In this document: positions 1 through 64,000 of the stretch, in pieces
Layout: the number at the start of each line of letters is the position of its first letter
Position numbering within the stretch: the first letter of the stretch is position 1
Source of the DNA: Solidesulfovibrio magneticus RS-1
GTDB taxonomy: Bacteria; Desulfobacterota; Desulfovibrionia; Desulfovibrionales; Desulfovibrionaceae
Direction of reading: 5' to 3'
NCBI RefSeq assembly: GCF_000010665.1
Contig: NC_012796.1
Coordinates: 2,819,501-2,883,500 of the forward strand
DNA length: 64,000 bases
Program-made: the position numbers and the translations under genes
The notes under the pieces: model-generated
The model's database searches: none
Told to the model about the DNA's origin: nothing
The model's input: the letters and a program-made list of their open reading frames with translations, nothing else

Positions 1-1875
1 GACGACCAGCGCGCCCTCCTCCGGGTCAGCGGCCGTGACATGCCCCAGGTCGCCGTTGAAGACGTCCTTTTCGTAATTGTTTTTCGTCTGCAACACCCGG
101 TCGCCCAGACGAAAAATGGCGTTTCCCCGAATGACCGTCGGCCCCGAAGGATTGAGCCGCGCCCGAAGCGCTTCATTGAGCGCCTGGGTGCCGGCCTCGC
201 CCTTGTGCATGGGCGAGAGCACCTGCACGTCGCGCATGGGATCAAGGCCATAAACCTGGGGGATGCGCTCGGCCACCAGCGTGGCGATCAGATCGCGCAC
301 GGCGGCCGGATCGTCCTGCTCGACCCAGAAAAAATCGGCCTCGGGCGGCTTTTTCTCGGCCGCCTGGGGGAACTGGCCGTTGTTGACCCGGTGGGCGTTG
401 ACCACGATCATGCTTTCCCGGGCCTGGCGAAAAATGTGCGTGAGCCGCGCGCTGCCCACGGACTGGCTGCCCAACACGTCCTCCAGGACGTTGCCCGCTC
501 CCACCGACGGCAGCTGGTCGGCGTCGCCAACGAGAATAAGCCGCGAGGTAAACGGCAAGGCCCGCAGCATGTGCCCGCAAAGCCTGGCGTCGAGCATGCT
601 GACCTCGTCGACCAGCAGCGCGTCGGCCTTGAGCTTGTTGTCCTCGCACACGGCAAACGAGCCGTCGGGCGTGGACTGGAGCAGGCGGTGGAGCGTGGCG
701 GCCGGCTGGCCGGTCGCCTCGGAAAGCCGTTTGGCCGCCCGGCCCGTGGGCGCGGCAAGTTTGACTTTTAGCGACAGCTTGTCAAGGGCGGCCACCACCA
801 TGCGGGTGATGGTGGTCTTGCCGGTGCCGGGTCCGCCGGTGATGACAAAGACCTTGTTGGCGCAGGCGTCAATAACGGCTTGCCGCTGCTCCGGGGAAAG
901 CTGGATGCGGGCCTCGGACTCCAGGGCCGGCAGGAGCTTTTCCACCTTGCCGCGCAATTGCGCGCCGGGATGGCCGGCCAAGTCGTGGATGCGCCGAGCG
1001 ATCTCGGTCTCCAGGGCATAGAAGTGGCGCAGATAGACGGCCGCTTCGATGCCCTGCTCGGGCAGAGGTTCGACCTTGACCCGCTTGAGTTCTTCCAGGC
1101 CGCCAAGCCCCTCCTCCAGGCGCTCGGAAGCCACGTCGCCGACCAGGGCGGCGGTTTTCTCGAAAAGCACGTCCTTGGGCGCGAACAGATGCCCCTGCTC
1201 GCCCATGGAAAAGAGCACATAGGCCAATGCGGCCTGGACACGCTCGGGGCTGTCCGAGGCAAAGCCCAGGCGCAGGGCCATGGCGTCGGCGGTCTTAAAC
1301 GCGATGCCGCGAATTTCATAGGCCAGTTCGTAAGGATTGGCCCGAATGCGGGCCTCGGCGGCGTTGCCGTAAAGCCGCTGGATCTTGGCGGCGTGGGTGG
1401 TGGCGATTTCGTGGGTCTGGAGAAAGAGCATCAGCGAGCGGATCTCGTTTTGGGCGTCCCAGGAGGCCTTGATCTCGGCCAGCTTTTTCTTGCCCACGCC
1501 TTCCACGGAAAGCAGCTTGTCCGGCTCCTTGTCCAGAATGTCGAGCACCTTCTCGCCAAAGGCGTCCACCAGGCGCGAGGCTAAAATGCCGCCCACGCCC
1601 TTGATCTGACCCGAGGCCAGGTAGCGGCGGATGCCGTTTAGGGTGGCCGGCATCTCGCGCACGGCGGTGGTCACCTGAAACTGGCGGCCATACTTGGGAT
1701 GGGTGGCGAAATCGCCGGTGACCCGCAAGAGTTCGCCGGGCGTGACCTTTTGCATGCGCCCGACAATGGAAAACGGTCCCGGTTCGGCCTTGGAGCCGAC
1801 CCGGGCGATGAGGTAGCCGTTTTCCTCGTTGAAAAAGGTGACGGTCTCGATTTCGACCGTAAGCTCGACTGCCAT
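1..1875 (-). CDS. recD2: RecD2-type ATP-dependent DNA helicase (C-terminus beyond window)
   Basis: Superfamily 1B 5'-3' DNA helicase of the RecD2/TraA-like group, which acts in DNA repair without RecBC. The frame is open from an ATG at 1875 to the window edge, giving 625 visible codons; the family is usually about 720-750 residues, so roughly the last 100 residues lie outside. An N-terminal OB-like part and helix-hairpin-helix repeats (GVGGIL..., VEGVGKKKLAEIK) precede the motor. Walker A GGPGTGKTT is at about residues 347-355, followed by APTGRAAKRL, the Walker B region LLVDEVSMLD and GDADQLPSVGAG. It starts 24 bp after recR on the same strand, so it is probably co-transcribed with dnaX-ybaB-recR. 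The match to RecD2 is clear; the missing end is only a window effect. Confidence 0.93.
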   Translation of the reverse strand, partial: MAVELTVEIETVTFFNEENGYLIARVGSKAEPGPFSIVGRMQKVTPGELLRVTGDFATHPKYGRQFQVTTAVREMPATLNGIRRYLASGQIKGVGGILASRLVDAFGEKVLDILDKEPDKLLSVEGVGKKKLAEIKASWDAQNEIRSLMLFLQTHEIATTHAAKIQRLYGNAAEARIRANPYELAYEIRGIAFKTADAMALRLGFASDSPERVQAALAYVLFSMGEQGHLFAPKDVLFEKTAALVGDVASERLEEGLGGLEELKRVKVEPLPEQGIEAAVYLRHFYALETEIARRIHDLAGHPGAQLRGKVEKLLPALESEARIQLSPEQRQAVIDACANKVFVITGGPGTGKTTITRMVVAALDKLSLKVKLAAPTGRAAKRLSEATGQPAATLHRLLQSTPDGSFAVCEDNKLKADALLVDEVSMLDARLCGHMLRALPFTSRLILVGDADQLPSVGAGNVLEDVLGSQSVGSARLTHIFRQARESMIVVNAHRVNNGQFPQAAEKKPPEADFFWVEQDDPAAVRDLIATLVAERIPQVYGLDPMRDVQVLSPMHKGEAGTQALNEALRARLNPSGPTVIRGNAIFRLGDRVLQTKNNYEKDVFNGDLGHVTAADPEEGALVV

Positions 1876-1899
1876 GGGGTTTGCGGCGGCGTCCGAGAG

Positions 1900-2514
1900 T
1901 TAGAGGTCCTGGCGATAGCGCAGGGATTGGGACAGGGTTTCCTTGTCCACGTACTTGACCTCGGCCCCCAGGGGGATGCCCTGGGCCAGCCGCGTCAGGC
2001 GCACGGCCGGAAACTCCCGCTCCAGCAGATTCTTGATATGGGAGGCGGTGGTTTCGGCGGCCAGCGTCGCGCCAAGGGCCAGGATGCATTCCGTGACCGC
2101 GCCCTCGGCCAGTTTGGCCCGCAGCACGTCCAGGCGGAGTTGGCCAGGCGACACGCCTTCCAGCGGATCAAGCAGGCCGCCCAGGACCAGATAGCGGCCG
2201 GCGTAGAGGCCGGTTTCCTCCATCTGCATGATGGCGTCCCACTGGGCCACGAGACAGAGCTGTTCGCCGTTTCGGGACGGGTCGGCGCACACCGGACAGA
2301 CCGGCGTTTCGGACAGCGAGGCGCAGTGGACGCACAGGCACAACCGCTCGCGCAGGCGCAAGATGGCCTCGCCCAGGCCGTCGGCCCGGGGGCGCGGCCA
2401 CTCCAAGAGCGTCATGGCCACCTTGAGGGCCGACTTGGGGCCAAGGCCGGGCAGCTTGGCCAGCTGGTCCACGAGTTCGGCCAGGGGGACGGGCAGGGTC
2501 GTCTGGGATGCCAT
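1900..2514 (-). CDS. recR: Recombination mediator protein RecR
   Basis: RecR works with RecO (and RecF) to load RecA on SSB-coated single-stranded DNA in gap repair. The 204-residue length matches the family. Visible features are an N-terminal helix-hairpin-helix (LAKLPGLGPKSALKVAMTLLEW), a four-cysteine zinc motif (CVHC...CPVC, around residues 61-76), a Toprim domain beginning around residue 85 (LCLVAQWDAIMQME, GRYLVLGGLLDPLEGV) and a C-terminal Walker-B-like tail (LTRLAQGIPLGAEVKYVD). It lies in the conserved dnaX-ybaB-recR order, transcribed leftward, with recD2 24 bp downstream. A long hairpin separates it from ybaB (see 2540-2574). Confidence 0.97.
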   Translation of the reverse strand: MASQTTLPVPLAELVDQLAKLPGLGPKSALKVAMTLLEWPRPRADGLGEAILRLRERLCLCVHCASLSETPVCPVCADPSRNGEQLCLVAQWDAIMQMEETGLYAGRYLVLGGLLDPLEGVSPGQLRLDVLRAKLAEGAVTECILALGATLAAETTASHIKNLLEREFPAVRLTRLAQGIPLGAEVKYVDKETLSQSLRYRQDL

Positions 2515-2539
2515 GTTCGGGATTCCGCGTAGGGGCGCG

Positions 2540-2574
2540 GGCGGCGGGAAAAGGGGTCGCCCCTTCCCGCCGCC
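2540..2574. other. Long GC hairpin between ybaB and recR
   Basis: GGCGGCGGG, AAAA and GGGG (2540-2556) face CCCC, TT and CCCGCCGCC (2560-2574) across a TCG loop. That is about 15 base pairs with one 2-nt bulge. No T-run follows on either strand, so it is not a classical intrinsic terminator. In the leftward transcript it sits between the ybaB stop and the recR start, where it could act in mRNA processing or partial attenuation. Function is inference. Confidence 0.5.
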
Positions 2575-2580
2575 GGTTGG

Positions 2581-2892
2581 TTAGAACAGGCCGGGAACCT
2601 TGATGCCGCCGGTGATCTGTCCCATTTCGGCTTCCATCATGGCCTTGGCCTTCTTGATGCCGTCGTTGACGGCGGAAAGGACCAGGTCCTGGAGCATTTC
2701 CACGTCATTGGGGTCCACGGCCGTCTTGTCGATGGCCAGGGACTTCAGTTCGTTGGAACCGGACACCACGGCTACGACCATGCCGCCGCCGGCCGTACCT
2801 TCCACGGTGCGCTCCTGCAGGTCTTCCTGGAGCTTGGCCATCTTTTTTTGCATGACCTGGGCCTGGCGAACCAGTTCGTTCATTCCTTTCAT
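2581..2892 (-). CDS. ybaB: YbaB/EbfC family nucleoid-associated protein
   Basis: Small DNA-binding nucleoid-associated protein of the YbaB/EbfC family; 103 residues is the family's normal size. The sequence starts MKGMNELVRQAQVMQKKMAK, the typical N-terminal helix, and contains the conserved core VEGTAGGGMVVAVVSGSNELKSLAIDK followed by DLVLSAVNDGIKKAKAMMEAEMGQITGG. These proteins form tweezer-like dimers that bind and bend DNA. It lies between dnaX (12 bp upstream) and recR, the classic arrangement, and is presumably translated from the same message. Confident by sequence and context. Confidence 0.96.
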   Translation of the reverse strand: MKGMNELVRQAQVMQKKMAKLQEDLQERTVEGTAGGGMVVAVVSGSNELKSLAIDKTAVDPNDVEMLQDLVLSAVNDGIKKAKAMMEAEMGQITGGIKVPGLF

Positions 2893-2904
2893 GGGCTACC
2901 TCCT

Positions 2905-4869
2905 CTAGCGGGGCTTTCGTTCGATGATTTCGGCGTCAAAGGCCGTGACGGCCTGGCGCACTTCCGGGTGGTTGTCGACGTAGTCCCGAAGGTCATGGGG
3001 CGACATGCGGTCATTTGCCGCCTCGCCTTCGGTCAGACGCACGGTCACGCCGGGGCCGAAATAGGCTTCGGCGGCTTCGGTCAGCTGGCGCAGCTTGTCG
3101 GGATGGGCCAGACGGCCGCGATGAAAGGCGTTGGTGCAGCTGACGACCAGCTCACCCGGAGCCGGATCGGGCGAAAACGTGCCCTGGGCGTGCTTGAGGG
3201 CCACCATGTCGCTGCCCCGGCCGGCCTGGCGCAAAAAGCCGTCCCAGGTGCGGGGGCCGGCCGGCGCGGCTTGGGGCGGACGCGGCACGTCATCATGCCC
3301 GGATGATCCATGGCCCTGGCCCGAAGCGGCGAAAGACGCAGACTGGCCTGATCCCGAAGGGGCGTAGCCGCCGGCAGCCGGCGCGGCGGCCGGGGCCTGG
3401 GCCGGGGGAGTCGAGCCGTTGCCCGGACCGGACGCGGCATGGGGCGTCGGCGCTTCAGACCGGGACACCGGGGGCGCGGCCTGGGGCGGATAGCTCCGGG
3501 GAGCGGCGGACTGCGCGGTGGGCGGCGCGGCGTCGAGGCCGGCGGCCGGCCGACCGTAACCGCCCTGGTCCCGACCGGGACCGGTCTCGGGCTGACCGTA
3601 GGGCGCAACCTGGTCGGCCAGGGGCTGGGGCCGGTAGCCGCCGGGACGCCCGCCCTGGGGCTGGCGCGGGGTCAACCCGCCGCCCTGCCCTCCGGAACGA
3701 CCGGACGACCCGCCCGAGCCACCGGGACCGGAGGCCGCCGGCGCGGCGCAGGAAGCGAGATTTTGCAACGGCAGCAGGCGCGGCAGATAGGCCATGTTGA
3801 GCAGCAGCAGCTCCAGGGCCAAGGCCGGCTCCAGGCTCGTCTGGACCCGGCGCTGGCCCTCCAGGGTCATCTGCCAGCAGGCATGGATGTGGGCGGCCTC
3901 GATGCGTCCGGCCCAGACCAGCCATTCCCCGGCCTCCTCGGCCGGCAGATCGACCACGGGCAGGGCCCGCTCACCAGCCTGGCGCAGGAGAAACAGATTG
4001 CGCCACATGGAGGCCAGCTCGCGCAGGAAAAAGCCGATGTCCAGGCCCTTGTCCAGGACCTGGCGCAAAAGCTCCACCACCGCCGGCCCATCCTCGGCCC
4101 GGATGGCTTCGATGAGTCCGAAAAACACTTCCTGGCCGGCCAGCCCAAGGACGCCCCGGGCGTCCGCTTCGGTGAGTTCAGCCCCGCCCAGGGCCAGAAC
4201 CTGGGCCAAAAGCGACATGGAATCCCGCACGCTGCCGGCCCCGCGCCGGGCAATGAGGCTGACGGCCTTGGCCTCGTAGGGCACGGCCTCGCGCATGAGC
4301 ACGCTGGACAGATGGGCTTCCAGCTCGCTCTGGGCCAGTCGCTTGAACAGATAATGCTGGCAACGGCTGATGATGGTGGCCGGAAACTTGTGGGGCTCGG
4401 TGGTGGCCAGGATGAAGGTGACGCGTCCGGGGGGCTCTTCCAGGGTTTTGAGCAGCGCGTTGAAAGCCGCCGTGGTCAGCATGTGGGCTTCGTCGATGAT
4501 GAAGACCTTGTAGCGGCTGTTGAGCGGCGCGTAGCCCACGTCTTCTTTCAGGCGTCTGGCGTCGTCGACCTTGCCATGGGTGGCGGCGTCGATCTCGATA
4601 ACGTCGGGGGAGACCCCGGCCGTGATCTGACGGCATTGGGAGCAGACGTTGCAAGGTTCGCCCGTGGGCGCGGTCTCGCAGTTAAGCGCCTTGGCCAGCA
4701 CCCGGGCCAGGGTGGTCTTGCCCACGCCCCGAGTGCCGCTGAAAAGATAAGCCGGCGCGATACGGTCTTCGGCCGCGGCCCGGGACAGGATGCGTTTGAC
4801 GGCGTCCTGCCCGGCCACGTCGGCGAAACGCTGGGGCCGGTATTTGGCGGTAAGGCTTATTGTGCTCAT
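2905..4869 (-). CDS. dnaX: DNA polymerase III subunit gamma/tau
   Basis: Clamp-loader ATPase of the replicative polymerase. The 654-residue protein begins with the AAA+ domain: Walker A GTRGVGKTT near residue 45, the zinc-binding cysteines CETAPTGEPCNVCSQC around 64-79, Walker B IIDEAHML near 124 and the SRC sensor ISRCQHYLFKRL. A middle collar region follows, then a long Pro/Gly/Ser/Gln-rich low-complexity linker (about residues 380-540) and a C-terminal tau-like domain ending DAEIIERKPR. The linker is much longer than in many homologues. I did not look for a gamma-type programmed frameshift beyond a glance. First gene of the dnaX-ybaB-recR-recD2 run. Confidence 0.96.
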   Translation of the reverse strand: MSTISLTAKYRPQRFADVAGQDAVKRILSRAAAEDRIAPAYLFSGTRGVGKTTLARVLAKALNCETAPTGEPCNVCSQCRQITAGVSPDVIEIDAATHGKVDDARRLKEDVGYAPLNSRYKVFIIDEAHMLTTAAFNALLKTLEEPPGRVTFILATTEPHKFPATIISRCQHYLFKRLAQSELEAHLSSVLMREAVPYEAKAVSLIARRGAGSVRDSMSLLAQVLALGGAELTEADARGVLGLAGQEVFFGLIEAIRAEDGPAVVELLRQVLDKGLDIGFFLRELASMWRNLFLLRQAGERALPVVDLPAEEAGEWLVWAGRIEAAHIHACWQMTLEGQRRVQTSLEPALALELLLLNMAYLPRLLPLQNLASCAAPAASGPGGSGGSSGRSGGQGGGLTPRQPQGGRPGGYRPQPLADQVAPYGQPETGPGRDQGGYGRPAAGLDAAPPTAQSAAPRSYPPQAAPPVSRSEAPTPHAASGPGNGSTPPAQAPAAAPAAGGYAPSGSGQSASFAASGQGHGSSGHDDVPRPPQAAPAGPRTWDGFLRQAGRGSDMVALKHAQGTFSPDPAPGELVVSCTNAFHRGRLAHPDKLRQLTEAAEAYFGPGVTVRLTEGEAANDRMSPHDLRDYVDNHPEVRQAVTAFDAEIIERKPR

Positions 4870-4880
4870 CGAGGCGGTCC

Positions 4881-4909
4881 GGGCGGCTGCACTACGGTCG
4901 CAGCCGCCC
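4881..4909. other. Perfect 10-bp hairpin between ilvE and dnaX
   Basis: GGGCGGCTGC (4881-4890) and GCAGCCGCCC (4900-4909) form a perfect 10-bp stem with a 9-nt loop in the 48-bp gap between the ilvE stop and the dnaX start. No T-tract follows in the leftward direction. It may weaken read-through from ilvE into dnaX or be a transcript-processing signal; the sequence alone does not decide. Confidence 0.5.
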
Positions 4910-4917
4910 GGTAACGG

Positions 4918-5844
4918 TTACAGGCTGTAACGGCGCAGCCAGTTGGCGTAGGCCGGGTTTTCGCCCTTGACCACCTTGAAAAAGGCGGCCTGCAGGGCCT
5001 TGGCCACCGGTCCGGCATGGCCTTCGCCGATGACCCGGCGGTCGAGTTCGCGGATGGGGGTCAGCTCGGCGGCGGTGCCGGAGAAAAAGGCTTCGTCGGC
5101 CATGTAGACTTCGTCGCGGGTGAAAAGCTGCTCCACCACCTCATAGCCGAGCTCCTTGGCCAGGGTGATGAGGCTGTCCCGGGTGATGCCGGCCAGGATG
5201 GAGGTCAAGGGCGGGGTCTTGATGACGCCTTTTTTGACGATAAAGACGTTTTCGCCCGAGCCTTCGGCCACGTAGCCGGTGGGATCAAGGAGCAAGGCCT
5301 CGTCGTAGCCGTCGGCCAGGGCTTCGGTCTTGGCCAGCACGGAGTTGACGTAGTTGCCGGCCACCTTGGCCTTGGTCATCATGACATTGACGTGATGGCG
5401 GGTGTAGCTCGACGTGCAGATGCGGATGCCGCGCTCCAGGGCCTCGGCGCCGAGATAGGCGCCCCAGGGCCACACGGCGATGGCCACGCGCACCGGGTTG
5501 GGGCCGGGGTTGACGCCCATGGCCTCGCCGGAGCCGATGAAAATCAGCGGCCGGATGTAGCCGGCGGTCATTTTATTGGCCTTAAGCGTCTCGACGCAGG
5601 CCTCGGCCAACTGTTCGTGGCTGAAGGGAACCTTCATGCCCATGACCTTGGCCGAGCCGAGCAGGCGCTCGATATGCTCGTTCAGGCGAAAAACGGCCGA
5701 CGAGCCGTCAGTGCATTCGTAGGCCCGGATGCCCTCGAACACGCCCACGCCGTAATGCAGCGTATGGGTCAGGACATGCACGTTGGCCTGGTCCCAGGGC
5801 ACCATCGCGCCGTCCATCCAGATGAAATCAGTCCGAACACCCAT
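4918..5844 (-). CDS. ilvE: Branched-chain amino acid aminotransferase
   Basis: Class IV PLP enzyme that interconverts valine, leucine and isoleucine with their 2-oxo acids using glutamate. The chosen ATG at 5844 has a GAGGG ribosome-binding site about 9 nt upstream and gives 308 residues, the usual length; an in-frame ATG at 5931 would add 29 residues of basic, non-homologous sequence. Recognisable parts are [34 protein letters not shown] at the N-terminus, the PLP-lysine region [19 protein letters not shown] and the C-terminal [13 protein letters not shown] and [16 protein letters not shown]. It stands alone, not in an ilv operon. Confidence 0.95.
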
Positions 5845-5973
5845 GATCCAACCCTCGTGCTGGAGCGTTTCCCGGGGAGCTTCCCGGATGGCGTCATGAT
5901 GGCGCCGCATACCCGAAACGGAAACGCCCATGTGTAGGCGCTTTACCCGGCCGGGTCAAGGCGGCTCGGCCGA

Positions 5974-7755
5974 TCAGGACGGCAGGGCCGCCATGGTTGC
6001 CTCGCCCCGCAGTTCCTCGATGAGCGCCTCGATGACCCGGGCCTGCTCGGACAGGTCGGCCAGGGACTGGGCCGCCTGCTCCATGGCCTCCGCCGTGTCC
6101 TGGGACACCGACCCCACGGCGGCCACGGCCGCCTCGATGGAATCCGAGGCCGCTGACTGCTGCTGGGAGGCGGCGGCGATGGAGCGCACCTGATCCGAAG
6201 CCGTCTCCACAAGCCCCACGATGGTGGCCAGGGCCTGGCCGGACTCCCCGGCCAGTTGGTTGGCCGATTCGATGGCGGTCACGGCTTCGCCCACGCCGGA
6301 CACGCTACGGCGCGCCCCGGCCTGGATGTCGCGCACGGCCTGGCCGACCTCGGCCGTGGCGGCCATGGTTTTTTCGGCCAGCTTGCGGACCTCGTCGGCG
6401 ACCACGGCAAAGCCGCGCCCGGCTTCGCCGGCCCGGGCCGCTTCAATGGCGGCATTGAGCGCCAGAAGATTGGTTTGGTCGGCGATGTCGGCAATGACGC
6501 CAAGTACCCGGCCGATGCCCTCAGCCTGACCGCCCAGGGCGTCCATGTCCCGGGCCAGGGTTTGGGCCTTGTCCCGGGCCGTGCCGATGCCGGCCATGGC
6601 CCGACGCACCACGTCGGCGCCGGCGCTGGCCTTGTCCCGGGCCGAGGCGGCGGTGGCGTCGGCCGTGGCCGCGCTTTGGGCCACGTCGAGCACGGTAGCG
6701 CTCATCTCGCCCATGGACGCGGCGGCTTCGGCCAGACGCGAGGACTGCTCGCGAGCGCCATCGGTGGCCCGGGCCACATGGCCCGACAAGGCGGCGGCGG
6801 CGGCGGACAGGGTTCCGGCCACCTCGGACAGGCGCTCGGCGGCCTGCTGCATGCCGTCACGGCGGGCACGCTCGGCGGCCAGACGCAGCCCGTCGGCCTC
6901 TTCCATGGCCTGGCAAGCCTTGGCCGCCTCGCTGGCCGCCTCCTCGCCCCGGGCCGTGGCCGCGGCGATGTTGTCGCGAAGGGCGGCGAGCATGCGGCGC
7001 ATGGAGGCGGCCAGCTCGGCGATTTCGTCCCGGCCGGACACGTCCAGGCGGGCTTCGAGATCGCCTTCGGCCACGGCCTTGGCAAAGGCCACGCCCTTGC
7101 CCAGGGGGCGGGTGATGGACAGGGTGATGACGATGCCCAGAGCGGCGGAAAACAGCAGACAGGCGGCCACGGCCGCCGTCAGGAAAATCGTGCGCCGGTG
7201 GACGTCTTCCAGGGAGGACACGGCCAGGGCGTCGGCCTGGCTTCGGCTGCGCTCAAGAAGAAAGCCGAGCGCGTCCATGGCTTTTTTCTGGGAGAGCTGG
7301 GACATGCCGATGGAGAGCGTGAGCGCGTTGCTGCGTTTGCCGGCGGCGACCAGCTCAAGGACTTGGGCATTGGTCTTGCGCCAGGCGGCCAGGGCTTCGT
7401 TGAAGGCCTTCCACTGGGCGGTCTCTTCCTCATCCAGGGGCATGCGGTCGATAATCTCGCGCCCGGCGTCGGCCAAGGCTAGGCCGGCCCGAAGATTCTC
7501 GCGCTGGCGCTCGAATTCCTTGGAGTTGGCCAGTTCCGGCACGAGGATGGTGCGCTCGGCCGACTGGGCGGCAAGCAGGCCTTCCTTGACCATGCCCAGA
7601 CCGGCCACGCACGGCAAGGCGTCGCCCGTCACCCGGGACAAAGCCGACCCGAGGCCGACCAGGCCCTGATAGCCGAGAACGCCGACGACCAGGGTGAGCA
7701 GCGCGGTGACGCACACGGAGGTGAACAACTTGACGCCAACCTTGACGTTGCCCAT
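5974..7755 (-). CDS. Methyl-accepting chemotaxis protein (two-TM, periplasmic sensor)
   Basis: Transmembrane chemoreceptor of 593 residues. A first membrane helix lies at about 10-30. A periplasmic helical sensor of about 150 residues follows, probably a four-helix bundle given its length and helical pattern. The second helix is at about 190-212, then a HAMP segment ([25 protein letters not shown]). The signalling domain has the conserved tip starting at D426 ([38 protein letters not shown]). The ligand cannot be predicted. No CheB/CheR pentapeptide is obvious at the C-terminus (…[10 protein letters not shown]). It stands alone between ilvE and a TPR gene. Confidence 0.93.
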
Positions 7756-7853
7756 GGCATTGCTCCTTTCTGCGGCCAGACGCGACCACGTCCAGTCTCA
7801 GCCGTTGGCTGGGGCGCGAAACGCGCCATCTTTGCAGAGCCGGCCGCGCCCTG

Positions 7854-8738
7854 TCAATGGCCCTGGGCCAGCGGCGGTTCGTCCAGGACGCCGGGAGGTT
7901 TTTCCAGGGTAGCGGCGGAAAGCGGCGGTTCCGTGGCGGCCTCTCCCCGGGCCAGGGATTCGAGATAGGCCAGAAAGGCCCGCCCCTCCGGGAATTCAGG
8001 ATTGAGCCGAAGGGCTTGTCCCAGCATGGCCCGGCAGCTTTTCACGCGCCCTTTCTCAAATAGCGTGCGGGCCATGTTGTAGAGCAAATGTTCGTCGGTG
8101 TTGCACAGGCGGTAGGCCTGGCTGTAATAGCGCATGGCCTCGTCAAACATGCCGAGTTTGCGCATCTGGATGCCGAATTCGTTGAACAGGTGCTTGTGCT
8201 CGGGCGTAAACGCCGCTTCGATGCGCATGATCTTGTGGAAGACCACGTCAGCGTTATGCTTCTCCTGGCGTTCCAGATAGGTAAGCCCCAGGCCAAAGGC
8301 CGCCCGGACATGTTCTTCGTCCAGTTGCAGCACGCCCTTGTATTCGAATTCGGCGGCGAAAAGCTCCTGGCGTTCCCGATGGCCGTCGGCCGCGCTGACC
8401 GCCTCCTCCAGCCGGCGCATGACCGGAACGACCTTGTTGAGGTAGACCGAGGGTTCGGGCTGGTACTGGGTGAAAAGCTGTTCCCGGCTGATGGCTCGCC
8501 GGGGTCCAGTGGGAATGAAGTCGCGGCTTAAACGCTGCATGAGCACCTGGTCCGAATCGGCCGGCTGCTCGGCGTAGAAAAAAAGCCGCTGCCCGGCCCG
8601 ATTGATGCCGCCGATGCCGAGAAACTTCTGGGATTCAATGGAAAACACGCCCTTGACGGGCTTGTGGCCCGACCGGGGCCTGGCTTGCGAAGAAGGGGGC
8701 TGTTGCATAGGGTTTTTCTTTGGTTCTCGCCAATCCAT
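7854..8738 (-). CDS. Tetratricopeptide-repeat protein of unknown function
   Basis: A 294-residue soluble protein without signal peptide. The N-terminal 90 residues (GVFSIESQKFLGIGG..., FFYAEQPADSDQVLMQRLSRDFIPTGP) match no family I recognise. From about residue 120 the sequence is a run of TPR-like helical pairs (YKGVLQLDEEHVRAAFGLGLTYLERQ, FNEFGIQMRKLGMFDEAMRYYSQAYRL, MLGQALRLNPEFPEGRAFLAYLESLARG). TPR domains mediate protein-protein contacts, so a scaffolding role is likely. The start at 8738 is uncertain; an in-frame ATG at 8708 would give 284 residues. It is divergent from the HD-GYP gene at 8891. Confidence 0.8.
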   Translation of the reverse strand: MDWREPKKNPMQQPPSSQARPRSGHKPVKGVFSIESQKFLGIGGINRAGQRLFFYAEQPADSDQVLMQRLSRDFIPTGPRRAISREQLFTQYQPEPSVYLNKVVPVMRRLEEAVSAADGHRERQELFAAEFEYKGVLQLDEEHVRAAFGLGLTYLERQEKHNADVVFHKIMRIEAAFTPEHKHLFNEFGIQMRKLGMFDEAMRYYSQAYRLCNTDEHLLYNMARTLFEKGRVKSCRAMLGQALRLNPEFPEGRAFLAYLESLARGEAATEPPLSAATLEKPPGVLDEPPLAQGH

Positions 8739-8890
8739 AGCCGGCCTGAGGGCCTTTCGGCAAGCGTCGCGGCCCGAGACCCAAAGTCGCCGAGTTGACA
8801 GTTTTTTTTCCCCGCGCGTATAGCCTGTGATGCCGGCGCGAAGCCGCTAGGGCCGAGCCGCCCTGGCGACGGCGTTTGGCGGGACCAACC

Positions 8891-10177
8891 ATGCATATAG
8901 ACGAATACCCCATACTGGTGGAACAACTGTGTCCTGGGCTTTTCATCCGCATCGACGAGCCCGGACTGGCCCACCCCTTTCCGCCCAAAGGCTTCAAGCT
9001 GCGCACCGACGCCGATGTGGCCAAGGTCATGGCCCTGGGGCTGGCCCATGTCTACTGCATCCCCGACAAATCCGACCGCCTGCCCATCTCTTTGGAAGAA
9101 CTCGACGGCTTGGCCGGCAAACGCCAGAAAGGCCCCTGGACCGCCGCCCGCACCCCGGTCTCGGCCGAACTCTCCAGCCTCAAGCGCGAAACCATCGAAC
9201 GCAACAAGGATCGCCTCGAACGCTTCGCCGCCTGCGAGAAGCGCTACGAAAAGGCCATGGACAAGGTGGTCGAGGCGCTTAAAAAGGTCAGCTCCCCCAA
9301 CGCCGAGGTCCTGGAAGCGGCCGGCGAAGTGGTTGGCCCCATGGCCGAGACGTTTCTTTCGGACCTTGATGTGCTCATAAACGTCATGACGGCCAAAATG
9401 CGCGACGAGGCCAAGCACTACCATGCCCTCAACGTGGCCGTGCTTTCCATGATGCTGGCCAAGGAAATGGGGTTGGACAAAGCGGCCATCGAGGAAGTGG
9501 GCATCGGTTCGCTTTTCCACGATGTGGGCAAGGGACGCATCCCCATCCAGCGGTTTTCCAAGGGCAACATGATCACCATGAACAAGGTGCTCAAGGAATA
9601 CTACATGGAGCACCCGAAAATCGGGGCCAAGATGCTGGCCGCCGTGCCCGGGTTTCCGCCTTCCGCCCAGATGCTGGTGCTCCAGCACCACGAACTTCTC
9701 GACGGCACGGGCTTTCCGGCCAGGCTTCAGGGAGCGGCCGTGGCGCTCGGGGCGCGCATCGCCGCCGTGGCCAATGTTTATGACCGGTTGTGCAATTCCA
9801 AGGACGGCACGCCCGTCCGCACGCCCCACGAGGCCATGAAGGCCCTCTACAAAAAGCGCGGCCCCCTGGACCCCAAGGCCGTGACCATGTTCATCCGCAA
9901 GCTCGGCGTCTATCCGCCGGGTTCCCTGGTCGAGTTGTCCAACACCATGCAGGGCATGGTGGTCTCGGCCAACATCCGCGATTCCCTGCGCCCAAGCGTC
10001 AAGGTCTACCACCCCGACATTCCCAAGCGCGAGGCGCTGATCATCGATCTGACCATCGAAACCGAACTGACCGTGGTCAAGGCGCTGCGTCCCGAAGACC
10101 TCGCTCCGGACGTGCTGCAGTATTTAAACCCCGGCAAGCAGGTTTCCTTCTATGTGGACGCCGCGCCCCGGGCCTAG
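8891..10177 (+). CDS. HD-GYP domain c-di-GMP phosphodiesterase with DUF3391 N-terminus
   Basis: Predicted cytoplasmic cyclic-di-GMP hydrolase. The ATG at 8891 follows GGCGGGA at ribosome-binding distance. The 428-residue product opens with a DUF3391-like segment (VEQLCPGLFIRIDEPGLAHPFPPKGFKL), and the catalytic HD pair is in LFHDVGKGRIPIQRFS. The GYP signature reads HHELLDGTGFPARLQG, with GFP in place of GYP, a common variant. After the HD-GYP domain there is a further 90-residue tail (SVKVYHPDIPKREALIIDLTIETELTVVKALRPED). No membrane segment or receiver domain is present. The adenylate cyclase-like gene follows 30 bp later on the same strand, so the two nucleotide-signalling genes may share a transcript. 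Confidence 0.9.
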   Translation: MHIDEYPILVEQLCPGLFIRIDEPGLAHPFPPKGFKLRTDADVAKVMALGLAHVYCIPDKSDRLPISLEELDGLAGKRQKGPWTAARTPVSAELSSLKRETIERNKDRLERFAACEKRYEKAMDKVVEALKKVSSPNAEVLEAAGEVVGPMAETFLSDLDVLINVMTAKMRDEAKHYHALNVAVLSMMLAKEMGLDKAAIEEVGIGSLFHDVGKGRIPIQRFSKGNMITMNKVLKEYYMEHPKIGAKMLAAVPGFPPSAQMLVLQHHELLDGTGFPARLQGAAVALGARIAAVANVYDRLCNSKDGTPVRTPHEAMKALYKKRGPLDPKAVTMFIRKLGVYPPGSLVELSNTMQGMVVSANIRDSLRPSVKVYHPDIPKREALIIDLTIETELTVVKALRPEDLAPDVLQYLNPGKQVSFYVDAAPRA

Positions 10178-10207
10178 GCCGCCTTTTTCCCGCCAGCGGA
10201 GCCGCTC

Positions 10208-13200
10208 GTGAGCCGGCCGGGCTCGCCGGCCCGGGCCATCATGCGGACCCTGCGCACGGGCCTGTCCCAGCCGCCGGGTTCCGACCTCGGCGCGCTGTTG
10301 CCCCTGGCCCGGCAGGCCCTGGCCTTTATCGACCGGGGCGGCGTGGACGATCCGGCCACCGCCGCCGAAGCCTCCGAGGTGGCCTTTCTCCTGGCGGCGC
10401 TGCTCGACGCCGGGGACGAGAATTTCGCCAGACAGGCCTTTCCCCTGCTCTTTCGCCTGGGCGTCGAGGGCGAGGTGCTGGCCGTGACCCACCTGGAAAC
10501 CCTGCCCGAGGAACTGGCCGTCTCCCTGCTCTCGGGCCTTCGCGACGAGGAAAAGCTCCTTTTCGCCAACGCCTTTTTCCGCCGCCCCCGGGCCGATCGC
10601 CCCAAGACCGCCGCCCTGTGCCTGGAAGTCCTCGAGGACGTGGTGGAGCGCATCCCCGACGAGTTGCTCATCCTGCTTGACCTCCTGGCCAACCGCCACG
10701 AATACCCGGCCCTGCCCCTGCGAAACGCGCTCATCCGGGGACGGCTGGGCATGTGGCTCGCCCGGCTGCTGCAAATGGACCTTTCGGCCGAGCAGATACG
10801 CTATATGGCTCGGGTGTCCGGCCGGCTGCGCGAGCCGGGGCTGGTGGAAAAACTCGCGGCGCGCCTTGGCGACCTCGACGAAGTCTCGGCCGAGATCATT
10901 TGCCGCGCCCTGGCCGAAACGCCCGGCCTTGATCCGGCGGTCGTGTCCGCCCCGGCCCGGGCCTTGGTCGACACCCCGGAAGCTTCGCTCACCGCCGCCG
11001 CCCTGTGCGCCCTGGCCCGGTGCGACGAAGGCCAAGCGGCCCAGTCCCTGGCCGCCCTGGCCGCCGCCGCGCCCGGACGCGTGGCCGAACTGGCCCCGTG
11101 CCTGGCCGGATTATCCCACGCCGCTTACAACCAGGCGGTGCGCGCCCTGCCGCCCCAGGGCCGCCGGGCCATGGTCTGCGCCGTGTACGCCGTGCTGGCC
11201 GCCGCCCTGCCCGGGCCGGTCCAGGCCGCCGCCCGGGGACTGGCCAAGGCCGGCGCGACCGACCAGGTGCTTGTCGATGTCCTGGCCGCCGATCTGGCCG
11301 CCCGCGCCCGGGCCGCCGCCCGCCCTCTCCCAGGCCGCGCGCCCCTGCCCGGGCCGGCCACGGCCGCCGGCCAATCCGGCAAAGGCCTCTGGAGCCGCGT
11401 CAAAACCCTGGTTGCCCAGCCGTCCGGGACTTCCGGCGAACCGGCCGACAACCTGCGCCGGGAACTGGCCACGCCAGGCGCGCGCCTGGAAAAACGCCAG
11501 ATCATGTGGACTGCCCTGGACGGCGCGGTCCTGGCCGACGTCGAAGTGGCCCGGTGTTCGCTCAAAGCCGTCAGCCTCATGGGCGCGGCCATGACCGGAA
11601 CCGTTTTTAGCGCCAGTCAGTTCGCGGACGTCAATTTCGAAGGCGCGCGCCTGGAAAACGTGACCTTTGACGGCTGCCGCTTCCTCAACTGCCGGTTCTC
11701 CGAAGCCGTGTTGCGCAAGGTGCGCTTTATCGACTGCGACATGCGGCTTTGCGCCTTTGGCGGACTGGCTGGCGAGGATGTGGCCATGACGGGCCTGGAC
11801 GCCCTGGCCTGCGATTTCATCGGCGCGACCTTGACCGGGTTGACCCTGACCCGTTGCCGGCTGCGGGCTGTCAGCCTGGTACGGGCGGTGGTCCACGACT
11901 GCGCCTGCCAAGGCGCGGTTTTTTCCGACTGCCTGTTCGAGATGGCGGCGTTTGTCCGCATCCGTTTTGTCAGTGTACGCACCGAAGGTTGTTATTTCGC
12001 CAAATCGCGCTTCATTGGCCCCACCGACGAACCCGACATCCTGGGCGCGGTGGCCCGAGACGAAGCTTCGGCCATCCTCGAAGCGGCCGAGGCCGGACAG
12101 ACACTGCCCTCGGCCCTGGCCGACGGCCCGGGGCTGCGTCTGATTGCGGCGGTGTGCGACATCGTGCTGGCCGGCCGGGACTACCGCCGCCGCCGCCTGG
12201 CCATGCTCGCCAACAACAAACGCCGCCTGGCCTGGGCCAGACGGCGGCTCGGCGAGGACGGGGCGGCCTTCCTGGAAATGCTGCCGGCCCTGGTCCAGGC
12301 GCCGCTGGTGCGCGACGACAACGGCCTGCGCCCGGCCCCGGCGGCCCGCATCGCCGGGCAGGTCCCCAACCTCGCCACCGCCCGCCTGACTGCCGCTCAT
12401 TTCGGCGACCGCGCCACAGAAGCAGCCACCCTCCCCGACGACGCCATCCGAATCGAGGCCGTTTATACCATTGGCAGCGTCGGCACCGTGGCCCAGACCG
12501 ACGACTCCGATCTTGACGTCTGGGTCGTCCTGGCCGAGGCCGACGCCACCCGCCCGGATTTGCCCGCCTTTCAGGACAAGCTCGACGCCGTCAGCCGCCA
12601 AGCCGACCGCGACCACAATCTCGAAATCCACTTTTTCCTCATGAGTGTGTCCGACATCCGCGACAACATCTTCGGCTACTCCGCCGACGAGGGCTATGGA
12701 TCGGCCCAGGGCTGCCTGCTCAAGGAGGAATTCTACCGTACGGCCCTGGTGGTGGCCGGCAAGAAGCCGGCTTGGTGGTGCCTGCCGCCGGACATCGCCG
12801 AGGAAGGCTACGCCAAGGCCATGGCCGCCCTTGGCCGCACCGCCGCCGATGTGGCCGCCGACTGCCTGGACTTCGGCTGTGTGCGGGCCATCGCCGGAGA
12901 CGAATACTTTGGCGCGTCGCTGTGGATGATCGTCAAATCGTTAACGAGCCCGTTCAAATCCATCATCAAGTTTGGCTTGCTGGAGAAGTATGCCGCCCAC
13001 CCCGGCCGGCCGAGCCTTTTGTGCGAAACCCTCAAGGCCTCCATCCTGGCCAACCAGGGCGGGCTGTGGCGCTGCGATCCCTATGCCTTGCTGTTTAAGG
13101 AAGTCAGCCGCCACTACGAGGAAAGCGGCCAAGCCGGGGCCATGGAGCTGCTGCGCCAGGCCTTTTTGCAAAAGACCGGCTTCGACCCCTGCGACGAATA

Positions 13201-14104
13201 CGCCAGCCGCACCGGCGAGGCCATCCTCGACCACTTCTTTCCCTACGCCCCGCCGGCGACCGGCTCCTGCCCGCCCCTGCCCAAGAAGGCCGGGGCCGAG
13301 GCCGAGACCGGCTTTGCCCAGGGCATGGTCCTTTGCGACGCCATTTCCAATTATTTCCTCAAGGCCTACGAACGCCTCAAGAACAGAAGCGCCGAACTTG
13401 GCGCGGCCGGCGGACTGACCGAACGCGACCAGGCCATGCTGTCGCGGCGCATCGCGGCCAGCTTCGCCAAACGGGTGGGCAAGGTCATGCGGCTGCCGTT
13501 TTTGCGGCCGGGACGGCATCTCTTCGATTCGCTGGAGATAGGACTGGAAGACGGCAAGGGGCGCGAAGCGGGGCTGGTGGTCAGGGGAGAGCCGGCCGTG
13601 CGCGGCGGCGCGCGCAAATCCCGGCAAAAGGAGACCTTGCGCCAGGAACTTTCTGTGGTGCGGCTGGCCGCTTGGCTTGTGGCCAACGAACTCTACCGGC
13701 CGGGCCTGCATGTCCAGGCGACGCTGCTGCCGGCCCCGCTCACCCTACCCGACTGCGTGGGGCTCCTGTCCGCTGTCCATGACCTGTTCCCGGCCCGGGC
13801 GACCTTCAACCCGCCCCTGTCCTGGGGGCTGTCGCCGGAGAAGGTCACGGCCGCCCTGCTGGTGGTCAACATGACGGCCCCGCGCGAAGAACGCGCGACG
13901 GTAAGCATCGACACTCTCTACGCCACGAGCTGGGGGGAGTTTTTCCACCTGGAGCGGACCACGGGCCTGGAATCCCTTGGCATCTCGCCCCGGGATTATC
14001 TCATCGACTCCATGGGGCTGACCCTCGACCCCGATGCCCGCATCAAGGTTTTCGCTCCGGCCAAGTCGCTGTGCCAGGCCGTGCGGCGGGCCAAGCGGGG
14101 CTAA
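10208..14104 (+). CDS. Class I adenylate cyclase-like protein with HEAT-like and pentapeptide-repeat N-terminal modules
   Basis: A 1298-residue protein, far longer than enterobacterial CyaA (about 850). The GTG start at 10208 has GCGGAG 6 nt upstream. Residues 1-360 are Ala/Leu-rich helical repeats resembling HEAT or armadillo repeats. Residues about 420-600 are a quadrilateral pentapeptide-type beta helix (CSLKAVSLMGAAMTG, FEGARLENVTFDGCRFLNCRF and more). The class I cyclase nucleotidyltransferase signature follows: G756-S757 in YTIGSVGTVAQ, then S767-D768-L-D770 in DDSDLDVWV. The remaining 500 residues carry the typical cyclase continuation (EIHFFLM, KEEFYRTALVVAGKKPAWWCLPP, SLTSPFKSIIKFGLLEKYA). 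It should convert ATP to cAMP. Activity and the role of the N-terminal modules are inferred. Confidence 0.85.
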   Translation: MSRPGSPARAIMRTLRTGLSQPPGSDLGALLPLARQALAFIDRGGVDDPATAAEASEVAFLLAALLDAGDENFARQAFPLLFRLGVEGEVLAVTHLETLPEELAVSLLSGLRDEEKLLFANAFFRRPRADRPKTAALCLEVLEDVVERIPDELLILLDLLANRHEYPALPLRNALIRGRLGMWLARLLQMDLSAEQIRYMARVSGRLREPGLVEKLAARLGDLDEVSAEIICRALAETPGLDPAVVSAPARALVDTPEASLTAAALCALARCDEGQAAQSLAALAAAAPGRVAELAPCLAGLSHAAYNQAVRALPPQGRRAMVCAVYAVLAAALPGPVQAAARGLAKAGATDQVLVDVLAADLAARARAAARPLPGRAPLPGPATAAGQSGKGLWSRVKTLVAQPSGTSGEPADNLRRELATPGARLEKRQIMWTALDGAVLADVEVARCSLKAVSLMGAAMTGTVFSASQFADVNFEGARLENVTFDGCRFLNCRFSEAVLRKVRFIDCDMRLCAFGGLAGEDVAMTGLDALACDFIGATLTGLTLTRCRLRAVSLVRAVVHDCACQGAVFSDCLFEMAAFVRIRFVSVRTEGCYFAKSRFIGPTDEPDILGAVARDEASAILEAAEAGQTLPSALADGPGLRLIAAVCDIVLAGRDYRRRRLAMLANNKRRLAWARRRLGEDGAAFLEMLPALVQAPLVRDDNGLRPAPAARIAGQVPNLATARLTAAHFGDRATEAATLPDDAIRIEAVYTIGSVGTVAQTDDSDLDVWVVLAEADATRPDLPAFQDKLDAVSRQADRDHNLEIHFFLMSVSDIRDNIFGYSADEGYGSAQGCLLKEEFYRTALVVAGKKPAWWCLPPDIAEEGYAKAMAALGRTAADVAADCLDFGCVRAIAGDEYFGASLWMIVKSLTSPFKSIIKFGLLEKYAAHPGRPSLLCETLKASILANQGGLWRCDPYALLFKEVSRHYEESGQAGAMELLRQAFLQKTGFDPCDEYASRTGEAILDHFFPYAPPATGSCPPLPKKAGAEAETGFAQGMVLCDAISNYFLKAYERLKNRSAELGAAGGLTERDQAMLSRRIAASFAKRVGKVMRLPFLRPGRHLFDSLEIGLEDGKGREAGLVVRGEPAVRGGARKSRQKETLRQELSVVRLAAWLVANELYRPGLHVQATLLPAPLTLPDCVGLLSAVHDLFPARATFNPPLSWGLSPEKVTAALLVVNMTAPREERATVSIDTLYATSWGEFFHLERTTGLESLGISPRDYLIDSMGLTLDPDARIKVFAPAKSLCQAVRRAKRG

Positions 14105-14186
14105 CACCCCGCGTCGCGGCGTCAAGGCCGAAGCCTTCCACCTCAAGCATCACTTCAACATTCTCCGGTAATCCCCACGTAGCCAG

Positions 14187-14230
14187 GACAACCAATAAAC
14201 GGGCGCAGCCCAAAGCCCCGCCCGTTGTCC
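14187..14230. other. Hairpin in the convergent gap after the adenylate cyclase gene
   Basis: AACGGGCG (14198-14205) can pair with CGCCCGTT (14219-14226); GGACAAC (14187-14193) and GTTGTCC (14224-14230) are an alternative partner pair. It lies in the 166-bp gap between two convergent genes and may act as a bidirectional, factor-dependent terminator. There is no T-run, so confidence is low. Confidence 0.35.
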
Positions 14231-14270
14231 GAATCGCTTCCCCGGCTCCGTCGTGGACCGGAAAGGCGGG

Positions 14271-14744
14271 CTAGGCCCGGGCGCTTTCCTCGGCAGGGTC
14301 TTCCAGTGAAACCGGCGGCGTGACGTACAGTTGGTTGCCGTCGAAACGATGCATGGCCCGGAAGGACATCCAGTAAAACGACTGCTTGACGACATGGCGG
14401 TTGCCCACCCAATCCAGCAGCAGATGGCCGGTCACGCCGATGGTCAGCCCCACGCCCCAGGGCGCGGCGATGCCGAAACCGACCAGCAGCCACAGGAAAA
14501 TGACGAACTCGAAGGAGTGCAGCACCAGATAAAGCCTGGGCAGCCGCCCTTCCTCGCAGTTGGCGAAGAAATCCTTCATGCCGCCCCAGCGTTTTTTGTA
14601 GAGCAGGTAGTCCAACACGTGGTCGCAGTCGATAAGCACGCTCGACAAACCGGCCATGACCGCGCCGGAAAAACGGCCGCCCGAGGCGGCGTAGCCGGCC
14701 AGGGCCAGGGGAACGGCGGAAAGACAATGCTGAGCAAGTTTCAT
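14271..14744 (-). CDS. Small integral membrane protein with conserved acidic/histidine motifs
   Basis: A 157-residue protein I cannot assign to a named family with certainty. It has about four hydrophobic helices (SAVPLALAGYAASGG, VLIDCDHVLDYLLY, FEFVIFLWLLVGFGIAAPWGVGLTIGVTGHLLLDWVGN). Polar motifs DCDHVLDY and TGHLLLDW recall the membrane-bound metal-dependent hydrolase/YdjM-like group, where similar D-H pairs occur at the membrane. Its ATG overlaps the stop of the small upstream gene by 4 bases (14741-14744, ATGA-type), so translation of the two is probably coupled. The C-terminus is acidic (SLEDPAEESARA). Function unknown. Confidence 0.75.
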   Translation of the reverse strand: MKLAQHCLSAVPLALAGYAASGGRFSGAVMAGLSSVLIDCDHVLDYLLYKKRWGGMKDFFANCEEGRLPRLYLVLHSFEFVIFLWLLVGFGIAAPWGVGLTIGVTGHLLLDWVGNRHVVKQSFYWMSFRAMHRFDGNQLYVTPPVSLEDPAEESARA

Positions 14745-15010
14745 AAGACGTCGATCCTTTTGGCGGCCTGCCGACCGGCTTCGGTGAGCCGTCCGCAGTA
14801 GGCCGAAATGTCGTATTCGTAGTATCCGGCTGCAAAGAGCCGGCGCAGCAGCTTCCAGGCCATCCCCGGCCCGTAGCCCAGCCCCAGGGCCGTCTCGCCG
14901 GACAGCACCCGGCCGGGAAAGGGCGCGTCCGGCTCGGCCGCCAGGGCGGCCAAAAGCCGGCGGGCGTCGGCGTCGAGGGCGTCAGGTACGCCGGGGACGC
15001 CAGTGGGCAT
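14741..15010 (-). CDS. Small helical protein, possible winged-helix regulator
   Basis: An 89-residue soluble protein. Residues about 38-88 (LSGETALGLGYGPGMAWKLLRRLFAAGYYEYDISAYCGRLTEAGRQAAKRI) have the helix-helix-wing pattern of winged-helix DNA-binding proteins; this is a fold impression, not a family match. The start codon lies 9 bp from a 14-bp perfect AT-rich palindrome that overlaps a TATAAT box, the arrangement expected of an autoregulator. The stop overlaps the start of the downstream membrane-protein gene by 4 bases, suggesting the pair acts together. Without homology evidence the regulator role is inference. Confidence 0.65.
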   Translation of the reverse strand: MPTGVPGVPDALDADARRLLAALAAEPDAPFPGRVLSGETALGLGYGPGMAWKLLRRLFAAGYYEYDISAYCGRLTEAGRQAAKRIDVL

Positions 15011-15017
15011 TATACCT

Positions 15018-15023
15018 ATTATA
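15018..15023 (-). promoter_or_regulatory. Candidate -10 box giving a near-leaderless transcript
   Basis: On the minus strand positions 15023 to 15018 read TATAAT, a perfect -10 hexamer. A start site about 7 nt further on falls at 15011-15012, directly before the ATG at 15010. The message would be leaderless or nearly so, which agrees with the lack of a good ribosome-binding site. No clear -35 hexamer is seen; the region where it should lie is inside the palindrome. Confidence 0.5.
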
Positions 15024-15050
15024 AAACATAACGACAGTTATGTTTTATAA
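15019..15050. repeat. 14-bp perfect inverted repeat (candidate operator)
   Basis: TTATAAAACATAAC (15019-15032), loop GACA, then GTTATGTTTTATAA (15037-15050): a perfect 14-bp inverted repeat in an AT-rich patch of an otherwise very GC-rich sequence. It overlaps the -10 box and spacer of the leftward promoter for the 89-residue gene. A dimeric repressor binding here would block transcription, and the small winged-helix-like product is the obvious candidate. It could also form an mRNA hairpin read rightward, but no T-run follows. Confidence 0.6.
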
Positions 15051-15110
15051 ATATACAATCTATCAACACCTCATTTGTCATGTAGCTTCACTTTAGCAAT
15101 AGCATTGGAA

Positions 15111-16763
15111 TTACACGCCGGCGGCGGCAAAAGCCGCGTCCACGATCTCCTTGGCCTCGGCTTGGAGGGCCTTGAGGTGGTCGCGCCCCCGGAAGCTTTC
15201 GGCGTAGATTTTATAGACGTCCTCGGTGCCCGACGGTCGGGCCGCGAACCAGCCGTTTTCCGTCACCACCTTCAGCCCGCCGATGGCCGCGCCGTTGCCC
15301 GGGGCGTTGGTCAGCTTGGCCGTTATCACTTCGCCGGCCAGGGACGAAGCCGCCACCAGCTCGGGCGAGAGCTTGGACAGGGCCGCTTTCTGCGCCTTGG
15401 TGGCCGGGGCGTCCATGCGCTCGTAGATGGGCTCGCCGTAGCGCTTGGCCAGCTCGGCGTAGTGCTCGGCCGGGTCCTTGCCGGTCTTGGCCGTGATCTC
15501 GGCGGCGAGCAGATCCATGATGATGCCGTCCTTGTCCGTGGTCCAGACCGTGCCGTCAAAGCGCAGATAGGCCGCGCCGGCGCTCTCCTCGCCGCCAAAG
15601 CCGAAGGAGCCGTCGACCAGACCCGGCACGAACCACTTGAACCCCACCGGCACCTCGCACAGCCTGCGGCCAAGCCCCGCCGCCACCCGGTCGATCATGG
15701 CGCTGGACACCACGGTCTTGCCCACGGCCGCGTCGGCGCGCCAGCCCGTGCGCGAGGCGAAAAGGTAGCTGATGGCCACGGCCAGATAGTTGTTGGGATT
15801 TAACAACCCCGCCCCCTTGGTCACGATGCCGTGGCGGTCGTAGTCCGGGTCGTTGCCAAAGGCGATGTCGTAGGACGCTTTATGCTCAATGAGCCGGGCC
15901 ATGGCGTAGGGCGAGGAGCAGTCCATGCGGATCTTGCCGTCCTTGTCCACGGTCATGAACGAAAAGGTCGGGTCCACCACGTCGCTTATAAGCGACAGGT
16001 TGAGGCCATAGCGCTCGGCCATGGGCTCCCAGTAGGCCACGCCCGAGCCGCCCAGGGGATCGACGCCCAGGCGCAGCCCGGCTTCGCGGATGGCGGCCAT
16101 GTCGCAGATGTTGGCCAGATCGGCCACATAGGGCGCGATATAGTCGTACTGCTCGGTGGTCTCGGCGGCCAGGGCCGAAGCCAGGGTCATGCGCCGCACG
16201 CCGGCCAGCTTCTTTTCGAGGTAGACGTTGGCGGCGTCCTGCACGGCCTTGGTGATGTCGGTGTCGGCCGGGCCGCCCGAGGGCGGATTGTACTTGAAGC
16301 CGCCGTCTTCCGGCGGGTTGTGGGACGGCGTGATGACGATGCCGTCGGCCAACACGCCCTGGTGATGGCGATTGAAGGTCAAGATAGCGTGGGAGATGAC
16401 CGGGGTCGGGGTGTAGCCCCGGCCGGCCTGGACGCGCACGGTGACGCCGTTGGCGGCCAGCACTTCCAGGGCGGTGATCCAGGCCGGCTCGGACAGGGCA
16501 TGGGTGTCCATGCCGAGATAGAGCGGGCCGGTGATCTTTTGGGCGGCCCGGTGGTCGCATATGGCCTGGGTCGTGGCCAGGATGTGGTCTTCGTTGAAGG
16601 AACCGTTGAACGATGTGCCCCGATGGCCCGAGGTGCCAAAGGCGACGCGGCACAAGGGATCGGTCGGATCGGGCTTGACGGCATAATAGGCGGCGACCAG
16701 GCGCGGCACGTTGACGAGAAGCGAACGCGGCGCCGGCTTGCCGGCGAGGGGACTGACGGCCAT
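15111..16763 (-). CDS. pgm: Phosphoglucomutase (alpha-D-glucose phosphate-specific)
   Basis: Interconverts glucose 1-phosphate and glucose 6-phosphate, linking glycolysis with glycogen and UDP-glucose synthesis. The ATG at 16763 has AAGGAGG about 6 nt upstream and gives 550 residues, the normal size; longer in-frame starts overlap the protease gene and were rejected. The catalytic phosphoserine is S147 in [21 protein letters not shown]. The metal loop is [12 protein letters not shown], the sugar-binding loop [14 protein letters not shown] and the phosphate-binding loop [16 protein letters not shown]. Its product feeds GalU, encoded elsewhere in this window. Confidence 0.96.
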
Positions 16764-16875
16764 GGGGGTTCCTCCTTGGGGCGTGGCCCGAGCATGGTGC
16801 CCGAAGACGGCGTTTTGGTCCACAGCGGGCGACGATTGGATGGAAAATCGGGGCGGTTCGAGGCGCGTCGCGCGA

Positions 16876-17592
16876 TTAGAGGCAGTACTTCCAGACGTCC
16901 TGGACCGTGGCGTAGCCCATAAGGCCAATGAGCGCCAGCCAGCCGCCCACGGCCACGGGGATGTACAGGCGCGAAAGCCCCGACCACAGGCGGGCCAGGG
17001 TGTCGAAGACCATCTTGCCGCCGTCCAGGGGCGGCAGCGGCAACAAATTGAATACGGCCAGGGAAAGCGACAGGTGGGCGGCCAGGATGCCGTAACGCGT
17101 GAGATCGCCGCCGGCGAAACGCGAGCCCTCGGCCACGATGCCGACCACGCCGCTTAATTGGTCGGGTCGGGAAAACAGCGTTCCCAGGCCGGCCACCATG
17201 CCGGCCAGGGTCTTCCAGCACAGGGCCAGGGGCTTGACGGCCAGGGCGGCCCAGCCAAGGGAACCGGGCGCGGCCAGGGTCAGGACGGCATAGACGGCCA
17301 GGGCGAACAGGATATTGGCCAGGGGGCCGGCCAGGGAGAAGACCAGCCGTTTGCCCAGGGGCAGGGCCAGATAGGCCGCCTCGTCGCGAAGATCCGGCAG
17401 GACGTAGCCGCCAAAGGGGACGGCGCTGAGGCAATAGCGCACGCCGCCCACGGTGCGGCTAGCGAGAACCGGCCCGATGCCCAGGGAAAACCGGGCCACC
17501 GGGATGCCGACCAGCCGGGCGGCCAGGAAATGGCCGAGTTCATGAATAAAAACGAGCAGGCCCAACAACGCCGCGACAACGACATAGGTCAT
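16876..17592 (-). CDS. Site-2 protease family (M50) membrane metalloprotease
   Basis: Intramembrane zinc metalloprotease of 238 residues. The zinc-binding HELGH lies in the first membrane helix ([22 protein letters not shown]), the second metal motif is [13 protein letters not shown] near residue 185, and several hydrophobic segments lie between them. The FSLGIGPVL and PFGGYV motifs resemble RseP, but no PDZ domain is inserted and the protein is about half of RseP's length, so this is a minimal S2P. The substrate is unknown; family members cleave membrane-bound anti-sigma factors or signal-peptide remnants. It starts 24 bp downstream of the stop of the small CxxC protein gene, in the same leftward run as gpmI and rsfS. 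Confidence 0.88.
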
Positions 17593-17616
17593 GGGAGGCC
17601 CCCGACGCGCTTGGCG

Positions 17617-17862
17617 TCAGATGAAATCCGGGTCGATGGCCGCCTTGCCGCCGGCCATGGCGATCTTGACGTAGCGCACCGAACGCTCGTCCACGGGCAC
17701 GATGGGAAACCGGCCCCGGCAGGCGTCGCAGGCGATCATGGCCGGCTTGACCGGAGCCACCACCGGCACCTCGCGCCGGCAAAACGGGCAGGGATAGAGA
17801 AACACCAGCTCCACACCGACAGGCTTGGCCGGGGTCAGCGGTTTGCGCGATTCGCTGCTCAT
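17617..17862 (-). CDS. Small protein with two CxxC pairs (zinc-ribbon-like)
   Basis: An 81-residue protein with two cysteine pairs, CPFC (after VFLYP) and CDAC (in MIACDACRG), spaced like a small zinc ribbon. The start at 17862 has GGGAGGG just upstream and overlaps the gpmI stop in an ATGA junction, so it is translationally coupled to gpmI. No enzymatic motif is visible. Metal binding is inferred from the cysteines; function unknown. Confidence 0.75.
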   Translation of the reverse strand: MSSESRKPLTPAKPVGVELVFLYPCPFCRREVPVVAPVKPAMIACDACRGRFPIVPVDERSVRYVKIAMAGGKAAIDPDFI

Positions 17863-19394
17863 GCGCCCTCCCCGGCGATCAGACATTGTCCGGTCATGGC
17901 CTCGGGCACGGGCAGTCCAGCCAGATGCAAAATGGTCGGCGCGATGTCGCCGAGCTTGCCCGGCGAGAGCGTCACGCCCTTGCACGCCGGATCAACCAGA
18001 ATGAGCCGCACGGGATTCAGCGTGTGGGCGGTCATGGGGCCGCCTGTGGGCGCGATCATTTCCTCGGCGTTGCCGTGGTCGGCGGTGACGAGCACCCGCC
18101 AGCCGGCGGCCGTGGTCGCCGCGATGATGCGGGCCACGCAGGCGTCCACCGTGCGCACGGCCGCCTTGGCCGCTTCCAGGATGCCGGTGTGCCCCACCAT
18201 GTCGCAGTTGGCAAGGTTGACCACGGACAGGCTGTGGCCCTTGTCCATGGAGGCCAAAAAGGCGTCGGTGACGGCGGCGGCGCTCATCTCGGGCTTGAGG
18301 TCGTAGGTGGCCACGTCCCGGGGCGAAGGCACGAGCAGGCGCTCCTCGCCGGGGAAAGGCTCCTCGCGGCCGCAGTTGAAGAAATAGGTGACGTGGGCGT
18401 ATTTCTCCGTTTCGGCCAGCCGCAGCTGGGTCAGCCCGGCCCGGGAATAGACCTCGCCCAGGACGTCGGTGACGGCCACCGGCGCAAAGGCCGCCGGCAG
18501 GCCGAACGAGCCGTCGTACTCGGTCATGGTGGCGTAGCCCGACAGCGCGGGCACCCGGCACCGGGGGAAGGCGTCGAAATCGGCAAAGGCCAGGGCCTTG
18601 GTGATTTCGCGCGCCCGGTCAGCCCGGAAATTGAAGAAAAACACGGCATCGCCGTCGCGGATGACCCCCTCGCCTCCGGCCAGGACGCGCGGCTTGATGA
18701 ATTCGTCGGTCTCCCCGGCGGCGTAGGCGGCCTTGACCGCCGCGACCGGGTCGGTAAACGGCTCGCCTATCCCCTCGGTCAGGGCGGCGTAGGCTTGCGC
18801 CACCCGTTCCCAACGGTTGTCGCGGTCCATGGCGTAGAAACGGCCGATGAGCGAGGCGATGCGTCCGGCCCCCAGGCTGTCCAGGCAGGCCTGCAAGTCG
18901 GCCACGTAGCCGGCCCCGCTTTCGGGGGGCGTGTCGCGGCCGTCGAGCAGGGCGTGAAAAAAAATGTCGCGCTGCCCCAGGGCCGCGAAGGCGGCGGCCA
19001 GGGCCTTGGCGTGGCTGATGTGGCTGTGCACCCCGCCGTCGGAGATAAGCCCCATGAGGTGGACGCGCCCGCCGCCGGCAATCGAGGCCCGGGCCAGTTC
19101 GGCCAGGACCGGATTGGCGGCGAGCGACCCGTCTTCCACGGCCATGTCGATGCGGGTCATGTCCTGATAAACCACCCGCCCGGCCCCGATGTTCATGTGG
19201 CCGACCTCGGAGTTGCCCATGAACCCGGACGGCAAGCCCACGGCCCGGCCGGAACAGGCCAGGGTCGTGGACGGATTGTCGACCAAGAGGCGATCCAGGG
19301 CGGGCGTGCCGGCCTCGGTCACGGCATTGCCGGGACCGGCCGGGGCAATGCCCCAGCCGTCGAGGATCAAGAGCAGGGTGGGCGTAGGCTTCAT
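17859..19394 (-). CDS. gpmI: 2,3-bisphosphoglycerate-independent phosphoglycerate mutase
   Basis: Cofactor-independent glycolytic mutase interconverting 3- and 2-phosphoglycerate with two Mn2+ ions; alkaline-phosphatase superfamily. 511 residues, the family length. The N-terminal LLILDGWG carries the first metal aspartate. The phosphoserine nucleophile is S62 in FMGNSEVGHMNIGAGR. Further motifs are LLDGRDTPPESG, FFNFRADRAREIT, the metal site NLANCDMVGHTG and VTADHGNAEEM. The start overlaps the rsfS stop by 4 bases (19391-19394) and the stop overlaps the next small gene by 4 bases, giving a tightly coupled rsfS-gpmI-small gene run. Confidence 0.97.
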   Translation of the reverse strand: MKPTPTLLLILDGWGIAPAGPGNAVTEAGTPALDRLLVDNPSTTLACSGRAVGLPSGFMGNSEVGHMNIGAGRVVYQDMTRIDMAVEDGSLAANPVLAELARASIAGGGRVHLMGLISDGGVHSHISHAKALAAAFAALGQRDIFFHALLDGRDTPPESGAGYVADLQACLDSLGAGRIASLIGRFYAMDRDNRWERVAQAYAALTEGIGEPFTDPVAAVKAAYAAGETDEFIKPRVLAGGEGVIRDGDAVFFFNFRADRAREITKALAFADFDAFPRCRVPALSGYATMTEYDGSFGLPAAFAPVAVTDVLGEVYSRAGLTQLRLAETEKYAHVTYFFNCGREEPFPGEERLLVPSPRDVATYDLKPEMSAAAVTDAFLASMDKGHSLSVVNLANCDMVGHTGILEAAKAAVRTVDACVARIIAATTAAGWRVLVTADHGNAEEMIAPTGGPMTAHTLNPVRLILVDPACKGVTLSPGKLGDIAPTILHLAGLPVPEAMTGQCLIAGEGA

Positions 19395-19849
19395 GCGTCG
19401 CTCTCGGGATCGTCGTCTTCGTCATCGGCGGTATCGGCGGCGTCGGCTGTGCCGGGGGCCGCGGCCTTGGCCGCCGGGGCCAGACGCAGGGCAATGGGCT
19501 TGCCCTCGGACCACAGGCCTTCGAGATTGTAGAAGGAACGCTGGTCGCCCATGAAGATGTTGACCAGGACGTCGTTGAGGTCGAGCAGCACCCACTGGCC
19601 GAGGCGGTAGCCTTCCTGGCCGAGGTAGGAATAGCCGAACTCGCCGCAGCGGGCCAGGACATGGTCGGCCAGGGCCTGGGCCTGCCGGGCGCTGCCGGCC
19701 GAGGCCATGACCATGGCCTCGCAGATGGGGCTCAGGCCTGTAACGTCTACCGCCTGTATTTCTTTGGCTTTCTTTTCGTAGAGCCAGGCAGCGACCTGGG
19801 CGGCCTTGGCGGCGGGAGCGATGTTGGCATCAGCGGATTTGACGGACAT
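19391..19849 (-). CDS. rsfS: Ribosome silencing factor RsfS
   Basis: Binds ribosomal protein L14 and blocks subunit joining under nutrient limitation. The ATG at 19849 has GGAG at normal spacing and gives 152 residues. The conserved core runs from AAWLYEKKAKEIQAVDVTGLSPICEAMV to WVLLDLNDVLVNIFMGDQRSFYNLEGLW. A C-terminal low-complexity Ala/Asp/Glu tail of about 30 residues follows, not needed for the fold. In many bacteria rsfS neighbours nadD; here it is coupled to gpmI instead. Confidence 0.93.
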   Translation of the reverse strand: MSVKSADANIAPAAKAAQVAAWLYEKKAKEIQAVDVTGLSPICEAMVMASAGSARQAQALADHVLARCGEFGYSYLGQEGYRLGQWVLLDLNDVLVNIFMGDQRSFYNLEGLWSEGKPIALRLAPAAKAAAPGTADAADTADDEDDDPESDA

Positions 19850-20028
19850 TGGTTCTCCAGAAAAATGACTGAAGCCCGCCGTGGCGGGCAACCCCTACTC
19901 CTTATGCGATTTGCCGCCGGCCCGCAAATGGAGCGTCCGGCTTTTTCCCGGCCCTCTCTTGACGCGGCCTGCCGCTTTCGGCAGGAATCCCTTTTGGATG
20001 CGCTGACGACGCCATTTGGAGGACGCCC

Positions 20029-21336
20029 ATGATTTTTGACATGGATACCGAAACCCTGCCCCGCGAGGAACTCGAAGCCTTGCAACTCAAACGGTTGCAA
20101 AGCCTGTGCGAGCGGGTCTACGCCAACGTGGCCTTCTACCGCCGGGCCTTTGACGAGGCGGGCATCAAGCCGGGCGACGTGAAAAGCCTGGCCGACCTGC
20201 GCTACCTGCCGTTTACCGAAAAGCAGGACATGCGCAACCACTATCCCTTCGGGCTTTTTGCGGTGCCCAAGGACAACGTGGTGCGTATCCACGCCTCCTC
20301 GGGCACCACCGGCCGGGCCACCGTCGTCGGCTACACCCAGCGCGACGTGAACAACTGGGCCACCATGATGGCCCGTTCGTTCATGGCCGCCGGGGCCTCG
20401 CGCCGCGACATCATCCACGTGGCCTACGGCTATGGTCTTTTCACCGGCGGACTCGGCGCCCACTACGGCGCCGAACGCCTGGGCGCCACCACCATCCCCA
20501 TGTCCGGCGGCAGCACCCGCCGTCAGGTCATGCTGCTGCGCGACTTCGGGGCCACGGTCCTTTGCTGCACGCCCTCCTACAGCTTGGTGCTCTACGAAGC
20601 AGCTCTGGAATCCGGCATCGATTTCAAGGAGCTGCCCCTGCGCGTGGGCGTGTTCGGAGCCGAGCCCTGGACCGACGAGATGCGCCGTGACATCGAACAG
20701 AAAATGGGCATCAAGGCCATCGACATCTACGGTCTGTCCGAGATCATGGGGCCGGGCGTGGGCATCGAGTGCATCGAGGCCCAAAACGGGGCCCACCTCC
20801 AGGAAGACCATTTCCTGTGCGAGGTCATCGACCCCGTGACCAAGGAGCCGGTGGGCCCGGGCGAGGCCGGCGAACTGGTCATCACCACGCTGACCAAGGA
20901 AGCCCAGCCGCTCATCCGCTACCGCACCCGCGACATCACCCGGCTGGTCAAGACCCCCTGCAAGTGCGGCCGCACTTTTGCCCGAATGCAGCGCGTCCAG
21001 GGCCGCAGCGACGACATGCTCATCATTCGCGGGGTCAACGTGTTCCCCTCCCAGATCGAGAGCATCCTGCTCGAAACCGAGGGTCTCACCCCGCACTACC
21101 AGCTCGTGGTGCGCCGTGAGGGCAATCTTGATACGCTCTCCGTACAGGTCGAGGTCGACGAGAAAATCTTCTCCGACGAGATCAAGGGCCTGCAGCGCCT
21201 GGAAAACAAGATCCAGAAGAACATCAAGGAATTCCTGGGTGTGACCACCCAGGTCAAGCTGGTCGAGCCGCGGGGCATCCAGCGCTCCGAAGGCAAGGCC
21301 AAGCGCATCCTCGACCTGCGAAACGAGGGCAAGTAG
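20029..21336 (+). CDS. paaK: Phenylacetate-CoA ligase family protein
   Basis: Adenylate-forming ligase that activates aryl acids to CoA thioesters. The 435-residue length fits the PaaK family. GGAGG precedes the ATG. The phosphate loop is [16 protein letters not shown] near residue 90, followed by the adenine region [20 protein letters not shown], the hinge GELVITTL...RYRTRDI, a conserved [12 protein letters not shown] cysteine segment and the C-terminal [20 protein letters not shown]. No other phenylacetate catabolic genes are nearby. In sulfate reducers and archaea this enzyme commonly pairs with an ACT protein, as here, and may act on indoleacetate or phenylacetate from amino-acid oxidation; the true substrate is not determined. 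Confidence 0.93.
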
Positions 21337-21467
21337 CGACCGGCGACATTCGGGCGGCAGGACACGCTACGCCGCCAGGGCGACCTTGCCGCCTGTAGGA
21401 TTGACCGCCCGTCGAGGACACGACACGAATAAGGGCAAAGGCCCGTCATCCGGAGGGAACCATCGCC

Positions 21468-21899
21468 ATGAAAGCCGAACAGATTTCCATTTTCCTGGAG
21501 AACCGGGCCGGCCGCCTGGAAGAAGTGACCCGGGTCCTGGCCGAGGCCGGCATCAGCATCCGCGCCCTGTCCCTGGCCGACACCTCGGACTTCGGCATCC
21601 TGCGCCTCATCGTCAGCGACCACGAGAAAGCCAAGGTCGCGCTCAAGGAAAACGGCTTCACCGTGGGCAGAAACGCCGTGGTGGCCGTGGAGGTTTCGGA
21701 CAAGCCCGGCGGCCTGCACGCCATCCTGAGCCTTTTGTGCTCGGGCGGGGTCAACGTGGAATACATGTACGCCTTCGTGCACCAGTGCGAGCGTTCGGCG
21801 GTCATCATCTTCCGTTTCGATCGCACCGACCAGGCCATTGAGCTTTTGCAGAAAAACAACATCACCATCATCCCCGGCGAAAAGCTCTACAGCATCTAA
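21468..21899 (+). CDS. Tandem ACT-domain protein
   Basis: A 143-residue protein made only of two ACT domains, about residues 4-65 ([30 protein letters not shown]) and 70-140 ([33 protein letters not shown]). ACT domains bind amino acids and regulate enzymes or transcription. Such stand-alone proteins regularly sit beside phenylacetate-CoA ligase genes, so a regulatory link to aromatic amino-acid metabolism is likely but inferred. GGAGG precedes the start by about 10 nt. A strong terminator follows. Confidence 0.88.
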
Positions 21900-21916
21900 C
21901 CGCCGCAATTGCAGGC

Positions 21917-21952
21917 AAAAGCGCCGCTTCCCGTCGGAAGTGGCGCTTTTTA
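21917..21952 (+). terminator. Intrinsic terminator after the ACT gene
   Basis: AAAAGCGCCGCTTCC, CGTC loop, GGAAGTGGCGCTTTTT: a GC-rich stem with one mismatch followed by five Ts. It ends the paaK-ACT transcript; the A-run on the left could let it work in both directions. Confidence 0.85.
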
Positions 21953-22018
21953 TTCGCCTGAACCACAACGCCCCCCTGGCAAGCCGTCCGCCCGGACCCT
22001 GCCCGCTTCCAACACGCC

Positions 22019-22049
22019 TTGACAAAAACCCGTGCCCATGTCCTACACT
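22019..22049 (+). promoter_or_regulatory. Candidate sigma-70 promoter for rtcB
   Basis: TTGACA at 22019-22024 is a perfect -35 hexamer; TACACT at 22044-22049 is a fair -10 at 19-bp spacing, slightly long. It lies between a terminator and the rtcB start at 22100, where a promoter is needed. Assignment is by pattern only. Confidence 0.45.
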
Positions 22050-22099
22050 CGGTTACTTGCGGCCGTCGCGCCGACACCGGCCCGGCCAAGGACGATTTC

Positions 22100-23524
22100 A
22101 TGGCACGCCTGATCCCCAAAGACGCCTTCACCTGGGAACTCCCCCAAACCGGAACCATGCGGGTCCCGGCCGTTTTTTACGGCGACAAGGCGGCGGCCAA
22201 GGCCCTGGAGGCCGATGTCCTCAGACAGCTCGCCAATGTCGCCAGCCTGCCCGGCGTGGTCGGACCGGTGGTCGCCCTGCCCGACGCCCATCCCGGCTTC
22301 GGTTTTCCCATCGGCTGCGTGGCCGCCTTCGATCCCGAGGCCGGCGGCGTGATCTCCGCCGGCGGTGTGGGCTTCGACATCGCCTGCGGGGTGCGCACCC
22401 TGCTGACCGATCTCTCGGTGGAGGACATCGCCCCGGCGCGCGACCGGATCGCCGACGCGCTTTTCGCCCGGGTGCCCTGCGGCGTGGGCCAAGGCGGCGC
22501 GCTGCGTCTTTCCGACAAGGACATGGACCGGATGCTGCGCCACGGCGCGGCCTGGGCCGTTGGCCAGGGCTACGGCGAGGCGGCCGACTTGGCCCACTGT
22601 GAGGAAGGCGGGACCATGGCCGGGGCCGACCCGGGGCAAGTTTCGGCCACGGCCAAGGAACGCCAACGCGACGAGCTCGGCAGCCTGGGCTCGGGCAACC
22701 ATTATCTTGAAGTGCAGTGGGTGGAAGACATTCTCGACCGGGCCTCGGCCGACGCCTATGGCCTGCGCCCGGGCCAGGTTGTGGTCTCGATCCACTGCGG
22801 TTCCCGGGGCCTGGGGCATCAGGTGGCGACCGACCACATGGCCGCCATGCGCCGGGCCGCGCCCGGCCACGACATCGTCCTGCCCGACCCGGACCTGGCC
22901 TGCGCCCCGGTGGCCTCGGCCGAGGGCCAAGCCTATCTCGGGGCCATGCGCGCCGCCGTCAACTGCGCCCTGGCCGGCCGGCAGGTCATCACCCACCTCG
23001 TACGCGAGGTTTTTGCAGGACTGTTTCCCGGCTGTCGGCTGCCGCTTCTATTCGACGTCTCCCACAACACCTGCAAGGCCGAGCGCCACGGCGCAGGCGG
23101 CCGGCCCCGCACGCTGTACGTCCACCGCAAGGGCGCGACCCGGGCCTACGGTACGGGCCATCCCGACTTGCCCGATTTCTGCCGCGACGTCGGCCAGCCG
23201 GTCATCATCGGCGGCAGCATGGGCACGGCCTCCTACGTGCTGGCCGGGGGAACCGAGGCGGCGGCGTTGTCCTTCGCCTCGGCCTGTCACGGAGCCGGCC
23301 GGGCCATGGGGCGCAAACAGGCCGCCAAAAGCTTCCCGTCCCGGGAGGTGCTGGCCGAGCTTGACCACATTGGCGTGGCCCTTCGGGCCAAGAGCCTGCG
23401 AGGGGTTGGCGAGGAGGCTCCGGGAGCCTACAAGGATATAGACTCGGCGGCCGCCGCCGCCCAGGCCCTGGGCCTTGCCGTCATAACCGCCAGGCTTCGT
23501 CCCCTGGCCTGCATCAAGGGGTGA
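22100..23524 (+). CDS. rtcB: RtcB RNA ligase (tRNA-splicing / RNA repair)
   Basis: Mn/GTP-dependent ligase joining 2',3'-cyclic phosphate or 3'-phosphate ends to 5'-OH RNA. The ATG at 22100 has AAGGA 7 nt upstream and gives 474 residues; an upstream TTG at 22019 is part of the promoter. Metal and nucleotide motifs are all present: SAGGVGFDIACGVR, GSLGSGNHYLEVQ, HCGSRGLGHQ, FDVSHNTCKAE, GGSMGTASYVLAG and the guanylated-histidine motif ACHGAGRAMGR. RNA is the likely substrate. There is no rtcA, rtcR or archease gene beside it. Its stop overlaps the start of a hybrid histidine kinase (GTGA at 23521-23524). Confidence 0.96.
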   Translation: MARLIPKDAFTWELPQTGTMRVPAVFYGDKAAAKALEADVLRQLANVASLPGVVGPVVALPDAHPGFGFPIGCVAAFDPEAGGVISAGGVGFDIACGVRTLLTDLSVEDIAPARDRIADALFARVPCGVGQGGALRLSDKDMDRMLRHGAAWAVGQGYGEAADLAHCEEGGTMAGADPGQVSATAKERQRDELGSLGSGNHYLEVQWVEDILDRASADAYGLRPGQVVVSIHCGSRGLGHQVATDHMAAMRRAAPGHDIVLPDPDLACAPVASAEGQAYLGAMRAAVNCALAGRQVITHLVREVFAGLFPGCRLPLLFDVSHNTCKAERHGAGGRPRTLYVHRKGATRAYGTGHPDLPDFCRDVGQPVIIGGSMGTASYVLAGGTEAAALSFASACHGAGRAMGRKQAAKSFPSREVLAELDHIGVALRAKSLRGVGEEAPGAYKDIDSAAAAAQALGLAVITARLRPLACIKG

Positions 23525-25395
23525 CCGTCGTCATGCTCGAAAGCCTTATCCGCGAAACCGACGCCCTGGAAACCCTCACCGGCGACGCCTTGCTGCTGGT
23601 GGACCGCGACGGCATCATTTTGCACGCCACGGCCCTGGCCTCGTGTTTTTACGGTCTGCCGGCCCCCCAGCTCACCGGCCTCCCCCTGGGCCTGGCCCTC
23701 AATGACTCGGCAGCCCGGGAAATCTGCCTGCCCGCCACCGGCCGGCCGGCCCTGGTGCGCTGGGAACCCCTGCCCGGCCACGGCCATTCCCTGCGCCGGG
23801 TGTTGCTGCGCGACCTCACGCCCCTTCGCGCCGCCAAGACCAAGCTGGAGGAAGCCCGCGAGGCAGCCAAGGCCGGAGAGCGGGCCAAGAGCCATTTCCT
23901 GGCCAACATCACCCACGAGATTCGTACGCCCATGATCGGCATCCTGGGCATGACCGAGCTGGCCATGGCCACGGAACTCTCGCCCAAGCAGCGGGAATAT
24001 CTGGAGATGGCCCGCCATTCGGCCCAGTCGCTTTTAACCGTCCTCAACGACATCGTGGACTATGCCCGCATTGAGACCGGGGCCTTCGAACTGGCCCGCA
24101 CGCCTTTTTCCCTGCGCGAGACCGTGGAAGAGGTCATCAGCGTCTTTCGCCCCCTGGCCGCCAAGAAGGGCTTGTCGCTGACCTACCGCTGCATCGGGGC
24201 CGTGCCCCAGACCCTGGTTGGCGACCCCAGCCGGCTGCGCCAGGTGCTCATCAACCTCGTTGGCAACGCGGTCAAATTCACCGACGCCGGCAGCGTGGTC
24301 CTGGCCGTGGCCCGCATCGGGGGCGGCCAGGCCAACGATCAGACCCGGCTGCGCTTCGAGGTGCGCGACACCGGCATCGGCATCCCCGGGGACAAGATCA
24401 AGGCGATTTTCGACAGCTTCACCCAGGCCGACGTGTCGCCCGCCCGCCGCTACCAGGGGGCGGGGCTGGGGCTGGCCATTGTGCGCCAGCTCGTGGAAAT
24501 GATGCAGGGTTCCTACAACGTCGCCAGCGAGGAAGGCAAAGGGAGCGTTTTCACCATCGAGGCCGATTTCAGCCTGCCCGTCAGCCTGGAATCCCTGCGC
24601 CCGGCCCGGGAACCGGCCGCGCCGGCCAAGGCCCGGCCGCTGACCGTCCTTTTGGCCGAGGACAATCCCATCAATCAGATTTACGTGCAGGAACTGCTGG
24701 AAATGGACGGCCATGAGGTGGTGGTGGCCCACACCGGCCGGCGGGCGTTGGAGGCGCTGCGCAAGAAACGCTTCGACGCCGTGCTCATGGACATCCAGAT
24801 GCCCGAGATGGACGGCATCGAGGCCACCCGGGCCATCAGGAGCGATGCAAGCGGCGACTTCGATCCGGCCATCCCCATCGTGGCTCTGACCGCCCATGCC
24901 CTCAAGGGCGACCGGGAGACGTTTCTGCGAGCCGGCATGAACGAATACCTGAGCAAGCCCGTCAGCCCCGCCGACCTGGAAGCGGCCCTTGGCCGGGTCA
25001 CCGGGGGCGCGCCCGCATCCGAACAGCCCCAGGACGCCTCGGCCGAACCGGCCGGCCAGATCCTCGACTGGACCGAGCTTCTCGCCAAAGCCCGAGGCAA
25101 CACCGGTTTTCTCATGAAGCTTTTCGGGGCCTTCGTGGCCGAACAACCCGGCAATCTGGCCGCCATGCAAAACGCCCTGGACGAAAAAGACTTGCCCCAT
25201 CTGGCCTTCCTGGCCCATTCGCTCAAGGGTGCGGCGGCCACCATGTGCGCCCCGGCCCTGCGCGACGCCAGCCACGACCTGGAACGGGCGGCCCGGGCCG
25301 ACGACCAGCCCTGGGCCGCCCGGGCCCTGGACGCCCTGGCCCGGAACCTGGACACGGTGCTGGCCGCCATGCGCGCCAAGCTTTCGGCGGAGTAA
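23521..25395 (+). CDS. Hybrid sensor histidine kinase (PAS-HisKA-HATPase-REC-HPt)
   Basis: A 624-residue soluble hybrid kinase. Residues about 18-105 form a PAS-like sensor (DALLLVDRDGIILHATALASCFYG). The HisKA box has phospho-acceptor H132 (ANITHEIRTPMIGILG), followed by the ATPase domain (QVLINLVGNAVKFT, RDTGIGIPGDKI, GAGLGLAIV). A receiver follows with phospho-acceptor D424 (VLMDIQMPEMDG), then a C-terminal HPt domain with H566 (AHSLKGAA). The GTG start overlaps the rtcB stop; an ATG at 23533 is the alternative. All relay residues are present, so it should be active. The cognate output regulator is not in the window. Confidence 0.93.
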   Translation: MTVVMLESLIRETDALETLTGDALLLVDRDGIILHATALASCFYGLPAPQLTGLPLGLALNDSAAREICLPATGRPALVRWEPLPGHGHSLRRVLLRDLTPLRAAKTKLEEAREAAKAGERAKSHFLANITHEIRTPMIGILGMTELAMATELSPKQREYLEMARHSAQSLLTVLNDIVDYARIETGAFELARTPFSLRETVEEVISVFRPLAAKKGLSLTYRCIGAVPQTLVGDPSRLRQVLINLVGNAVKFTDAGSVVLAVARIGGGQANDQTRLRFEVRDTGIGIPGDKIKAIFDSFTQADVSPARRYQGAGLGLAIVRQLVEMMQGSYNVASEEGKGSVFTIEADFSLPVSLESLRPAREPAAPAKARPLTVLLAEDNPINQIYVQELLEMDGHEVVVAHTGRRALEALRKKRFDAVLMDIQMPEMDGIEATRAIRSDASGDFDPAIPIVALTAHALKGDRETFLRAGMNEYLSKPVSPADLEAALGRVTGGAPASEQPQDASAEPAGQILDWTELLAKARGNTGFLMKLFGAFVAEQPGNLAAMQNALDEKDLPHLAFLAHSLKGAAATMCAPALRDASHDLERAARADDQPWAARALDALARNLDTVLAAMRAKLSAE

Positions 25396-25505
25396 AAAGG
25401 CCGGACAGTCCGCCTCGAACAACGTCGGAAAGACCATGACGGCCGACCGGACCAATGGCGGATACCGGCGGCCCGGCCGACTCAGGTGATGCCGGCGACG
25501 TCAGG

Positions 25506-26096
25506 TTATTTGCTGCACCACAGCTTGACCAGGCGGGCCATTTCCTCGGCTTCGATGCAGGGCGCGCCGTAGCGGCCGGCGGCTTCGAGCTGGCGGAAGC
25601 CCTCATAAAGGATGACGGCCGCGGCCACGGACACGTTTAGGCTTTGCACCATGCCCATCATGGGGATATAGAGCGCTCCGTCCACGTGGGGGGCCAGATC
25701 CTCGTCCACCCCGCTGTGCTCGTTGCCCAGAATAATGGCCGTTTTCGTGGTGAGATCCCACTTCTGCAAGGGCACGGCCGTTTCGGTGAAGCTCGTGGCC
25801 ACAAGCCGAAAGCCTTGGCCCTTGAGCGCCGCGGCCAAGGAAGCGGCGTCCTTGTGGCGCACGGTCTCCACCCATTTTTTGGCCGAACCCGAGGACTTCT
25901 TGCCCAAGGCCGGAAAGGCCGTGTCGGTGTAGAGCAGATGCACCCGGTGGATGCCGAACGCGTCGCAGCTTCGAAGGATCGCCGACACGTTGTGGGGATC
26001 GTGAATGTTGTTGATGACCAGGGTCAGATCGGTCTGACGTCTGGACAGGACTTCCTCAATGCGCCTAACCCGGCGCTCGGTGATGCAGTCGCGCAT
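25506..26096 (-). CDS. TrmH/SpoU family RNA 2'-O-methyltransferase
   Basis: SPOUT-class methyltransferase of 196 residues from the ATG at 26096; a longer frame to 26210 overlaps panB and was rejected. Knot motifs are visible: TLVINNIHDPHNVSAILRSCDAFG (motif 1, N and R catalytic), AIILGNEHSGVDEDL (motif 2) and YIPMMGMVQSLNVSVAAAVILYE (motif 3). The short C-terminus resembles TrmH (tRNA Gm18 methylase), the most likely activity. Divergent from panB across 55 bp. Confidence 0.88.
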   Translation of the reverse strand: MRDCITERRVRRIEEVLSRRQTDLTLVINNIHDPHNVSAILRSCDAFGIHRVHLLYTDTAFPALGKKSSGSAKKWVETVRHKDAASLAAALKGQGFRLVATSFTETAVPLQKWDLTTKTAIILGNEHSGVDEDLAPHVDGALYIPMMGMVQSLNVSVAAAVILYEGFRQLEAAGRYGAPCIEAEEMARLVKLWCSK

Positions 26097-26151
26097 GGCC
26101 GAGGCACATAGGCCAATCCGGGTCCGGGCGCAAGAACCAAGGAGTTTTGCC

Positions 26152-27024
26152 ATGCCGCGCACCACCGCCCCCGATGTCGCCGCCGCCAAGGGCGTTCGCA
26201 AAATCGTCATGCTGGCCGCCTATGATTTCACTTCGGCCCGGCTGGCCGAAGCGGCCGGAGTGGACGTGATTCTCGTGGGCGATTCCCTAGCCATGGTGGT
26301 CCTTGGCCACGACGACACACTCTCGGTCACCATGGAGGAGATGCTCCACCATGTCCGGGCCGTGGCCCGAGGGGCCGGGACCGCCCTGGTGGTGGCGGAT
26401 ATGCCCTTTATGTCGTACCAAGCGTCTGTGGAGATGGCCGTGACCAATGCCGGGCGCTTTCTCAAGGAAGGCCGGGCCGGCGCGGTCAAGGTCGAGGGTG
26501 GACGCGCCATCGTGCCCCAGGTGCGGGCCATGGTCGCCGCCGGCATTCCGGTGCTTGGGCATGTGGGCCTGACCCCACAGCATGTGGCGGCCCTTGGCGG
26601 ATTCAAGGTCCAGTCCAAGACGGCCGAGGCCGCTGCGGAGTTGGTCGCCGACGCGGCGGCCCTGGCCGAGGCCGGGTGTTTCGCCGTGGTGCTGGAGTGC
26701 ATCCCCGCGCCCGTGGCCGCCGCCGTGACCCGGACAGTGCCCATCCCCACCATTGGCATCGGCGCTGGGCCGGACTGCGACGGCCAAGTGCTGGTCTTCC
26801 ACGACGTGTTGGGACTCTACGACCGGATGCGCCCGCGTTTCGTCAAGCAATTCGGCGAATTGGGCAAACAGGCCGTGACGGCGTTGACGGGCTACGCCGA
26901 GGCGGTTAGAAATTCAGATTTTCCGGGGGCGGAACACAGTTTTTCCATGGCGTCCGAAGCCCAGACCGCTTTCGAAGCCCTTCTCACGCCGGGTGGGGGC
27001 GAAAAAGACGGGCACAGAGCCTGA
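26152..27024 (+). CDS. panB: 3-methyl-2-oxobutanoate hydroxymethyltransferase
   Basis: First enzyme of pantothenate synthesis: adds a hydroxymethyl group from 5,10-methylene-THF to alpha-ketoisovalerate. The ATG at 26152 is preceded by AAGGAG; 290 residues. Metal ligands lie in LVGDSLAMVVLGHDDT and ADMPFMSYQ, substrate contacts in VKVEGG and GHVGLTPQ, and the catalytic glutamate is E182 in VVLECIP. The usual C-terminal motif GIGAGPDCDGQVLVFHDVLG is present. panC and panD are not nearby. Confident assignment. Confidence 0.96.
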   Translation: MPRTTAPDVAAAKGVRKIVMLAAYDFTSARLAEAAGVDVILVGDSLAMVVLGHDDTLSVTMEEMLHHVRAVARGAGTALVVADMPFMSYQASVEMAVTNAGRFLKEGRAGAVKVEGGRAIVPQVRAMVAAGIPVLGHVGLTPQHVAALGGFKVQSKTAEAAAELVADAAALAEAGCFAVVLECIPAPVAAAVTRTVPIPTIGIGAGPDCDGQVLVFHDVLGLYDRMRPRFVKQFGELGKQAVTALTGYAEAVRNSDFPGAEHSFSMASEAQTAFEALLTPGGGEKDGHRA

Positions 27025-27076
27025 TCCAGCCTTCCTTTTTTGTGGCGCAACGCGTCCACTTTTTTATGAGCAATGC

Positions 27077-28420
27077 ATGAAAAACAAGCAGTATGACGAT
27101 GACGTACGAGAATTTATCGCCCTGCAAAACGGCGTGTTTCTCGTCGTCAGCACCGATGCCGTCTTCAACAAGAATCTGCGCAGCACCCTGCTTCGCCATC
27201 TCACCATCAAGGACGAGTGCGTCCACAACATTGCCGTCACCGAACAAATCCCCAAGCACATCAAGCAACTGCGTGCCAAAAACCACAAAATCGTCGTCTT
27301 CATCGAACGCGAATTAAACGGCCGCAACACGTCCGACGTCATCCGCTACCTGAAAAACGATTTTTCCAGCGACCTCTATGTCGTGGTGCTGACCACCGAG
27401 GTCGAGCGCGACAAGCTCGTCCTGCTCCACGAACTCGGCGCGGACAACATCATCACCAAGCCCATTTCGGCCGATACGCTCATTGAAAAGATCGCTTTCA
27501 CGGTCAAGCCCCGGGGACAGATCGGCGAACTCATGGACCAGGGCCGGCAATGCCTGGAAATGGGCGACGCCCTGGAAGCGGCCAAGATCGCCAAGCAGGT
27601 GCTTGAAGCCAAGGCCAACAGCCCTTCGGGCCTGCTCCTCATGGGCGACGCGTTGCGGGCGCTGGGCAAAAAGGACGAGGCCCTTCGGGCCTACACCCAG
27701 GCCGAAAAAGGTGCGCGCCTGTTTCTTGATCCCCTCAAAAAAATCGCCGAACTCCACCACGAGCAAGGCAATACCACCGAGGAACTCAAGTTCCTGGAAC
27801 GTCTGGACAAGCTCTCGCCGCTTAACGTCGAACGCAAGGTCGACATCGGCGCGGGCTACGTCAAGCTCGGGGAACCTGAAAAAGCCAAGGCGGCATTCGA
27901 CATGGCCGTGCGCATCGCCACCAAGGAAGCCCTGGACGCCGTCAGCCGGGTCACCCAGTCCATCGCCGCCCGTTGCATGGAGTCCGCTCCCGAACTGTCC
28001 GAGCAGTACCTGCGACAATCGCTCAATACCCGCAAGAACATGCTCGACCGCTCGGACATCGAGACCTTCAACCGACTAGGGCTGATGCTGCGCCGCCAGG
28101 GCAAGTGGCAGGAAGCCATCACGGAATACCGCAAGGCCCTCAAGATTTCCCCTGATGATCCTGGGCTTTATTACAACATCTCCATGGCCTACACCGAGGG
28201 CCGCCAGTACATTGAAGCCTACCAGTTCCTGGACCGGGCCTTGTCGCTCAATCCGGAACTGTGGAAAAACGGCGAGGCCGTGTGCTACAACATCGCCACC
28301 GTCTACCGCCGCTACGGCAAGAAAGACCCGGCCGTCGATTATCTGAAAAAAGCCTTGGAACTTAATCCGGGCTACGAAAAAGCCAAGGCCCTGCTGTTGG
28401 AAATGGGAGCCGGGCGCTAA
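27077..28420 (+). CDS. Pseudo-receiver domain plus TPR protein
   Basis: A 447-residue protein from the ATG at 27077; an in-frame GTG at 26993 would overlap panB. Residues 17-130 resemble a response-regulator receiver (GVFLVVSTDAVFNKNLRSTL, YVVVLTTEVERDKLVLLHELGADNIITKPISADTLIEKI). At the phospho-acceptor position of strand 3, however, the residue is glutamate, E77 (VVFIERELNG), so normal phosphorylation is not expected. From about 140 onward there are at least seven TPR-like units ending in YLKKALELNPGYEKAKALL. It probably acts as a scaffold or constitutively 'on' receiver; the partner is unknown. Confidence 0.85.
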   Translation: MKNKQYDDDVREFIALQNGVFLVVSTDAVFNKNLRSTLLRHLTIKDECVHNIAVTEQIPKHIKQLRAKNHKIVVFIERELNGRNTSDVIRYLKNDFSSDLYVVVLTTEVERDKLVLLHELGADNIITKPISADTLIEKIAFTVKPRGQIGELMDQGRQCLEMGDALEAAKIAKQVLEAKANSPSGLLLMGDALRALGKKDEALRAYTQAEKGARLFLDPLKKIAELHHEQGNTTEELKFLERLDKLSPLNVERKVDIGAGYVKLGEPEKAKAAFDMAVRIATKEALDAVSRVTQSIAARCMESAPELSEQYLRQSLNTRKNMLDRSDIETFNRLGLMLRRQGKWQEAITEYRKALKISPDDPGLYYNISMAYTEGRQYIEAYQFLDRALSLNPELWKNGEAVCYNIATVYRRYGKKDPAVDYLKKALELNPGYEKAKALLLEMGAGR

Positions 28421-28592
28421 AGACGGCCGTTTTGTCTCCCCCGGCGGCCCCTTGAGCGAGATTGCCGCCCGAAAGCCACGTCCACGCCGCTTGACGCCGT
28501 AAGCGTCAACATCGCGCCCCTGAAACAGCCTAACATCCTCTCCGCGCCAGCCCCAAGCCCGGCCGGCGACTCGCATAACCGGAGCCATCCCC

Positions 28593-29390
28593 ATGTTCGT
28601 GCATCCCCAGTTCGATCCCGTGGCCGTCAGCCTCGGCCCCTTGTCCATCCGCTGGTACGGCCTCATGTACTTGATCGGCTTCGCCGCGGCCTGGCTGCTC
28701 GGGCGCTATCGGGCCTCGCGCCCGGGTTCGGGCTGGACGCCGCTGCAGGTCGACGATCTCGTCACCTACATGGTCCTTGGCGTGGTCGTCGGCGGCCGGC
28801 TGGGCTACATGCTGTTTTACGATCTGCCGGCCTTTCTGGCCAATCCCCTGAGCCTGGTCCAGGTCTGGCAAGGGGGGATGTCCTTTCACGGCGGCTTTCT
28901 CGGCGTGCTGGCGGTGGTGTGGTTTTTTGGACGAAAAACCGGCAAGGGCTTCTGGGGCGTGGCCGACTTTACCGCTCCCTTGGCTCCGTTCGGACTTTTT
29001 GCCGGCCGTATCGGCAACTTCATCAACGGCGAGCTGTGGGGCAAAGCCACTGACCTGCCCTGGGGCGTGGTGTTCCCCGATCCTCGGGCCGGCGGCGTGC
29101 CGCGCCATCCCTCCCAGCTCTACGAAGCGCTGCTCGAAGGCGCGGCGCTGTTTCTCATCGTCTGGCTCTATTCCAGCAAAAAGCGCCAATCCGGCGCGGT
29201 CAGCGGCGTGTTTTGCGTCTGCTACGGCCTGTTCCGCTTCGCCGTGGAGTTGGTGCGCCTGCCCGATCCCCAACTCGGCTACCTGGCCTTTGGCTGGCTG
29301 ACCATGGGGCAGCTTCTCAGCCTTCCGGTCATCGTTTTCGGGCTGTGGCTCCTCGCCCGTCGGGCCCCGGACCAAAACGCCTCACAGTAA
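28593..29390 (+). CDS. lgt: Prolipoprotein diacylglyceryl transferase
   Basis: Inner-membrane enzyme that transfers diacylglycerol from phosphatidylglycerol to the lipobox cysteine of prolipoproteins. 265 residues with seven hydrophobic segments. Signatures: [12 protein letters not shown] near the N-terminus, [11 protein letters not shown] with the essential histidine, and [14 protein letters not shown], the Lgt signature with its conserved arginine. [14 protein letters not shown] and the C-terminal [12 protein letters not shown] follow. CCGGAG lies before the start. Monocistronic in appearance. Confidence 0.96.
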
Positions 29391-29497
29391 CCCGACAAGC
29401 ACTTCCAGTGGGAAAACCTGCCGGGGCCTGAGCCGGCGCGACGCCGCAGGCGCTTTTCGCCAATGCAACGCCAGACCCCGCCCGGACGGATTGCACC

Positions 29498-29776
29498 CTA
29501 TTCCTTGTGCAGGGGAATAAGCAAAAAGTCCCCGCACAGATCCTCGGCCTGGGTTTCCGGCCACATGGCCACATAGCTCTTGCCCCGGGCCTGCTCCACC
29601 GGCACGGTGGCCGGCGACGGCGCATGGCGCTTGCAATAGCCCCACTCCCCGCCCTGCATCTCCTCGGGCGGACAATAGCGGTGTTCGGGGGGAATCGGCC
29701 CCTTCCAGTACCGGCACATCCTGCACTTCTGCTTCATCCTGCCTGCCTTGGCATACGCCTTTTCAGCCATGGTCAT
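29498..29776 (-). CDS. Small Cys-rich protein, function unknown
   Basis: A 92-residue protein with five cysteines in the first half, CRMC, YCPPEE and YCKRHAP, plus one in EDLCGD. The spacing suggests a small zinc or iron-sulfur binding fold. No signal peptide. Its start overlaps the stop of the glutaminyl cyclotransferase gene in an ATGA junction (29773-29776), so the two are probably translated together. I do not recognise the family. Confidence 0.7.
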   Translation of the reverse strand: MTMAEKAYAKAGRMKQKCRMCRYWKGPIPPEHRYCPPEEMQGGEWGYCKRHAPSPATVPVEQARGKSYVAMWPETQAEDLCGDFLLIPLHKE

Positions 29777-30600
29777 GGTTTTGCTCCGCCGCCAAGCCCC
29801 GACAGGGGAGACCCGCCCGTGGGCAGTCCCGGCACGGCGATTTCATTTATTTCGGGCCAACGCTTGCCCGTGACCCAGACCCGGCCCGTGGCCGGATCGT
29901 GGGCGATGCCATTAAGCACGTTCTCGAAATCCACGGCCACCGTCCCAGGACGCAATCCCGAACAATCCACCCAGGCCGCGACCTGTCCCGTGGCCGGGTC
30001 GATGACGGCGATACGGGTGTCGCCCCAGACGTTGGCCCAAATGCGGCCGGCCACGGTTTCCAGTTCATTGAGCCGGGAAACGGGCCGGCCATCGTCGGTG
30101 ACGGCGACCGATCCCAGGGCGGCCATGGTCTTGGGATCGTAAAAAAACAGCTGGTCCGAGCCGTCGCTGACCACGAGCCGGCCATCCAGGCCGCACGCGC
30201 CCCAGCCTTCGGTGGGCAGGGCCAGCTCGCCCCGGGACGAGAGATCGGAGGGGTCGGCCAGAAGCACCCGCCCTTCCCGCCAGGTGAGTTGGTACAGGGA
30301 ACCGCCGCTCAGGGCCAGGCCCTCGCCGAAAAGCTCGCGAGGCAGTTCGCGCCGGGCAAGGACCTGTCCCGTGGCCGGATCGACCCGGCGCAGGCTGGAA
30401 CGGCCGTAGAGTCCGGTGCTCTCGTAAAACACGCCGTCGCTGTAGAGAAGGCCCTGGGTGAAGGCGCTCGGATCATGGGGCAGCCGGGCCTTGACCACGA
30501 CAGGCAGCACCGGGGCAGCGTCGGACAAGACCGGCAAGAATATGAGAAAGGCCAATATGGCCGCCCCGCCAAGAGCCAGCCGTTTAATAATCCAGGACAT
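29773..30600 (-). CDS. Glutaminyl-peptide cyclotransferase (bacterial QC type)
   Basis: Exported five-bladed beta-propeller enzyme that converts N-terminal glutamine to pyroglutamate. The frame continues upstream into the sigma-54 regulator, but the start is at 30600, where a signal peptide begins ([27 protein letters not shown]). The mature part shows the family pattern: ARLPHDPSAFTQGLLYSDGVFYESTGLYGRSSLR, QLTWREGRVLLADP, EGWGACGLDGRLVVSDGSDQLFFYDP, RLNELETVAGRIWANVWGD and the C-terminal LNGIAHDPATGRVWVTGKRWPE. The start overlaps the end of the regulator gene by 17 bp, so the two form an operon. Confidence 0.88.
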   Translation of the reverse strand: MSWIIKRLALGGAAILAFLIFLPVLSDAAPVLPVVVKARLPHDPSAFTQGLLYSDGVFYESTGLYGRSSLRRVDPATGQVLARRELPRELFGEGLALSGGSLYQLTWREGRVLLADPSDLSSRGELALPTEGWGACGLDGRLVVSDGSDQLFFYDPKTMAALGSVAVTDDGRPVSRLNELETVAGRIWANVWGDTRIAVIDPATGQVAAWVDCSGLRPGTVAVDFENVLNGIAHDPATGRVWVTGKRWPEINEIAVPGLPTGGSPLSGLGGGAKP

Positions 30601-31960
30601 GTTTGGAATCCACACCGTAGCGGCGCATGCGGTTGAGGATGGTGCCCCGGCTGACGCCAAGCAGGCGCGCGGCCTCGGAACGGTTGCCGCCGGCCCGGCG
30701 CAGGGCGTCCACCAGCTCGTCGCGGCCGGCCTCGACGGGCGCCGCCGCCCGACAGACCTCGCGCAGGGCGTCAGGAGCGGCCGCTGCGATAAGCGCCGGC
30801 GGCAGATGCCTTGGCTCCACCGGCCCGGCGTCGGTGACGACAAAGGCGTATTCCAGGGCGCTTTTGAGTTCGCGCACATTGCCCGGCCAGGGATGGGCAG
30901 CCAGCAGGCGCATGGCTTCGGGAGCGATGGAGGGAACCGGCCGGCCGGCCTGATGGGCCAGACGGCACAGGAAGTGTTCGGCCAGGGGGGCCAGATCGTC
31001 CAACCGGTCGCGCAGGGGCGGCAAGGTGATGGGGATGACATTGACCCGGAAGAACAGGTCCTCCCGAAAGCGCCCCTCGGCCACGAGCCGGGCCAGATCG
31101 CGGTTGGTGGCCGAGATGACGCGCACGTCGGCCCGCACCGGCCGGCTCTCGCCCACCCGCTCGAAGGTCTTGGATTCGAGCACGCGCAACAGCTTGACCT
31201 GTATCGACGCCGGGGCGTCGCCGATTTCGTCCAGAAAAATGTCGCCGCCGTCGGCGGCCTCGAACCGACCCTGACGGTGGCGCGTCGCGCCGGTGAAAGC
31301 GCCCTTGGCATGGCCGAAGAGTTCGCTTTCCAGGAGCGATTCGGTCAGGGCGGCACAGCTAAACGGCACAAAAGGCCCCCGTCGACGCCGGCCGATCTCG
31401 TGGATGGCCCGGGCGGCCAATTCCTTGCCGGTGCCGGATTCGCCGGTGATGAGCACCGGCGCGTCGCTGCCGGCGGCCCGCTCCAGAAGATCAAAGACCC
31501 GGCGCATGGCCTCGGATTCGCCGATCAGGCCGTGAAAGCCCTCCTCGGCCGAAAGCAGGCGGGTGAGTTCTTCCACCTTGCGGTCCAGGCCCACGACCTC
31601 GGAAAGGTCGGTGAGAGTCTCCACGGCAAAAAGCGGTTTGCCCGCAGCATCGCGCAGCAGCGTCTGGTTTTTGAGCACCGGCAGATACGAGCCGTCCTTG
31701 CGACGGATGGTGCAATGTTTGGCCCGGGTGGTCTTTTCGGCAAAAAGGCGGCACCAAGCCGCGCCGCCCTGGCCGCGCTCGCGCTGGCAGCCGTCGCAGT
31801 CGAGCACGCTGCAGGCATGGCCCAGGAGCTCGTCCCGGGCATAGCCGGTCATCCGGGACAGGGCTTCGTTGATCATGACGATGCCGCCGTCGGCCCCAAC
31901 CAGGAGCAACCCCTCGCTCATGGTGTTCACGATGGCTGCCAGGTGCTGCTCAAATTCCAC
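30584..31960 (-). CDS. PAS-domain sigma-54-dependent transcriptional activator
   Basis: Enhancer-binding protein of 458 residues. An N-terminal PAS domain (about 5-120) carries five cysteines, C50, C55, C58, C70 and C83 ([10 protein letters not shown]...WCRLF...KHC), which could bind a metal or sense redox. The AAA+ domain has Walker A G173-E180 (GESGTGKE), the sigma-54 contact loop GAFTGA at 220-225, Walker [11 protein letters not shown] and the arginine-finger region. A Fis-type helix-turn-helix ends the protein ([24 protein letters not shown]). It overlaps the cyclotransferase gene downstream. The target promoters are unknown. Confidence 0.93.
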
Positions 31961-32138
31961 GGCGGCTCCGCTTGGGTCCTACGCTGGGAAAGGTGTTGGG
32001 ATTTAGGCCGCATCGGCCACTGTTTGCTCGTTATCCCAAACCGTTAGCAGATCAGGCACGATCATGCAAGAAACGTGGGGAGGCCAAAACGGCGCGGCGG
32101 CCCTTCCGCCGCCGCGTGGCCTGTGTTATCTACGGGCC

Positions 32139-32309
32139 ATGAACGATATCCTGATCTTTTGCGCCGTGCTCGTCGGCTGGTTCGTGGTGGTCCGCTTCGT
32201 CTTCCCCAGGCTCGGCATCCGGGGCTGAGGCATCGACACGGGGTGCGGTCCGCGCCCCGGCAAGCCTTCCTCTGCTCCAGGCGACAAAGAGGATTGGCCT
32301 AAAAGCTGA
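32139..32309 (+). CDS. Candidate small membrane selenoprotein (in-frame TGA at 32226)
   Basis: The ATG at 32139 opens 29 codons encoding a single membrane helix (ILIFCAVLVGWFVVVRFVF then PRLGIRG). The frame then meets TGA at 32226-32228, continues 26 codons as a hydrophilic Gly/Pro/Cys/Lys tail (GIDTGCGPRPGKPSSAPG, then DKEDWPKS) and stops at 32307-32309, 11 bp into the convergent barrel gene. Eighteen bases after the TGA is a GGTC in the loop of an 8-bp GC hairpin (32239-32259), the same spacing and loop as E. coli fdhF SECIS. Read as Sec, the product has 56 residues with U30 and C36. The ribosome-binding site is weak. If TGA is a stop, a 29-residue membrane peptide (32139-32228) remains. 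Confidence 0.45.
32239..32259 (+). promoter_or_regulatory. SECIS-like hairpin downstream of TGA
   Basis: CGGGGTGC (32239-32246), loop GGTCC (32247-32251), GCGCCCCG (32252-32259): eight pairs including one G-U. The loop starts with GG and contains GGUC, 18 nt after the TGA at 32226. Bacterial SECIS elements require guanines at the start of the apical loop and a spacing of about 16-37 nt; E. coli fdhF has GGUC at the same 18-nt distance. GC-rich hairpins are common in this genome, so chance cannot be excluded. Confidence 0.45.
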
Positions 32310-32865
32310 TCTTGAGGCCGATGTTGCCGCCGACGCTGTTGACGCCGTTATCGGAAAACGCGCCCAGATGCTGGTAACGTCCGGCAGCCTTGAGGCTGAC
32401 GTTCTTGCCCAGGGCCACGGACGCGCCGAGGTCGGCCTGGCCGGTTCCGGCCTGCTTGGACCCGTTGTAGGGCAGCTCCTTGTCGGAGAAAACGCCGCCG
32501 CCGCCCGCGCCGACGAAAAGCGTCCCCTTGGGCGTGCGCACGAAGTTCCAACGGGCCATGGCCGCGACGCCGGCGGCGTTGGTGGTTTCCTGTCTGGAGG
32601 CCATGCCGAGCGGCGTCGGCGTCTTGGTAGTCTGATCCACGGCGTAGCCCAGGCCCTCGGCCTCAATGGCCACGCCGTCGGCGACGTAATGGCCGGCCGC
32701 GCCGCCGTAGGTGCCGACCACGTTGACGTTGGGGTTGGTGGTTGCGTAGACGCCGCCCCGGGGTTCGACGTAGCTCGTCCCCTGGGTATACTCCTGGGCT
32801 GCGGCCAGGGCAGGCGGGGCCAGCGCGGCAAAAGCCGCGAGCAGGGTGGCGATGGCACGGTTCAT
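32299..32865 (-). CDS. Small outer-membrane beta-barrel-like protein
   Basis: A 188-residue exported protein. The signal peptide is MNRAIATLLAAFAALAPPALAAAQ. The rest is Gly/Ala-rich alternating sequence (GGVYATTNPNVNVVGTYGGAAGHYVADGVAIEAEG, GTLFVGAGGGGVFSD, NVSLKAAGRYQHLGAFSDNGVN) ending in a phenylalanine after alternating hydrophobics (GGNIGLKISF), the usual insertion signal for outer-membrane barrels. It resembles small OmpW/PagL-like eight-stranded proteins in layout; the exact family is not certain. Convergent with the candidate selenoprotein gene. Confidence 0.75.
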   Translation of the reverse strand: MNRAIATLLAAFAALAPPALAAAQEYTQGTSYVEPRGGVYATTNPNVNVVGTYGGAAGHYVADGVAIEAEGLGYAVDQTTKTPTPLGMASRQETTNAAGVAAMARWNFVRTPKGTLFVGAGGGGVFSDKELPYNGSKQAGTGQADLGASVALGKNVSLKAAGRYQHLGAFSDNGVNSVGGNIGLKISF

Positions 32866-32900
32866 GTTTGGCTCCTTGCGGCCCGGCGACCCGCCGGGTT

Positions 32901-33290
32901 TCAGTGCATGAACGACTTGACGGTTTGGGGTTTGGCCTCGGTCTTGGCCGCGGGCAGCTTTTCGAGAATCACGGCCGTGCCGTAGCAGGAAAAATAGCGT
33001 GAGCCGTCAGGATGGAAGGCCACGTTTTCCTGATAGCCGATGATGGCGTCGGCCCCGATGTCCAGGGCGCTGGCCGTCAGGCCATAGAAGGCGCACTCGG
33101 AGTCGAAGCCCCGGCCGCTGACCAGGCCAAGGACCCGCCGGATCTTGCGGCCTTCGAGCCCGGGGGTGGTGACCACCGGAAACTTGCCGCTGAAAAAGAG
33201 TTCCTTGGCGTTTTTGAGCCGCGCGCCCTTCTTGAGTTCTTCGTGGCGTTCGCGGATTTTCTTGTCTGAGCCGGTGAAGAGGGAAAGCAT
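32901..33290 (-). CDS. YbjQ-like (UPF0145/DUF74) domain protein
   Basis: A 129-residue cytosolic protein. The core FPVVTTPGLEGRKIRRVLGLVSGRGF, followed by SALDIGADAIIGYQENVAFHPDGSRYFSCYGTAVIL, is the YbjQ/DUF74 pattern: a conserved start, a G-rich turn, then ADAIIGY and a GTAV end. Structures of this family form beta-rich pentamers of unknown biochemical role. A short basic N-terminal helix (KKIRERHEELKKGARLKNAKE) precedes the domain. It lies 35 bp from the barrel gene on the same strand, and both may share a transcript. Confidence 0.75.
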   Translation of the reverse strand: MLSLFTGSDKKIRERHEELKKGARLKNAKELFFSGKFPVVTTPGLEGRKIRRVLGLVSGRGFDSECAFYGLTASALDIGADAIIGYQENVAFHPDGSRYFSCYGTAVILEKLPAAKTEAKPQTVKSFMH

Positions 33291-33925
33291 GCCGTCCTCC
33301 TTGTCGTCACGTTGCGGCGGGCATTTCGCGGCCGCCTTCCTGTCTGTTCCGGCTTTTTCTTAGCAAAGAGCCTGCCAAGAAATTTATTTAATTATTTCAA
33401 AGAAAAAAAGCGCCACCTCGCGCGTTCGTCAAACCTTTGGCGGCAAAGTGCGTCGTCGCAGCGGCGGTCCATGAATCCGGCGACGCGCCCTTGAGGCGTC
33501 TGTTCGACGCGCCTCGCCGGCAGTCGTAACTCTCGGAGAGCCAGGTTTTTTTCTGGCGTCGTTGGGAAGCCCCGCAGCCCGAGGCGGCGGTCAGGGAACA
33601 GCACGGGACTCGGGATGGGCCCATCTGGTTCGACGCTGTCCCTGGCGGTTTCGGCTGCCCGCAGGATCGCCGGGTGGCGTACGGTTTTCTGGGCTGGTCT
33701 GATGTCAACGACGTCATGCCTCGCATGACCGCAGGGTCGCTGAGTGGCCTACGGGGAGTCCTTATCGACGCCCCCGGCGCTTTGCCGAGGGGCAGGAAGA
33801 ACGAGACCGTTTTTCCGCCGCTCCGGTCGGGCAAGGCCGGCCCTTGCTCGGCTCCTCGCCCCGCCGTCCTCTTCCTTGGCAACCTGTTGGAAGGCTCATG
33901 GCCGCCGGGCCAAATCCATTTGCGC
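33291..33925. other. Gene-free stretch rich in inverted and direct repeats
   Basis: About 640 bp without a convincing gene; the open frames here have odd Arg/Pro/Cys-rich composition and no recognisable domain. It holds CCAG-T7-CTGG (around 33541-33556). AGGGAACAGC (33593-33602) faces GCTGTCCCT (33635-33643), enclosing the palindrome GATGGGCCCATC (33614-33625). A 7-bp hairpin GTCATGC-CTC-GCATGAC lies at 33713-33729. A 24-nt direct repeat is present at 33661-33684 and 33731-33754 with 20 of 24 identical. A poly-T end on the minus strand lies near 33412-33398. A structured non-coding RNA or decayed DNA are both possible. Confidence 0.4.
33661..33754 (+). repeat. Imperfect 24-nt direct repeat pair
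   Basis: The 24-nt unit gcaggatcgc...ggcgtacgg at 33661-33684 recurs at 33731-33754 with four substitutions. The copies are 70 bp apart and both lie in the gene-free stretch, so they are not a coding repeat. Purpose unknown. Confidence 0.55.
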
Positions 33926-33955
33926 AAAAAAAAGCCGGGCCGCGACGACCCGGCT
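33926..33955 (-). terminator. Intrinsic terminator after the flagellar-type gene pair
   Basis: Read leftward: AGCCGGG, a 9-nt loop, CCCGGCT, then eight Ts (the plus strand shows A8 at 33926-33933). It lies 20 bp after the stop of the 116-residue gene and ends that transcript. Confidence 0.88.
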
Positions 33956-33975
33956 CATGATGCCAGAGGGATGCC

Positions 33976-34326
33976 TCAGCCGGCTTTGTCCAGATAGCGT
34001 CGCACGGCGGGATTGGGCCGCACGGTGGTGCGGTAGCCCGAAAGCCGCTGGTTCTCCTGCTTGGCCCTCTGCAGATCGGTTTGAAGTTCGGCGTGGAGGC
34101 GACGGGCTTCCACGGTGAGCTGGCCTTGCAGGTTGCGAAGCTTCAGCAGCTTGTCCCGAAGCAGGCCAATGCTCTCCGGATCGGCGCAGCGCCAGGCCAT
34201 CTCCAGCAGGCGGCCGCGATCCTTGGCCAAAAGTTCGGCTTCTTCAATTTCGCCGGCCAGAAGATGGTGCAGTTCGCGTTCACCGGTGGCCAGGGCCGCT
34301 TCAAGGAATTCAAGCTTGTCGGACAT
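33976..34326 (-). CDS. Coiled-coil protein, possible FlgN/FliT-type flagellar chaperone
   Basis: A 116-residue, almost wholly helical protein with heptad-like spacing (LEFLEAALATGERELHHLLAGEIEEAELLAKDRGRLLEMAW, LRDKLLKLRNLQGQLTVEARRLHAELQTDLQRAKQENQRLSGY). Size, helix content and the central RGRLLEMAW segment resemble flagellar export chaperones of the FlgN/FliT group, but similarity is too low to be sure. It starts 4 bp after the stop of the preceding 201-residue gene, so the two are an operon, closed by a strong terminator. Confidence 0.7.
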   Translation of the reverse strand: MSDKLEFLEAALATGERELHHLLAGEIEEAELLAKDRGRLLEMAWRCADPESIGLLRDKLLKLRNLQGQLTVEARRLHAELQTDLQRAKQENQRLSGYRTTVRPNPAVRRYLDKAG

Positions 34327-34330
34327 GGCG

Positions 34331-34936
34331 TTATTCCTTCACGGTGCGCTCGAAACCGGTCAGCAGTTCGCCGATGACGCCCTTGAACCGGGCCATGGCC
34401 GGAATGAATTCGTATTCCAGCAGATCGGCAAGCAAAATCCAGTCTTCGTTTTCCAGCACTTCGAGCATTTCGGAAAACAGGTTGGACACCTCGTCGGCGA
34501 CGGCGTTGAAGGCAGGATCGGCCGTTCTCAGGGCCTCGCCGCGCAGCACGCCGATCATGTTGAGGAAGTCGCGGGTGACGTCCATGAGGTCCTGGTAGAC
34601 TTCCAGGGCTTCGGCGTCGTCGGCCTGACGGAACAGCTCGGCCACCCGGCGCGCGCCGTGGTCCATGAGCTGGACGACTTTGCTCATCTCCCGGGTGATT
34701 TCCAGGGCCATGTCGGCCACGGGCATGCTGCGGACTTCGACGGATTCGATCTCGTCGATCTCGATGTCCTCGGCCTGGTGCGGGTAGATCTCGGAAAAAC
34801 TTTCATTGTTGACGAACACATCCGTGACGACCCGGCCTTCAAGCTCGTTGGTCTCCATGATGCGCAGAAGGATTTCCTCAAGATTGTGAAACTGCTTGAT
34901 CTCCATGCCGGTTGACCGGCCATCCACACTGATCAT
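34331..34936 (-). CDS. Conserved helical protein of unknown function
   Basis: A 201-residue acidic protein from the ATG at 34936, which has GGGAGG directly upstream; a longer frame to 35167 has no homologous character. The N-terminal half has EIKQFHNLEEILLRIMETNELEGRVVTDVFVNNESFSEIYPHQAEDIEIDEIESVEV, a mixed region. The rest is helical (DMALEITREMSKVVQLMDHGARRVAELFRQADD, LLEYEFIPAMARFKGVIGELL). No signal peptide or membrane span. Gene order (heptosyltransferase-like gene, this gene, chaperone-like gene) makes a flagellar or surface-glycosylation role plausible. I do not recognise a domain. Confidence 0.75.
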   Translation of the reverse strand: MISVDGRSTGMEIKQFHNLEEILLRIMETNELEGRVVTDVFVNNESFSEIYPHQAEDIEIDEIESVEVRSMPVADMALEITREMSKVVQLMDHGARRVAELFRQADDAEALEVYQDLMDVTRDFLNMIGVLRGEALRTADPAFNAVADEVSNLFSEMLEVLENEDWILLADLLEYEFIPAMARFKGVIGELLTGFERTVKE

Positions 34937-35019
34937 GTCGCGCCTCCCTCTGGAGTTGTTGTCGAAGGGTAAGGATTTCCTTCCCGCCCCATTTCTTACA
35001 ACAACCGTGCCAAAAGGAG

Positions 35020-36570
35020 TCAGCCCTGAAGGATGGCCGCAAAAGCCGCCGCGCAGGCGCCGTAGCGGCGAATGCGCGCCACAAGCCCGTCGATGTCCAC
35101 GACTTCCTCCTGGGCTTGGCGTTGCCACAGTTGGGCCAGGGTCGCCAGATAAGGCGAGGCCGACCACAGGGCGGCCAAGCGGTTGTAGCTGGCAAGAAAG
35201 CGCTTCTTCATGGCCGGATTGCGCATGGCCAGCCCGGCTTGGCCCTCGACGAGGCGCAGCAGATCGACGGATTGCGACAACAGCCGCGACAATTCCTGGC
35301 GCTCGACCTCGGGCAGCGGCGGCAGCGGCCTGGCCGGCGGGACATGGGGAACATCGTCAAGGAATTGACGAAGAACATGACGCTGACAACGCAGCCACAC
35401 GGCCCGGGGAGTGGTTTCGTGGCCGGAGAGCGAAACGAGGTCCATGAACCCTTCGGCGTCCCGCGCGGACAGCCAGGCCCGGGCTCCGGAATAGGCTCCG
35501 GCCGGAAAACGCCCGTCCCGGATCCAGGCGAGGACGGCTTCGGCCACGGCTTCGGGATCGATGGCGTCCAGACAGGCGTGACTGCGGGAACAAGCCTCCC
35601 GAAACGAGCAGGGATGGCACGGCATGTCCGGCTCCAGACACAGACAGCCCTCCAGATAAGGGCCGGTGTCGAAGGGTTGGGCAGTGGCCAAAAACAGGGC
35701 CACGCTCGGCACCCCCAGGCCGGCGGCCAGATGGAGCGTGCCGGTGTCGTTGGTGACCAAGAGCCCCAGCCGGGCCACCACAGCTGCCAGCGTCGGCAGC
35801 GAGGTGGCTCCGGACAAGTCCAGGCAGGGGCCATCGAATATCTCGCGAAAACAGACCGCCAGGGGTTTTTCCGAGGCTGCGCCCACGAGCACGGCCAAAA
35901 TGCCGCGCTTTTCGTGGAGCCGTGCCGCCAGCCGGGCAAAACGCTCCACCGGCCACTGCCGGGCCGCCGCGCTGGCCCCGAGCTGGAACCCCACGACCAA
36001 CAAGTCGTCACAAGGCCCGGCCCCGGCGAAAAGCGCTGCCGCTTCCTCGGCCGCCGCCGCCTCAGGCCGGCGCAGGGCAAAACGTCCCGGCCCCTGGCCC
36101 ACGCCCGCGGCCTTGCGGAAAACGTCCACGATATTAAAAGGACACAGCTCGCGCCGGGTCGATGACGCCTCCAGAAACGAGGCCCACAGGTTGGATTCGT
36201 GGCGATAGCCGAAAGGGTCCAGGGTAAAGCCGCGCACGGCCTCGCCGCACAGTCTCCGGGCCATAAGCCTGGCCGGCAGGGCCGCCGTCAGGTTGACCAC
36301 GCAGTCCGGCCGGGCCCGGGTCGCCACCGTATCCGCGAAGTCGGCCACCGTCGCCAGGGCCAGCTTCCAATCGACATCGAGGCTGGCGAGAAATTTCGCC
36401 CCGGGCAGGGGAAAAACTTCCGATACGTCAGCCAGCAACCCGGCCGCGCCGGCAAAATTTTCCAGACAGGCCAAAGAAACACGGTCCCCCCCAGCGGCCA
36501 GTTCGCTGACGGCCGGCTGGGATTGGAGCAAATCGCCAAAGCGGGTGAGGTTTTGCAACACGATGTTCAT
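35020..36570 (-). CDS. Glycosyltransferase family 9 (heptosyltransferase-like)
   Basis: A 516-residue GT-B glycosyltransferase. The N-terminus MNIVLQNLTRFGDLLQSQPAV has the family 9 start with the conserved D for acceptor activation. The C-terminal half has GASAAARQWPVERFARLAARLHEKRG, the WPVERFA donor-site pattern, and LLVTNDTGTLHLAAGLGVPSVALFLATAQPFDTGPYLEG, the D-T-G-x-x-H/M sugar-nucleotide signature. A further 170-residue C-terminal extension (about 340-516) with a possible CxxC...C cluster (CLEPDMPCHPCSFREACSRSHAC) is unusual for heptosyltransferases; such extended versions occur near flagellin genes. Likely LPS-core or flagellin glycosylation; substrate unknown. Confidence 0.87.
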   Translation of the reverse strand: MNIVLQNLTRFGDLLQSQPAVSELAAGGDRVSLACLENFAGAAGLLADVSEVFPLPGAKFLASLDVDWKLALATVADFADTVATRARPDCVVNLTAALPARLMARRLCGEAVRGFTLDPFGYRHESNLWASFLEASSTRRELCPFNIVDVFRKAAGVGQGPGRFALRRPEAAAAEEAAALFAGAGPCDDLLVVGFQLGASAAARQWPVERFARLAARLHEKRGILAVLVGAASEKPLAVCFREIFDGPCLDLSGATSLPTLAAVVARLGLLVTNDTGTLHLAAGLGVPSVALFLATAQPFDTGPYLEGCLCLEPDMPCHPCSFREACSRSHACLDAIDPEAVAEAVLAWIRDGRFPAGAYSGARAWLSARDAEGFMDLVSLSGHETTPRAVWLRCQRHVLRQFLDDVPHVPPARPLPPLPEVERQELSRLLSQSVDLLRLVEGQAGLAMRNPAMKKRFLASYNRLAALWSASPYLATLAQLWQRQAQEEVVDIDGLVARIRRYGACAAAFAAILQG

Positions 36571-36672
36571 ACCGGCTCCATGACGGACTTTGGCGTTTCG
36601 GACAAATTGCCGCGACGGACGCGGCCGACTTGTTGCCCCGGCTTGAAGGTGCTACCAGCAAAGTCAGGCAGC

Positions 36673-37905
36673 ATGGCCCGGCCGGCCGGCCCCAACACAC
36701 CCATGAGCACCCCCATCGACGATAACGCCATCGCCGCCAAGGCCCTGGAACTGGAGCGTTTCCTTCCCGAAGGCCGTCGCGACGAATTTCGCCGTCTCAT
36801 CGAGACCCTGGCCGAGGCCGCCGCTTGCCGGGAGAACCAGACCGCCGAGATCGGAGAACTGCGCGGCCAGGTCCGCCGACTGGGCGCCCGGGTCGTGCGG
36901 ATGCAGGAAATCTTTCGGGCCAACGACCAGGCCTTCGCCACTTTCCGCTCGGCCATGCTCCTGTCGCGACGGCTGCGACGCATGGCCGATCTGCCCGACA
37001 TGCTGGCGGAATTGTCCCGTACCATGGGGGTCGCGGCCCTGACCTGCCTGCTTTCCCGGGAACAATTCGCCGCCTACGTGCCTCCGGGATTCCCCTGCCC
37101 GACGGCCAAGGCCCTGGGCGCGGCCGTAAACGCCCTGCCCCGGGGAACCGATCCCCGCCGGGTCTACGTCGGCCCTCTGGCCGCCCTGCCCCGGCCGGAT
37201 TTCTTTTTCGATCCGGCCATTCTGGCCGATCAGCCCAAACTCCGGGACGGTTCGTGCTTTATCGCGCCCTTGGCCGACAAGTATCAGCCCAAGCGCCGCA
37301 TCGGCGTCCTGGCCATGGCCGACGTCGATCCCTCGCGCTACACGCCGTCCAAAGGGACGGATTTTCTGGAGCATTTCTGCGAGGTTTTGGCCGGCGATCT
37401 GCTCCACGTCAAGATCCATGAGGAATTGGCCCGGCAGCGCGAGTCCGACGAACTGACCGGCATCCCCAACCGGGCCTTCCTGCGCCGCCACGGACCGGCG
37501 CTGTTAAGCCTGTCCGCACGCCGGGAAGCACCGGTGGCCCTGCTTTTTTGCGACCTCGACCGGTTCAAGGCCGTCAACGACACCTTCGGCCACGAGGCCG
37601 GCGATCTGGTCCTTGGCGACGTGGCCCGGGCCATGGCCGCCCGGGTGCGGGTCTATGACCTGCTGGCCCGGCTTGGCGGCGACGAATTCGTGGTGGTCAT
37701 GCCCGACGCCGGCGCCGACGAAGCCGCCGTCATGGCCGAACGCATCCGGGACTGCGTGGCCGAGGTGGCCGCCGAGCGCGGACTGCCCGGGCTGTCTGTG
37801 TCCATCGGCGTGGCCTTGCATGCCCCGGGCCAGGACATCGACGACCTCGTACGGGCGGCCGACGCCGCCATGTACCGGGAAAAACGCGCTCCGGCCGCCG
37901 GCTGA
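36673..37905 (+). CDS. Diguanylate cyclase with GAF-like N-terminus
   Basis: Synthesises c-di-GMP from two GTP. The start is set at 36673 (410 residues; 36703 is an alternative) because the longer frame back to 36199 would overlap the antisense glycosyltransferase. Residues 20-90 are helical (coiled coil), and 90-235 form a DUF484/GAF-like sensor (MLLSRRLRRMADLPDMLAELSRTMGVAALTCLL, SCFIAPLADKYQPKRRIGVLAM). The GGDEF domain starts at SDELTGIPNRAFL, has the active site RLGGDEFVVVMPDAG, and an inhibitory RxxD (RVYD) five residues before GGDEF, so product feedback is likely. No membrane segment. Confidence 0.9.
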   Translation: MARPAGPNTPMSTPIDDNAIAAKALELERFLPEGRRDEFRRLIETLAEAAACRENQTAEIGELRGQVRRLGARVVRMQEIFRANDQAFATFRSAMLLSRRLRRMADLPDMLAELSRTMGVAALTCLLSREQFAAYVPPGFPCPTAKALGAAVNALPRGTDPRRVYVGPLAALPRPDFFFDPAILADQPKLRDGSCFIAPLADKYQPKRRIGVLAMADVDPSRYTPSKGTDFLEHFCEVLAGDLLHVKIHEELARQRESDELTGIPNRAFLRRHGPALLSLSARREAPVALLFCDLDRFKAVNDTFGHEAGDLVLGDVARAMAARVRVYDLLARLGGDEFVVVMPDAGADEAAVMAERIRDCVAEVAAERGLPGLSVSIGVALHAPGQDIDDLVRAADAAMYREKRAPAAG

Positions 37906-37951
37906 CAATTCCCGGGCCGTCCCGGAGCAAACTGCATCCCAGGAGCCTTCC

Positions 37952-39658
37952 ATGGTTCTTTGCCGCTTTTTCGTCTGGCTGTTGTCCATTCTCCTTGCTT
38001 GCGCCGCGACCCCGGTCGAGGCCTCGGCCGCGTCCCGAACCGCCCGGCTGGCCGGGGAGATGACCCTGGAGGAAAAAGTCGGCCAGGTGTTCATGGTCTG
38101 GTTCGCTGGCCCAGCCGTTTCCGACGACATCGCCGGTCTGATCCGGCAGCGCCATCTCGGCGGCGTCATCCTCTACGGCGTCCCGGGCAACATCGAATCT
38201 CCGGGCCAACTGGCCGCCTTAAACGCCGGCCTCCAGGCGGTGTCCGCCGCCACCAGGCATGGCCTGGGCCTGTTGATCGGCGTGGACCAGGAAGGCGCGC
38301 CCGTGGCCCGGCTGCGAAAAGGCTTCACCCTCTTCCCCAGCCAGATGGCCCAGGCCGCCACTGGCAGGGCCGATCTGGCCCGCCTGGCCGCCTCGGCCAC
38401 TGCCCGGGAATTGCGGGCTGTGGGCATCAACGTCAATTTCGCGCCCGTGGCCGACGTCAACGTCAATCCGGCTAATCCGGTCATCGGCATCCGGTCCTTT
38501 GGCTCCGCGCCGGCCGACGTGGCCCGTTTCACGGGAGCGGCCACGGCCGGCTACGGCGCCGCCGGCATGATCTGCACGCCCAAACATTTCCCCGGCCACG
38601 GCGACACGACCATCGATTCCCACGTCGGCCTGCCGCGCTCGGACCATGACGCCGCCGCCCTGGACAAGCTTGATTTTCCGCCCTTCCGGGCCGCTTTCGC
38701 CGCTGGCGCGCCGGCGGTCATGACCGCCCACATGGTCGTCCCGGCCCTGGACGGCGAACCCGACCTGCCGGCCACCTTGTCGCGCCGGGTCCTGGAGGGG
38801 ACGCTTCGCGGCCGCATGGGTTTTGACGGCGTCATTTTCACGGATTCCCTGGGCATGGGGGCCGTGGCCGACACCTACGGCATCCCTGAAGCCTCGGTAC
38901 GGGCCCTGGCCGCCGGGGCCGACGTGCTGCTCGTTGGCGCGGACGCCGGCCGCTCACCAGGCGAACGCCTGGCCGCCATGGACGCCGTCGCCGAGGCCGT
39001 GCGCTCGGGGCGCGTGCCCATGGCCCGGCTCAACGCCGCCGTGGGGCGTGTCCTTCGCCTCAAGGAACGCTACGGCCTGTTGGACGCCGCCGCCCTGGCC
39101 AATCCCGTTCCCGACCCGGTCAGCCAGATCGGCCGCCCCGAAGACGCCGTGCTGGCCCGGCGCATCGCCAGACGCAGCCTCACGGCCGTTGGCCCGACAA
39201 GCCCCGCCCTGCCCCTGCCTGCCGAGAGCTGTCTGGTCATCCGGCCGCGCCTTGGCCGCGAGGCCGTGGACGCTGAAGCCGAAGCGGCCATCGCCGCCTG
39301 GGCCGGGCCGCGCGCGCTCTTTTTACCGGCCGATCCCGATGACGCGGCCATGGCCGAGGCCCTCGACAAGGCGGCCCAGGCCGGCAACGTCGTTTTTTTG
39401 GCCACGGACCTGCGCCGCCGGCCGGGGCAGGAACGGCTGGTCCGGGAGTTGGCCGCCAAGGCCGGCCGCGGGTTCGTGCTGGTGGCGGCCCAGTCGCCCT
39501 ACGATCTGGCCCTGGTCCCGCAGTCCGGGGCGCGGCTAGCCACCTACGGCGAAGCTCCTGCCAGTCTGGAGGCGCTTTATCAGGGCTTGTTTGCCCCCTT
39601 TCGCTTCTCGGGCCGCCTGCCTGCCGTTTTGCCGGCTACGGCCCTCAAACAACAATAA
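37952..39658 (+). CDS. Exported GH3 beta-N-acetylhexosaminidase (NagZ-like)
   Basis: A 568-residue glycoside hydrolase family 3 enzyme. AGGAG precedes the ATG at 37952. A signal peptide (LCRFFVWLLSILLACAATPVEASA) directs it to the periplasm, unlike cytoplasmic NagZ. The catalytic loop KHFPGHGDTTIDSH contains the acid/base histidine H212, and the nucleophile is D298 in FTDSLGMGAV. A C-terminal domain of about 190 residues (380-568) beyond the TIM barrel may be the GH3 alpha/beta sandwich. It probably releases GlcNAc from peptidoglycan fragments. It lies 47 bp after the diguanylate cyclase gene; co-transcription is possible. Confidence 0.9.
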   Translation: MVLCRFFVWLLSILLACAATPVEASAASRTARLAGEMTLEEKVGQVFMVWFAGPAVSDDIAGLIRQRHLGGVILYGVPGNIESPGQLAALNAGLQAVSAATRHGLGLLIGVDQEGAPVARLRKGFTLFPSQMAQAATGRADLARLAASATARELRAVGINVNFAPVADVNVNPANPVIGIRSFGSAPADVARFTGAATAGYGAAGMICTPKHFPGHGDTTIDSHVGLPRSDHDAAALDKLDFPPFRAAFAAGAPAVMTAHMVVPALDGEPDLPATLSRRVLEGTLRGRMGFDGVIFTDSLGMGAVADTYGIPEASVRALAAGADVLLVGADAGRSPGERLAAMDAVAEAVRSGRVPMARLNAAVGRVLRLKERYGLLDAAALANPVPDPVSQIGRPEDAVLARRIARRSLTAVGPTSPALPLPAESCLVIRPRLGREAVDAEAEAAIAAWAGPRALFLPADPDDAAMAEALDKAAQAGNVVFLATDLRRRPGQERLVRELAAKAGRGFVLVAAQSPYDLALVPQSGARLATYGEAPASLEALYQGLFAPFRFSGRLPAVLPATALKQQ

Positions 39659-39695
39659 AGCAACTACATACGTCGTCTTAACACCTCAAACAGCA

Positions 39696-39724
39696 TTGAC
39701 CTTTCGCCTCAAATGGTATTGTAT
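39696..39724 (+). promoter_or_regulatory. Candidate promoter for the H-NOX chemoreceptor gene
   Basis: TTGACC (39696-39701), 17-bp spacer, TTGTAT (39719-39724) in an AT-rich patch 28 bp before the start codon, with CAGGAG as the ribosome-binding site. The -10 is weak; a TATTGT two bases earlier is the alternative. Confidence 0.4.
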
Positions 39725-39751
39725 GAAAACAAATTGTAATCAGGAGCATCC

Positions 39752-41881
39752 ATGAACGACCATAGCGCCACGCCGTCGCCCGGCGCGCCAACCCTGTTGC
39801 TGGGCCTGGCACTCAGTGTTTGCCTCCTCGTCGTCGCCTTCTTCCCCAACTTATATATTGCCATTCCGGTAGCCGTTGTTGGCTGCATTGCAGCCGTTGT
39901 CCTCGCTTCACGGGTCAACGCTCCCATACGGATGCTGTATCAGGGGTTGTTGACAATCAACAATGATCCAACTGCGTTTCATCTTGACGACGTCAATGCC
40001 TGGAAAGCACTTGGACCGCTTGGTGAACAGGCCGCCCAGGCCCTTTCCTGCAACATGTTGCGGCGCGAGTATTACCGAGGCGCGGTCAATGCCGTCAGCA
40101 CGCCGTTTTTCATCACCAACAAGGACGGCATCATCACCCATTGCAGCCAGAGTTTGTGCGACATGTTGCGCAAATCCAAAAATGATGTTGTGGGAAAGAC
40201 CGTCAGCCAGGCCGTCTATAATAAAACCGGCATCTCGCTTACGGAGAAATGCTTAAGCGAAGGCAAGGCGTTGCAGGCCGAACGCGACCTGACCCTGTGG
40301 GACGGCCGCATTCTGCCTTGCTTTTTCTTTGTCGCCTGCTTTCACGGCCTGCGCGGCGACCTGCTCGGTGCGGTGGCCACGATGACCGACCTGACGCCGC
40401 TGCGGGCCAAGCAGGAAGAACTGGAGCACGCCCAGGCCGAACTGCGCAACCTTGGCGGCGAAATCAACGAACTGGCCCAACGCGTGGCCTCGGCTTCCGA
40501 AGAGCTGTCCGCCTCCTCCGACGAACAGGCCCGGGGCGCCCAACAACAAAAGGGGCAGTCCGACGCCGTGGCCACGGCTATGGAAGAAATGACGGCCACG
40601 GTCATGGAAGTGGCCAAAAACGCCGCCCAGACTTCCGATGCCGCCGAAAGCGCCAACACGGCTGCGGAAACCGGCTCGGTGGAAGTCCGGGAAGCCGTGT
40701 CCGGCATTAAGGCCGTGGCCGAATCAGCCGGCAAGCTCGGCCAGGTGCTCACTTCCCTGGACGGCCAGGCTGCCGAGATCGGCCGCATCATCAGCGTCAT
40801 CAACGACATCGCCGACCAGACCAACCTGCTGGCACTCAACGCCGCCATCGAGGCGGCCCGGGCCGGCGACGCCGGTCGCGGCTTCGCCGTGGTCGCCGAC
40901 GAGGTGCGAAAACTGGCCGAAAAGACCATGACCGCCACCAAGGAAGTGGAAAAATCCATCCGCGAAATCCAGGACGGCTCCCAGCACGCCGTGGCCTCCA
41001 TGCAGGAGACCGAAGCCCGGGTGGCGGCCAGCACCGAGGCCACCCACAAGGCCGGCGAATCCCTGGAACGCATCATGGCCCGCATCCGCGAGGTCAACGG
41101 GCAGGTCAGCCAGATCGCCACGGCCGCCGAACAGCAATCCGCCGCTGCCGAAGAGATCAACCGCAACATTGAAGTCATCGCCCATGTGGCCGCCGAGGCC
41201 GACGAAGGCGCGGGCCAGACCGCCCAGGCCACGCGCGAACTGGCCGAACTGGCCAATTCCCTGCTTACCCTGGCCACGACCTTTGCCCAGCGTCAATCAA
41301 ACGCCGTCCACCTCCGGGAATCCAGCGGCAACATGAAGGGCATCCTGCCCAAGCTCATGCAAAAATTTATCAAGGACCAGTACGGCGAGGCTGTCTATGA
41401 AGCCATGCAGGAAGATATGGGTCACCCCACCTTCCTGCCCACCCAGAATTACCCGGATCAGGTGCTGCGCCAGATGGCCGAACTGGCGGCTCAAAAAGCC
41501 GGCAAGACCGTTAAGGACGTTTTCCTGGTTCTTGGCCGCTACACCATCAAGGGCTTCCACAAGCACTACCCGCGCTACTTCAAGGGCGACACCCTCAAGG
41601 AATTCTATCTGACCATGAATGACACCCACGCCCGGCTCACCAAGGACATGCCCGGACTCATGCCCCCCCGCTTCACCTACGAAGACAAGGGCAACCGTCT
41701 GATCATGACGTATATGTCCAAGCGCGGCTACCCGGAATACTACGAGGGCATCTTGCGCGGAGCCGCGGAGTTCTTCAAGGAATCCGTGGATATCACCGTG
41801 TCATACAACGACCCCCACACGGCCCGGGCCGAGATCGTCTTCCGTTCGCCGCAAAAAGGTCCCAAGGCTCTTGGAGCCTAA
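39752..41881 (+). CDS. Methyl-accepting chemotaxis protein with PAS and C-terminal H-NOX heme domain
   Basis: A 709-residue receptor. Two close hydrophobic segments (residues 12-52) anchor it with almost no periplasmic part. A PAS domain (about 110-220: [23 protein letters not shown]) precedes the signalling domain, whose tip starts near D355 ([24 protein letters not shown]). Residues 528-709 are a full H-NOX (HNOB) domain, starting [19 protein letters not shown]. The proximal heme ligand is H626 in MNDTHARL, 98 residues into the domain (H102 in the Thermoanaerobacter protein), and the propionate-binding YxSxR motif is Y654-M-S656-K-R658. It should bind heme and sense NO or O2 to steer swimming. 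Ligand choice cannot be told from sequence. Confidence 0.93.
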
Positions 41882-41937
41882 GGCCTCAATCTGGCGCTTG
41901 CCCGGTGACCCGTTCCGGGCAAGCGCCCCGCGCCGCC

Positions 41938-42975
41938 ATGCCGCCCTCGCCCCTCACCATAGCCTACTACGGTTTCGATGATCCCTTTGCCGCCTGCGCC
42001 CGGCTGCGGGTATACGAACCAGCCCGGGCCCTGGGGCCGGCCGTACGGTTGATCCCCGGAGTCGCCGCCCAAGGGGCCGGCCATGCCGTAAGTCCGGCCG
42101 TTATCGAATCGGCCAACCTCATCCTCATCCAGCGTTTTTTCCCCGGACCGGCCACGGCTTCCCTGCTCGAGGCGGCCTTCGCCAGCGGCAAACCCGTTGT
42201 GTACGACACCGACGACGATTTCGAGGCCACACCGCCGGAACACGCTTTTTTCCCGCACCTGGCCCCGCTTTTGCCTTTCGTCCGCGACACCATCGCCCGG
42301 GCGGCCTGCGTCACGGTGAGCACACCGGCCCTGGCCGCCGTGTACGCCGGTCGCGCCAGACAGGTGCGGGTGCTGCCCAACTTCCTGCCCGACGCCCTGT
42401 GGAGCCTTGCCGCGCCGCCAAAGCGTCCGGTTGCCGCCATCGGCTTTGCCGGCACGCCATCTCATGCCGCCGATCTGGCCTGCCTTGCACCGGCCTTTGG
42501 CGAGCTTGCCCGACAACCCGATTTCACTGGCCGGTTCGTTTGCTTTGGCTGCCCGACGCCGCCGGATTTTCCGGCCGACGCCACCGCCATCCCCTTTAGC
42601 GCCGACTACGCCGCCTACGCTGCCCGTCTGCCGCGACTTGGCCTGTCCATTGGCCTGGCACCTCTGGCCGACACGCCTTTTAATCGGGTCAAAAGCGCGG
42701 TCAAATGGCAGGAATACACCGCCGCCGGGGCAGCAAGCGTCTGCGCTGATCTGCCGCCCTACCGCGAGGTGGTGGAGGATGGGCGCACCGGACTCCTAGT
42801 CGGCCCGGACCCGAGAGATTGGGCCCAGGCCGTGGCCCGGCTGGCCGGGGATGCCGGTTTGCGCCGCCGCCTGGCCCTTCAGGCCCGGGAAACTCTTGAC
42901 CGCAGCCATTTGCTCAGCGCCCAGGCCGCCGTCTACGGCGAGCTCTGGCGGGACATTGCCCAGGGAGGCCCATGA
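41938..42975 (+). CDS. Glycosyltransferase (GT-B, family 1/4-like)
   Basis: A 345-residue GT-B glycosyltransferase from ATG 41938 (a GTG at 41905 would add 11 residues). Features: LTIAYYGFDDPFAACARLRVYEPARAL at the start, LILIQRFFPGPATASLLEAAFASGKPVVYDTDDDFE, then the C-terminal donor-binding half with VRVLPNFLPDALW, AAIGFAGTPSHAADLACLAPA, KSAVKWQEYTAAGAASVCADLPPYREVVEDGRTGLLVGPDPRDWAQAV. The 4-base overlap with the next gene (42972-42975) indicates translational coupling of the two glycosyltransferases. Substrate unknown; surface polysaccharide or protein glycosylation is likely. Confidence 0.85.
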   Translation: MPPSPLTIAYYGFDDPFAACARLRVYEPARALGPAVRLIPGVAAQGAGHAVSPAVIESANLILIQRFFPGPATASLLEAAFASGKPVVYDTDDDFEATPPEHAFFPHLAPLLPFVRDTIARAACVTVSTPALAAVYAGRARQVRVLPNFLPDALWSLAAPPKRPVAAIGFAGTPSHAADLACLAPAFGELARQPDFTGRFVCFGCPTPPDFPADATAIPFSADYAAYAARLPRLGLSIGLAPLADTPFNRVKSAVKWQEYTAAGAASVCADLPPYREVVEDGRTGLLVGPDPRDWAQAVARLAGDAGLRRRLALQARETLDRSHLLSAQAAVYGELWRDIAQGGP

Positions 42976-44642
42976 TGACTCCGCTCTGGTTGGACACACC
43001 CGGTTTCCCGCTACCGCTGGCCGATATGCTCCTGGCCGGAACCCTTGGCCGCGACCACCTGCTACGGGCGGCCGCCATGGCCCAGGCGGCCGGGGAAACC
43101 GCGCCTGACAACGCCGACTGGCCGCGCCTTCGCCGCCAGCTGCTGGCCGCCGCCCTGGAGGAAGACCCGCTTTACGGCCCGACGGCCGGCGCCCTGGCCC
43201 AGGCCCTTCGCGCCGCGCCCCCGGGCCGGATCAATCCGGCCTTCTCCGCTCAGGTCGAGGCCCTGGCTGCCCGGTTCAGGCCGCCCGAGAGCGTCGCCTA
43301 CTATGAACGGCTCCTGGCCGCCAGCAACCCGGGGCGTATTGAGGCCTATCTGGAAAACGAGATCCGAAACGGCCGGGCCGCCCTGTTCTGGCTCCACATC
43401 GCCCTGCATCGGGCCGTCCTTGGCCGGGATTTCGACCGGGCGGCCGCCCTGGCCGGACTGGCCCTGGCTGGAGAGCTGACGCCCTTGGGGCACAAGGTCG
43501 CGGGCGACCTAGCCCTGCTTCGCGGCGACTCCCCGGCCGCCCTGGCCGCTTACGACGCGGCCGAGGCCCTGGCCCCCTGGCCGGCGGGCCTGTTTCGCCG
43601 TCCCCTGGCTGCCCTGGCCGCCGGCCGGGAGGACGTTGCCGCCAAAGCCCTGGCTGCGCTTCTTCGGGACTTCCCCGAGCACGTCTCGGCCGGTCTGGCC
43701 TTATACGATCTGATCTCAGGGCGTCGCCGCGGCCTGGGGCGCCTGGCCAGCGACCTGTGCGTGGCCCTTTACACCTTCAACAAGGCCGACGATCTCGACA
43801 AAACCCTGGCCAGCCTTTTTGCCTCGGACTTTTCCCGGGTGGACGGGACCGTGCGCACGCTGCTGCTCGACAACGCCTCCGGCGACGCCACGCCCGACGT
43901 GGTCGCCGCCTGGACCGACCGGGTCGGGATCGACCGTTTGGCCGCCATCCGGGTACCGGTCAATGTCGGCGCGCCGGCCGCCCGCAACTGGCTGGCCAGC
44001 GATGATCGTCTGGCCGAGGCCGCCCATGTCGCCTACCTCGATGATGACGTGGATTTGCCCGTCGATTGGATCGCCCGGCTTGCCGCCGCCGCCGAGGCCT
44101 ATCCCGAGGCCGGCGTCTGGGGCTGCCGGGTCCTGGACGCCGTCAATCCGGCCATTGCCCAGGGAGTCGATGTCATGCTCCTGCCCCCTGATCAGGGGCA
44201 GGAGGAGCCGCAGCTCTCGGGCCTTCATGCTCAAGGATTTGATTTCGGAGGCTTTGCCCACTTACGGCCGTGTCTCACCGTCATGGGCTGCTGCCATCTC
44301 TTTCGTCGGGAGCGATTGCTTGGAACCGGCGGCTTCGACATCCGCTTCAGCCCGTCCCAGTACGACGACGTGGACCATGACTGGCGACTGGCCTTGGCTG
44401 GCACGCCGCCAGTCTATCAGGGGCATCTGGCCGTAGCCCACCGCCGCCCGGCTCCGGCCCTGGTCCGGCCGCGCCCGGACCAGTTGGCCGGCGGGCAAGC
44501 CAACTGGCAAAAACTCGCCGCCAAGCACGCCGGGCGCTACGCAGCCATGGCCGCCGCCCTCCGGCAGGCGACCACAAGCGATCTGCGCCGCAAATACGAG
44601 GTGTTGGCCCAGGTCGGTCCTAGACTTGACGCCGGCTTTTGA
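42972..44642 (+). CDS. Glycosyltransferase family 2-like protein with helical N-terminal region
   Basis: A 556-residue protein. Residues 1-255 are Ala/Leu-rich helical repeats, possibly TPR-like (AALAGLALAGELTPLGHKVAGDLALLRGDSPAALAAYDAAEAL). The GT-A domain begins near 260 with LCVALYTFNKADDLDKTLASLFASDFS and includes TLLLDNASGDATPDVVAAW, VNVGAPAARNWLA and VAYLDDDVDLP, the DxD-type metal motif. A GCCHLFRRERLLGTGGFDIRFSPSQYDDVDHDWRLALAG segment matches family 2 acceptor-site pattern. Its start overlaps the upstream glycosyltransferase stop. Substrate not predictable. Confidence 0.85.
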   Translation: MMTPLWLDTPGFPLPLADMLLAGTLGRDHLLRAAAMAQAAGETAPDNADWPRLRRQLLAAALEEDPLYGPTAGALAQALRAAPPGRINPAFSAQVEALAARFRPPESVAYYERLLAASNPGRIEAYLENEIRNGRAALFWLHIALHRAVLGRDFDRAAALAGLALAGELTPLGHKVAGDLALLRGDSPAALAAYDAAEALAPWPAGLFRRPLAALAAGREDVAAKALAALLRDFPEHVSAGLALYDLISGRRRGLGRLASDLCVALYTFNKADDLDKTLASLFASDFSRVDGTVRTLLLDNASGDATPDVVAAWTDRVGIDRLAAIRVPVNVGAPAARNWLASDDRLAEAAHVAYLDDDVDLPVDWIARLAAAAEAYPEAGVWGCRVLDAVNPAIAQGVDVMLLPPDQGQEEPQLSGLHAQGFDFGGFAHLRPCLTVMGCCHLFRRERLLGTGGFDIRFSPSQYDDVDHDWRLALAGTPPVYQGHLAVAHRRPAPALVRPRPDQLAGGQANWQKLAAKHAGRYAAMAAALRQATTSDLRRKYEVLAQVGPRLDAGF

Positions 44643-44677
44643 CGGCAGGAACGGCGACGCGTCTGGCGCTGCGTCCC

Positions 44678-44703
44678 TTAACAAATACGATAGTATTTGT
44701 TAA
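44678..44703. repeat. 11-bp perfect AT-rich inverted repeat in a convergent gap
   Basis: TTAACAAATAC (44678-44688), loop GATA, GTATTTGTTAA (44693-44703). It lies between two convergent genes, so a bidirectional terminator is the natural guess, but the stem is AT-rich and no T-run follows on either strand. The AT content stands out from the surrounding sequence. Confidence 0.5.
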
Positions 44704-44767
44704 AAATAATCAATGATAGTAGCCTGTTGCCCGCGAGTTGCTTTGTATGCTTTTGGAGGGCGCGACA

Positions 44768-46801
44768 CTAGGCGGCGCTGTCCTCGGGGGCAAAGCTCAA
44801 ACGGAAAAAAGCCCCCTCGCCGCTGCTTCCAAACGACAGGGTACCCCGCAATTGGCGGGTGAGCTGCACCACGAGCTGCATCCCCAGGGTACGCGTGGCA
44901 TCGGGATGAAACCCCGGGGGCAAGCCCGCGCCATCGTCTTCGACAGTGATATGGGCCAGGACACCATCGCGCTCCAGCCGCACCCGGATGGCCCCGGTAT
45001 CCCGGCTGGCCAGTCCGTGCTTGACCGCGTTGGTGAGCAACTCGTTGACGACAAGCCCAACAGGAATGGCCTTGTCCACGGACACCCGGCAATCGGCCAA
45101 GCTGAGGGCAAAGCCGACGCTTTTGGCTCCGCGCAACGCATGGACCACCTTGGGAGCCAGCCGCTCCAGATACTCCTTGATGTCCACACGGGCCAGATCG
45201 CCCGAACGGTAAAGTTCCTCGTGAATAAGGGCCATGGAAGCGATGCGGTTGCGGCTTTCTTCCAGCGCGCCTTGCAAAACAGGGTCGCTCATCGCGTCTT
45301 TTTGCAAAAACAGCAGACTCGAAATGATTTGCAGATTGTTCTTGACCCGATGATGCACTTCCTTGAGCAGCACTTCCTTTTCAGCCAGGGAGTCGCGCAA
45401 TTCCCGTTCCCTGATTTTTTCCGCCGTCATGTCGCGGATGACGCCGACAATGAAGCGCTGGCCTCGGTGATCGACAAAAAGCCCCTTGCGCGTCAGCAGT
45501 GTGCGCACCTGTCCCGTGGCGTCGGTCAGGTACTCCTCGTACAAATCGGGTTGGCCGGTCTCCAAAACGATGTTGTCGCGCTCGACAAAGACCGTCGCCT
45601 GCTCGATGGGCACGAAATCCTCGTCGCTCTTGCCAATAAGAACCTCGGCCGGCTGCCCAAGCATGGCGCACAGGGCCTCGTTGACCAGGACAAAACGGTG
45701 GGCGCTGTCCTTGACGAAAACCGGATCGGGAATGGCTTCCAGAATAAGCGTGCTGAATTGCCTGGAAAGTTCCAGTTCCGTCTCGGCCCGTTTGCGGTCG
45801 CTGATGTCGCGCGAAACGGCGATAAAACCGCGGAATGCGCCAGATTGGTCGAAAACGCCTCGAATCATGGACTCCAGCCACACTATGGAGCCGTCCCGGC
45901 GATAGGCTTCGATTTCAAGCTTGCGCACGAAATTGCTGTCCACGGGCTTTGCCGGGTCCAAGTGGAAAGCCTCTAGGACACGCCGGGCCGAATCCGGCGT
46001 CATGCCGACGTCCAGGGGCCGGGCCAGGGCTTCGGCAACGGAAAAACCCAGCAGCCGGGTCACCGAGGGGCTCACGTACGTGAGCCCCAGGTTTTCGTCA
46101 AAAATATTGATGAGGTCGTGGGCATTGTCGGCCAAGAGTCGATACTGGCGCTCGCTGCGGCGCAGGCTGCGCTCCGCGGCCTTGCGCGGCCCCACATCCC
46201 GCATGAAGACCAACGCGCCGGGACCGCCGTTGACGTCGAAGGGCACGGCCGCCACTTCCGCTTCGATCATGCCGCCGTCGAGGCGGCGGTAACGCTGTTC
46301 GCGCAGTAAAGCCGGCACGCGCTCAATAATGTTCTGCCGGATGCGTTCACGGACCGAAGCCTGAACTTCTCCGTCCACGAAATCCATGATCTCCCGGCCT
46401 TCTATGGCCTGGGGCGACGGCGCGCCAAACAGCTTGGCCGCTTCCGGGTTGGCGTACAGAAACCGCACGCCGTCGTGGATAAGGATGGCGTCCGGGGCGA
46501 ACTCCACCACCAACCGATGGCGCTCCTCGCTGTCTCGCAGTTCCTGTTCCTTGTGGCGATAGGCGTCGTCGTAGCGGCGTAGCAAGGTGTAAAGCAGCAC
46601 CGAGGTCAGGCCCACAAAGAAGAACCCCTTGAGGGAGGATACCCGCAACAGGATGTCCGGATCGTGCCGGAACAAGGCGTCGGCCAGATTGTCCGAGCCA
46701 AGAATCCAGACCAGCCCAAACAGGGCGTAGAGGAGTGAAACACGGGTCGGCATGGGGCCAAGCCAGCGGGACAGGCGGCTTGTGGGCTCGGGAATCGGCA
46801 T
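44768..46801 (-). CDS. Multi-PAS sensor histidine kinase (HisKA_2/HWE type)
   Basis: A 677-residue kinase with two N-terminal membrane helices (SLLYALFGLVWILGSDNLADAL, GFFFVGLTSVLLYTLL). At least three PAS domains follow (RHRLVVEFAPDAILIHDG, RQYRLLADNAHDLINIFDENLG, STLILEAIPDPVFVKDSAH). The dimerisation box is LKEVHHRVKNNLQIISSLLFLQ with the phosphorylated histidine at 483/484, the HisKA_2/HWE pattern. ATPase motifs are VNELLTNAVKHGLA and VEDDGAGLPPG. No receiver is fused or adjacent. Minus strand, 64 bp after the HPPD-like gene. Confidence 0.92.
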   Translation of the reverse strand: MPIPEPTSRLSRWLGPMPTRVSLLYALFGLVWILGSDNLADALFRHDPDILLRVSSLKGFFFVGLTSVLLYTLLRRYDDAYRHKEQELRDSEERHRLVVEFAPDAILIHDGVRFLYANPEAAKLFGAPSPQAIEGREIMDFVDGEVQASVRERIRQNIIERVPALLREQRYRRLDGGMIEAEVAAVPFDVNGGPGALVFMRDVGPRKAAERSLRRSERQYRLLADNAHDLINIFDENLGLTYVSPSVTRLLGFSVAEALARPLDVGMTPDSARRVLEAFHLDPAKPVDSNFVRKLEIEAYRRDGSIVWLESMIRGVFDQSGAFRGFIAVSRDISDRKRAETELELSRQFSTLILEAIPDPVFVKDSAHRFVLVNEALCAMLGQPAEVLIGKSDEDFVPIEQATVFVERDNIVLETGQPDLYEEYLTDATGQVRTLLTRKGLFVDHRGQRFIVGVIRDMTAEKIRERELRDSLAEKEVLLKEVHHRVKNNLQIISSLLFLQKDAMSDPVLQGALEESRNRIASMALIHEELYRSGDLARVDIKEYLERLAPKVVHALRGAKSVGFALSLADCRVSVDKAIPVGLVVNELLTNAVKHGLASRDTGAIRVRLERDGVLAHITVEDDGAGLPPGFHPDATRTLGMQLVVQLTRQLRGTLSFGSSGEGAFFRLSFAPEDSAA

Positions 46802-46865
46802 GGATTTCCGCTCCGGGAGCCGGATCGCCGGCGCAGTGGCCGTAAGGGCGGTCGACCCGTTCCGG

Positions 46866-47972
46866 TTATTGGTTTTCCGTGGCCTTGGTGAGCCGGGTCA
46901 CGTTGCTTTTGGTGAAAAACCCGTCAAACCCGTCATAGCGCTCAATGTACTCGTTGACCAGCATGGTGCGCGGCGACATGGCTGAAAAAATCTGTTTGAG
47001 GCCTTCCTCCCGGGAGCCGACCAGCTCCGAAAGAAAGCCCATGCCGTCGGCGACAAGGCCGGCCACCACGTCTTCGATGCCGTCGGCCGTAAAGGCCATG
47101 TGATGGGGCCGCAGGCCGTAGTTGGCGATAAACGCCTCGGTGGGGCCGCCGTCTCCCCCGCTGTCCGGAGAAGCGATGCCCGAGGTGAACACCTGGGCGT
47201 AGTCGCCGTCGCGAAGCCGGGCCACGTTGGTGATGGAATTGAGCGATTCGACGTAGACCGCGAAATCAAAGCGGTAGTTGGTCAGTTCCAGAAACTCCAC
47301 GATGGCCGCGTCGCGGTGGGCGGCCCGCACCCGCGTGGCCACGTGGTCCAGGCCGCCGATGCGGGCGAGATAGGGACGCGCGGCGGCGTCCGGCCCGGCC
47401 GGAGCCAGGGGCAGGAGGTTGGACCGGCCATGGACGTAGGCTCCGGGACGGCCGTTCCACTGGATAAACCCCAGGGCGTTGCCGGTATGGGCCGAAGGTT
47501 TGGTCTCGATGTAGGAAAAGACGTTGGTGACCACGGGCTCGGGGGTGGCGAAGGCGACTCCCCGGCCACGCTGGATGGACACGTAACGGGCCAGGTCGGG
47601 GCAGTCGAAAACAAAGGTTTCCAGACGGCCGGGGGCGGCTCCGGCGGTTTTGTGGCCGCCGTTGTAGGCGACAAAGGGATTGGGTTGGCCGGCCGGTCGG
47701 CTTTTGAGCAGAAAATCCGCGCCTTCGAGATCGCGCAGCAGGATTGCCGGGCCGCCGCCAGGGCTCAAGGGATGGTCCAGGGCGGCCTCGAAGCGCAGGC
47801 TCGTGCCGCCAAGGAGTTCCTCGGCCGCCGGCACGAGGTCGGCCTCGGCCACGTTTATGACCACGGCGGCCAGATTACCGACCAGCCCGTCGAGGCCGTC
47901 CTTGCGCCGACGGGTCAAGGCTCTCTCGACTTCCCGCAGCAATTTTGCGTCGTCGTTGACAAAAGCTTCCAT
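46866..47972 (-). CDS. 4-hydroxyphenylpyruvate dioxygenase-like VOC protein
   Basis: A 368-residue protein of the vicinal-oxygen-chelate superfamily with two repeats, like HPPD or hydroxymandelate synthase. The metal ligands are in place: His in GGLDHVATRV, His in LRPHHMAFTADGI and Glu in MLVNEYIERYDGFDGFFTKSNV. The last segment, which in true HPPD forms the substrate gate, differs from the canonical GFGxGNF, so substrate is uncertain. HPPD needs oxygen, odd for an anaerobe; oxygen consumption/defence or another 2-oxo-acid reaction is possible. It starts 26 bp after priA and shares its strand. Confidence 0.75.
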   Translation of the reverse strand: MEAFVNDDAKLLREVERALTRRRKDGLDGLVGNLAAVVINVAEADLVPAAEELLGGTSLRFEAALDHPLSPGGGPAILLRDLEGADFLLKSRPAGQPNPFVAYNGGHKTAGAAPGRLETFVFDCPDLARYVSIQRGRGVAFATPEPVVTNVFSYIETKPSAHTGNALGFIQWNGRPGAYVHGRSNLLPLAPAGPDAAARPYLARIGGLDHVATRVRAAHRDAAIVEFLELTNYRFDFAVYVESLNSITNVARLRDGDYAQVFTSGIASPDSGGDGGPTEAFIANYGLRPHHMAFTADGIEDVVAGLVADGMGFLSELVGSREEGLKQIFSAMSPRTMLVNEYIERYDGFDGFFTKSNVTRLTKATENQ

Positions 47973-47998
47973 CGGCCATGGCCTCCAAGGCTATCGGT

Positions 47999-50377
47999 TC
48001 ACAGCATGTCCACCGGGTCCAGGTCCAGGGTACAGCGCACCTTGTCCGCCTTCTCCAGGGTTTTGGCCCCGGCGGCGAACACCTGGCGCACCCCGGGCCA
48101 ATCCGGCGATTTGATGAGGCAGTGCAACCGCCGCCGACCAGCGACCAGGGCCAAGGGCGCGGGCGCCGGCCCCAGCAGGCGCGCCCCGACGGCGGCCGCC
48201 GACCGGCGCATTGCCTCGCCGGCCGCGGCGGCCAGGGCGTAGCCTTCCTCGTAGTCCCGGGGAAAACTCAGGCGCACCAGGCCCAGGCGCACAAATGGCG
48301 GATAACACAACCGGCGGCGGCGGGAAAGCTCCTCGTCGAAAAAGCCCTCGTAATCGCCACGAAGGACATAACCAAAAAAAGGATCCTCGGGCATCCGGGT
48401 CTGGATGAGCACCCTGCCCGGCCGCTCGCCCCGGCCGGCCCGGCCTGCCACCTGGGTAAGCAGTTGAAAGGCCCGTTCCGAGGCCCGGTAATCCGGCAGG
48501 TTGCGGCCCAGGTCGGCGTCAGCGGCGATAACCAGGGTGACGTCCGGGAAATGATGGCCCTTGGACAGCATCTGGGTGCCGACCAGCACCCGGGAACGGC
48601 CGGCGGCGAAATCGGCCAGCACGGCCCGGGCCTCTTCGGGACGACGGGCCACGTCGCGGTCAAGGCGGGCCACGGCCGCCTCGGCCGGCAACACGCCGGC
48701 CAGCTGTTCTTCAAGCATCTCCGCGCCCACGCCCATGGGCAAAAAGCTCGTGCCGCCGCAGCCCGGACAGGGCGAGGGATGGGGCCGGGCATGGCCGCAG
48801 TAGTGGCACACCAGCCGCTCCCGGTCCTTGTGGAAGGTGAGCGACAGGTCACAGTGGGGGCAGCGCACCGGGGTTTCGCAATCGAGGCAGAAGAGCAGCG
48901 GCGCATAGCCCCGGCGGTTGAGGAGAATCATGGCCTGGCCGCCCTCGGCCACGGTTTGGGCCAGGGCGGCGGCGCTTGCGTCGGTGAGCACGCCGACCCG
49001 GTCGCCGGTTTCGCGGTTAACGGCCGAACCCGTGAGCTTGGCCGCGCCGCGCATGTCCACGATTTCCACGCGCGGCATTCCGCCCCCGCCCACCCGGCGC
49101 TCTAAACGCACCATGGGCACATGGCCGGACTGGGCGGCATGGAACGTCTTGACGTCCGGCGTGGCCGACCCCAGGACAAAAAGCGCCCCGGATTGCCTGG
49201 CCCGGAAAAAACCCACTTCCTTGGCCTGATAGGGCAGCCGGTCTTCCTGCTTGAAAGCCCCGTCGTGCTCTTCGTCGAGGACAATAAGCCCAAGGTCGCG
49301 CAGCGGCAGGAGCAAAGCCGAGCGCGTACCGGCCACGATGGCCGGCGGTGACCCGCCGCCGCAGCGCCAGAAAAGCGCCTCGCGCAGGGCCGGCGACTGG
49401 TAGCCGTGGTAAAAAGCCGGCCCGACTTCGGGAAAGGCCCGGCAGGCTGCCCGGTGGAGCTTTTCCGCCAGGGCCACTTCCGGGGCCAAAAGCAAGACCT
49501 GGCGGCCCCGTTCCAGGGTGCGGCGCACAAGTTCCATATAAAGGCGCGTCTTGCCGCTGCCGGTGACCCCGTAGACCAGCCGGGCCGCGCCATCGGGGCT
49601 GTCCAAGGCCGGCAGCAGGCTGTCCATGGCGGCGGCCTGTTCGTCGGTGAGCGGCGGCAAGGCAACGGCGGCGGACGTCTCGGCCGGCTGGACCTGGGCC
49701 GCTGTTTCGAGCTCCTCGATGCGCACCAGCCCCAGTTCCGCCAGCCGGCGCACCAGAGGCAGGGTGCCCGGGCCGAGCTTAGCCTTAAGTTCGGACAGGG
49801 CCATGGGGCCAGCGTCGCACAGGGCGTCGAGGACCGCCACCTGCTTGGCCGCGCCGGGCCGCACCGGCCAGGGCGGCGAGGCGGCAAGACAGCACAGCGG
49901 ATCGCTCTCCCCGGCTTCCAGGCGGCAGGCCATGGTCCCGTCCCGCCAGGCCGGGGCGAGTTCCAAACGTTCATCAGAGGATTTGCGCCACAACGCAGTT
50001 GCGGTCAGAGCCTTGGGCAGGCCGGCGGCGCGGCAGGTAAAGACCACCTTGGCCGAGCGCAGCCCACGCGGCAGGATGGCCCCGAGGATGCGGCCAACCG
50101 TGGCCATATGCCGGCTGGCCAGGGAGGCGGCCAGTTCCAGATAGCCGGCGTCGCAAAGCGGCGCGCGCTCCAGGGGCCACAGGGCCGGGCGCAGGGTCAC
50201 GCCCGGGGGCGCGGCGACGCCGCAGCCGGCCACCACGCCCACGCGCAGCGTCCTGCCAACCGGAACCAGCAGGCGCAGGCCCACCGGAAAGTCGGCGAGG
50301 GCAAACCCGTCCGGCACGGCATAGGTCAGCACGCTAAAAGGCGGGGTGGTCAGGGCGACGGCCAGGGCGTCGTTCAT
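47999..50377 (-). CDS. priA: Primosomal protein N' (replication restart helicase)
   Basis: Superfamily 2 DNA helicase that reloads the replisome at stalled forks. 792 residues, slightly longer than E. coli PriA. Walker A VYGVTGSGKTRLY, the DExH box LIVLDEEHDGAFKQEDRLPY, VLGSATPDVKTFH and a zinc-binding block with paired cysteines (CLDCETPVRCPHC, CHYCGH, CPGCGG) are present; the C-terminal helicase motifs are VLVGTQMLSKGHHFPDVTLV and TQVAGRAGRGERPGRVLIQT. A strong terminator stands just before its start, so a separate promoter is needed, not identified. Confidence 0.96.
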   Translation of the reverse strand: MNDALAVALTTPPFSVLTYAVPDGFALADFPVGLRLLVPVGRTLRVGVVAGCGVAAPPGVTLRPALWPLERAPLCDAGYLELAASLASRHMATVGRILGAILPRGLRSAKVVFTCRAAGLPKALTATALWRKSSDERLELAPAWRDGTMACRLEAGESDPLCCLAASPPWPVRPGAAKQVAVLDALCDAGPMALSELKAKLGPGTLPLVRRLAELGLVRIEELETAAQVQPAETSAAVALPPLTDEQAAAMDSLLPALDSPDGAARLVYGVTGSGKTRLYMELVRRTLERGRQVLLLAPEVALAEKLHRAACRAFPEVGPAFYHGYQSPALREALFWRCGGGSPPAIVAGTRSALLLPLRDLGLIVLDEEHDGAFKQEDRLPYQAKEVGFFRARQSGALFVLGSATPDVKTFHAAQSGHVPMVRLERRVGGGGMPRVEIVDMRGAAKLTGSAVNRETGDRVGVLTDASAAALAQTVAEGGQAMILLNRRGYAPLLFCLDCETPVRCPHCDLSLTFHKDRERLVCHYCGHARPHPSPCPGCGGTSFLPMGVGAEMLEEQLAGVLPAEAAVARLDRDVARRPEEARAVLADFAAGRSRVLVGTQMLSKGHHFPDVTLVIAADADLGRNLPDYRASERAFQLLTQVAGRAGRGERPGRVLIQTRMPEDPFFGYVLRGDYEGFFDEELSRRRRLCYPPFVRLGLVRLSFPRDYEEGYALAAAAGEAMRRSAAAVGARLLGPAPAPLALVAGRRRLHCLIKSPDWPGVRQVFAAGAKTLEKADKVRCTLDLDPVDML

Positions 50378-50385
50378 GGCATGGC

Positions 50386-50421
50386 AAAAAAATCGCCCGG
50401 GAGGCTTACGCCCCCGGGCGA
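50386..50421 (-). terminator. Intrinsic terminator after galU
   Basis: Read leftward: TCGCCCGGG, an 11-nt loop, CCCGGGCGA, then seven Ts. It closes the ftsH-folP-cdaA-cdaR-glmM-galU transcript 28 bp after the galU stop. Confidence 0.92.
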
Positions 50422-50449
50422 CAAAAAGGTGCGGACAAGGGCGACGGGC

Positions 50450-51322
50450 CTAGTTGCCAAACGGCAAAAGCTCACGCAGGCGAGGCACCAGGGACTCGCG
50501 CAGAACCTCGTCGTGCAGGGCGAAGTAGATGTTGGCGGTGAGGTAGTCGACCCAGTCGCCGGCGTCGAAGCGCTGGCCCTGAATCTTGACGGCGAGCAGG
50601 CGGTTGTTGCCGGCCAAGCCTTTGAGGGCGTCGGTGAGCTGAATCTCGCCGCCGTGGCCCGGGGTGACCTTCTCCAGGTGGTAGAAGATGTCCGGGAACA
50701 GCACATAGCGGCCGACGATGGCCAGCCGCGACGGGGCTTCGTTGACCTTGGGCTTTTCCACCAGATCGCGCACCCGGTACATGCCCGGGGCGAATTCCTC
50801 GCCGTCGATGATGCCGTAGCGGGAAACCATGTGCGGCGGAACTTCCATGACGCCTATGACCGGCATGTGCTCGGTCATGGCCACGGTCAAGAGCTGCTTG
50901 ATGCCCGGTTCCATGCTGAACATGAGGTCGTCGCCGACCATGACGGCAAAGGGATCGTTCTTGCAGACCTCGCGGGCGCACAGCACGGCATGCCCCAGGC
51001 CCAGCTGCTTTTTCTGACGAACGGAAATGATGTTGACCATCTCCGCCACTTCCCGGACCATCTTGAGCATCTCGGTCTTGTTGGTGCGGGTGAGCAGATC
51101 CTCTAAGGTGAGGTTGTAATCGAAGTGGTCTTCGATGATGGTCTTGTTGCGGTTGGTGACGAACACCACGTCCTGAAGCCCCGAGGCTTGCGCTTCCTCG
51201 ACCACGTACTGCACGACGGGTTTGTTGTAGACGGGCAGCATTTCCTTGGGGATGTTCTTCGTGGCCGGCAAGGACCGCGTACCCCATCCGGCGACGGGAA
51301 TGACCACCTTCTTGATTTCCAT
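50450..51322 (-). CDS. galU: UTP-glucose-1-phosphate uridylyltransferase
   Basis: Makes UDP-glucose from UTP and glucose 1-phosphate (the product of Pgm). AAGGAG precedes the ATG at 51322; 290 residues. The nucleotide loop VVIPVAGWGTRSLPATKNIPKEMLPVYNKPVVQYVVEEA, HFDYNLTLEDLL, GLGHAVLCAREV, VMVGDDLMF and the sugar-binding EKPKVNEAPSRLAIVGRYVLFPDIF identify GalU. It is separated from glmM by 199 bp containing GC hairpins and an AT-rich patch, so an extra promoter is possible. Confidence 0.96.
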   Translation of the reverse strand: MEIKKVVIPVAGWGTRSLPATKNIPKEMLPVYNKPVVQYVVEEAQASGLQDVVFVTNRNKTIIEDHFDYNLTLEDLLTRTNKTEMLKMVREVAEMVNIISVRQKKQLGLGHAVLCAREVCKNDPFAVMVGDDLMFSMEPGIKQLLTVAMTEHMPVIGVMEVPPHMVSRYGIIDGEEFAPGMYRVRDLVEKPKVNEAPSRLAIVGRYVLFPDIFYHLEKVTPGHGGEIQLTDALKGLAGNNRLLAVKIQGQRFDAGDWVDYLTANIYFALHDEVLRESLVPRLRELLPFGN

Positions 51323-51521
51323 GCTCTTCTCCTTGAATGCGCGCACTGCCCGGGTATTTTCTCGGAGGCGGCGGCCCGCGCAAACGCGCCGGCCCTCCGG
51401 ATGATGACCTCTCCGCCGAGGCCGCGCCCTCCCCTTTCGGGGCGGCCGGCATCGCCTCGCGAAGTTAATTCGTTTAGATAAACAAGTCCAGCCCCAAAAG
51501 GGAGTTCCAGGGCTCCTCGGC

Positions 51522-52874
51522 TTAAGCCAGAGCCCTGGCCACCACCTCGGCCAGGGAGTCGCACAGCGACTCGACCAGGGCCGCGTCCTGGGCCTCGACC
51601 ATGACCCGGGCCAGGGATTCGGTGCCGGAATAGCGCAACAGCACCCGTCCACGCCCGGAAAGGGTCGCTTCGGCGTCCTTGACCGCGGCTTCGATGGCCG
51701 GGGCCTCGCTGAAAGGGATTTTTCGGGCCACGGGCACGTTGACGAGTTTTTGCGGAAACGGGGACAACAGCGTGGCCAGTTCGGACAGCGGCTTGCCCTT
51801 GCGCACCATGATCTTCATGAGCTGTAGGGCGGCCAGGGTGCCGTCGCCGGTGGTGCTATGATTTAAGAAGATGAGATGTCCGGACTGCTCGCCGCCAAAC
51901 ACCGCGCCCTGGGCCCGCATGGCCTCGACCACGTAGCGGTCGCCCACGGGGGTTCGCAGCAGCCGGCCGCCGTGGTCCTTCATGAACACTTCAAGGGCCA
52001 TGTTGCTCATGACCGTGGCCACGAGCAGATTACCTGGCAAAGCCCCCCGCTCCATAAGATCCAGGGCGCAGATAGCCATGATCTGGTCGCCGTCGAGAAT
52101 CCGCCCCTTTTCGTCGGCCACGATGACCCGGTCAGCGTCACCGTCCAGGGCTATGCCAATGTCGGCCTCGGCCTCGGCGACCATGCGGGCCACCTGCTGG
52201 GGGAAAAGCGAACCCACCCGCTGGTTGATGTTGGAGCCGTCGGGATCGACGCCGATCTTGATGACCTTGGCCCCGAGTTCCTCGAAGACCTGGGGGGTCA
52301 CCCGGTAGGCCGCGCCGTGGGCGCAGTCCAGGACGATCTTGAGGCCCTCGAAGTTGACGTCCAGGGGGATGGAATTTTTGAGAAACACGTTGTAGCGGCC
52401 GGGGCTGTCCTCCAGCTTGAAGGCCCGGCCCACATGGTCGGGATCGGGCAGACGCCAGTCCTGGGCATACCCCTCGACCCGGGCGGCGATCTCGGCTTCC
52501 ACGGCGTCGGGGAGCTTAAAACCCATGTGGTCGAAAAACTTGATGCCGTTGTCGCAGGCCGGGTTGTGGGAAGCCGAAATCACCACGCCCACGTCGGCCC
52601 GCATGTCGCGGGTGAGAAACGAGATGGCCGGCGTCGGCAACGGCCCGGTCAAAAAGACGTCCATGCCGGCGGCGCAAAAGCCTGAGGACAGGGCGTATTC
52701 GTAGATATAGCCGGAACGTCGGGTGTCCTTGCCGATGAGCACCTTGTGGCGGCGGCTGCCGTTTCGAAAGTGCAGGCCGGCCGAGAGAGCCAGGCGCATG
52801 ACCACGTCCGGGGTCATGGGATAGGCGTTAACCCGTCCGCGCAGTCCGTCGGTGCCGAAAAGCTTGTTGTCCAT
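51522..52874 (-). CDS. glmM: Phosphoglucosamine mutase
   Basis: Converts glucosamine 6-phosphate to glucosamine 1-phosphate for UDP-GlcNAc and cell-wall synthesis. 450 residues; the phosphoserine is S102 in [18 protein letters not shown], at the same number as in E. coli. The metal loop is [16 protein letters not shown], the sugar loop [10 protein letters not shown] and the phosphate loop [12 protein letters not shown]. The only ribosome-binding-like AAGGA abuts the start codon with no spacer, so initiation may rely on coupling to cdaR 28 bp upstream. In the classical cdaA-cdaR-glmM order; GlmM is known to bind and inhibit CdaA in Firmicutes. Confidence 0.96.
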
Positions 52875-52902
52875 TCCTTGATTCGGCCGGTTCACGCCGG
52901 CC

Positions 52903-53799
52903 TCATTTGACGGTGAGGGAAACCTTGTCGGGCTTGGCTTCAATGAGCTCGCAGCCCTGGGGCATCTTGACCCGGTAGGAAGCCTCGTACTTGCCCGGCT
53001 GGATGTCGGCAGCCAGTTCCAAGGCGGCCTCGACCAACCCCGGGAAATCCTTGTCGCCGATGATGGCCGCCGGTCCCTTGACCCGCAGCGTGACGGCCTG
53101 GGGCGAAACCTCGGCCTCTCGGCCCTTGGGTTTTTTGACGGCCAGCGGCGCGCGCAGCGTGATCTCCGATTCCTTGGCGGCAAAGCCCATGACCACCTGT
53201 ACGGCCGGCGGCGAGGCATCGACGTCCTCGGGCACGTCCAGGGGCACCCGTTCGTCGTAGCGCGCCGGAATCGGCTGGGGCACGGTAATGGGCTGGGTAC
53301 GGATCTCGCTGATCTTGTCGAGCTTTCCGGCCGGCCCGGACAGGCGCACGGATTCGGGCACGGCCCGCACCGCCGACATGGAATACCCGTCCGGGAGCGA
53401 TGACCGCAGCATCACCTTGACCGGCACGGTCTTGACGGCGCGGCGCTCCACCTCCAGCTCAAGCCGGGCCGGGCGTATCTCCACGGCCTCGTAAACCTTT
53501 GGCAAAACGATATTTCTGGCCTCAAAAAGGACGATGTTGCGTCCCGGAACAATCTTGGACAAGTTGAGGTTGTAGACAAGCTGGGTCTCGTCGATCTTGC
53601 GGGCCACGCCTCTTGGACCGCGCACCAGCACGTCCACCGCCCCCAACATACCGGATTTGATGTAGAGGTCTTCGGGCAACCCCGTCATCTCCACCCGCAT
53701 GGGCATCCAGGCGTCGACTTTTTCCCGGCCTGTGACCAGATACCAGCAAAAAAGCGACAAGGCCAGGGCCAGGGCCAGGTATTGCCAGTTCGATTTCAT
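52903..53799 (-). CDS. cdaR: CdaR/YbbR-domain regulator of CdaA
   Basis: Membrane-anchored regulator of the diadenylate cyclase. The ATG at 53799 overlaps the cdaA stop (ATGA); 298 residues. An N-terminal membrane helix ([20 protein letters not shown]) is followed by YbbR-type beta repeats outside the membrane ([86 protein letters not shown]). In Firmicutes CdaR interacts with CdaA through the membrane. The position between cdaA and glmM makes the assignment safe. Confidence 0.9.
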
Positions 53800-54563
53800 G
53801 GGCGTTTGGCCGTGAGGTTCCACAACATGTTTTTAAGCGTCAACTCGTCCACCGGGGAGATGAGCTTGCCCCCTTCGGCCACCGACACCACGCCCCGTTC
53901 CTCGGAGACCACAACGGCCAAGGCGTCGGTTTCCTCGGTAATGCCCAGGGCCGCCCGGTGGCGGGTGCCCAGGCTCGCGTCCAGGGGCACGCCGGCGATC
54001 AGCGGCAGGATGCAGCCGGCGGCGGCCACAGTATCACCCTGGATGATGACCGCTCCGTCATGGAGCGGCGTGTCCGGGAAAAAGATGGTGCCGAGCAGTT
54101 CGCGGCTCGGTCTGGCCATGAGTTCCACTCCCCGCTGCACGTAGTCGCCAAGGGGCACCAGACGCTCGAACACAATGAGCGCCCCGGTGCGAGAGCGGGC
54201 CATCTGGAACACGGCCAGGACAATGGCGTCAAGGGCCGCCTCGGATACCTCCTCGCGCCGCCTGGCCCGGAAAAACCCGCGCGTCCCCACTGACGACAAC
54301 CCTTTGCGGATGTCGGCCTGAAACAGGATGATGATGACCAGGAAAATGGAGCCGAGGAAGTTGGTCAAAAGCCAGTGCAGGGTGTTGAGGCCAAATAGGT
54401 CGGAAAGATAGTAGACCACGAGGATCAAGAGAAAACCGTGGAGCACCGTGGCAGCCCGTGTGCCGCGAACAAGAAGCAAGGCCTGGTAGAAGACGAAGGT
54501 TACGGCCGCGATGTCCAGGAGATCACGCCAGGACAGGTGGAAGTTGTCAAAAAAGCTTCCCAT
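53796..54563 (-). CDS. cdaA: Diadenylate cyclase CdaA (c-di-AMP synthase)
   Basis: Makes c-di-AMP from two ATP. From the ATG at 54563 the protein has 255 residues; a longer frame is Arg/Pro-rich noise. Three membrane helices occupy residues about 15-85. The DAC domain carries D169-G-A171 (PLHDGAVII) and R201-H-R203 (LGTRHRAALGITEETDA), the catalytic signatures. Coupled to cdaR by a 4-base overlap, and 29 bp from folP. c-di-AMP controls potassium and osmolyte balance and wall integrity where studied. Confidence 0.94.
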   Translation of the reverse strand: MGSFFDNFHLSWRDLLDIAAVTFVFYQALLLVRGTRAATVLHGFLLILVVYYLSDLFGLNTLHWLLTNFLGSIFLVIIILFQADIRKGLSSVGTRGFFRARRREEVSEAALDAIVLAVFQMARSRTGALIVFERLVPLGDYVQRGVELMARPSRELLGTIFFPDTPLHDGAVIIQGDTVAAAGCILPLIAGVPLDASLGTRHRAALGITEETDALAVVVSEERGVVSVAEGGKLISPVDELTLKNMLWNLTAKRP

Positions 54564-54592
54564 GATGGTACGGTCCTGCGGCGAAAGCCGGC

Positions 54593-55444
54593 TCAGCCGG
54601 CCAGGGCGGCGGCCAGGCCCAGGGCTTGTTTGACGGCGGCGACGTCGTGGACGCGGTGCAGGCGCGCCCCGCGCCCGGCGCACAGGGCCGAGGCCACGGC
54701 CGTGGCCACGGTGCGCTCGCCCACGGGCAGCCCAAGGAGCGCGCCGAAAAACGACTTGTTGGACAGCCCGAGATAGACCGGCCGGCCAAAGACCGTAAAC
54801 CGTTCAAGATTGCGCAAAATTTCCAGATTGTGCTCCGAGAGCTTGCCGAAACCGATGCCGGGATCAAGGACCACATGGTCCTCAGGCAGCCCGGCCCGAG
54901 TCAGGCGCGTGAGCCCCTGTTCGAAATAGGCCAGGATTTCGCCGATTACATCGTCGTAACGGGGGTCGCGCTGCATGACGTCAGGCCGGCCTTTGGTATG
55001 CATGAGCACGTAGCCGGGCTGGCGCTGCGCAACGACCTCAAGCAGCGCCGGATCGAAAGCCAGCCCCGACACGTCGTTGACCGCGCAGGCTCCGGCGGCC
55101 AGGGCGGCGGTGGCGCAGCCGGCCCGGTAGGTGTCCACGGCAATGGGCATGTCCGGCAGTCGGCGGGCAAGCTCGGCGATGACCGGCACGACCCGGTCGA
55201 TTTCTTCGGCGTCGGTGACAGGCGCGGCCCCGGGGCGGGTGGACTCGCCGCCGATGTCGAGCATGTCGGCCCCTTCCCCGGCCAGACGCAGGCCATGGGA
55301 TACGGCGGCCGCCACGTCGCCGTGGCGGCCGCCGTCGTAGAAGGAGTCGGGCGTGGCGTTGACGATGCCAATGACGCGGTCCCCGGAGCAGTCCAGGGTC
55401 CGCCCGCCGCCCAACCGCCAGATCGAGGCCATGTCCTGCTCCAT
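54593..55444 (-). CDS. folP: Dihydropteroate synthase
   Basis: Condenses 6-hydroxymethyl-7,8-dihydropterin pyrophosphate with p-aminobenzoate in folate synthesis; sulfonamide target. 283 residues from 55444; an ATG at 55432 has a better ribosome-binding site (GGAG at 6 nt) and may be the true start. The first pterin-binding motif GIVNATPDSFYDGGRHGD and the second LDIGGESTRPGA are clear, with AVNDVSGL, LDPGIGFGK and LGLSNKSFFGALLG. It lies between ftsH and cdaA, an arrangement found widely. Confidence 0.95.
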   Translation of the reverse strand: MEQDMASIWRLGGGRTLDCSGDRVIGIVNATPDSFYDGGRHGDVAAAVSHGLRLAGEGADMLDIGGESTRPGAAPVTDAEEIDRVVPVIAELARRLPDMPIAVDTYRAGCATAALAAGACAVNDVSGLAFDPALLEVVAQRQPGYVLMHTKGRPDVMQRDPRYDDVIGEILAYFEQGLTRLTRAGLPEDHVVLDPGIGFGKLSEHNLEILRNLERFTVFGRPVYLGLSNKSFFGALLGLPVGERTVATAVASALCAGRGARLHRVHDVAAVKQALGLAAALAG

Positions 55445-55529
55445 GGAGTCGCCAGGGCCGCTTATGGGCGCAGTGGAACGTATCTGTCGCATGGTGGGCC
55501 GCATAGGCCGGCCAAGCCGCTGGCGCGAG

Positions 55530-57557
<2,028 letters not shown>

Positions 57558-57757
57558 ACTGGAGTCCTCCAGGGGACGGATGGGGCCGAAGCGGCCCGTT
57601 GGTTGTATAAGGCAAAAGTCCTAACACAGGGCCGCCCGACCTGTCCACGCGGGCGCAAACGCCCCCGCCGCGCGCCCGGGAAGGCTTGCCAAGGATTCCG
57701 ATGCCTCATATGTTCACCTATGGTAAGTATCGAGGCCAGGGCCGGCAAGGAGTAGTA

Positions 57758-58129
57758 ATGGCCGAAAAACGAATTTTGACCGTGGATGACTCGGTGAGCG
57801 TGCGTTCCCTGGTATCCAGCGCCCTGCGCCAAGCCGGTTTCGACGTGGTCGAGGCCGTGGACGGCGCCGACGCCCTGGACAAGGTCAACAGCGGCTTCGA
57901 CATGGTCATCACCGACATCAACATGCCCAACATCGGCGGCATCGAGCTGCTGGGACTCTTGCGGGAGCGGCCCGACACCCGGTTCACGCCAGTCCTCGTC
58001 CTGACCACGGAATCGCAAAAAAACCTGCGCGACAAGGCACTGGCCGCCGGCGCTTCGGGCTGGGTGGTCAAGCCCTTCGAACCGGCCAGCCTCGTGGCCG
58101 TGGTGCGACGCTTCATCGGCCGAACATGA
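57758..58129 (+). CDS. CheY-like single-domain response regulator
   Basis: A 123-residue receiver with no output domain. The acidic pocket is D10-D11 (LTVDDSVSVRSLV), the phospho-acceptor D53 (MVITDINMPNIGG), the switch Thr in VLVLTTESQ and the conserved lysine in GWVVKPFEP. GGAG lies before the ATG at 57758. Its stop overlaps the start of the HD-GYP gene (58126-58129), so the receiver may act as a detached input for that enzyme or as a chemotaxis regulator. Confidence 0.92.
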   Translation: MAEKRILTVDDSVSVRSLVSSALRQAGFDVVEAVDGADALDKVNSGFDMVITDINMPNIGGIELLGLLRERPDTRFTPVLVLTTESQKNLRDKALAAGASGWVVKPFEPASLVAVVRRFIGRT

Positions 58130-59529
58130 CGAACCCTTCTCCGCCCGAAACCGAGCCAAACCGCGCCGCCGACGCGGCCATGGCCGACGCCAGCGCCCTG
58201 CTCTTCCACGACGTGCCCGCGGCCGTGTATCTGCGCGCCTTGGACGGCGCGTTTCTGGAGGTCAACAACGCCACGGCCGCCCTTTTCGGCTATGTCGACC
58301 CGGCCGCCTTTCTGGCCGCCATGGCCGACTGCCCGGAACAATTCTACCTCGACCCCAATGCCCGGAAATCCGTTTTGGATGAACTCGCCGCCGGCGGCGT
58401 GGTGGCCGGCCGGCGCTATCAGGCCATGTGCGGCGACGGCTTCGTGATCTGGATCGAGGAATCGGCCAAACGCACGGTTTCACCTGCGGGAGACGTCTTT
58501 TATGTCGGCTTCCTGCGCGACGTCACCGAGGAAAAAAGCACGAGCTGGGCCTTGGCCGAGGCCGAAGAAAAATACCGCACCATTTTCGAAAACGCCGTGG
58601 AAGGGCTTTTCCAGATGACGCCGGCCGGACGCTTCGTCACGGTTAACGGCGCCTTGTCCCGAATGCTGCGTTTTGCCTCCCCCGAAGCTTTGACCGCCCT
58701 GGGCGACGCGGCGGCCAACCTCTTCACCCACCCCGAAGACCGGCAATTCCTCCACGCCGCCCTCAGCGAAACCGGTGTGGTCCGGGCCATGGAAACCGAA
58801 CTGCGGCGCGGCGACGGCACGCGCATCTGGGTGTCTGTCCAGGCCAGGGCCGTGCGTGGCGGCGACGGCGCGGTGGTGCTCTACGAAGGCTCCATGGAAG
58901 ACGTCACCGAACGGCGGCGCTCCCAGGAGGCCCTGCGCCACAACCTCAAGCGCACCAAGGCGCTGTTTCACCAGACCGTCAAATCGCTGTCCACCACCGT
59001 ACGCTTCCGCGACCCCTACACCGCCGGCCACCAGGACTCGGTGGCCCGCCTGGCCACGGCCATGGCCAAGCGCCTGGGGCTTGACCGCGACGCCGTGGAC
59101 TGCATCCAGGTGGCCGGCCAGCTCCACGACATCGGTAAGATCAGCGTGCCCGTGCGCTACCTGTGCAAGCCCGGCCGGCTCATCGGCCTGGAATGGGAAT
59201 TCATGAAGCAGCACGCGGCCACGGGTTATGAAATTTTAAAGGACATCGACTTCCCCTGGCCCGTGGCCGAGATTGTCCTTTGCCACCATGAACGCCTGGA
59301 CGGTTCAGGTTACCCCAGAGGCCTTGGCGGCGAAGAACTGTGCCAGCCGGCCCGTATCCTGGCCGTGGCCGACGTCCTGGACGCCATGGCTTCCAACCGC
59401 CCCTACCGGCCGGCGCTGGGCGTCTCTGTCGCCCTGGAGGAACTGGCCCGTCACCGGGGCACGGCCTTTGACGCCGACGCCGTGGACGCCGCCAGGGAAG
59501 CCGTGAGCGCCGGCGACGTGACCTACTGA
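58126..59529 (+). CDS. Tandem PAS, HD-GYP c-di-GMP phosphodiesterase
   Basis: A 467-residue soluble protein. PAS 1 covers about 20-135 (LLFHDVPAAVYLRALDGAFLEVNNATAALFGY) and PAS 2 about 145-265 (KYRTIFENAVEGLFQMTPAGRFVTVNGALSRML). The HD-GYP domain follows, with QLHDIGKISVPVRYL and HHERLDGSGYPRGLGGEELC, both intact. It should hydrolyse c-di-GMP under control of PAS ligands. The start overlaps the CheY-like gene and the stop is 8 bp before cooA, tying c-di-GMP turnover to the CO-sensing locus. Confidence 0.92.
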   Translation: MTNPSPPETEPNRAADAAMADASALLFHDVPAAVYLRALDGAFLEVNNATAALFGYVDPAAFLAAMADCPEQFYLDPNARKSVLDELAAGGVVAGRRYQAMCGDGFVIWIEESAKRTVSPAGDVFYVGFLRDVTEEKSTSWALAEAEEKYRTIFENAVEGLFQMTPAGRFVTVNGALSRMLRFASPEALTALGDAAANLFTHPEDRQFLHAALSETGVVRAMETELRRGDGTRIWVSVQARAVRGGDGAVVLYEGSMEDVTERRRSQEALRHNLKRTKALFHQTVKSLSTTVRFRDPYTAGHQDSVARLATAMAKRLGLDRDAVDCIQVAGQLHDIGKISVPVRYLCKPGRLIGLEWEFMKQHAATGYEILKDIDFPWPVAEIVLCHHERLDGSGYPRGLGGEELCQPARILAVADVLDAMASNRPYRPALGVSVALEELARHRGTAFDADAVDAAREAVSAGDVTY

Positions 59530-59537
59530 TCCCGCCC

Positions 59538-60188
59538 ATGCGCCTGACCGATTCCGATCTCCTGCGCGACCTCGACAAACCCGAATTTGCCGCCGTGCGG
59601 GCCGCTTTCGTGCCCCGGCACTTCCCCAAAGGCCGGCAGGTGTACGCCCCGCGCGAAGCCCGCAATTCCCTGTTCATCGTGGCCAAGGGCCGGGCCAGGG
59701 TCTACCTGTCCTACAAGGACAAAGAATTCACCATGGCCATCCTGGACGTGGGCGATGTCTACACCACCCACACCCGGGCCTCGGTGGAAGCCCTGGACGA
59801 CCTGACCATCCTCGTGGCCGAGTTGGCCGCCGTGCGCCGTTTCCTGGCCGACATGCCGGCGCTGACCTCCTCCATGGTCAAGGTGCTCGGCGATCTCTTG
59901 TCCCACGCCTTCTCGGTCATTGACGGCCTGGCCTTTCTCGACGTGCGGAAACGCCTCATCCAGCTGCTGCTCTACGAAGCCGAACGGGCCAGCGCCGACG
60001 CCGAGCACATCCTGTGCTTCTCCCATGGGCTCAACATCGAACAGTTGGCCACCATTGTCGGCTCCTCCCGCCAGACCGTGTCGTCCCTCTTAAATGTCCT
60101 CGAACGCGACGGCGTCATCGAGATGCGCGCCCGGGGCGTCATCTGCCTGCCCGACTTGGCCCGCCTGGAAGCCCTGGTCCACGAGTAG
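59538..60188 (+). CDS. cooA: CO-sensing Crp/Fnr-family activator CooA
   Basis: Heme-containing homodimeric regulator, 216 residues. The N-terminal cyclic-nucleotide-like heme domain has the pattern LFIVAKGRARVYLSYKDKEFTMAILDVGDVYTTHTRASVEA; H78 matches heme-ligand His77 of Rhodospirillum rubrum CooA. The position of that protein's redox-switch Cys75 is threonine (T76) here. The C-terminal helix-turn-helix reads NIEQLATIVGSSRQTVSSLLNVLERDGVI, very close to CooA (IGSSRQT). It sits 8 bp after the HD-GYP gene and directly before cooS, whose leader carries an exact CooA-type palindrome. The match rests on these motifs and the neighbours. Confidence 0.9.
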   Translation: MRLTDSDLLRDLDKPEFAAVRAAFVPRHFPKGRQVYAPREARNSLFIVAKGRARVYLSYKDKEFTMAILDVGDVYTTHTRASVEALDDLTILVAELAAVRRFLADMPALTSSMVKVLGDLLSHAFSVIDGLAFLDVRKRLIQLLLYEAERASADAEHILCFSHGLNIEQLATIVGSSRQTVSSLLNVLERDGVIEMRARGVICLPDLARLEALVHE

Positions 60189-60202
60189 TTTCAGAGCGCC
60201 TT

Positions 60203-60218
60203 TGTCGGCAATCTGACA
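60203..60218. promoter_or_regulatory. CooA-binding palindrome upstream of cooS
   Basis: TGTCG-GCAATC-TGACA; its complement reads TGTCA-GATTGC-CGACA, an exact fit to the TGTCA-N6-CGACA pattern reported for R. rubrum CooA sites. It is centred at 60210.5 in the 112-bp gap between cooA and cooS, 90 bp before the cooS ATG. A class II activator position (centre at -43.5) would place the start site near 60254. No better copy is seen near other genes in the window. Confidence 0.78.
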
Positions 60219-60300
60219 GACACGGTCGTCCCCGGATCGTAACCAAGGCCAAACGTCCGCGCGCGCCGGGTCCCCCGGCCTCGCGCCAAGGGAGGATGGC

Positions 60301-62211
60301 ATGGCCAAGGATACGAGAACCATCGAGGAACTGTCGCCGTGGGAAGATGCCCGCCGGATGCTTGCCAAGGCAAAGGACGAAGGCATCGCCACGGTCTGGG
60401 ACCGGTTGGCCGAACAGACGCCGCATTGCACCTTTTGCGACCAGGGGCTGACCTGCAACAAGTGCGTCATGGGGCCTTGCCGGGTGAACCCCAAGGGTCC
60501 CAAGCGCCAACTTGGCGTGTGCGGGGCCGACGGCGACCTGACCGTGGCCCGCAATTTCGGCCGGTTCGTGGCCGCCGGCGCGGCCTCCCATTCCGACCAC
60601 GGCCGCGATCTGCTGGAAGCCCTTGAATCCGTGGGCCAGGGCACGGCTCCGGGCTACGCCGTGCGCGACGCGGACAAGCTGGTCCGGCTGTGCGCCGAAG
60701 TCGGCATCGAAACCAAAGGCCTGGACGCTCCCGACCAGGCCAAGGCCCTGGCCGAGCACTTTTTCGAGGACTTCGGCACCCGCCGCCCCGCTCTGTCGCT
60801 GCTCTCCCGTGCCCCCAAAAAACGCCGGGAAATCTGGGACGCCGCCCGCTCCACCCCGCGCGGCATCGACCGCGAGTGCGTGGAAATGCTGCACCGCACC
60901 CACATGGGCGTGGACTGCGACCCGGTCTCCATCTGCCTGCACGCCGCACGCACGGCCCTGGCCGACGGCTGGGGCGGCTCCATGATCGGCACGGAACTGT
61001 CCGACATCCTTTTCGGCACGCCGCGTCCGGCCACGGTCGAGGCCAACCTCGGCGTGCTTCGCGCCGACAGCGTCAACATTCTGGTCCACGGCCACAGCCC
61101 GGTGGTCTCGGAAATGATCCTGGCCGCCGCCCGCGACCCGGAAATGGTCGCCAAGGCCAAGGCCGTGGGCGCGGCCGGGATCAACGTGGCCGGGCTTTGC
61201 TGCACCGGCAACGAGGTGCTCATGCGCCAGGGCGTGCCCCTGGCCGGCAACCACCTCATGACCGAGCTGGCCCTGGTCACCGGAGCCGTGGAGATGGTCG
61301 TGGCCGACTACCAGTGCGTCATGCCGAGCCTGGTGCAGATCGCTTCCTGCTACCACACCCGTTTCGTCTCCACCTCCGAAAAAGCCCGTTTCCCGGGCGG
61401 CACGCACCTGGAATTCACCCTGGAAAATGCCCGGGACAAGGCCCACGAGGCGGTGGAGCTGGCCATCGAGGCCTTCACCCGACGGGACGCCGGCCGGGTG
61501 GACATCCCGTCCGTCCCGGTGAGCCTGCGCACCGGCTATTCCAACGAAGCGGTCCTTGAGGCCCTGGGCGGTTCAGCCGAACCGCTGTTGGCCGCGATCA
61601 AGATCGGCCTAGTGCGCGGCGTGGTCGGCATCGTCGGCTGCAACAACCCCAAGCTGCCCCATGACGGGATTTTGACCGGGCTAGCCAAGGAACTCATCCG
61701 CCAGGACATCCTGGTGGTGGTCACGGGCTGCGCCACGGTGGCCATGGGCAAGGCCGGACTCATGACCACCGAAGGCCTGGAGCAGGCCGGGGTCGGGCTG
61801 GCCGAGTTCTGTTCCCGGTTCGATCTGCCGCCGGTGCTCCATGTCGGCAGCTGCGTGGACAACTCCCGCATCCTGGCCTTGTGCGGCCTGCTGGCCGATG
61901 CCCTGGGCGTGGACATCGCCGACCTGCCCGTGGCCGCCAGCGCGCCGGAGTGGTATTCGGAAAAAGCCGCCGCCATCGGACTTTACGCCGTGGCCAGCGG
62001 CATCATGACCCATCTGGGCCTGCCGCCCAACATCCTGGGCAGCGAACTGGTCACGGGCCTGGCCCTGGAAGGCTTGGAGGACGTCTTCGGCGCCACCTTC
62101 GTGGTCGAGCCCGACCCGGTCAAGGCGGCCGAGGCCATCAGCCGCCGCATCACGGCCAAGCGCCTGGCCCTGGGACTCAACGACCGTTTCGACGGCGCGG
62201 TTTTTTCTTAA
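60301..62211 (+). CDS. cooS: Anaerobic Ni-Fe-S carbon monoxide dehydrogenase, catalytic subunit
   Basis: Oxidises CO to CO2 (reversible) at the Ni-Fe-S C-cluster. 636 residues; GGAGGA precedes the start. B-cluster cysteines are C52, C55, C60 and C74 (spacing 3-5-14 as in other CooS). For the D-cluster, C43 and C46 form a CxxC; the usual second cysteine next to C52 is threonine, as described for D. vulgaris CODH with a [2Fe-2S] D-cluster. C-cluster ligands: SHSDHGRD, CCTGNEVLMRQG, GCNNPK, GCATVAMGKAG, GSCVDNSRI and APEWYSEKA. Electrons are passed to ferredoxin. cooC follows 4 bp later. Confidence 0.97.
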   Translation: MAKDTRTIEELSPWEDARRMLAKAKDEGIATVWDRLAEQTPHCTFCDQGLTCNKCVMGPCRVNPKGPKRQLGVCGADGDLTVARNFGRFVAAGAASHSDHGRDLLEALESVGQGTAPGYAVRDADKLVRLCAEVGIETKGLDAPDQAKALAEHFFEDFGTRRPALSLLSRAPKKRREIWDAARSTPRGIDRECVEMLHRTHMGVDCDPVSICLHAARTALADGWGGSMIGTELSDILFGTPRPATVEANLGVLRADSVNILVHGHSPVVSEMILAAARDPEMVAKAKAVGAAGINVAGLCCTGNEVLMRQGVPLAGNHLMTELALVTGAVEMVVADYQCVMPSLVQIASCYHTRFVSTSEKARFPGGTHLEFTLENARDKAHEAVELAIEAFTRRDAGRVDIPSVPVSLRTGYSNEAVLEALGGSAEPLLAAIKIGLVRGVVGIVGCNNPKLPHDGILTGLAKELIRQDILVVVTGCATVAMGKAGLMTTEGLEQAGVGLAEFCSRFDLPPVLHVGSCVDNSRILALCGLLADALGVDIADLPVAASAPEWYSEKAAAIGLYAVASGIMTHLGLPPNILGSELVTGLALEGLEDVFGATFVVEPDPVKAAEAISRRITAKRLALGLNDRFDGAVFS

Positions 62212-62215
62212 CGCT

Positions 62216-63118
62216 ATGAACGACAATCCTGTAAGCGCCCCGACCGCAGCCCGTTTGTCCCCGGGTTCCTGGAACGCTTTGACGCAGGGCCTGCCTAGTT
62301 CGGACGGCCAACTCAGGCGGCCGGTCAGAAAAATCGCCTTTGCCGGCAAGGGCGGCGTCGGCAAGACCGCCCTGGCCGCGCTTTTCGGCGACTGGCTGGC
62401 CCGGTCGGGGCAGGACGTGACACTCATTGACGCCGACACGGCCCTGTCGCTGGGCGCGGCCTGCGGTCTGGAACCGGCCGCCCTGCCCGCCTCCCTGGCC
62501 GAGCGCGAGGATCTCGTGCGGGAGCGCATCGGCGACGGCGTCTATCTCAACCTGACGCCCCGGGCGGACGATCTACCCGAGGCCATCCGCGTCGCCGTCC
62601 CGGTCGGCCACGGGCCGCTCTACGCCCCCCGCCCCGGGGCCAAGCGGCTGCTGGTCATGGGCGGGGTCAGCGGCGGCGGCGCGGGTTGCGCCTGCGCCGC
62701 CGGCCATCTGCTCCAGGCCATGCTGGCCCATGTCCTGACCGCCCGGGACGCTTGGACGCTCATAGACTGCGAAGCCGGGGTGGAACATCTGGGCCGGGGC
62801 ACGGTGGCCGATGTGGACGCCTTAGGCGTGGTCAGTGAAGCCTCGGCCCGGTCCCTGGCCGTGGCCGGACGGGTCGCGGCCATGGCCGGCCAGCTCGGGC
62901 TGACCCGGCAAGTCCTGGTTGTCACCGGGGTCGATCAGGCCGGGCTGGCCGCGTTGGCCGCCCTGCCGCCAACGCTGCCGGATGTCCGGGTCGCCTTCCC
63001 CTTCCTGCCAGGGCTGGCCGCCCGCCAGGCGACCACAGGCAGCGTGCTGTCCCTGCCCGAAGTCGGCTTGGCCGACGCCGCCTGCGCCGCCTTGGCCGAG
63101 GCCTTGGGACGGGTCTAA
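62216..63118 (+). CDS. cooC: CO dehydrogenase nickel-insertion accessory ATPase CooC
   Basis: MinD/ParA-type P-loop ATPase that helps load nickel into CooS. 300 residues. The P-loop is G44-T51 (GKGGVGKT), the second aspartate region is TLIDADTAL, and the metal-binding pair is C158-x-C160 (GCACAAGH) in the dimer interface. The P-loop normally lies near residue 10 in CooC; here a 37-residue extension (SAPTAARLSPGSWNALTQGL and onward) precedes it, and no in-frame ATG closer to the P-loop exists. Translation is probably coupled to cooS. Confidence 0.93.
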   Translation: MNDNPVSAPTAARLSPGSWNALTQGLPSSDGQLRRPVRKIAFAGKGGVGKTALAALFGDWLARSGQDVTLIDADTALSLGAACGLEPAALPASLAEREDLVRERIGDGVYLNLTPRADDLPEAIRVAVPVGHGPLYAPRPGAKRLLVMGGVSGGGAGCACAAGHLLQAMLAHVLTARDAWTLIDCEAGVEHLGRGTVADVDALGVVSEASARSLAVAGRVAAMAGQLGLTRQVLVVTGVDQAGLAALAALPPTLPDVRVAFPFLPGLAARQATTGSVLSLPEVGLADAACAALAEALGRV

Positions 63119-63288
63119 GCGGGGGCGCTTCGCGCCCATGGCTATGGCCAACAGCACCCGCTATCGCCCGATCGGGCATGGCGCGCCACGTTCTCTCGCC
63201 CGGCATGCGGACGCAGGAACCGCTCTTTCGTCGGCCACGACGCACGCCCCCCGGAGCACGACGACGCAACGACAGCCAAACATCCCAC

Positions 63289-63324
63289 AAAAAAAGGGAG
63301 CGGCCCGGAAGCCGCTCCCTTTTT
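63289..63324. terminator. Bidirectional intrinsic terminator between cooC and ppaC
   Basis: GGGAGCGGC (63296-63304), loop CCGGAA, GCCGCTCCC (63311-63319), with T5 on the right and A7 on the left. The 9-bp perfect stem with T-runs on both strands serves the rightward cooC and leftward pyrophosphatase transcripts. Confidence 0.93.
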
Positions 63325-63344
63325 GGCGTTTACGCGCTCGAGAA

Positions 63345-64000
63345 CTAGGCGAAAGCCTTCTCGAAGGGCGGCACGACCTGCTTTTTGCGGGACAGCACGC
63401 CGTCGAGCCACACGGAGTCGCCTTTCACTTCGACGCCGAAGGCCTTGGTCACGTAGCTGGGATCGTCGGAGACGATCAGCATCTCGGAACCTTCCTTCAT
63501 GATGTCGGTCAACAGCAGGAAGACGCTGTGGCGGCCTTCGGCCTTGACCTTCTTGCACTCGGCCAACAGGTCGGCCTTGACCGGCTCAAGGATGGACAGA
63601 TCGACGACTTCGAGCTGGCCGATGCCAACCTTCTTGCCGCCCATGTCGAAGTCCTTGTAGTCGCGGAAAACGAGGTCCTTGGCCGGGGTGCCGCCCACGG
63701 CGGACTTGATCTTGAACATCTCGACGCCCAGAGCCATGTAGTCGGCGACGCCAGCGATCTTGGCCAGGGCCTCGACGGCTTCCTTGTCGGCCGGGGTGCA
63801 GGTCGGCGACTTGAACATGACGGTGTCGGACAGGATGGCGCACAGCATGATGCCGGCCATGGGCTTGGAGATCTCGACCTTGGCGCAGTCGTACATCATC
63901 TTGACCACGGTGCAGGAGCAGCCGACGGCCTTGACCAGGATGTCCAGGGGATTGGAGGTGGTCACATCGCCCAGCTTGTGGTGGTCGTAGATGCCGATGA
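63345..64000 (-). CDS. ppaC: Manganese-dependent inorganic pyrophosphatase (N-terminus beyond window)
   Basis: DHH-family (class II) soluble pyrophosphatase. The frame is open through the window end, so the visible 218 residues are the C-terminal two thirds. The DHH motif lies near the edge (IGIYDHHKLGDV), followed by GCSCTVVKMMYDCAKVEISKPMAGIMLCAILSDTVMFKSPTCTPAD, the second metal/phosphate region, and the C-terminal substrate-binding SRKKQVVPPFEKAF with the conserved RKKQVVP. It pulls sulfate activation and biosynthesis forward by removing pyrophosphate, important in sulfate reducers. Confidence 0.95.
   Translation of the reverse strand, partial: IGIYDHHKLGDVTTSNPLDILVKAVGCSCTVVKMMYDCAKVEISKPMAGIMLCAILSDTVMFKSPTCTPADKEAVEALAKIAGVADYMALGVEMFKIKSAVGGTPAKDLVFRDYKDFDMGGKKVGIGQLEVVDLSILEPVKADLLAECKKVKAEGRHSVFLLLTDIMKEGSEMLIVSDDPSYVTKAFGVEVKGDSVWLDGVLSRKKQVVPPFEKAFA

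Follow-up and report, generated by a model that had tools for sequence, protein, structure and literature searches.

An apparently undescribed family of small one-helix membrane selenoproteins predicted in Desulfobacterota, Acidobacteriota and a third deltaproteobacterial group

The question raised by positions 32139-32309 is whether a TGA triplet within a short open frame terminates a 29-residue peptide or is read as selenocysteine (Sec). The locus lies on the forward strand of the window, the whole 64,000-nucleotide stretch of Solidesulfovibrio magneticus RS-1 DNA that was analysed (NC_012796.1, positions 2,819,501 to 2,883,500). Its 56-codon frame comprises 29 codons (32139-32225), the TGA (32226-32228) and 26 further codons, ends with a stop codon at 32307-32309, and reads MNDILIFCAVLVGWFVVVRFVFPRLGIRG-U-GIDTGCGPRPGKPSSAPGDKEDWPKS-stop, where U denotes the TGA. 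The predicted product has an N-terminal membrane helix, Sec30, Cys36 and a polar tail. The last 11 bp (32299-32309) overlap the 3' end of a convergent frame in the ORF list (32299-32865, reverse strand), which has no Pfam match. In all of this, the coordinates, the lengths, the in-frame TGA and the 11-bp convergent overlap, the frame proposed in the initial annotation was borne out by reading the sequence. The weak ribosome-binding site remarked on there also recurs in the genus: an SD-like tetramer precedes 2 of the 13 members from the window's genus, against 42 of 51 other members. One ORF beyond the selenoprotein gene, at 32901-33290 on the reverse strand, lies a gene for a YbjQ-type putative heavy-metal-binding protein. 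From the frame itself, homologues with TGA in the same frame and homologues with Cys in its place, 32139-32309 is annotated as a selenoprotein gene of 56 residues plus stop; with Sec insertion judged by comparison, it very probably encodes a Sec-containing membrane redox protein.

In a protein search of 119 relatives, all 13 remaining genomes of the genus proved to have the frame, as did many others from its family and order; in nearly every case it contained a single internal TGA. A profile search that did not require a TGA matched 173 of 395 genomes (~44%) sampled evenly from the window's phylum, Desulfobacterota. It is these profile matches that supply the evidence on the internal codon, as the count of 64 internal TGAs in 64 members is circular, having come from a sequence finder that demanded one. 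The profile matches read have the form ...LPKMGVPT-U-MSDSC..., and matches without an aligned stop, together with two loci missed by the sequence finder, yielded four further true members, all with TGA. One profile match, in genome G025, was spurious on inspection. Every Sec-form member read has the TGA at the same column, with the frame running on to its own stop, and neither TAA nor TAG was found at the internal position among the members read.

The members read share a membrane helix and a P-[KR]-[LM]-G-[IV] motif before the TGA and nearly always have a Cys in a polar tail behind it. For the window's copy, alignment and the charge bias of the flanks predict a single transmembrane helix within 32139-32225, N terminus outside, followed by a conserved F-P-[KR]-L-G motif. 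In a 24-member alignment M1, P23 and G26 are invariant, W14 is conserved at 90% or more, and the column of Cys36 (codon TGC, 32244-32246, within the stem of the downstream hairpin) is also invariant. Between 14 and 32 residues follow the Sec across members; the end of the tail differs among them in both length and sequence and, with a Sec-Cys spacing anywhere from 4 to about 25 residues, the pair does not form a classic CxxC-type motif. In a small number of members, L125 and L224 among them, the tail as read lacks a Cys.

The same architecture was found beyond the phylum. Acidobacteriota, searched as the phylum of a Bryobacterales genome carrying a Cys form, gave matches in 58 of 247 genomes, mostly in the TGA form. 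A third group, entered from a genome labelled 'Deltaproteobacteria bacterium', gave matches in 24 of 266 genomes, again mostly with TGA. Among 273 Chloroflexi genomes the sole match was the query MAG itself, whose 'Chloroflexi' Cys form may thus be explained by a binning artefact or by rare transfer. Homologues thus do not end at the TGA, the outcome that would have spoken for a stop codon; the tail with its Cys is kept in the phylum and in two other groups. On comparative grounds this is a real and widespread selenoprotein family in at least three bacterial groups. The initial annotation had pictured a spread at the level of Desulfovibrio, and its selenoprotein reading stands while the extent it gave was an understatement, since the family occurs in several phyla. 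Two variations were seen in passing: third-group loci such as L219, L225, L226 and L231 have their Cys at or next to the C terminus, ~18-25 residues after the Sec as against 4-6, and contig C94 of genome G1014 carries two TGA-form copies ~2.9 kb apart.

Should translation end at the TGA, the product would be a 29-residue membrane peptide and the hairpin beyond it a terminator or an mRNA stability element. That reading would suit the first 29 codons being the best conserved part of the gene, but it does not explain why all three groups retain the Cys codon and its neighbouring residues behind the TGA. Nor does it explain the choice of codon: the internal TGA is used even in genomes of 34-45% GC, whereas the terminal stop varies (28 TGA, 23 TAA and 13 TAG in 64 members).

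It is further contradicted by homologues that carry a Cys codon and read straight through. A collection of 84,980 species genomes was scanned with a degenerate DNA pattern that had TGY in place of the Sec codon; 14 matches resulted. Eight are true members, with TGY at exactly the Sec codon and a continuous frame (one is cut by a contig end), as in PKLGIPT-C-MSGACGVP; the search for Cys at position 30 that had been suggested at the outset therefore succeeded, with open-frame homologues in eight genomes. The remaining 6 of the 14 are chance matches and not family members. Of the eight Cys-form genomes, six have only weak tRNA-Sec matches, the best of them scoring 40-48 bits where the window's genome reaches 84 bits. 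Genomes G510 and G517 have a strong tRNA-Sec match, yet carry the Cys form.

The hairpin downstream of the TGA lies at 32239-32259 on the forward strand, starts 10 nt after the TGA and reads CGGGGTGCG-GTC-CGCGCCCCG. Folding, with covariation in related members, identifies it as a putative selenocysteine insertion element (SECIS). It can be drawn with 9 bp and a GUC loop 19 nt after the TGA or with 8 bp and a GGUCC loop 18 nt after it, the latter being the SECIS-like hairpin and distance first proposed for this locus, and its energy is -16.6 kcal/mol. The published bacterial SECIS model places a stem-loop directly downstream, with G in the first two loop positions and a minimum free energy of at most -7.5 kcal/mol (PMC13188914). 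In the corresponding consensus the apical loop begins with G or GG, 16-37 nt after the UGA (PMC13188914). An in-range hairpin is present in 63 of 64 distinct members, with G in the first two loop positions in 61 of the 63 and the loop 16-37 nt after the UGA in 62 of them (18-24 nt in 59). A loop at 18-24 nt, G in the first two positions and an energy of -5 kcal/mol or lower occur together in 86% of the 64 members and in 3.0% of 1155 control windows from the same loci. Taken in isolation, the hairpin reaches the cut-off of the published model (-7.5 kcal/mol) in only 40 of 63 members. The family shares with the Escherichia coli fdhF SECIS and the bacterial consensus a loop that starts with G or GG 16-37 nt after the UGA; its stem sequences are unrelated, and many members differ in having a 3-nt GGA loop at 21-24 nt.

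Stability and pairing were compared with controls. When each tail of the 64 members was rewritten with synonymous codons from its own genome, the real hairpins were more stable than expected (mean z -1.53, with 60 of 64 below zero), as against a mean z of -0.34 for the sequence that precedes the TGA. A fixed, ungapped alignment was made of 17 members, related to one another and chosen from 27 with the same Sec-Cys spacing; the 10 left out were near duplicates and members with the hairpin in another register. A seven-pair stem is paired in 84.9% of its cells, compared with 29-44% when the stem is slid along the alignment, and covariation reaches 0.597, compared with at most 0.171 when slid; none of 500 shuffles was as high. 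Because pairing and covariation exceed those of the slid and shuffled controls, the stem is preserved while its sequence and encoded residues change. Judged by these comparisons, the SECIS hairpin is under selection, with strong compensatory changes. Within the genus, synonymous sites are four times more conserved after the TGA than before it (pS 0.10 versus 0.45). The hairpin holds these sites, so the value of 1.23 obtained within the genus for pN/pS beyond the TGA is uninformative on coding there and gives no independent proof of it. GC-rich hairpins are common in such genomes, which would suit termination at the TGA; this one has the loop and distance of a bacterial SECIS, however, and no T-run follows it in the window. 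Termination at the TGA is accordingly very improbable.

The window's genome contains the machinery for Sec insertion. Its tRNA-Sec match scores 84 bits and SelA, SelB and SelD all exceed curated cut-offs; the SelB and SelD family searches also match control genomes weakly, and only the top hits pass. Its SelD has one in-frame TGA. All four of selA, selB, selC and selD, listed for checking at the outset, are thus present. Among Acidobacteriota a strong tRNA-Sec is found in 46 of 53 genomes with the TGA form and in 104 of 194 others (Fisher p = 6e-6). In the window's phylum this co-occurrence has no power, since very few genomes lack a strong match and many of those few are fragmented. These data also bear on whether a near-cognate tRNA inserts Trp or Cys at the TGA instead of Sec. 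Acceptance of Cys at the Sec position in homologues would be compatible with such readthrough, but the SECIS geometry and covariation, the presence of selABCD and the association of TGA forms with tRNA-Sec among Acidobacteriota make it less probable even than termination. The assignment of 32226-32228 as Sec30, made in the initial annotation, is instead strongly supported by the conserved tail, by TGA in all Sec-form members read and its replacement by TGY in Cys homologues, by SECIS covariation and by selABCD.

Neither Sec nor Cys members match Pfam or NCBIfam (June 2026), the best scores being far below cut-off. A 2026 catalogue lists 119 prokaryotic selenoprotein families and subfamilies, among which is no small single-helix membrane family (PMC13188914). 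Members of the new family resemble the catalogued selenoproteins in TGA as Sec, a bacterial SECIS directly downstream, Cys homologues and a likely redox role, and differ in that no entry is of this small membrane kind (PMC13188914). The program deep-Sep, applied to Desulfomicrobium orale DSM 12838 (2,783,374 bases), reported no new selenoprotein (PMC12013277); genome G112, with a contig of the same 2,783,374 bases, holds a family member. To call a selenoprotein, this method depends on a known Sec homologue or on Cys homologues that rank among the top hits, and its authors state that families without Cys homologues may be missed (PMC12013277). The family would have escaped such searches on two counts: to gene finders it is no more than a 29-residue peptide, and deep-Sep needs such homologues (PMC12013277). 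As far as the open-access journal literature, the 2026 catalogue and the family libraries go, the family is apparently undescribed.

If the reading is true, a selenoprotein present in ~44% of the sampled genomes of a phylum has escaped dedicated searches, and it would rank among the smallest and most widespread bacterial selenoproteins. It also suggests that short ORFs with a terminal TGA conceal further mini-selenoproteins. The eukaryotic proteins SELENOK and SELENOS have one membrane helix and Sec in a polar cytoplasmic tail, and SELENOS pairs its Sec with a Cys. The new family would be a bacterial counterpart in layout to these small membrane selenoproteins of animals, sharing the small single-pass form and, by prediction here, Sec in a polar cytoplasmic tail; a relation in sequence is not claimed. 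It differs in placing Sec directly after the helix, where the eukaryotic proteins have it at or close to the C-terminal end of a long cytosolic tail, and in being bacterial with its SECIS inside the coding region.

The predicted orientation rests on helix-flanking charges: the charge bias of the C-terminal flank is above that of the N-terminal flank in 61 of 64 members and the reverse holds in none, which predicts an external N terminus and a cytoplasmic tail with Sec and Cys. Thioredoxin genes lie near 12 of 80 loci, 10 of them within 800 nt on the same strand, and CcdA/DsbD genes near 10 of 80; counted as independent lineages, they may amount to four or five for thioredoxin and three for CcdA. 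The thioredoxin neighbours accompany Sec forms of two phyla as well as Cys forms, and thioredoxin is also found near three third-group loci. The neighbourhoods are inconsistent overall, with no fixed operon, and neither thioredoxin nor CcdA directly adjoins the window's own copy.

Neighbours and layout together suggest a redox role. In the proposed mechanism, the downstream hairpin would direct SelB and Sec-tRNA to insert selenocysteine at the UGA (32226-32228). The 56-residue product would span the membrane with a single helix, N terminus outside, and hold Sec30 and Cys36 at the surface of the membrane, in a short, polar tail on its cytoplasmic side. There the Sec and Cys could form a selenenylsulphide that is reduced by thioredoxin, and the protein would pass electrons at the membrane, probably in a thioredoxin-CcdA/DsbD thiol relay whose partners are proposed from gene neighbours. 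A membrane-bound Sec/Cys protein reduced by thioredoxin is favoured because thioredoxin and CcdA/DsbD recur beside the gene and because of the predicted topology; if true, membrane thiol redox chemistry would have a component not yet recognised. The thioredoxin relay itself is judged slightly more probable than not. We know of no small single-helix component bearing Sec or Cys in the CcdA/DsbD-thioredoxin relay, the genes of which adjoin the family in several lineages. The full proposal is that an undescribed, widespread one-helix family, found in at least Desulfobacterota, Acidobacteriota and a third deltaproteobacterial group and with Cys versions mostly in non-Sec genomes, provides in its Sec/Cys tail a missing electron-transfer link from thioredoxin to membrane thiol systems; for this combined statement the balance is even.

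The selenoprotein might instead have another job, such as metal or chalcogen binding at the membrane, reduction of membrane peroxides or service as a small subunit of a membrane complex. The variable Sec-Cys spacing would suit a flexible ligand or reductant, the surrounding genes differ between loci (RND efflux and universal stress protein genes at some, hisD-purC-fabI at others) and form no fixed operon, and some Cys forms carry a fused DUF302 domain, itself of unknown function. Such a role is a tentative option, since thioredoxin and CcdA are the only neighbours that recur in several distant lineages and beside both Sec and Cys forms, which favours the thiol relay. The fusions to DUF302 (PF03625) occur in the third-group loci L222 and L228, with the match at the locus centre, and may hint at a partner. 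Some local arrangements repeat within lineages. In several Acidobacteriota genomes (L182, L183, L184, L186) the selenoprotein gene is preceded by genes for RND efflux and for a universal stress protein, and in Desulfovibrionales (L069, L071, L072, L077 and relatives) the order hisD, purC, fabI, as named from reading the sequences, recurs upstream.

Follow-up and report, generated by a model that had tools for sequence, protein, structure and literature searches.

A chemoreceptor with a C-terminal H-NOX domain in Solidesulfovibrio magneticus represents a conserved family of the Desulfovibrionales

The window, by which we mean the whole stretch of 64,000 nucleotides of the Solidesulfovibrio magneticus RS-1 genome that was analyzed, encodes a chemoreceptor whose Pfam domains follow each other in the order PAS (residues 107 to 215), MCPsignal (295 to 479; E = 3.8e−50), and HNOB (529 to 683) (Table 1). 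The HNOB match (PF07700) covers the entire model (positions 1 to 163 of 163) with 128.5 bits, against a cut-off of 25.5 (E = 2.9e−37). The closest solved structures by sequence were those of the H-NOX of Caldanaerobacter (Thermoanaerobacter) tengcongensis (Tt; phmmer, best chains E = 3e−22 to 5e−22), where H102 and Y131/S133/R135 align with H626 and the YMSKR motif. The AlphaFold2 (AF2) model of the H-NOX domain alone (pLDDT 86.5) matched the Ct and Tt H-NOX crystal structures with TM scores of 0.82 to 0.86 (Foldseek), the value for the O2-binding Caldanaerobacter H-NOX being 0.85. Pfam, the alignment to Tt H-NOX, and the fold match thus bear out the original prediction of an MCP signaling domain followed by a complete H-NOX domain with H626 and the YxSxR motif. 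The PAS domain and the minimal periplasmic part that it described were also recovered: the N-terminal helices of the AF2 model (11 to 30 and 34 to 71) form a membrane hairpin whose loop is about 3 residues long (hydropathy segment 9 to 59). Helices 215 to 370 and 374 to 523, separated by a break at residues 371 to 373, form the MCP hairpin, which carries methylation-like sequence motifs at residues 247, 275, and 457. Pfam gave no hemerythrin match in the 709-residue protein at E ≤ 1.

The gene stands alone, 93 bases after a gene for a GH3 hydrolase and 23 bases before one for a glycosyltransferase, and no sigma-70-like promoter was found near it. Production of a free H-NOX from an internal start at M528 was rejected, since a Shine-Dalgarno-like run precedes this Met in only 4 of 99 genes. 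Elsewhere, the window encodes a second, ordinary MCP (4HB sensor, HAMP, MCP; 5977 to 7755, minus strand). Positions 46869 to 47972 (minus strand) encode a protein with a weak match, far below the cut-off (E = 0.003), to 4-hydroxyphenylpyruvate dioxygenase, an O2-using family here found near the receptor in an anaerobe. Positions 59538 to 63118 hold a gene for a Crp-family regulator, which could be a candidate CooA-type heme CO sensor, followed by those for the catalytic subunit of an anaerobic CO dehydrogenase (TIGR01702) and a CooC-like ATPase.

Table 1. Parts of the H-NOX chemoreceptor gene (positions in the window)
Feature	Positions	Strand	Evidence
Whole gene: chemoreceptor of TM hairpin, PAS, MCP hairpin, and H-NOX; 709 aa, ATG start	39752..41881	+	ORF list; Pfam domains; 98 MCP-linked relatives of equal order
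Membrane anchor (aa ~11-53): hydrophobic helix pair joined by a very short loop, without periplasmic domain	39782..39910	+	AF2 helices; hydropathy
PAS domain (aa ~106-218), with D213 of the "DLT" motif at its end leading into the coiled coil	40067..40405	+	Pfam PAS_9, E = 9e−10; 88/93 relatives
Antiparallel coiled-coil hairpin of the MCP part (aa ~214-523), with its tip near aa 360-376	40391..41320	+	Pfam MCPsignal; AF2 helices
C-terminal H-NOX (HNOB) domain (aa 528-709), first residues MKGILPKL	41333..41878	+	Pfam HNOB; phmmer to Tt H-NOX; Foldseek
H626, predicted proximal heme-iron ligand (Tt H102)	41627..41629	+	Alignment; His in 100/101 fusion rows
YMSKR (aa 654-658), YxSxR heme-propionate motif	41711..41725	+	All three motif residues kept in 101/101 fusion rows
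Y663, distal-pocket Tyr (Tt Y140), a residue associated with O2 binding	41738..41740	+	Tyr in 99/101 fusion rows

A profile search detected HNOB in 106 of 348 Desulfovibrionales genomes, including every searched genome of the same genus. The genome of the window (5,315,620 bases in 3 contigs) has a single HNOB gene, whose H-NOX domain is 97% identical to that of S. magneticus MAGs. We fetched nearly all HNOB loci of the Desulfovibrionales, and the MCP domain preceded H-NOX in all 98 MCP-linked copies (a raw tally of 114 such copies includes duplicate records). The reverse order occurred in none of them. When 395 genomes sampled across the phylum were searched, the HNOB matches outside the fusion family were stand-alone H-NOX proteins with frames of about 190 to 250 residues; the N-terminal order was found neither among the fetched copies nor in this sample. 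This profile-based check of the domain order shows that the C-terminal H-NOX chemoreceptor is a real, conserved, and order-wide architecture, present in about 100 genomes and far beyond chance. The reversed order on which the original prediction built a second C-terminal gas-sensing design is thus genuine, while its picture of one odd protein gives way to a family spanning the order. Carriage by viruses or plasmids was rejected, as the gene had no relative in phages or viral contigs and its plasmid matches were only distant (<60% identity).

Two members of the collection have unusual frames. A stand-alone H-NOX with the distal Tyr (L123, reverse strand, 5995 to 6534 of the reverse complement) is probably a broken or split fusion, because it is nested inside the fusion clade and an MCP-like fragment ORF lies just upstream. 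The frame of 1,806 residues in L081 most likely reflects open sequence that extends in front of the real start codon and not a larger protein.

The residues expected around a heme are strongly conserved. Among the 101 fusion rows of the alignment, which include two duplicates, the proximal His is present in all but one, and YxSxR and the equivalent of Tt P115 are invariant. At the position of Tt Y140, both rows that lack Tyr have Phe, whereas all seven unrelated stand-alone H-NOX proteins of the phylum have Met, Leu, or Val. The original prediction included neither this Tyr nor the che gene neighborhoods of relatives. The deviating rows come from two relatives of one genus (L150 and L152), both with Phe for the distal Tyr and L150 also with Tyr for the heme-ligand His; these changes possibly reflect a loss or alteration of heme or gas binding. 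Reviews associate the distal Tyr with O2 binding and with fusion to MCPs (PMC8738867 and PMC9814294). Two residues that flank it in Tt H-NOX, W9 and N74, are replaced in the window protein by M536 and T598 (M/A/T and T/S in the family), so that the surroundings of the Tyr differ from those in Tt and the chemistry of the pocket may differ too. The definition of the O2-type group in the reviews does not require W9 and N74. Another trait of the O2-type group of obligate anaerobes, an H-NOX that comes first and is fused to a C-terminal effector, is absent from the window protein and from the 98 MCP-linked copies. Judged from the pocket residues, an O2-binding heme with altered tuning would be the simplest reading. 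Because Tt H-NOX, with such a Tyr, also binds NO and CO besides O2 (PMC9814294), the physiological ligand can only be inferred.

The geometry of the receptor shows how a sensor at this end could work. The turn near residue 372 pairs residue 213 with approximately residue 531, which therefore puts the end of PAS level with the start of H-NOX at the base of the coiled coil. Since the MCP hairpin returns the C terminus to the base, the reversal is topologically mild; the C-terminal sensor sits where an N-terminal one would, which makes the order mechanically reasonable. In 93 of 94 relatives, the tip motif starts 147 residues after the PAS-terminal Asp, and in 92 of 94 (94 of 96 in another count) the H-NOX Met follows the tip-motif start by 166 to 169 residues. 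This near-fixed spacing and the return helix CC2, modeled as continuous to residue 523, would fit helical coupling at the hairpin base. AF2 modeling, as proposed in the original prediction, gave the helix break used for this pairing, but the model of the whole protein is of low quality (pLDDT 63, pTM 0.31), too poor for reading how H-NOX docks on PAS or the coil.

The two ends of the protein evolve differently. Median identity to the window protein across the family is 17% for the TM part, 37% for PAS, 58% for H-NOX, and 92% for the tip. With the tip and H-NOX kept and the TM part and PAS variable, H-NOX appears to be the input that stays constant, and the N-terminal one to be exchangeable. 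PAS was not detected in 5 of 93 relatives, and at least two (L054 and L097) have a stretch of about 300 residues between two TM segments in its place. The claim that all sensing is cytoplasmic holds for the window protein but not for these two relatives, with their extra input between the TM segments. The combination of two signals, also suggested at the outset, is plausible given how widespread PAS is, although the candidate ligand residues of PAS, H130 and C196, are lineage-specific: position 130 is a His in no more than 31 of the 94 rows of the family and is invariant among close relatives only. A role of PAS as a second heme sensor via H130 is thus not supported.

The gene neighborhoods of relatives link the receptor to chemotaxis genes. 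In 53 of 98 fusion loci, the receptor gene heads a che cluster, with cheA directly after it on the same strand; these loci come from two families and 9 of 22 genera. Two layouts recur: the receptor gene followed by cheA and cheB, and the receptor gene followed by a soluble MCP-signal protein (here x603), cheY, and cheA, with cheW and cheB where seen. Since there are nearly 60 MCP genes but no more than 4 cheA genes in the genome of the window, the adjacency in relatives exceeds the expectation for a random MCP, in a count that ignores kinship. H-NOX and x603 are present together in 47 genomes, against an expectation of 24 (P ~ 5e−10, again ignoring kinship). The x603 proteins, which are soluble and about 600 residues long, occur in 78 of 348 genomes of the Desulfovibrionales; they have MCP-signal cores with a degenerate tip and no recognizable sensor domain. 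Their frames lie at L187:12662-14470 (G000:C2, ~2.668 Mb, in the genome of the window), L171:15667-17475, and L172:15514-17388. Those of L171 and L187 have two MCP-signal stretches, and the gene often lies between the H-NOX receptor gene and cheA.

In the window's own genus, the receptor gene adjoins no che gene. The genome of the window nevertheless has, at ~2.66 Mb of G000:C2, a block x603-cheA-cheR-cheB-CYTH-(clpS)-clpA-(aat), without an H-NOX receptor, that is syntenic to loci L170 to L172 of relatives, in which CYTH and/or clpS-clpA-aat genes come after the che genes (clp and aat named by sequence resemblance). The CheA of this block is 58% identical to that of L171 over 725 columns, and the cluster holds CheR and a nearby CheD. 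The orphan receptor would then feed this syntenic che cluster located elsewhere in the genome.

We consider it rather likely that the gene encodes a membrane-anchored chemoreceptor that senses in the cytoplasm, with a C-terminal heme H-NOX of the O2-binding type as gas sensor. The H-NOX domain is predicted to bind heme, with O2, or possibly NO, as the ligand. It would hang from the end of the return helix of the folded-back MCP hairpin, at the receptor base and level with the end of PAS. Binding of gas to the ferrous heme would change H-NOX, which could exert a push or a twist on the coiled-coil base beside the PAS output and so alter CheA activity. We infer O2 rather than NO as the signal, and the direction of signaling likewise; the likely behavior would be avoidance of O2 by an anaerobe. 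More tentatively, the receptor may be the ancestral resident receptor of a Desulfovibrionales che cluster, with O2 as the native input of a CheA pathway and with H-NOX docking on PAS and coil as in soluble guanylate cyclase, attached from the opposite end of the polypeptide. Such docking is suggested by the shared level of the PAS end and the H-NOX start at the hairpin base; we hold this extended proposal to be possible but doubtful.

The domain could instead be physiologically a sensor of NO, steering cells from or towards this gas, with the distal Tyr only tuning affinity. H-NOX domains bind NO as a rule, that of Tt included (PMC9814294), and with W9 and N74 not kept, O2 may be stabilized less than in Tt H-NOX. 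The near-universal Tyr of the fusions, which stand-alone proteins of the same phylum lack, argues for O2, as does the view of MCP-fused H-NOX domains of anaerobes as O2 sensors (PMC8738867), making an NO receptor unlikely. A report of redox state or CO by the H-NOX heme, or by PAS, would accord with the prevalence of PAS in the family and with the anaerobic CO dehydrogenase gene about 18 kb away in the window, CO probably being a metabolite of the organism. Yet no conserved link was seen between the receptor gene and CO genes, and H130 and C196 of PAS are lineage-specific whereas the H-NOX ligand residues are nearly invariant; we regard this option as very improbable.

The gas-sensing receptor might also control a CheA pathway for a behavior other than flagellar taxis, considering that Desulfovibrio vulgaris needed only one of three CheA proteins for soft-agar motility (PMC3944678) and that the genome of the window encodes four. 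The associated clusters nevertheless contain CheB, CheW, and CheY and, in this genome, CheR and the nearby CheD, a standard adaptation set, and taxis is not the output only in a scenario we would not expect. That H-NOX is a mere passenger, fused yet nonsignaling or degenerate, could be proposed from L150 and L152, but the functional residues of the remaining rows, the near-fixed spacing to the hairpin tip, and the order-wide retention leave this scarcely credible.

The architecture consists of known parts rearranged, since H-NOX chemoreceptors and chemoreceptors with a C-terminal sensor are both known kinds. The reviews searched give only the N-terminal order and do not include C-terminal H-NOX in chemoreceptors, and H-NOX is absent altogether from a 2026 review of aerotaxis. 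The extent of the family, the near-universal O2-type Tyr, the near-fixed spacing that puts H-NOX at the level of PAS, and the association with che clusters seem not to be described in the papers searched. An isolated Desulfovibrio domain, "Dd H-NOX(728-899)," was reportedly purified and studied earlier, as the isolated domain only (Marletta laboratory and patents); its range fits the C-terminal H-NOX of relatives of about 897 residues such as L054 (727 to 897) and L097 (727 to 892). An early domain survey (Iyer et al. 2003) may list the MCP-to-H-NOX order. In anaerobic sulfate reducers, the family would add to DcrH a second metal-based chemoreceptor with C-terminal gas sensing, and it offers a test of MCP control by a C-terminal sensor, with a concrete stimulus hypothesis for a che pathway. 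O2-directed swimming is of particular interest in S. magneticus, a magnetotactic sulfate reducer.

The closest known systems include the clostridial and Thermoanaerobacter H-NOX-MCP proteins (Ct/Tt Tar4), of which the window receptor would be a C-terminal counterpart. They share the distal Tyr, the proximal His, YxSxR, a membrane-anchored MCP, and an obligately anaerobic host, but their H-NOX is N-terminal, whereas the window protein has it at the C terminus, with W9 and N74 replaced and PAS added. Our control for the N-terminal order, Tt H-NOX and one Acetoanaerobium gene, bears out the predicted reversal: the Acetoanaerobium protein (L153) has H-NOX, a TM hairpin, and MCP in that order, its short TM hairpin resembling that of the window protein. 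In an H-NOX tree of 35 rows, the C-terminal fusions cluster together, on a branch separate from the Tar4 type and apart from stand-alone domains, beside two N-terminal fusions; the sister relation to these two has low support (85/64), and one of their rows is long. Either one origin of the O2-type domain with a later swap of the fusion end or two separate fusions would account for this. Stand-alone H-NOX proteins with a partner kinase or cyclase (Shewanella, Nostoc, and the rest of the phylum) have the same fold and heme motif but are separate polypeptides of a distinct clade, and the seven tested from the phylum lack the distal Tyr. In the Azospirillum MCPs Tlp1 and Aer, an input domain is likewise appended after the signaling hairpin (PMC13401364), but this PilZ domain binds c-di-GMP and not a gas. 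DcrH of D. vulgaris, for which negative aerotaxis was proposed (PMC9388753 and PMC13401364), belongs to the same bacterial order and also has a gas or redox sensor after the MCP domain. It differs in its nonheme diiron hemerythrin, HAMP, and periplasmic domain, compared with the heme-type H-NOX, PAS, and absence of a periplasmic domain in the window protein, which would be its heme parallel. The likeness to DcrH drawn in the original prediction is fair: the genome of the window itself has two MCP frames with hemerythrin after the MCP domain (G000:C2, 4139637 to 4140584 and 3265130 to 3266422), so that heme and diiron C-terminal gas sensors coexist there.
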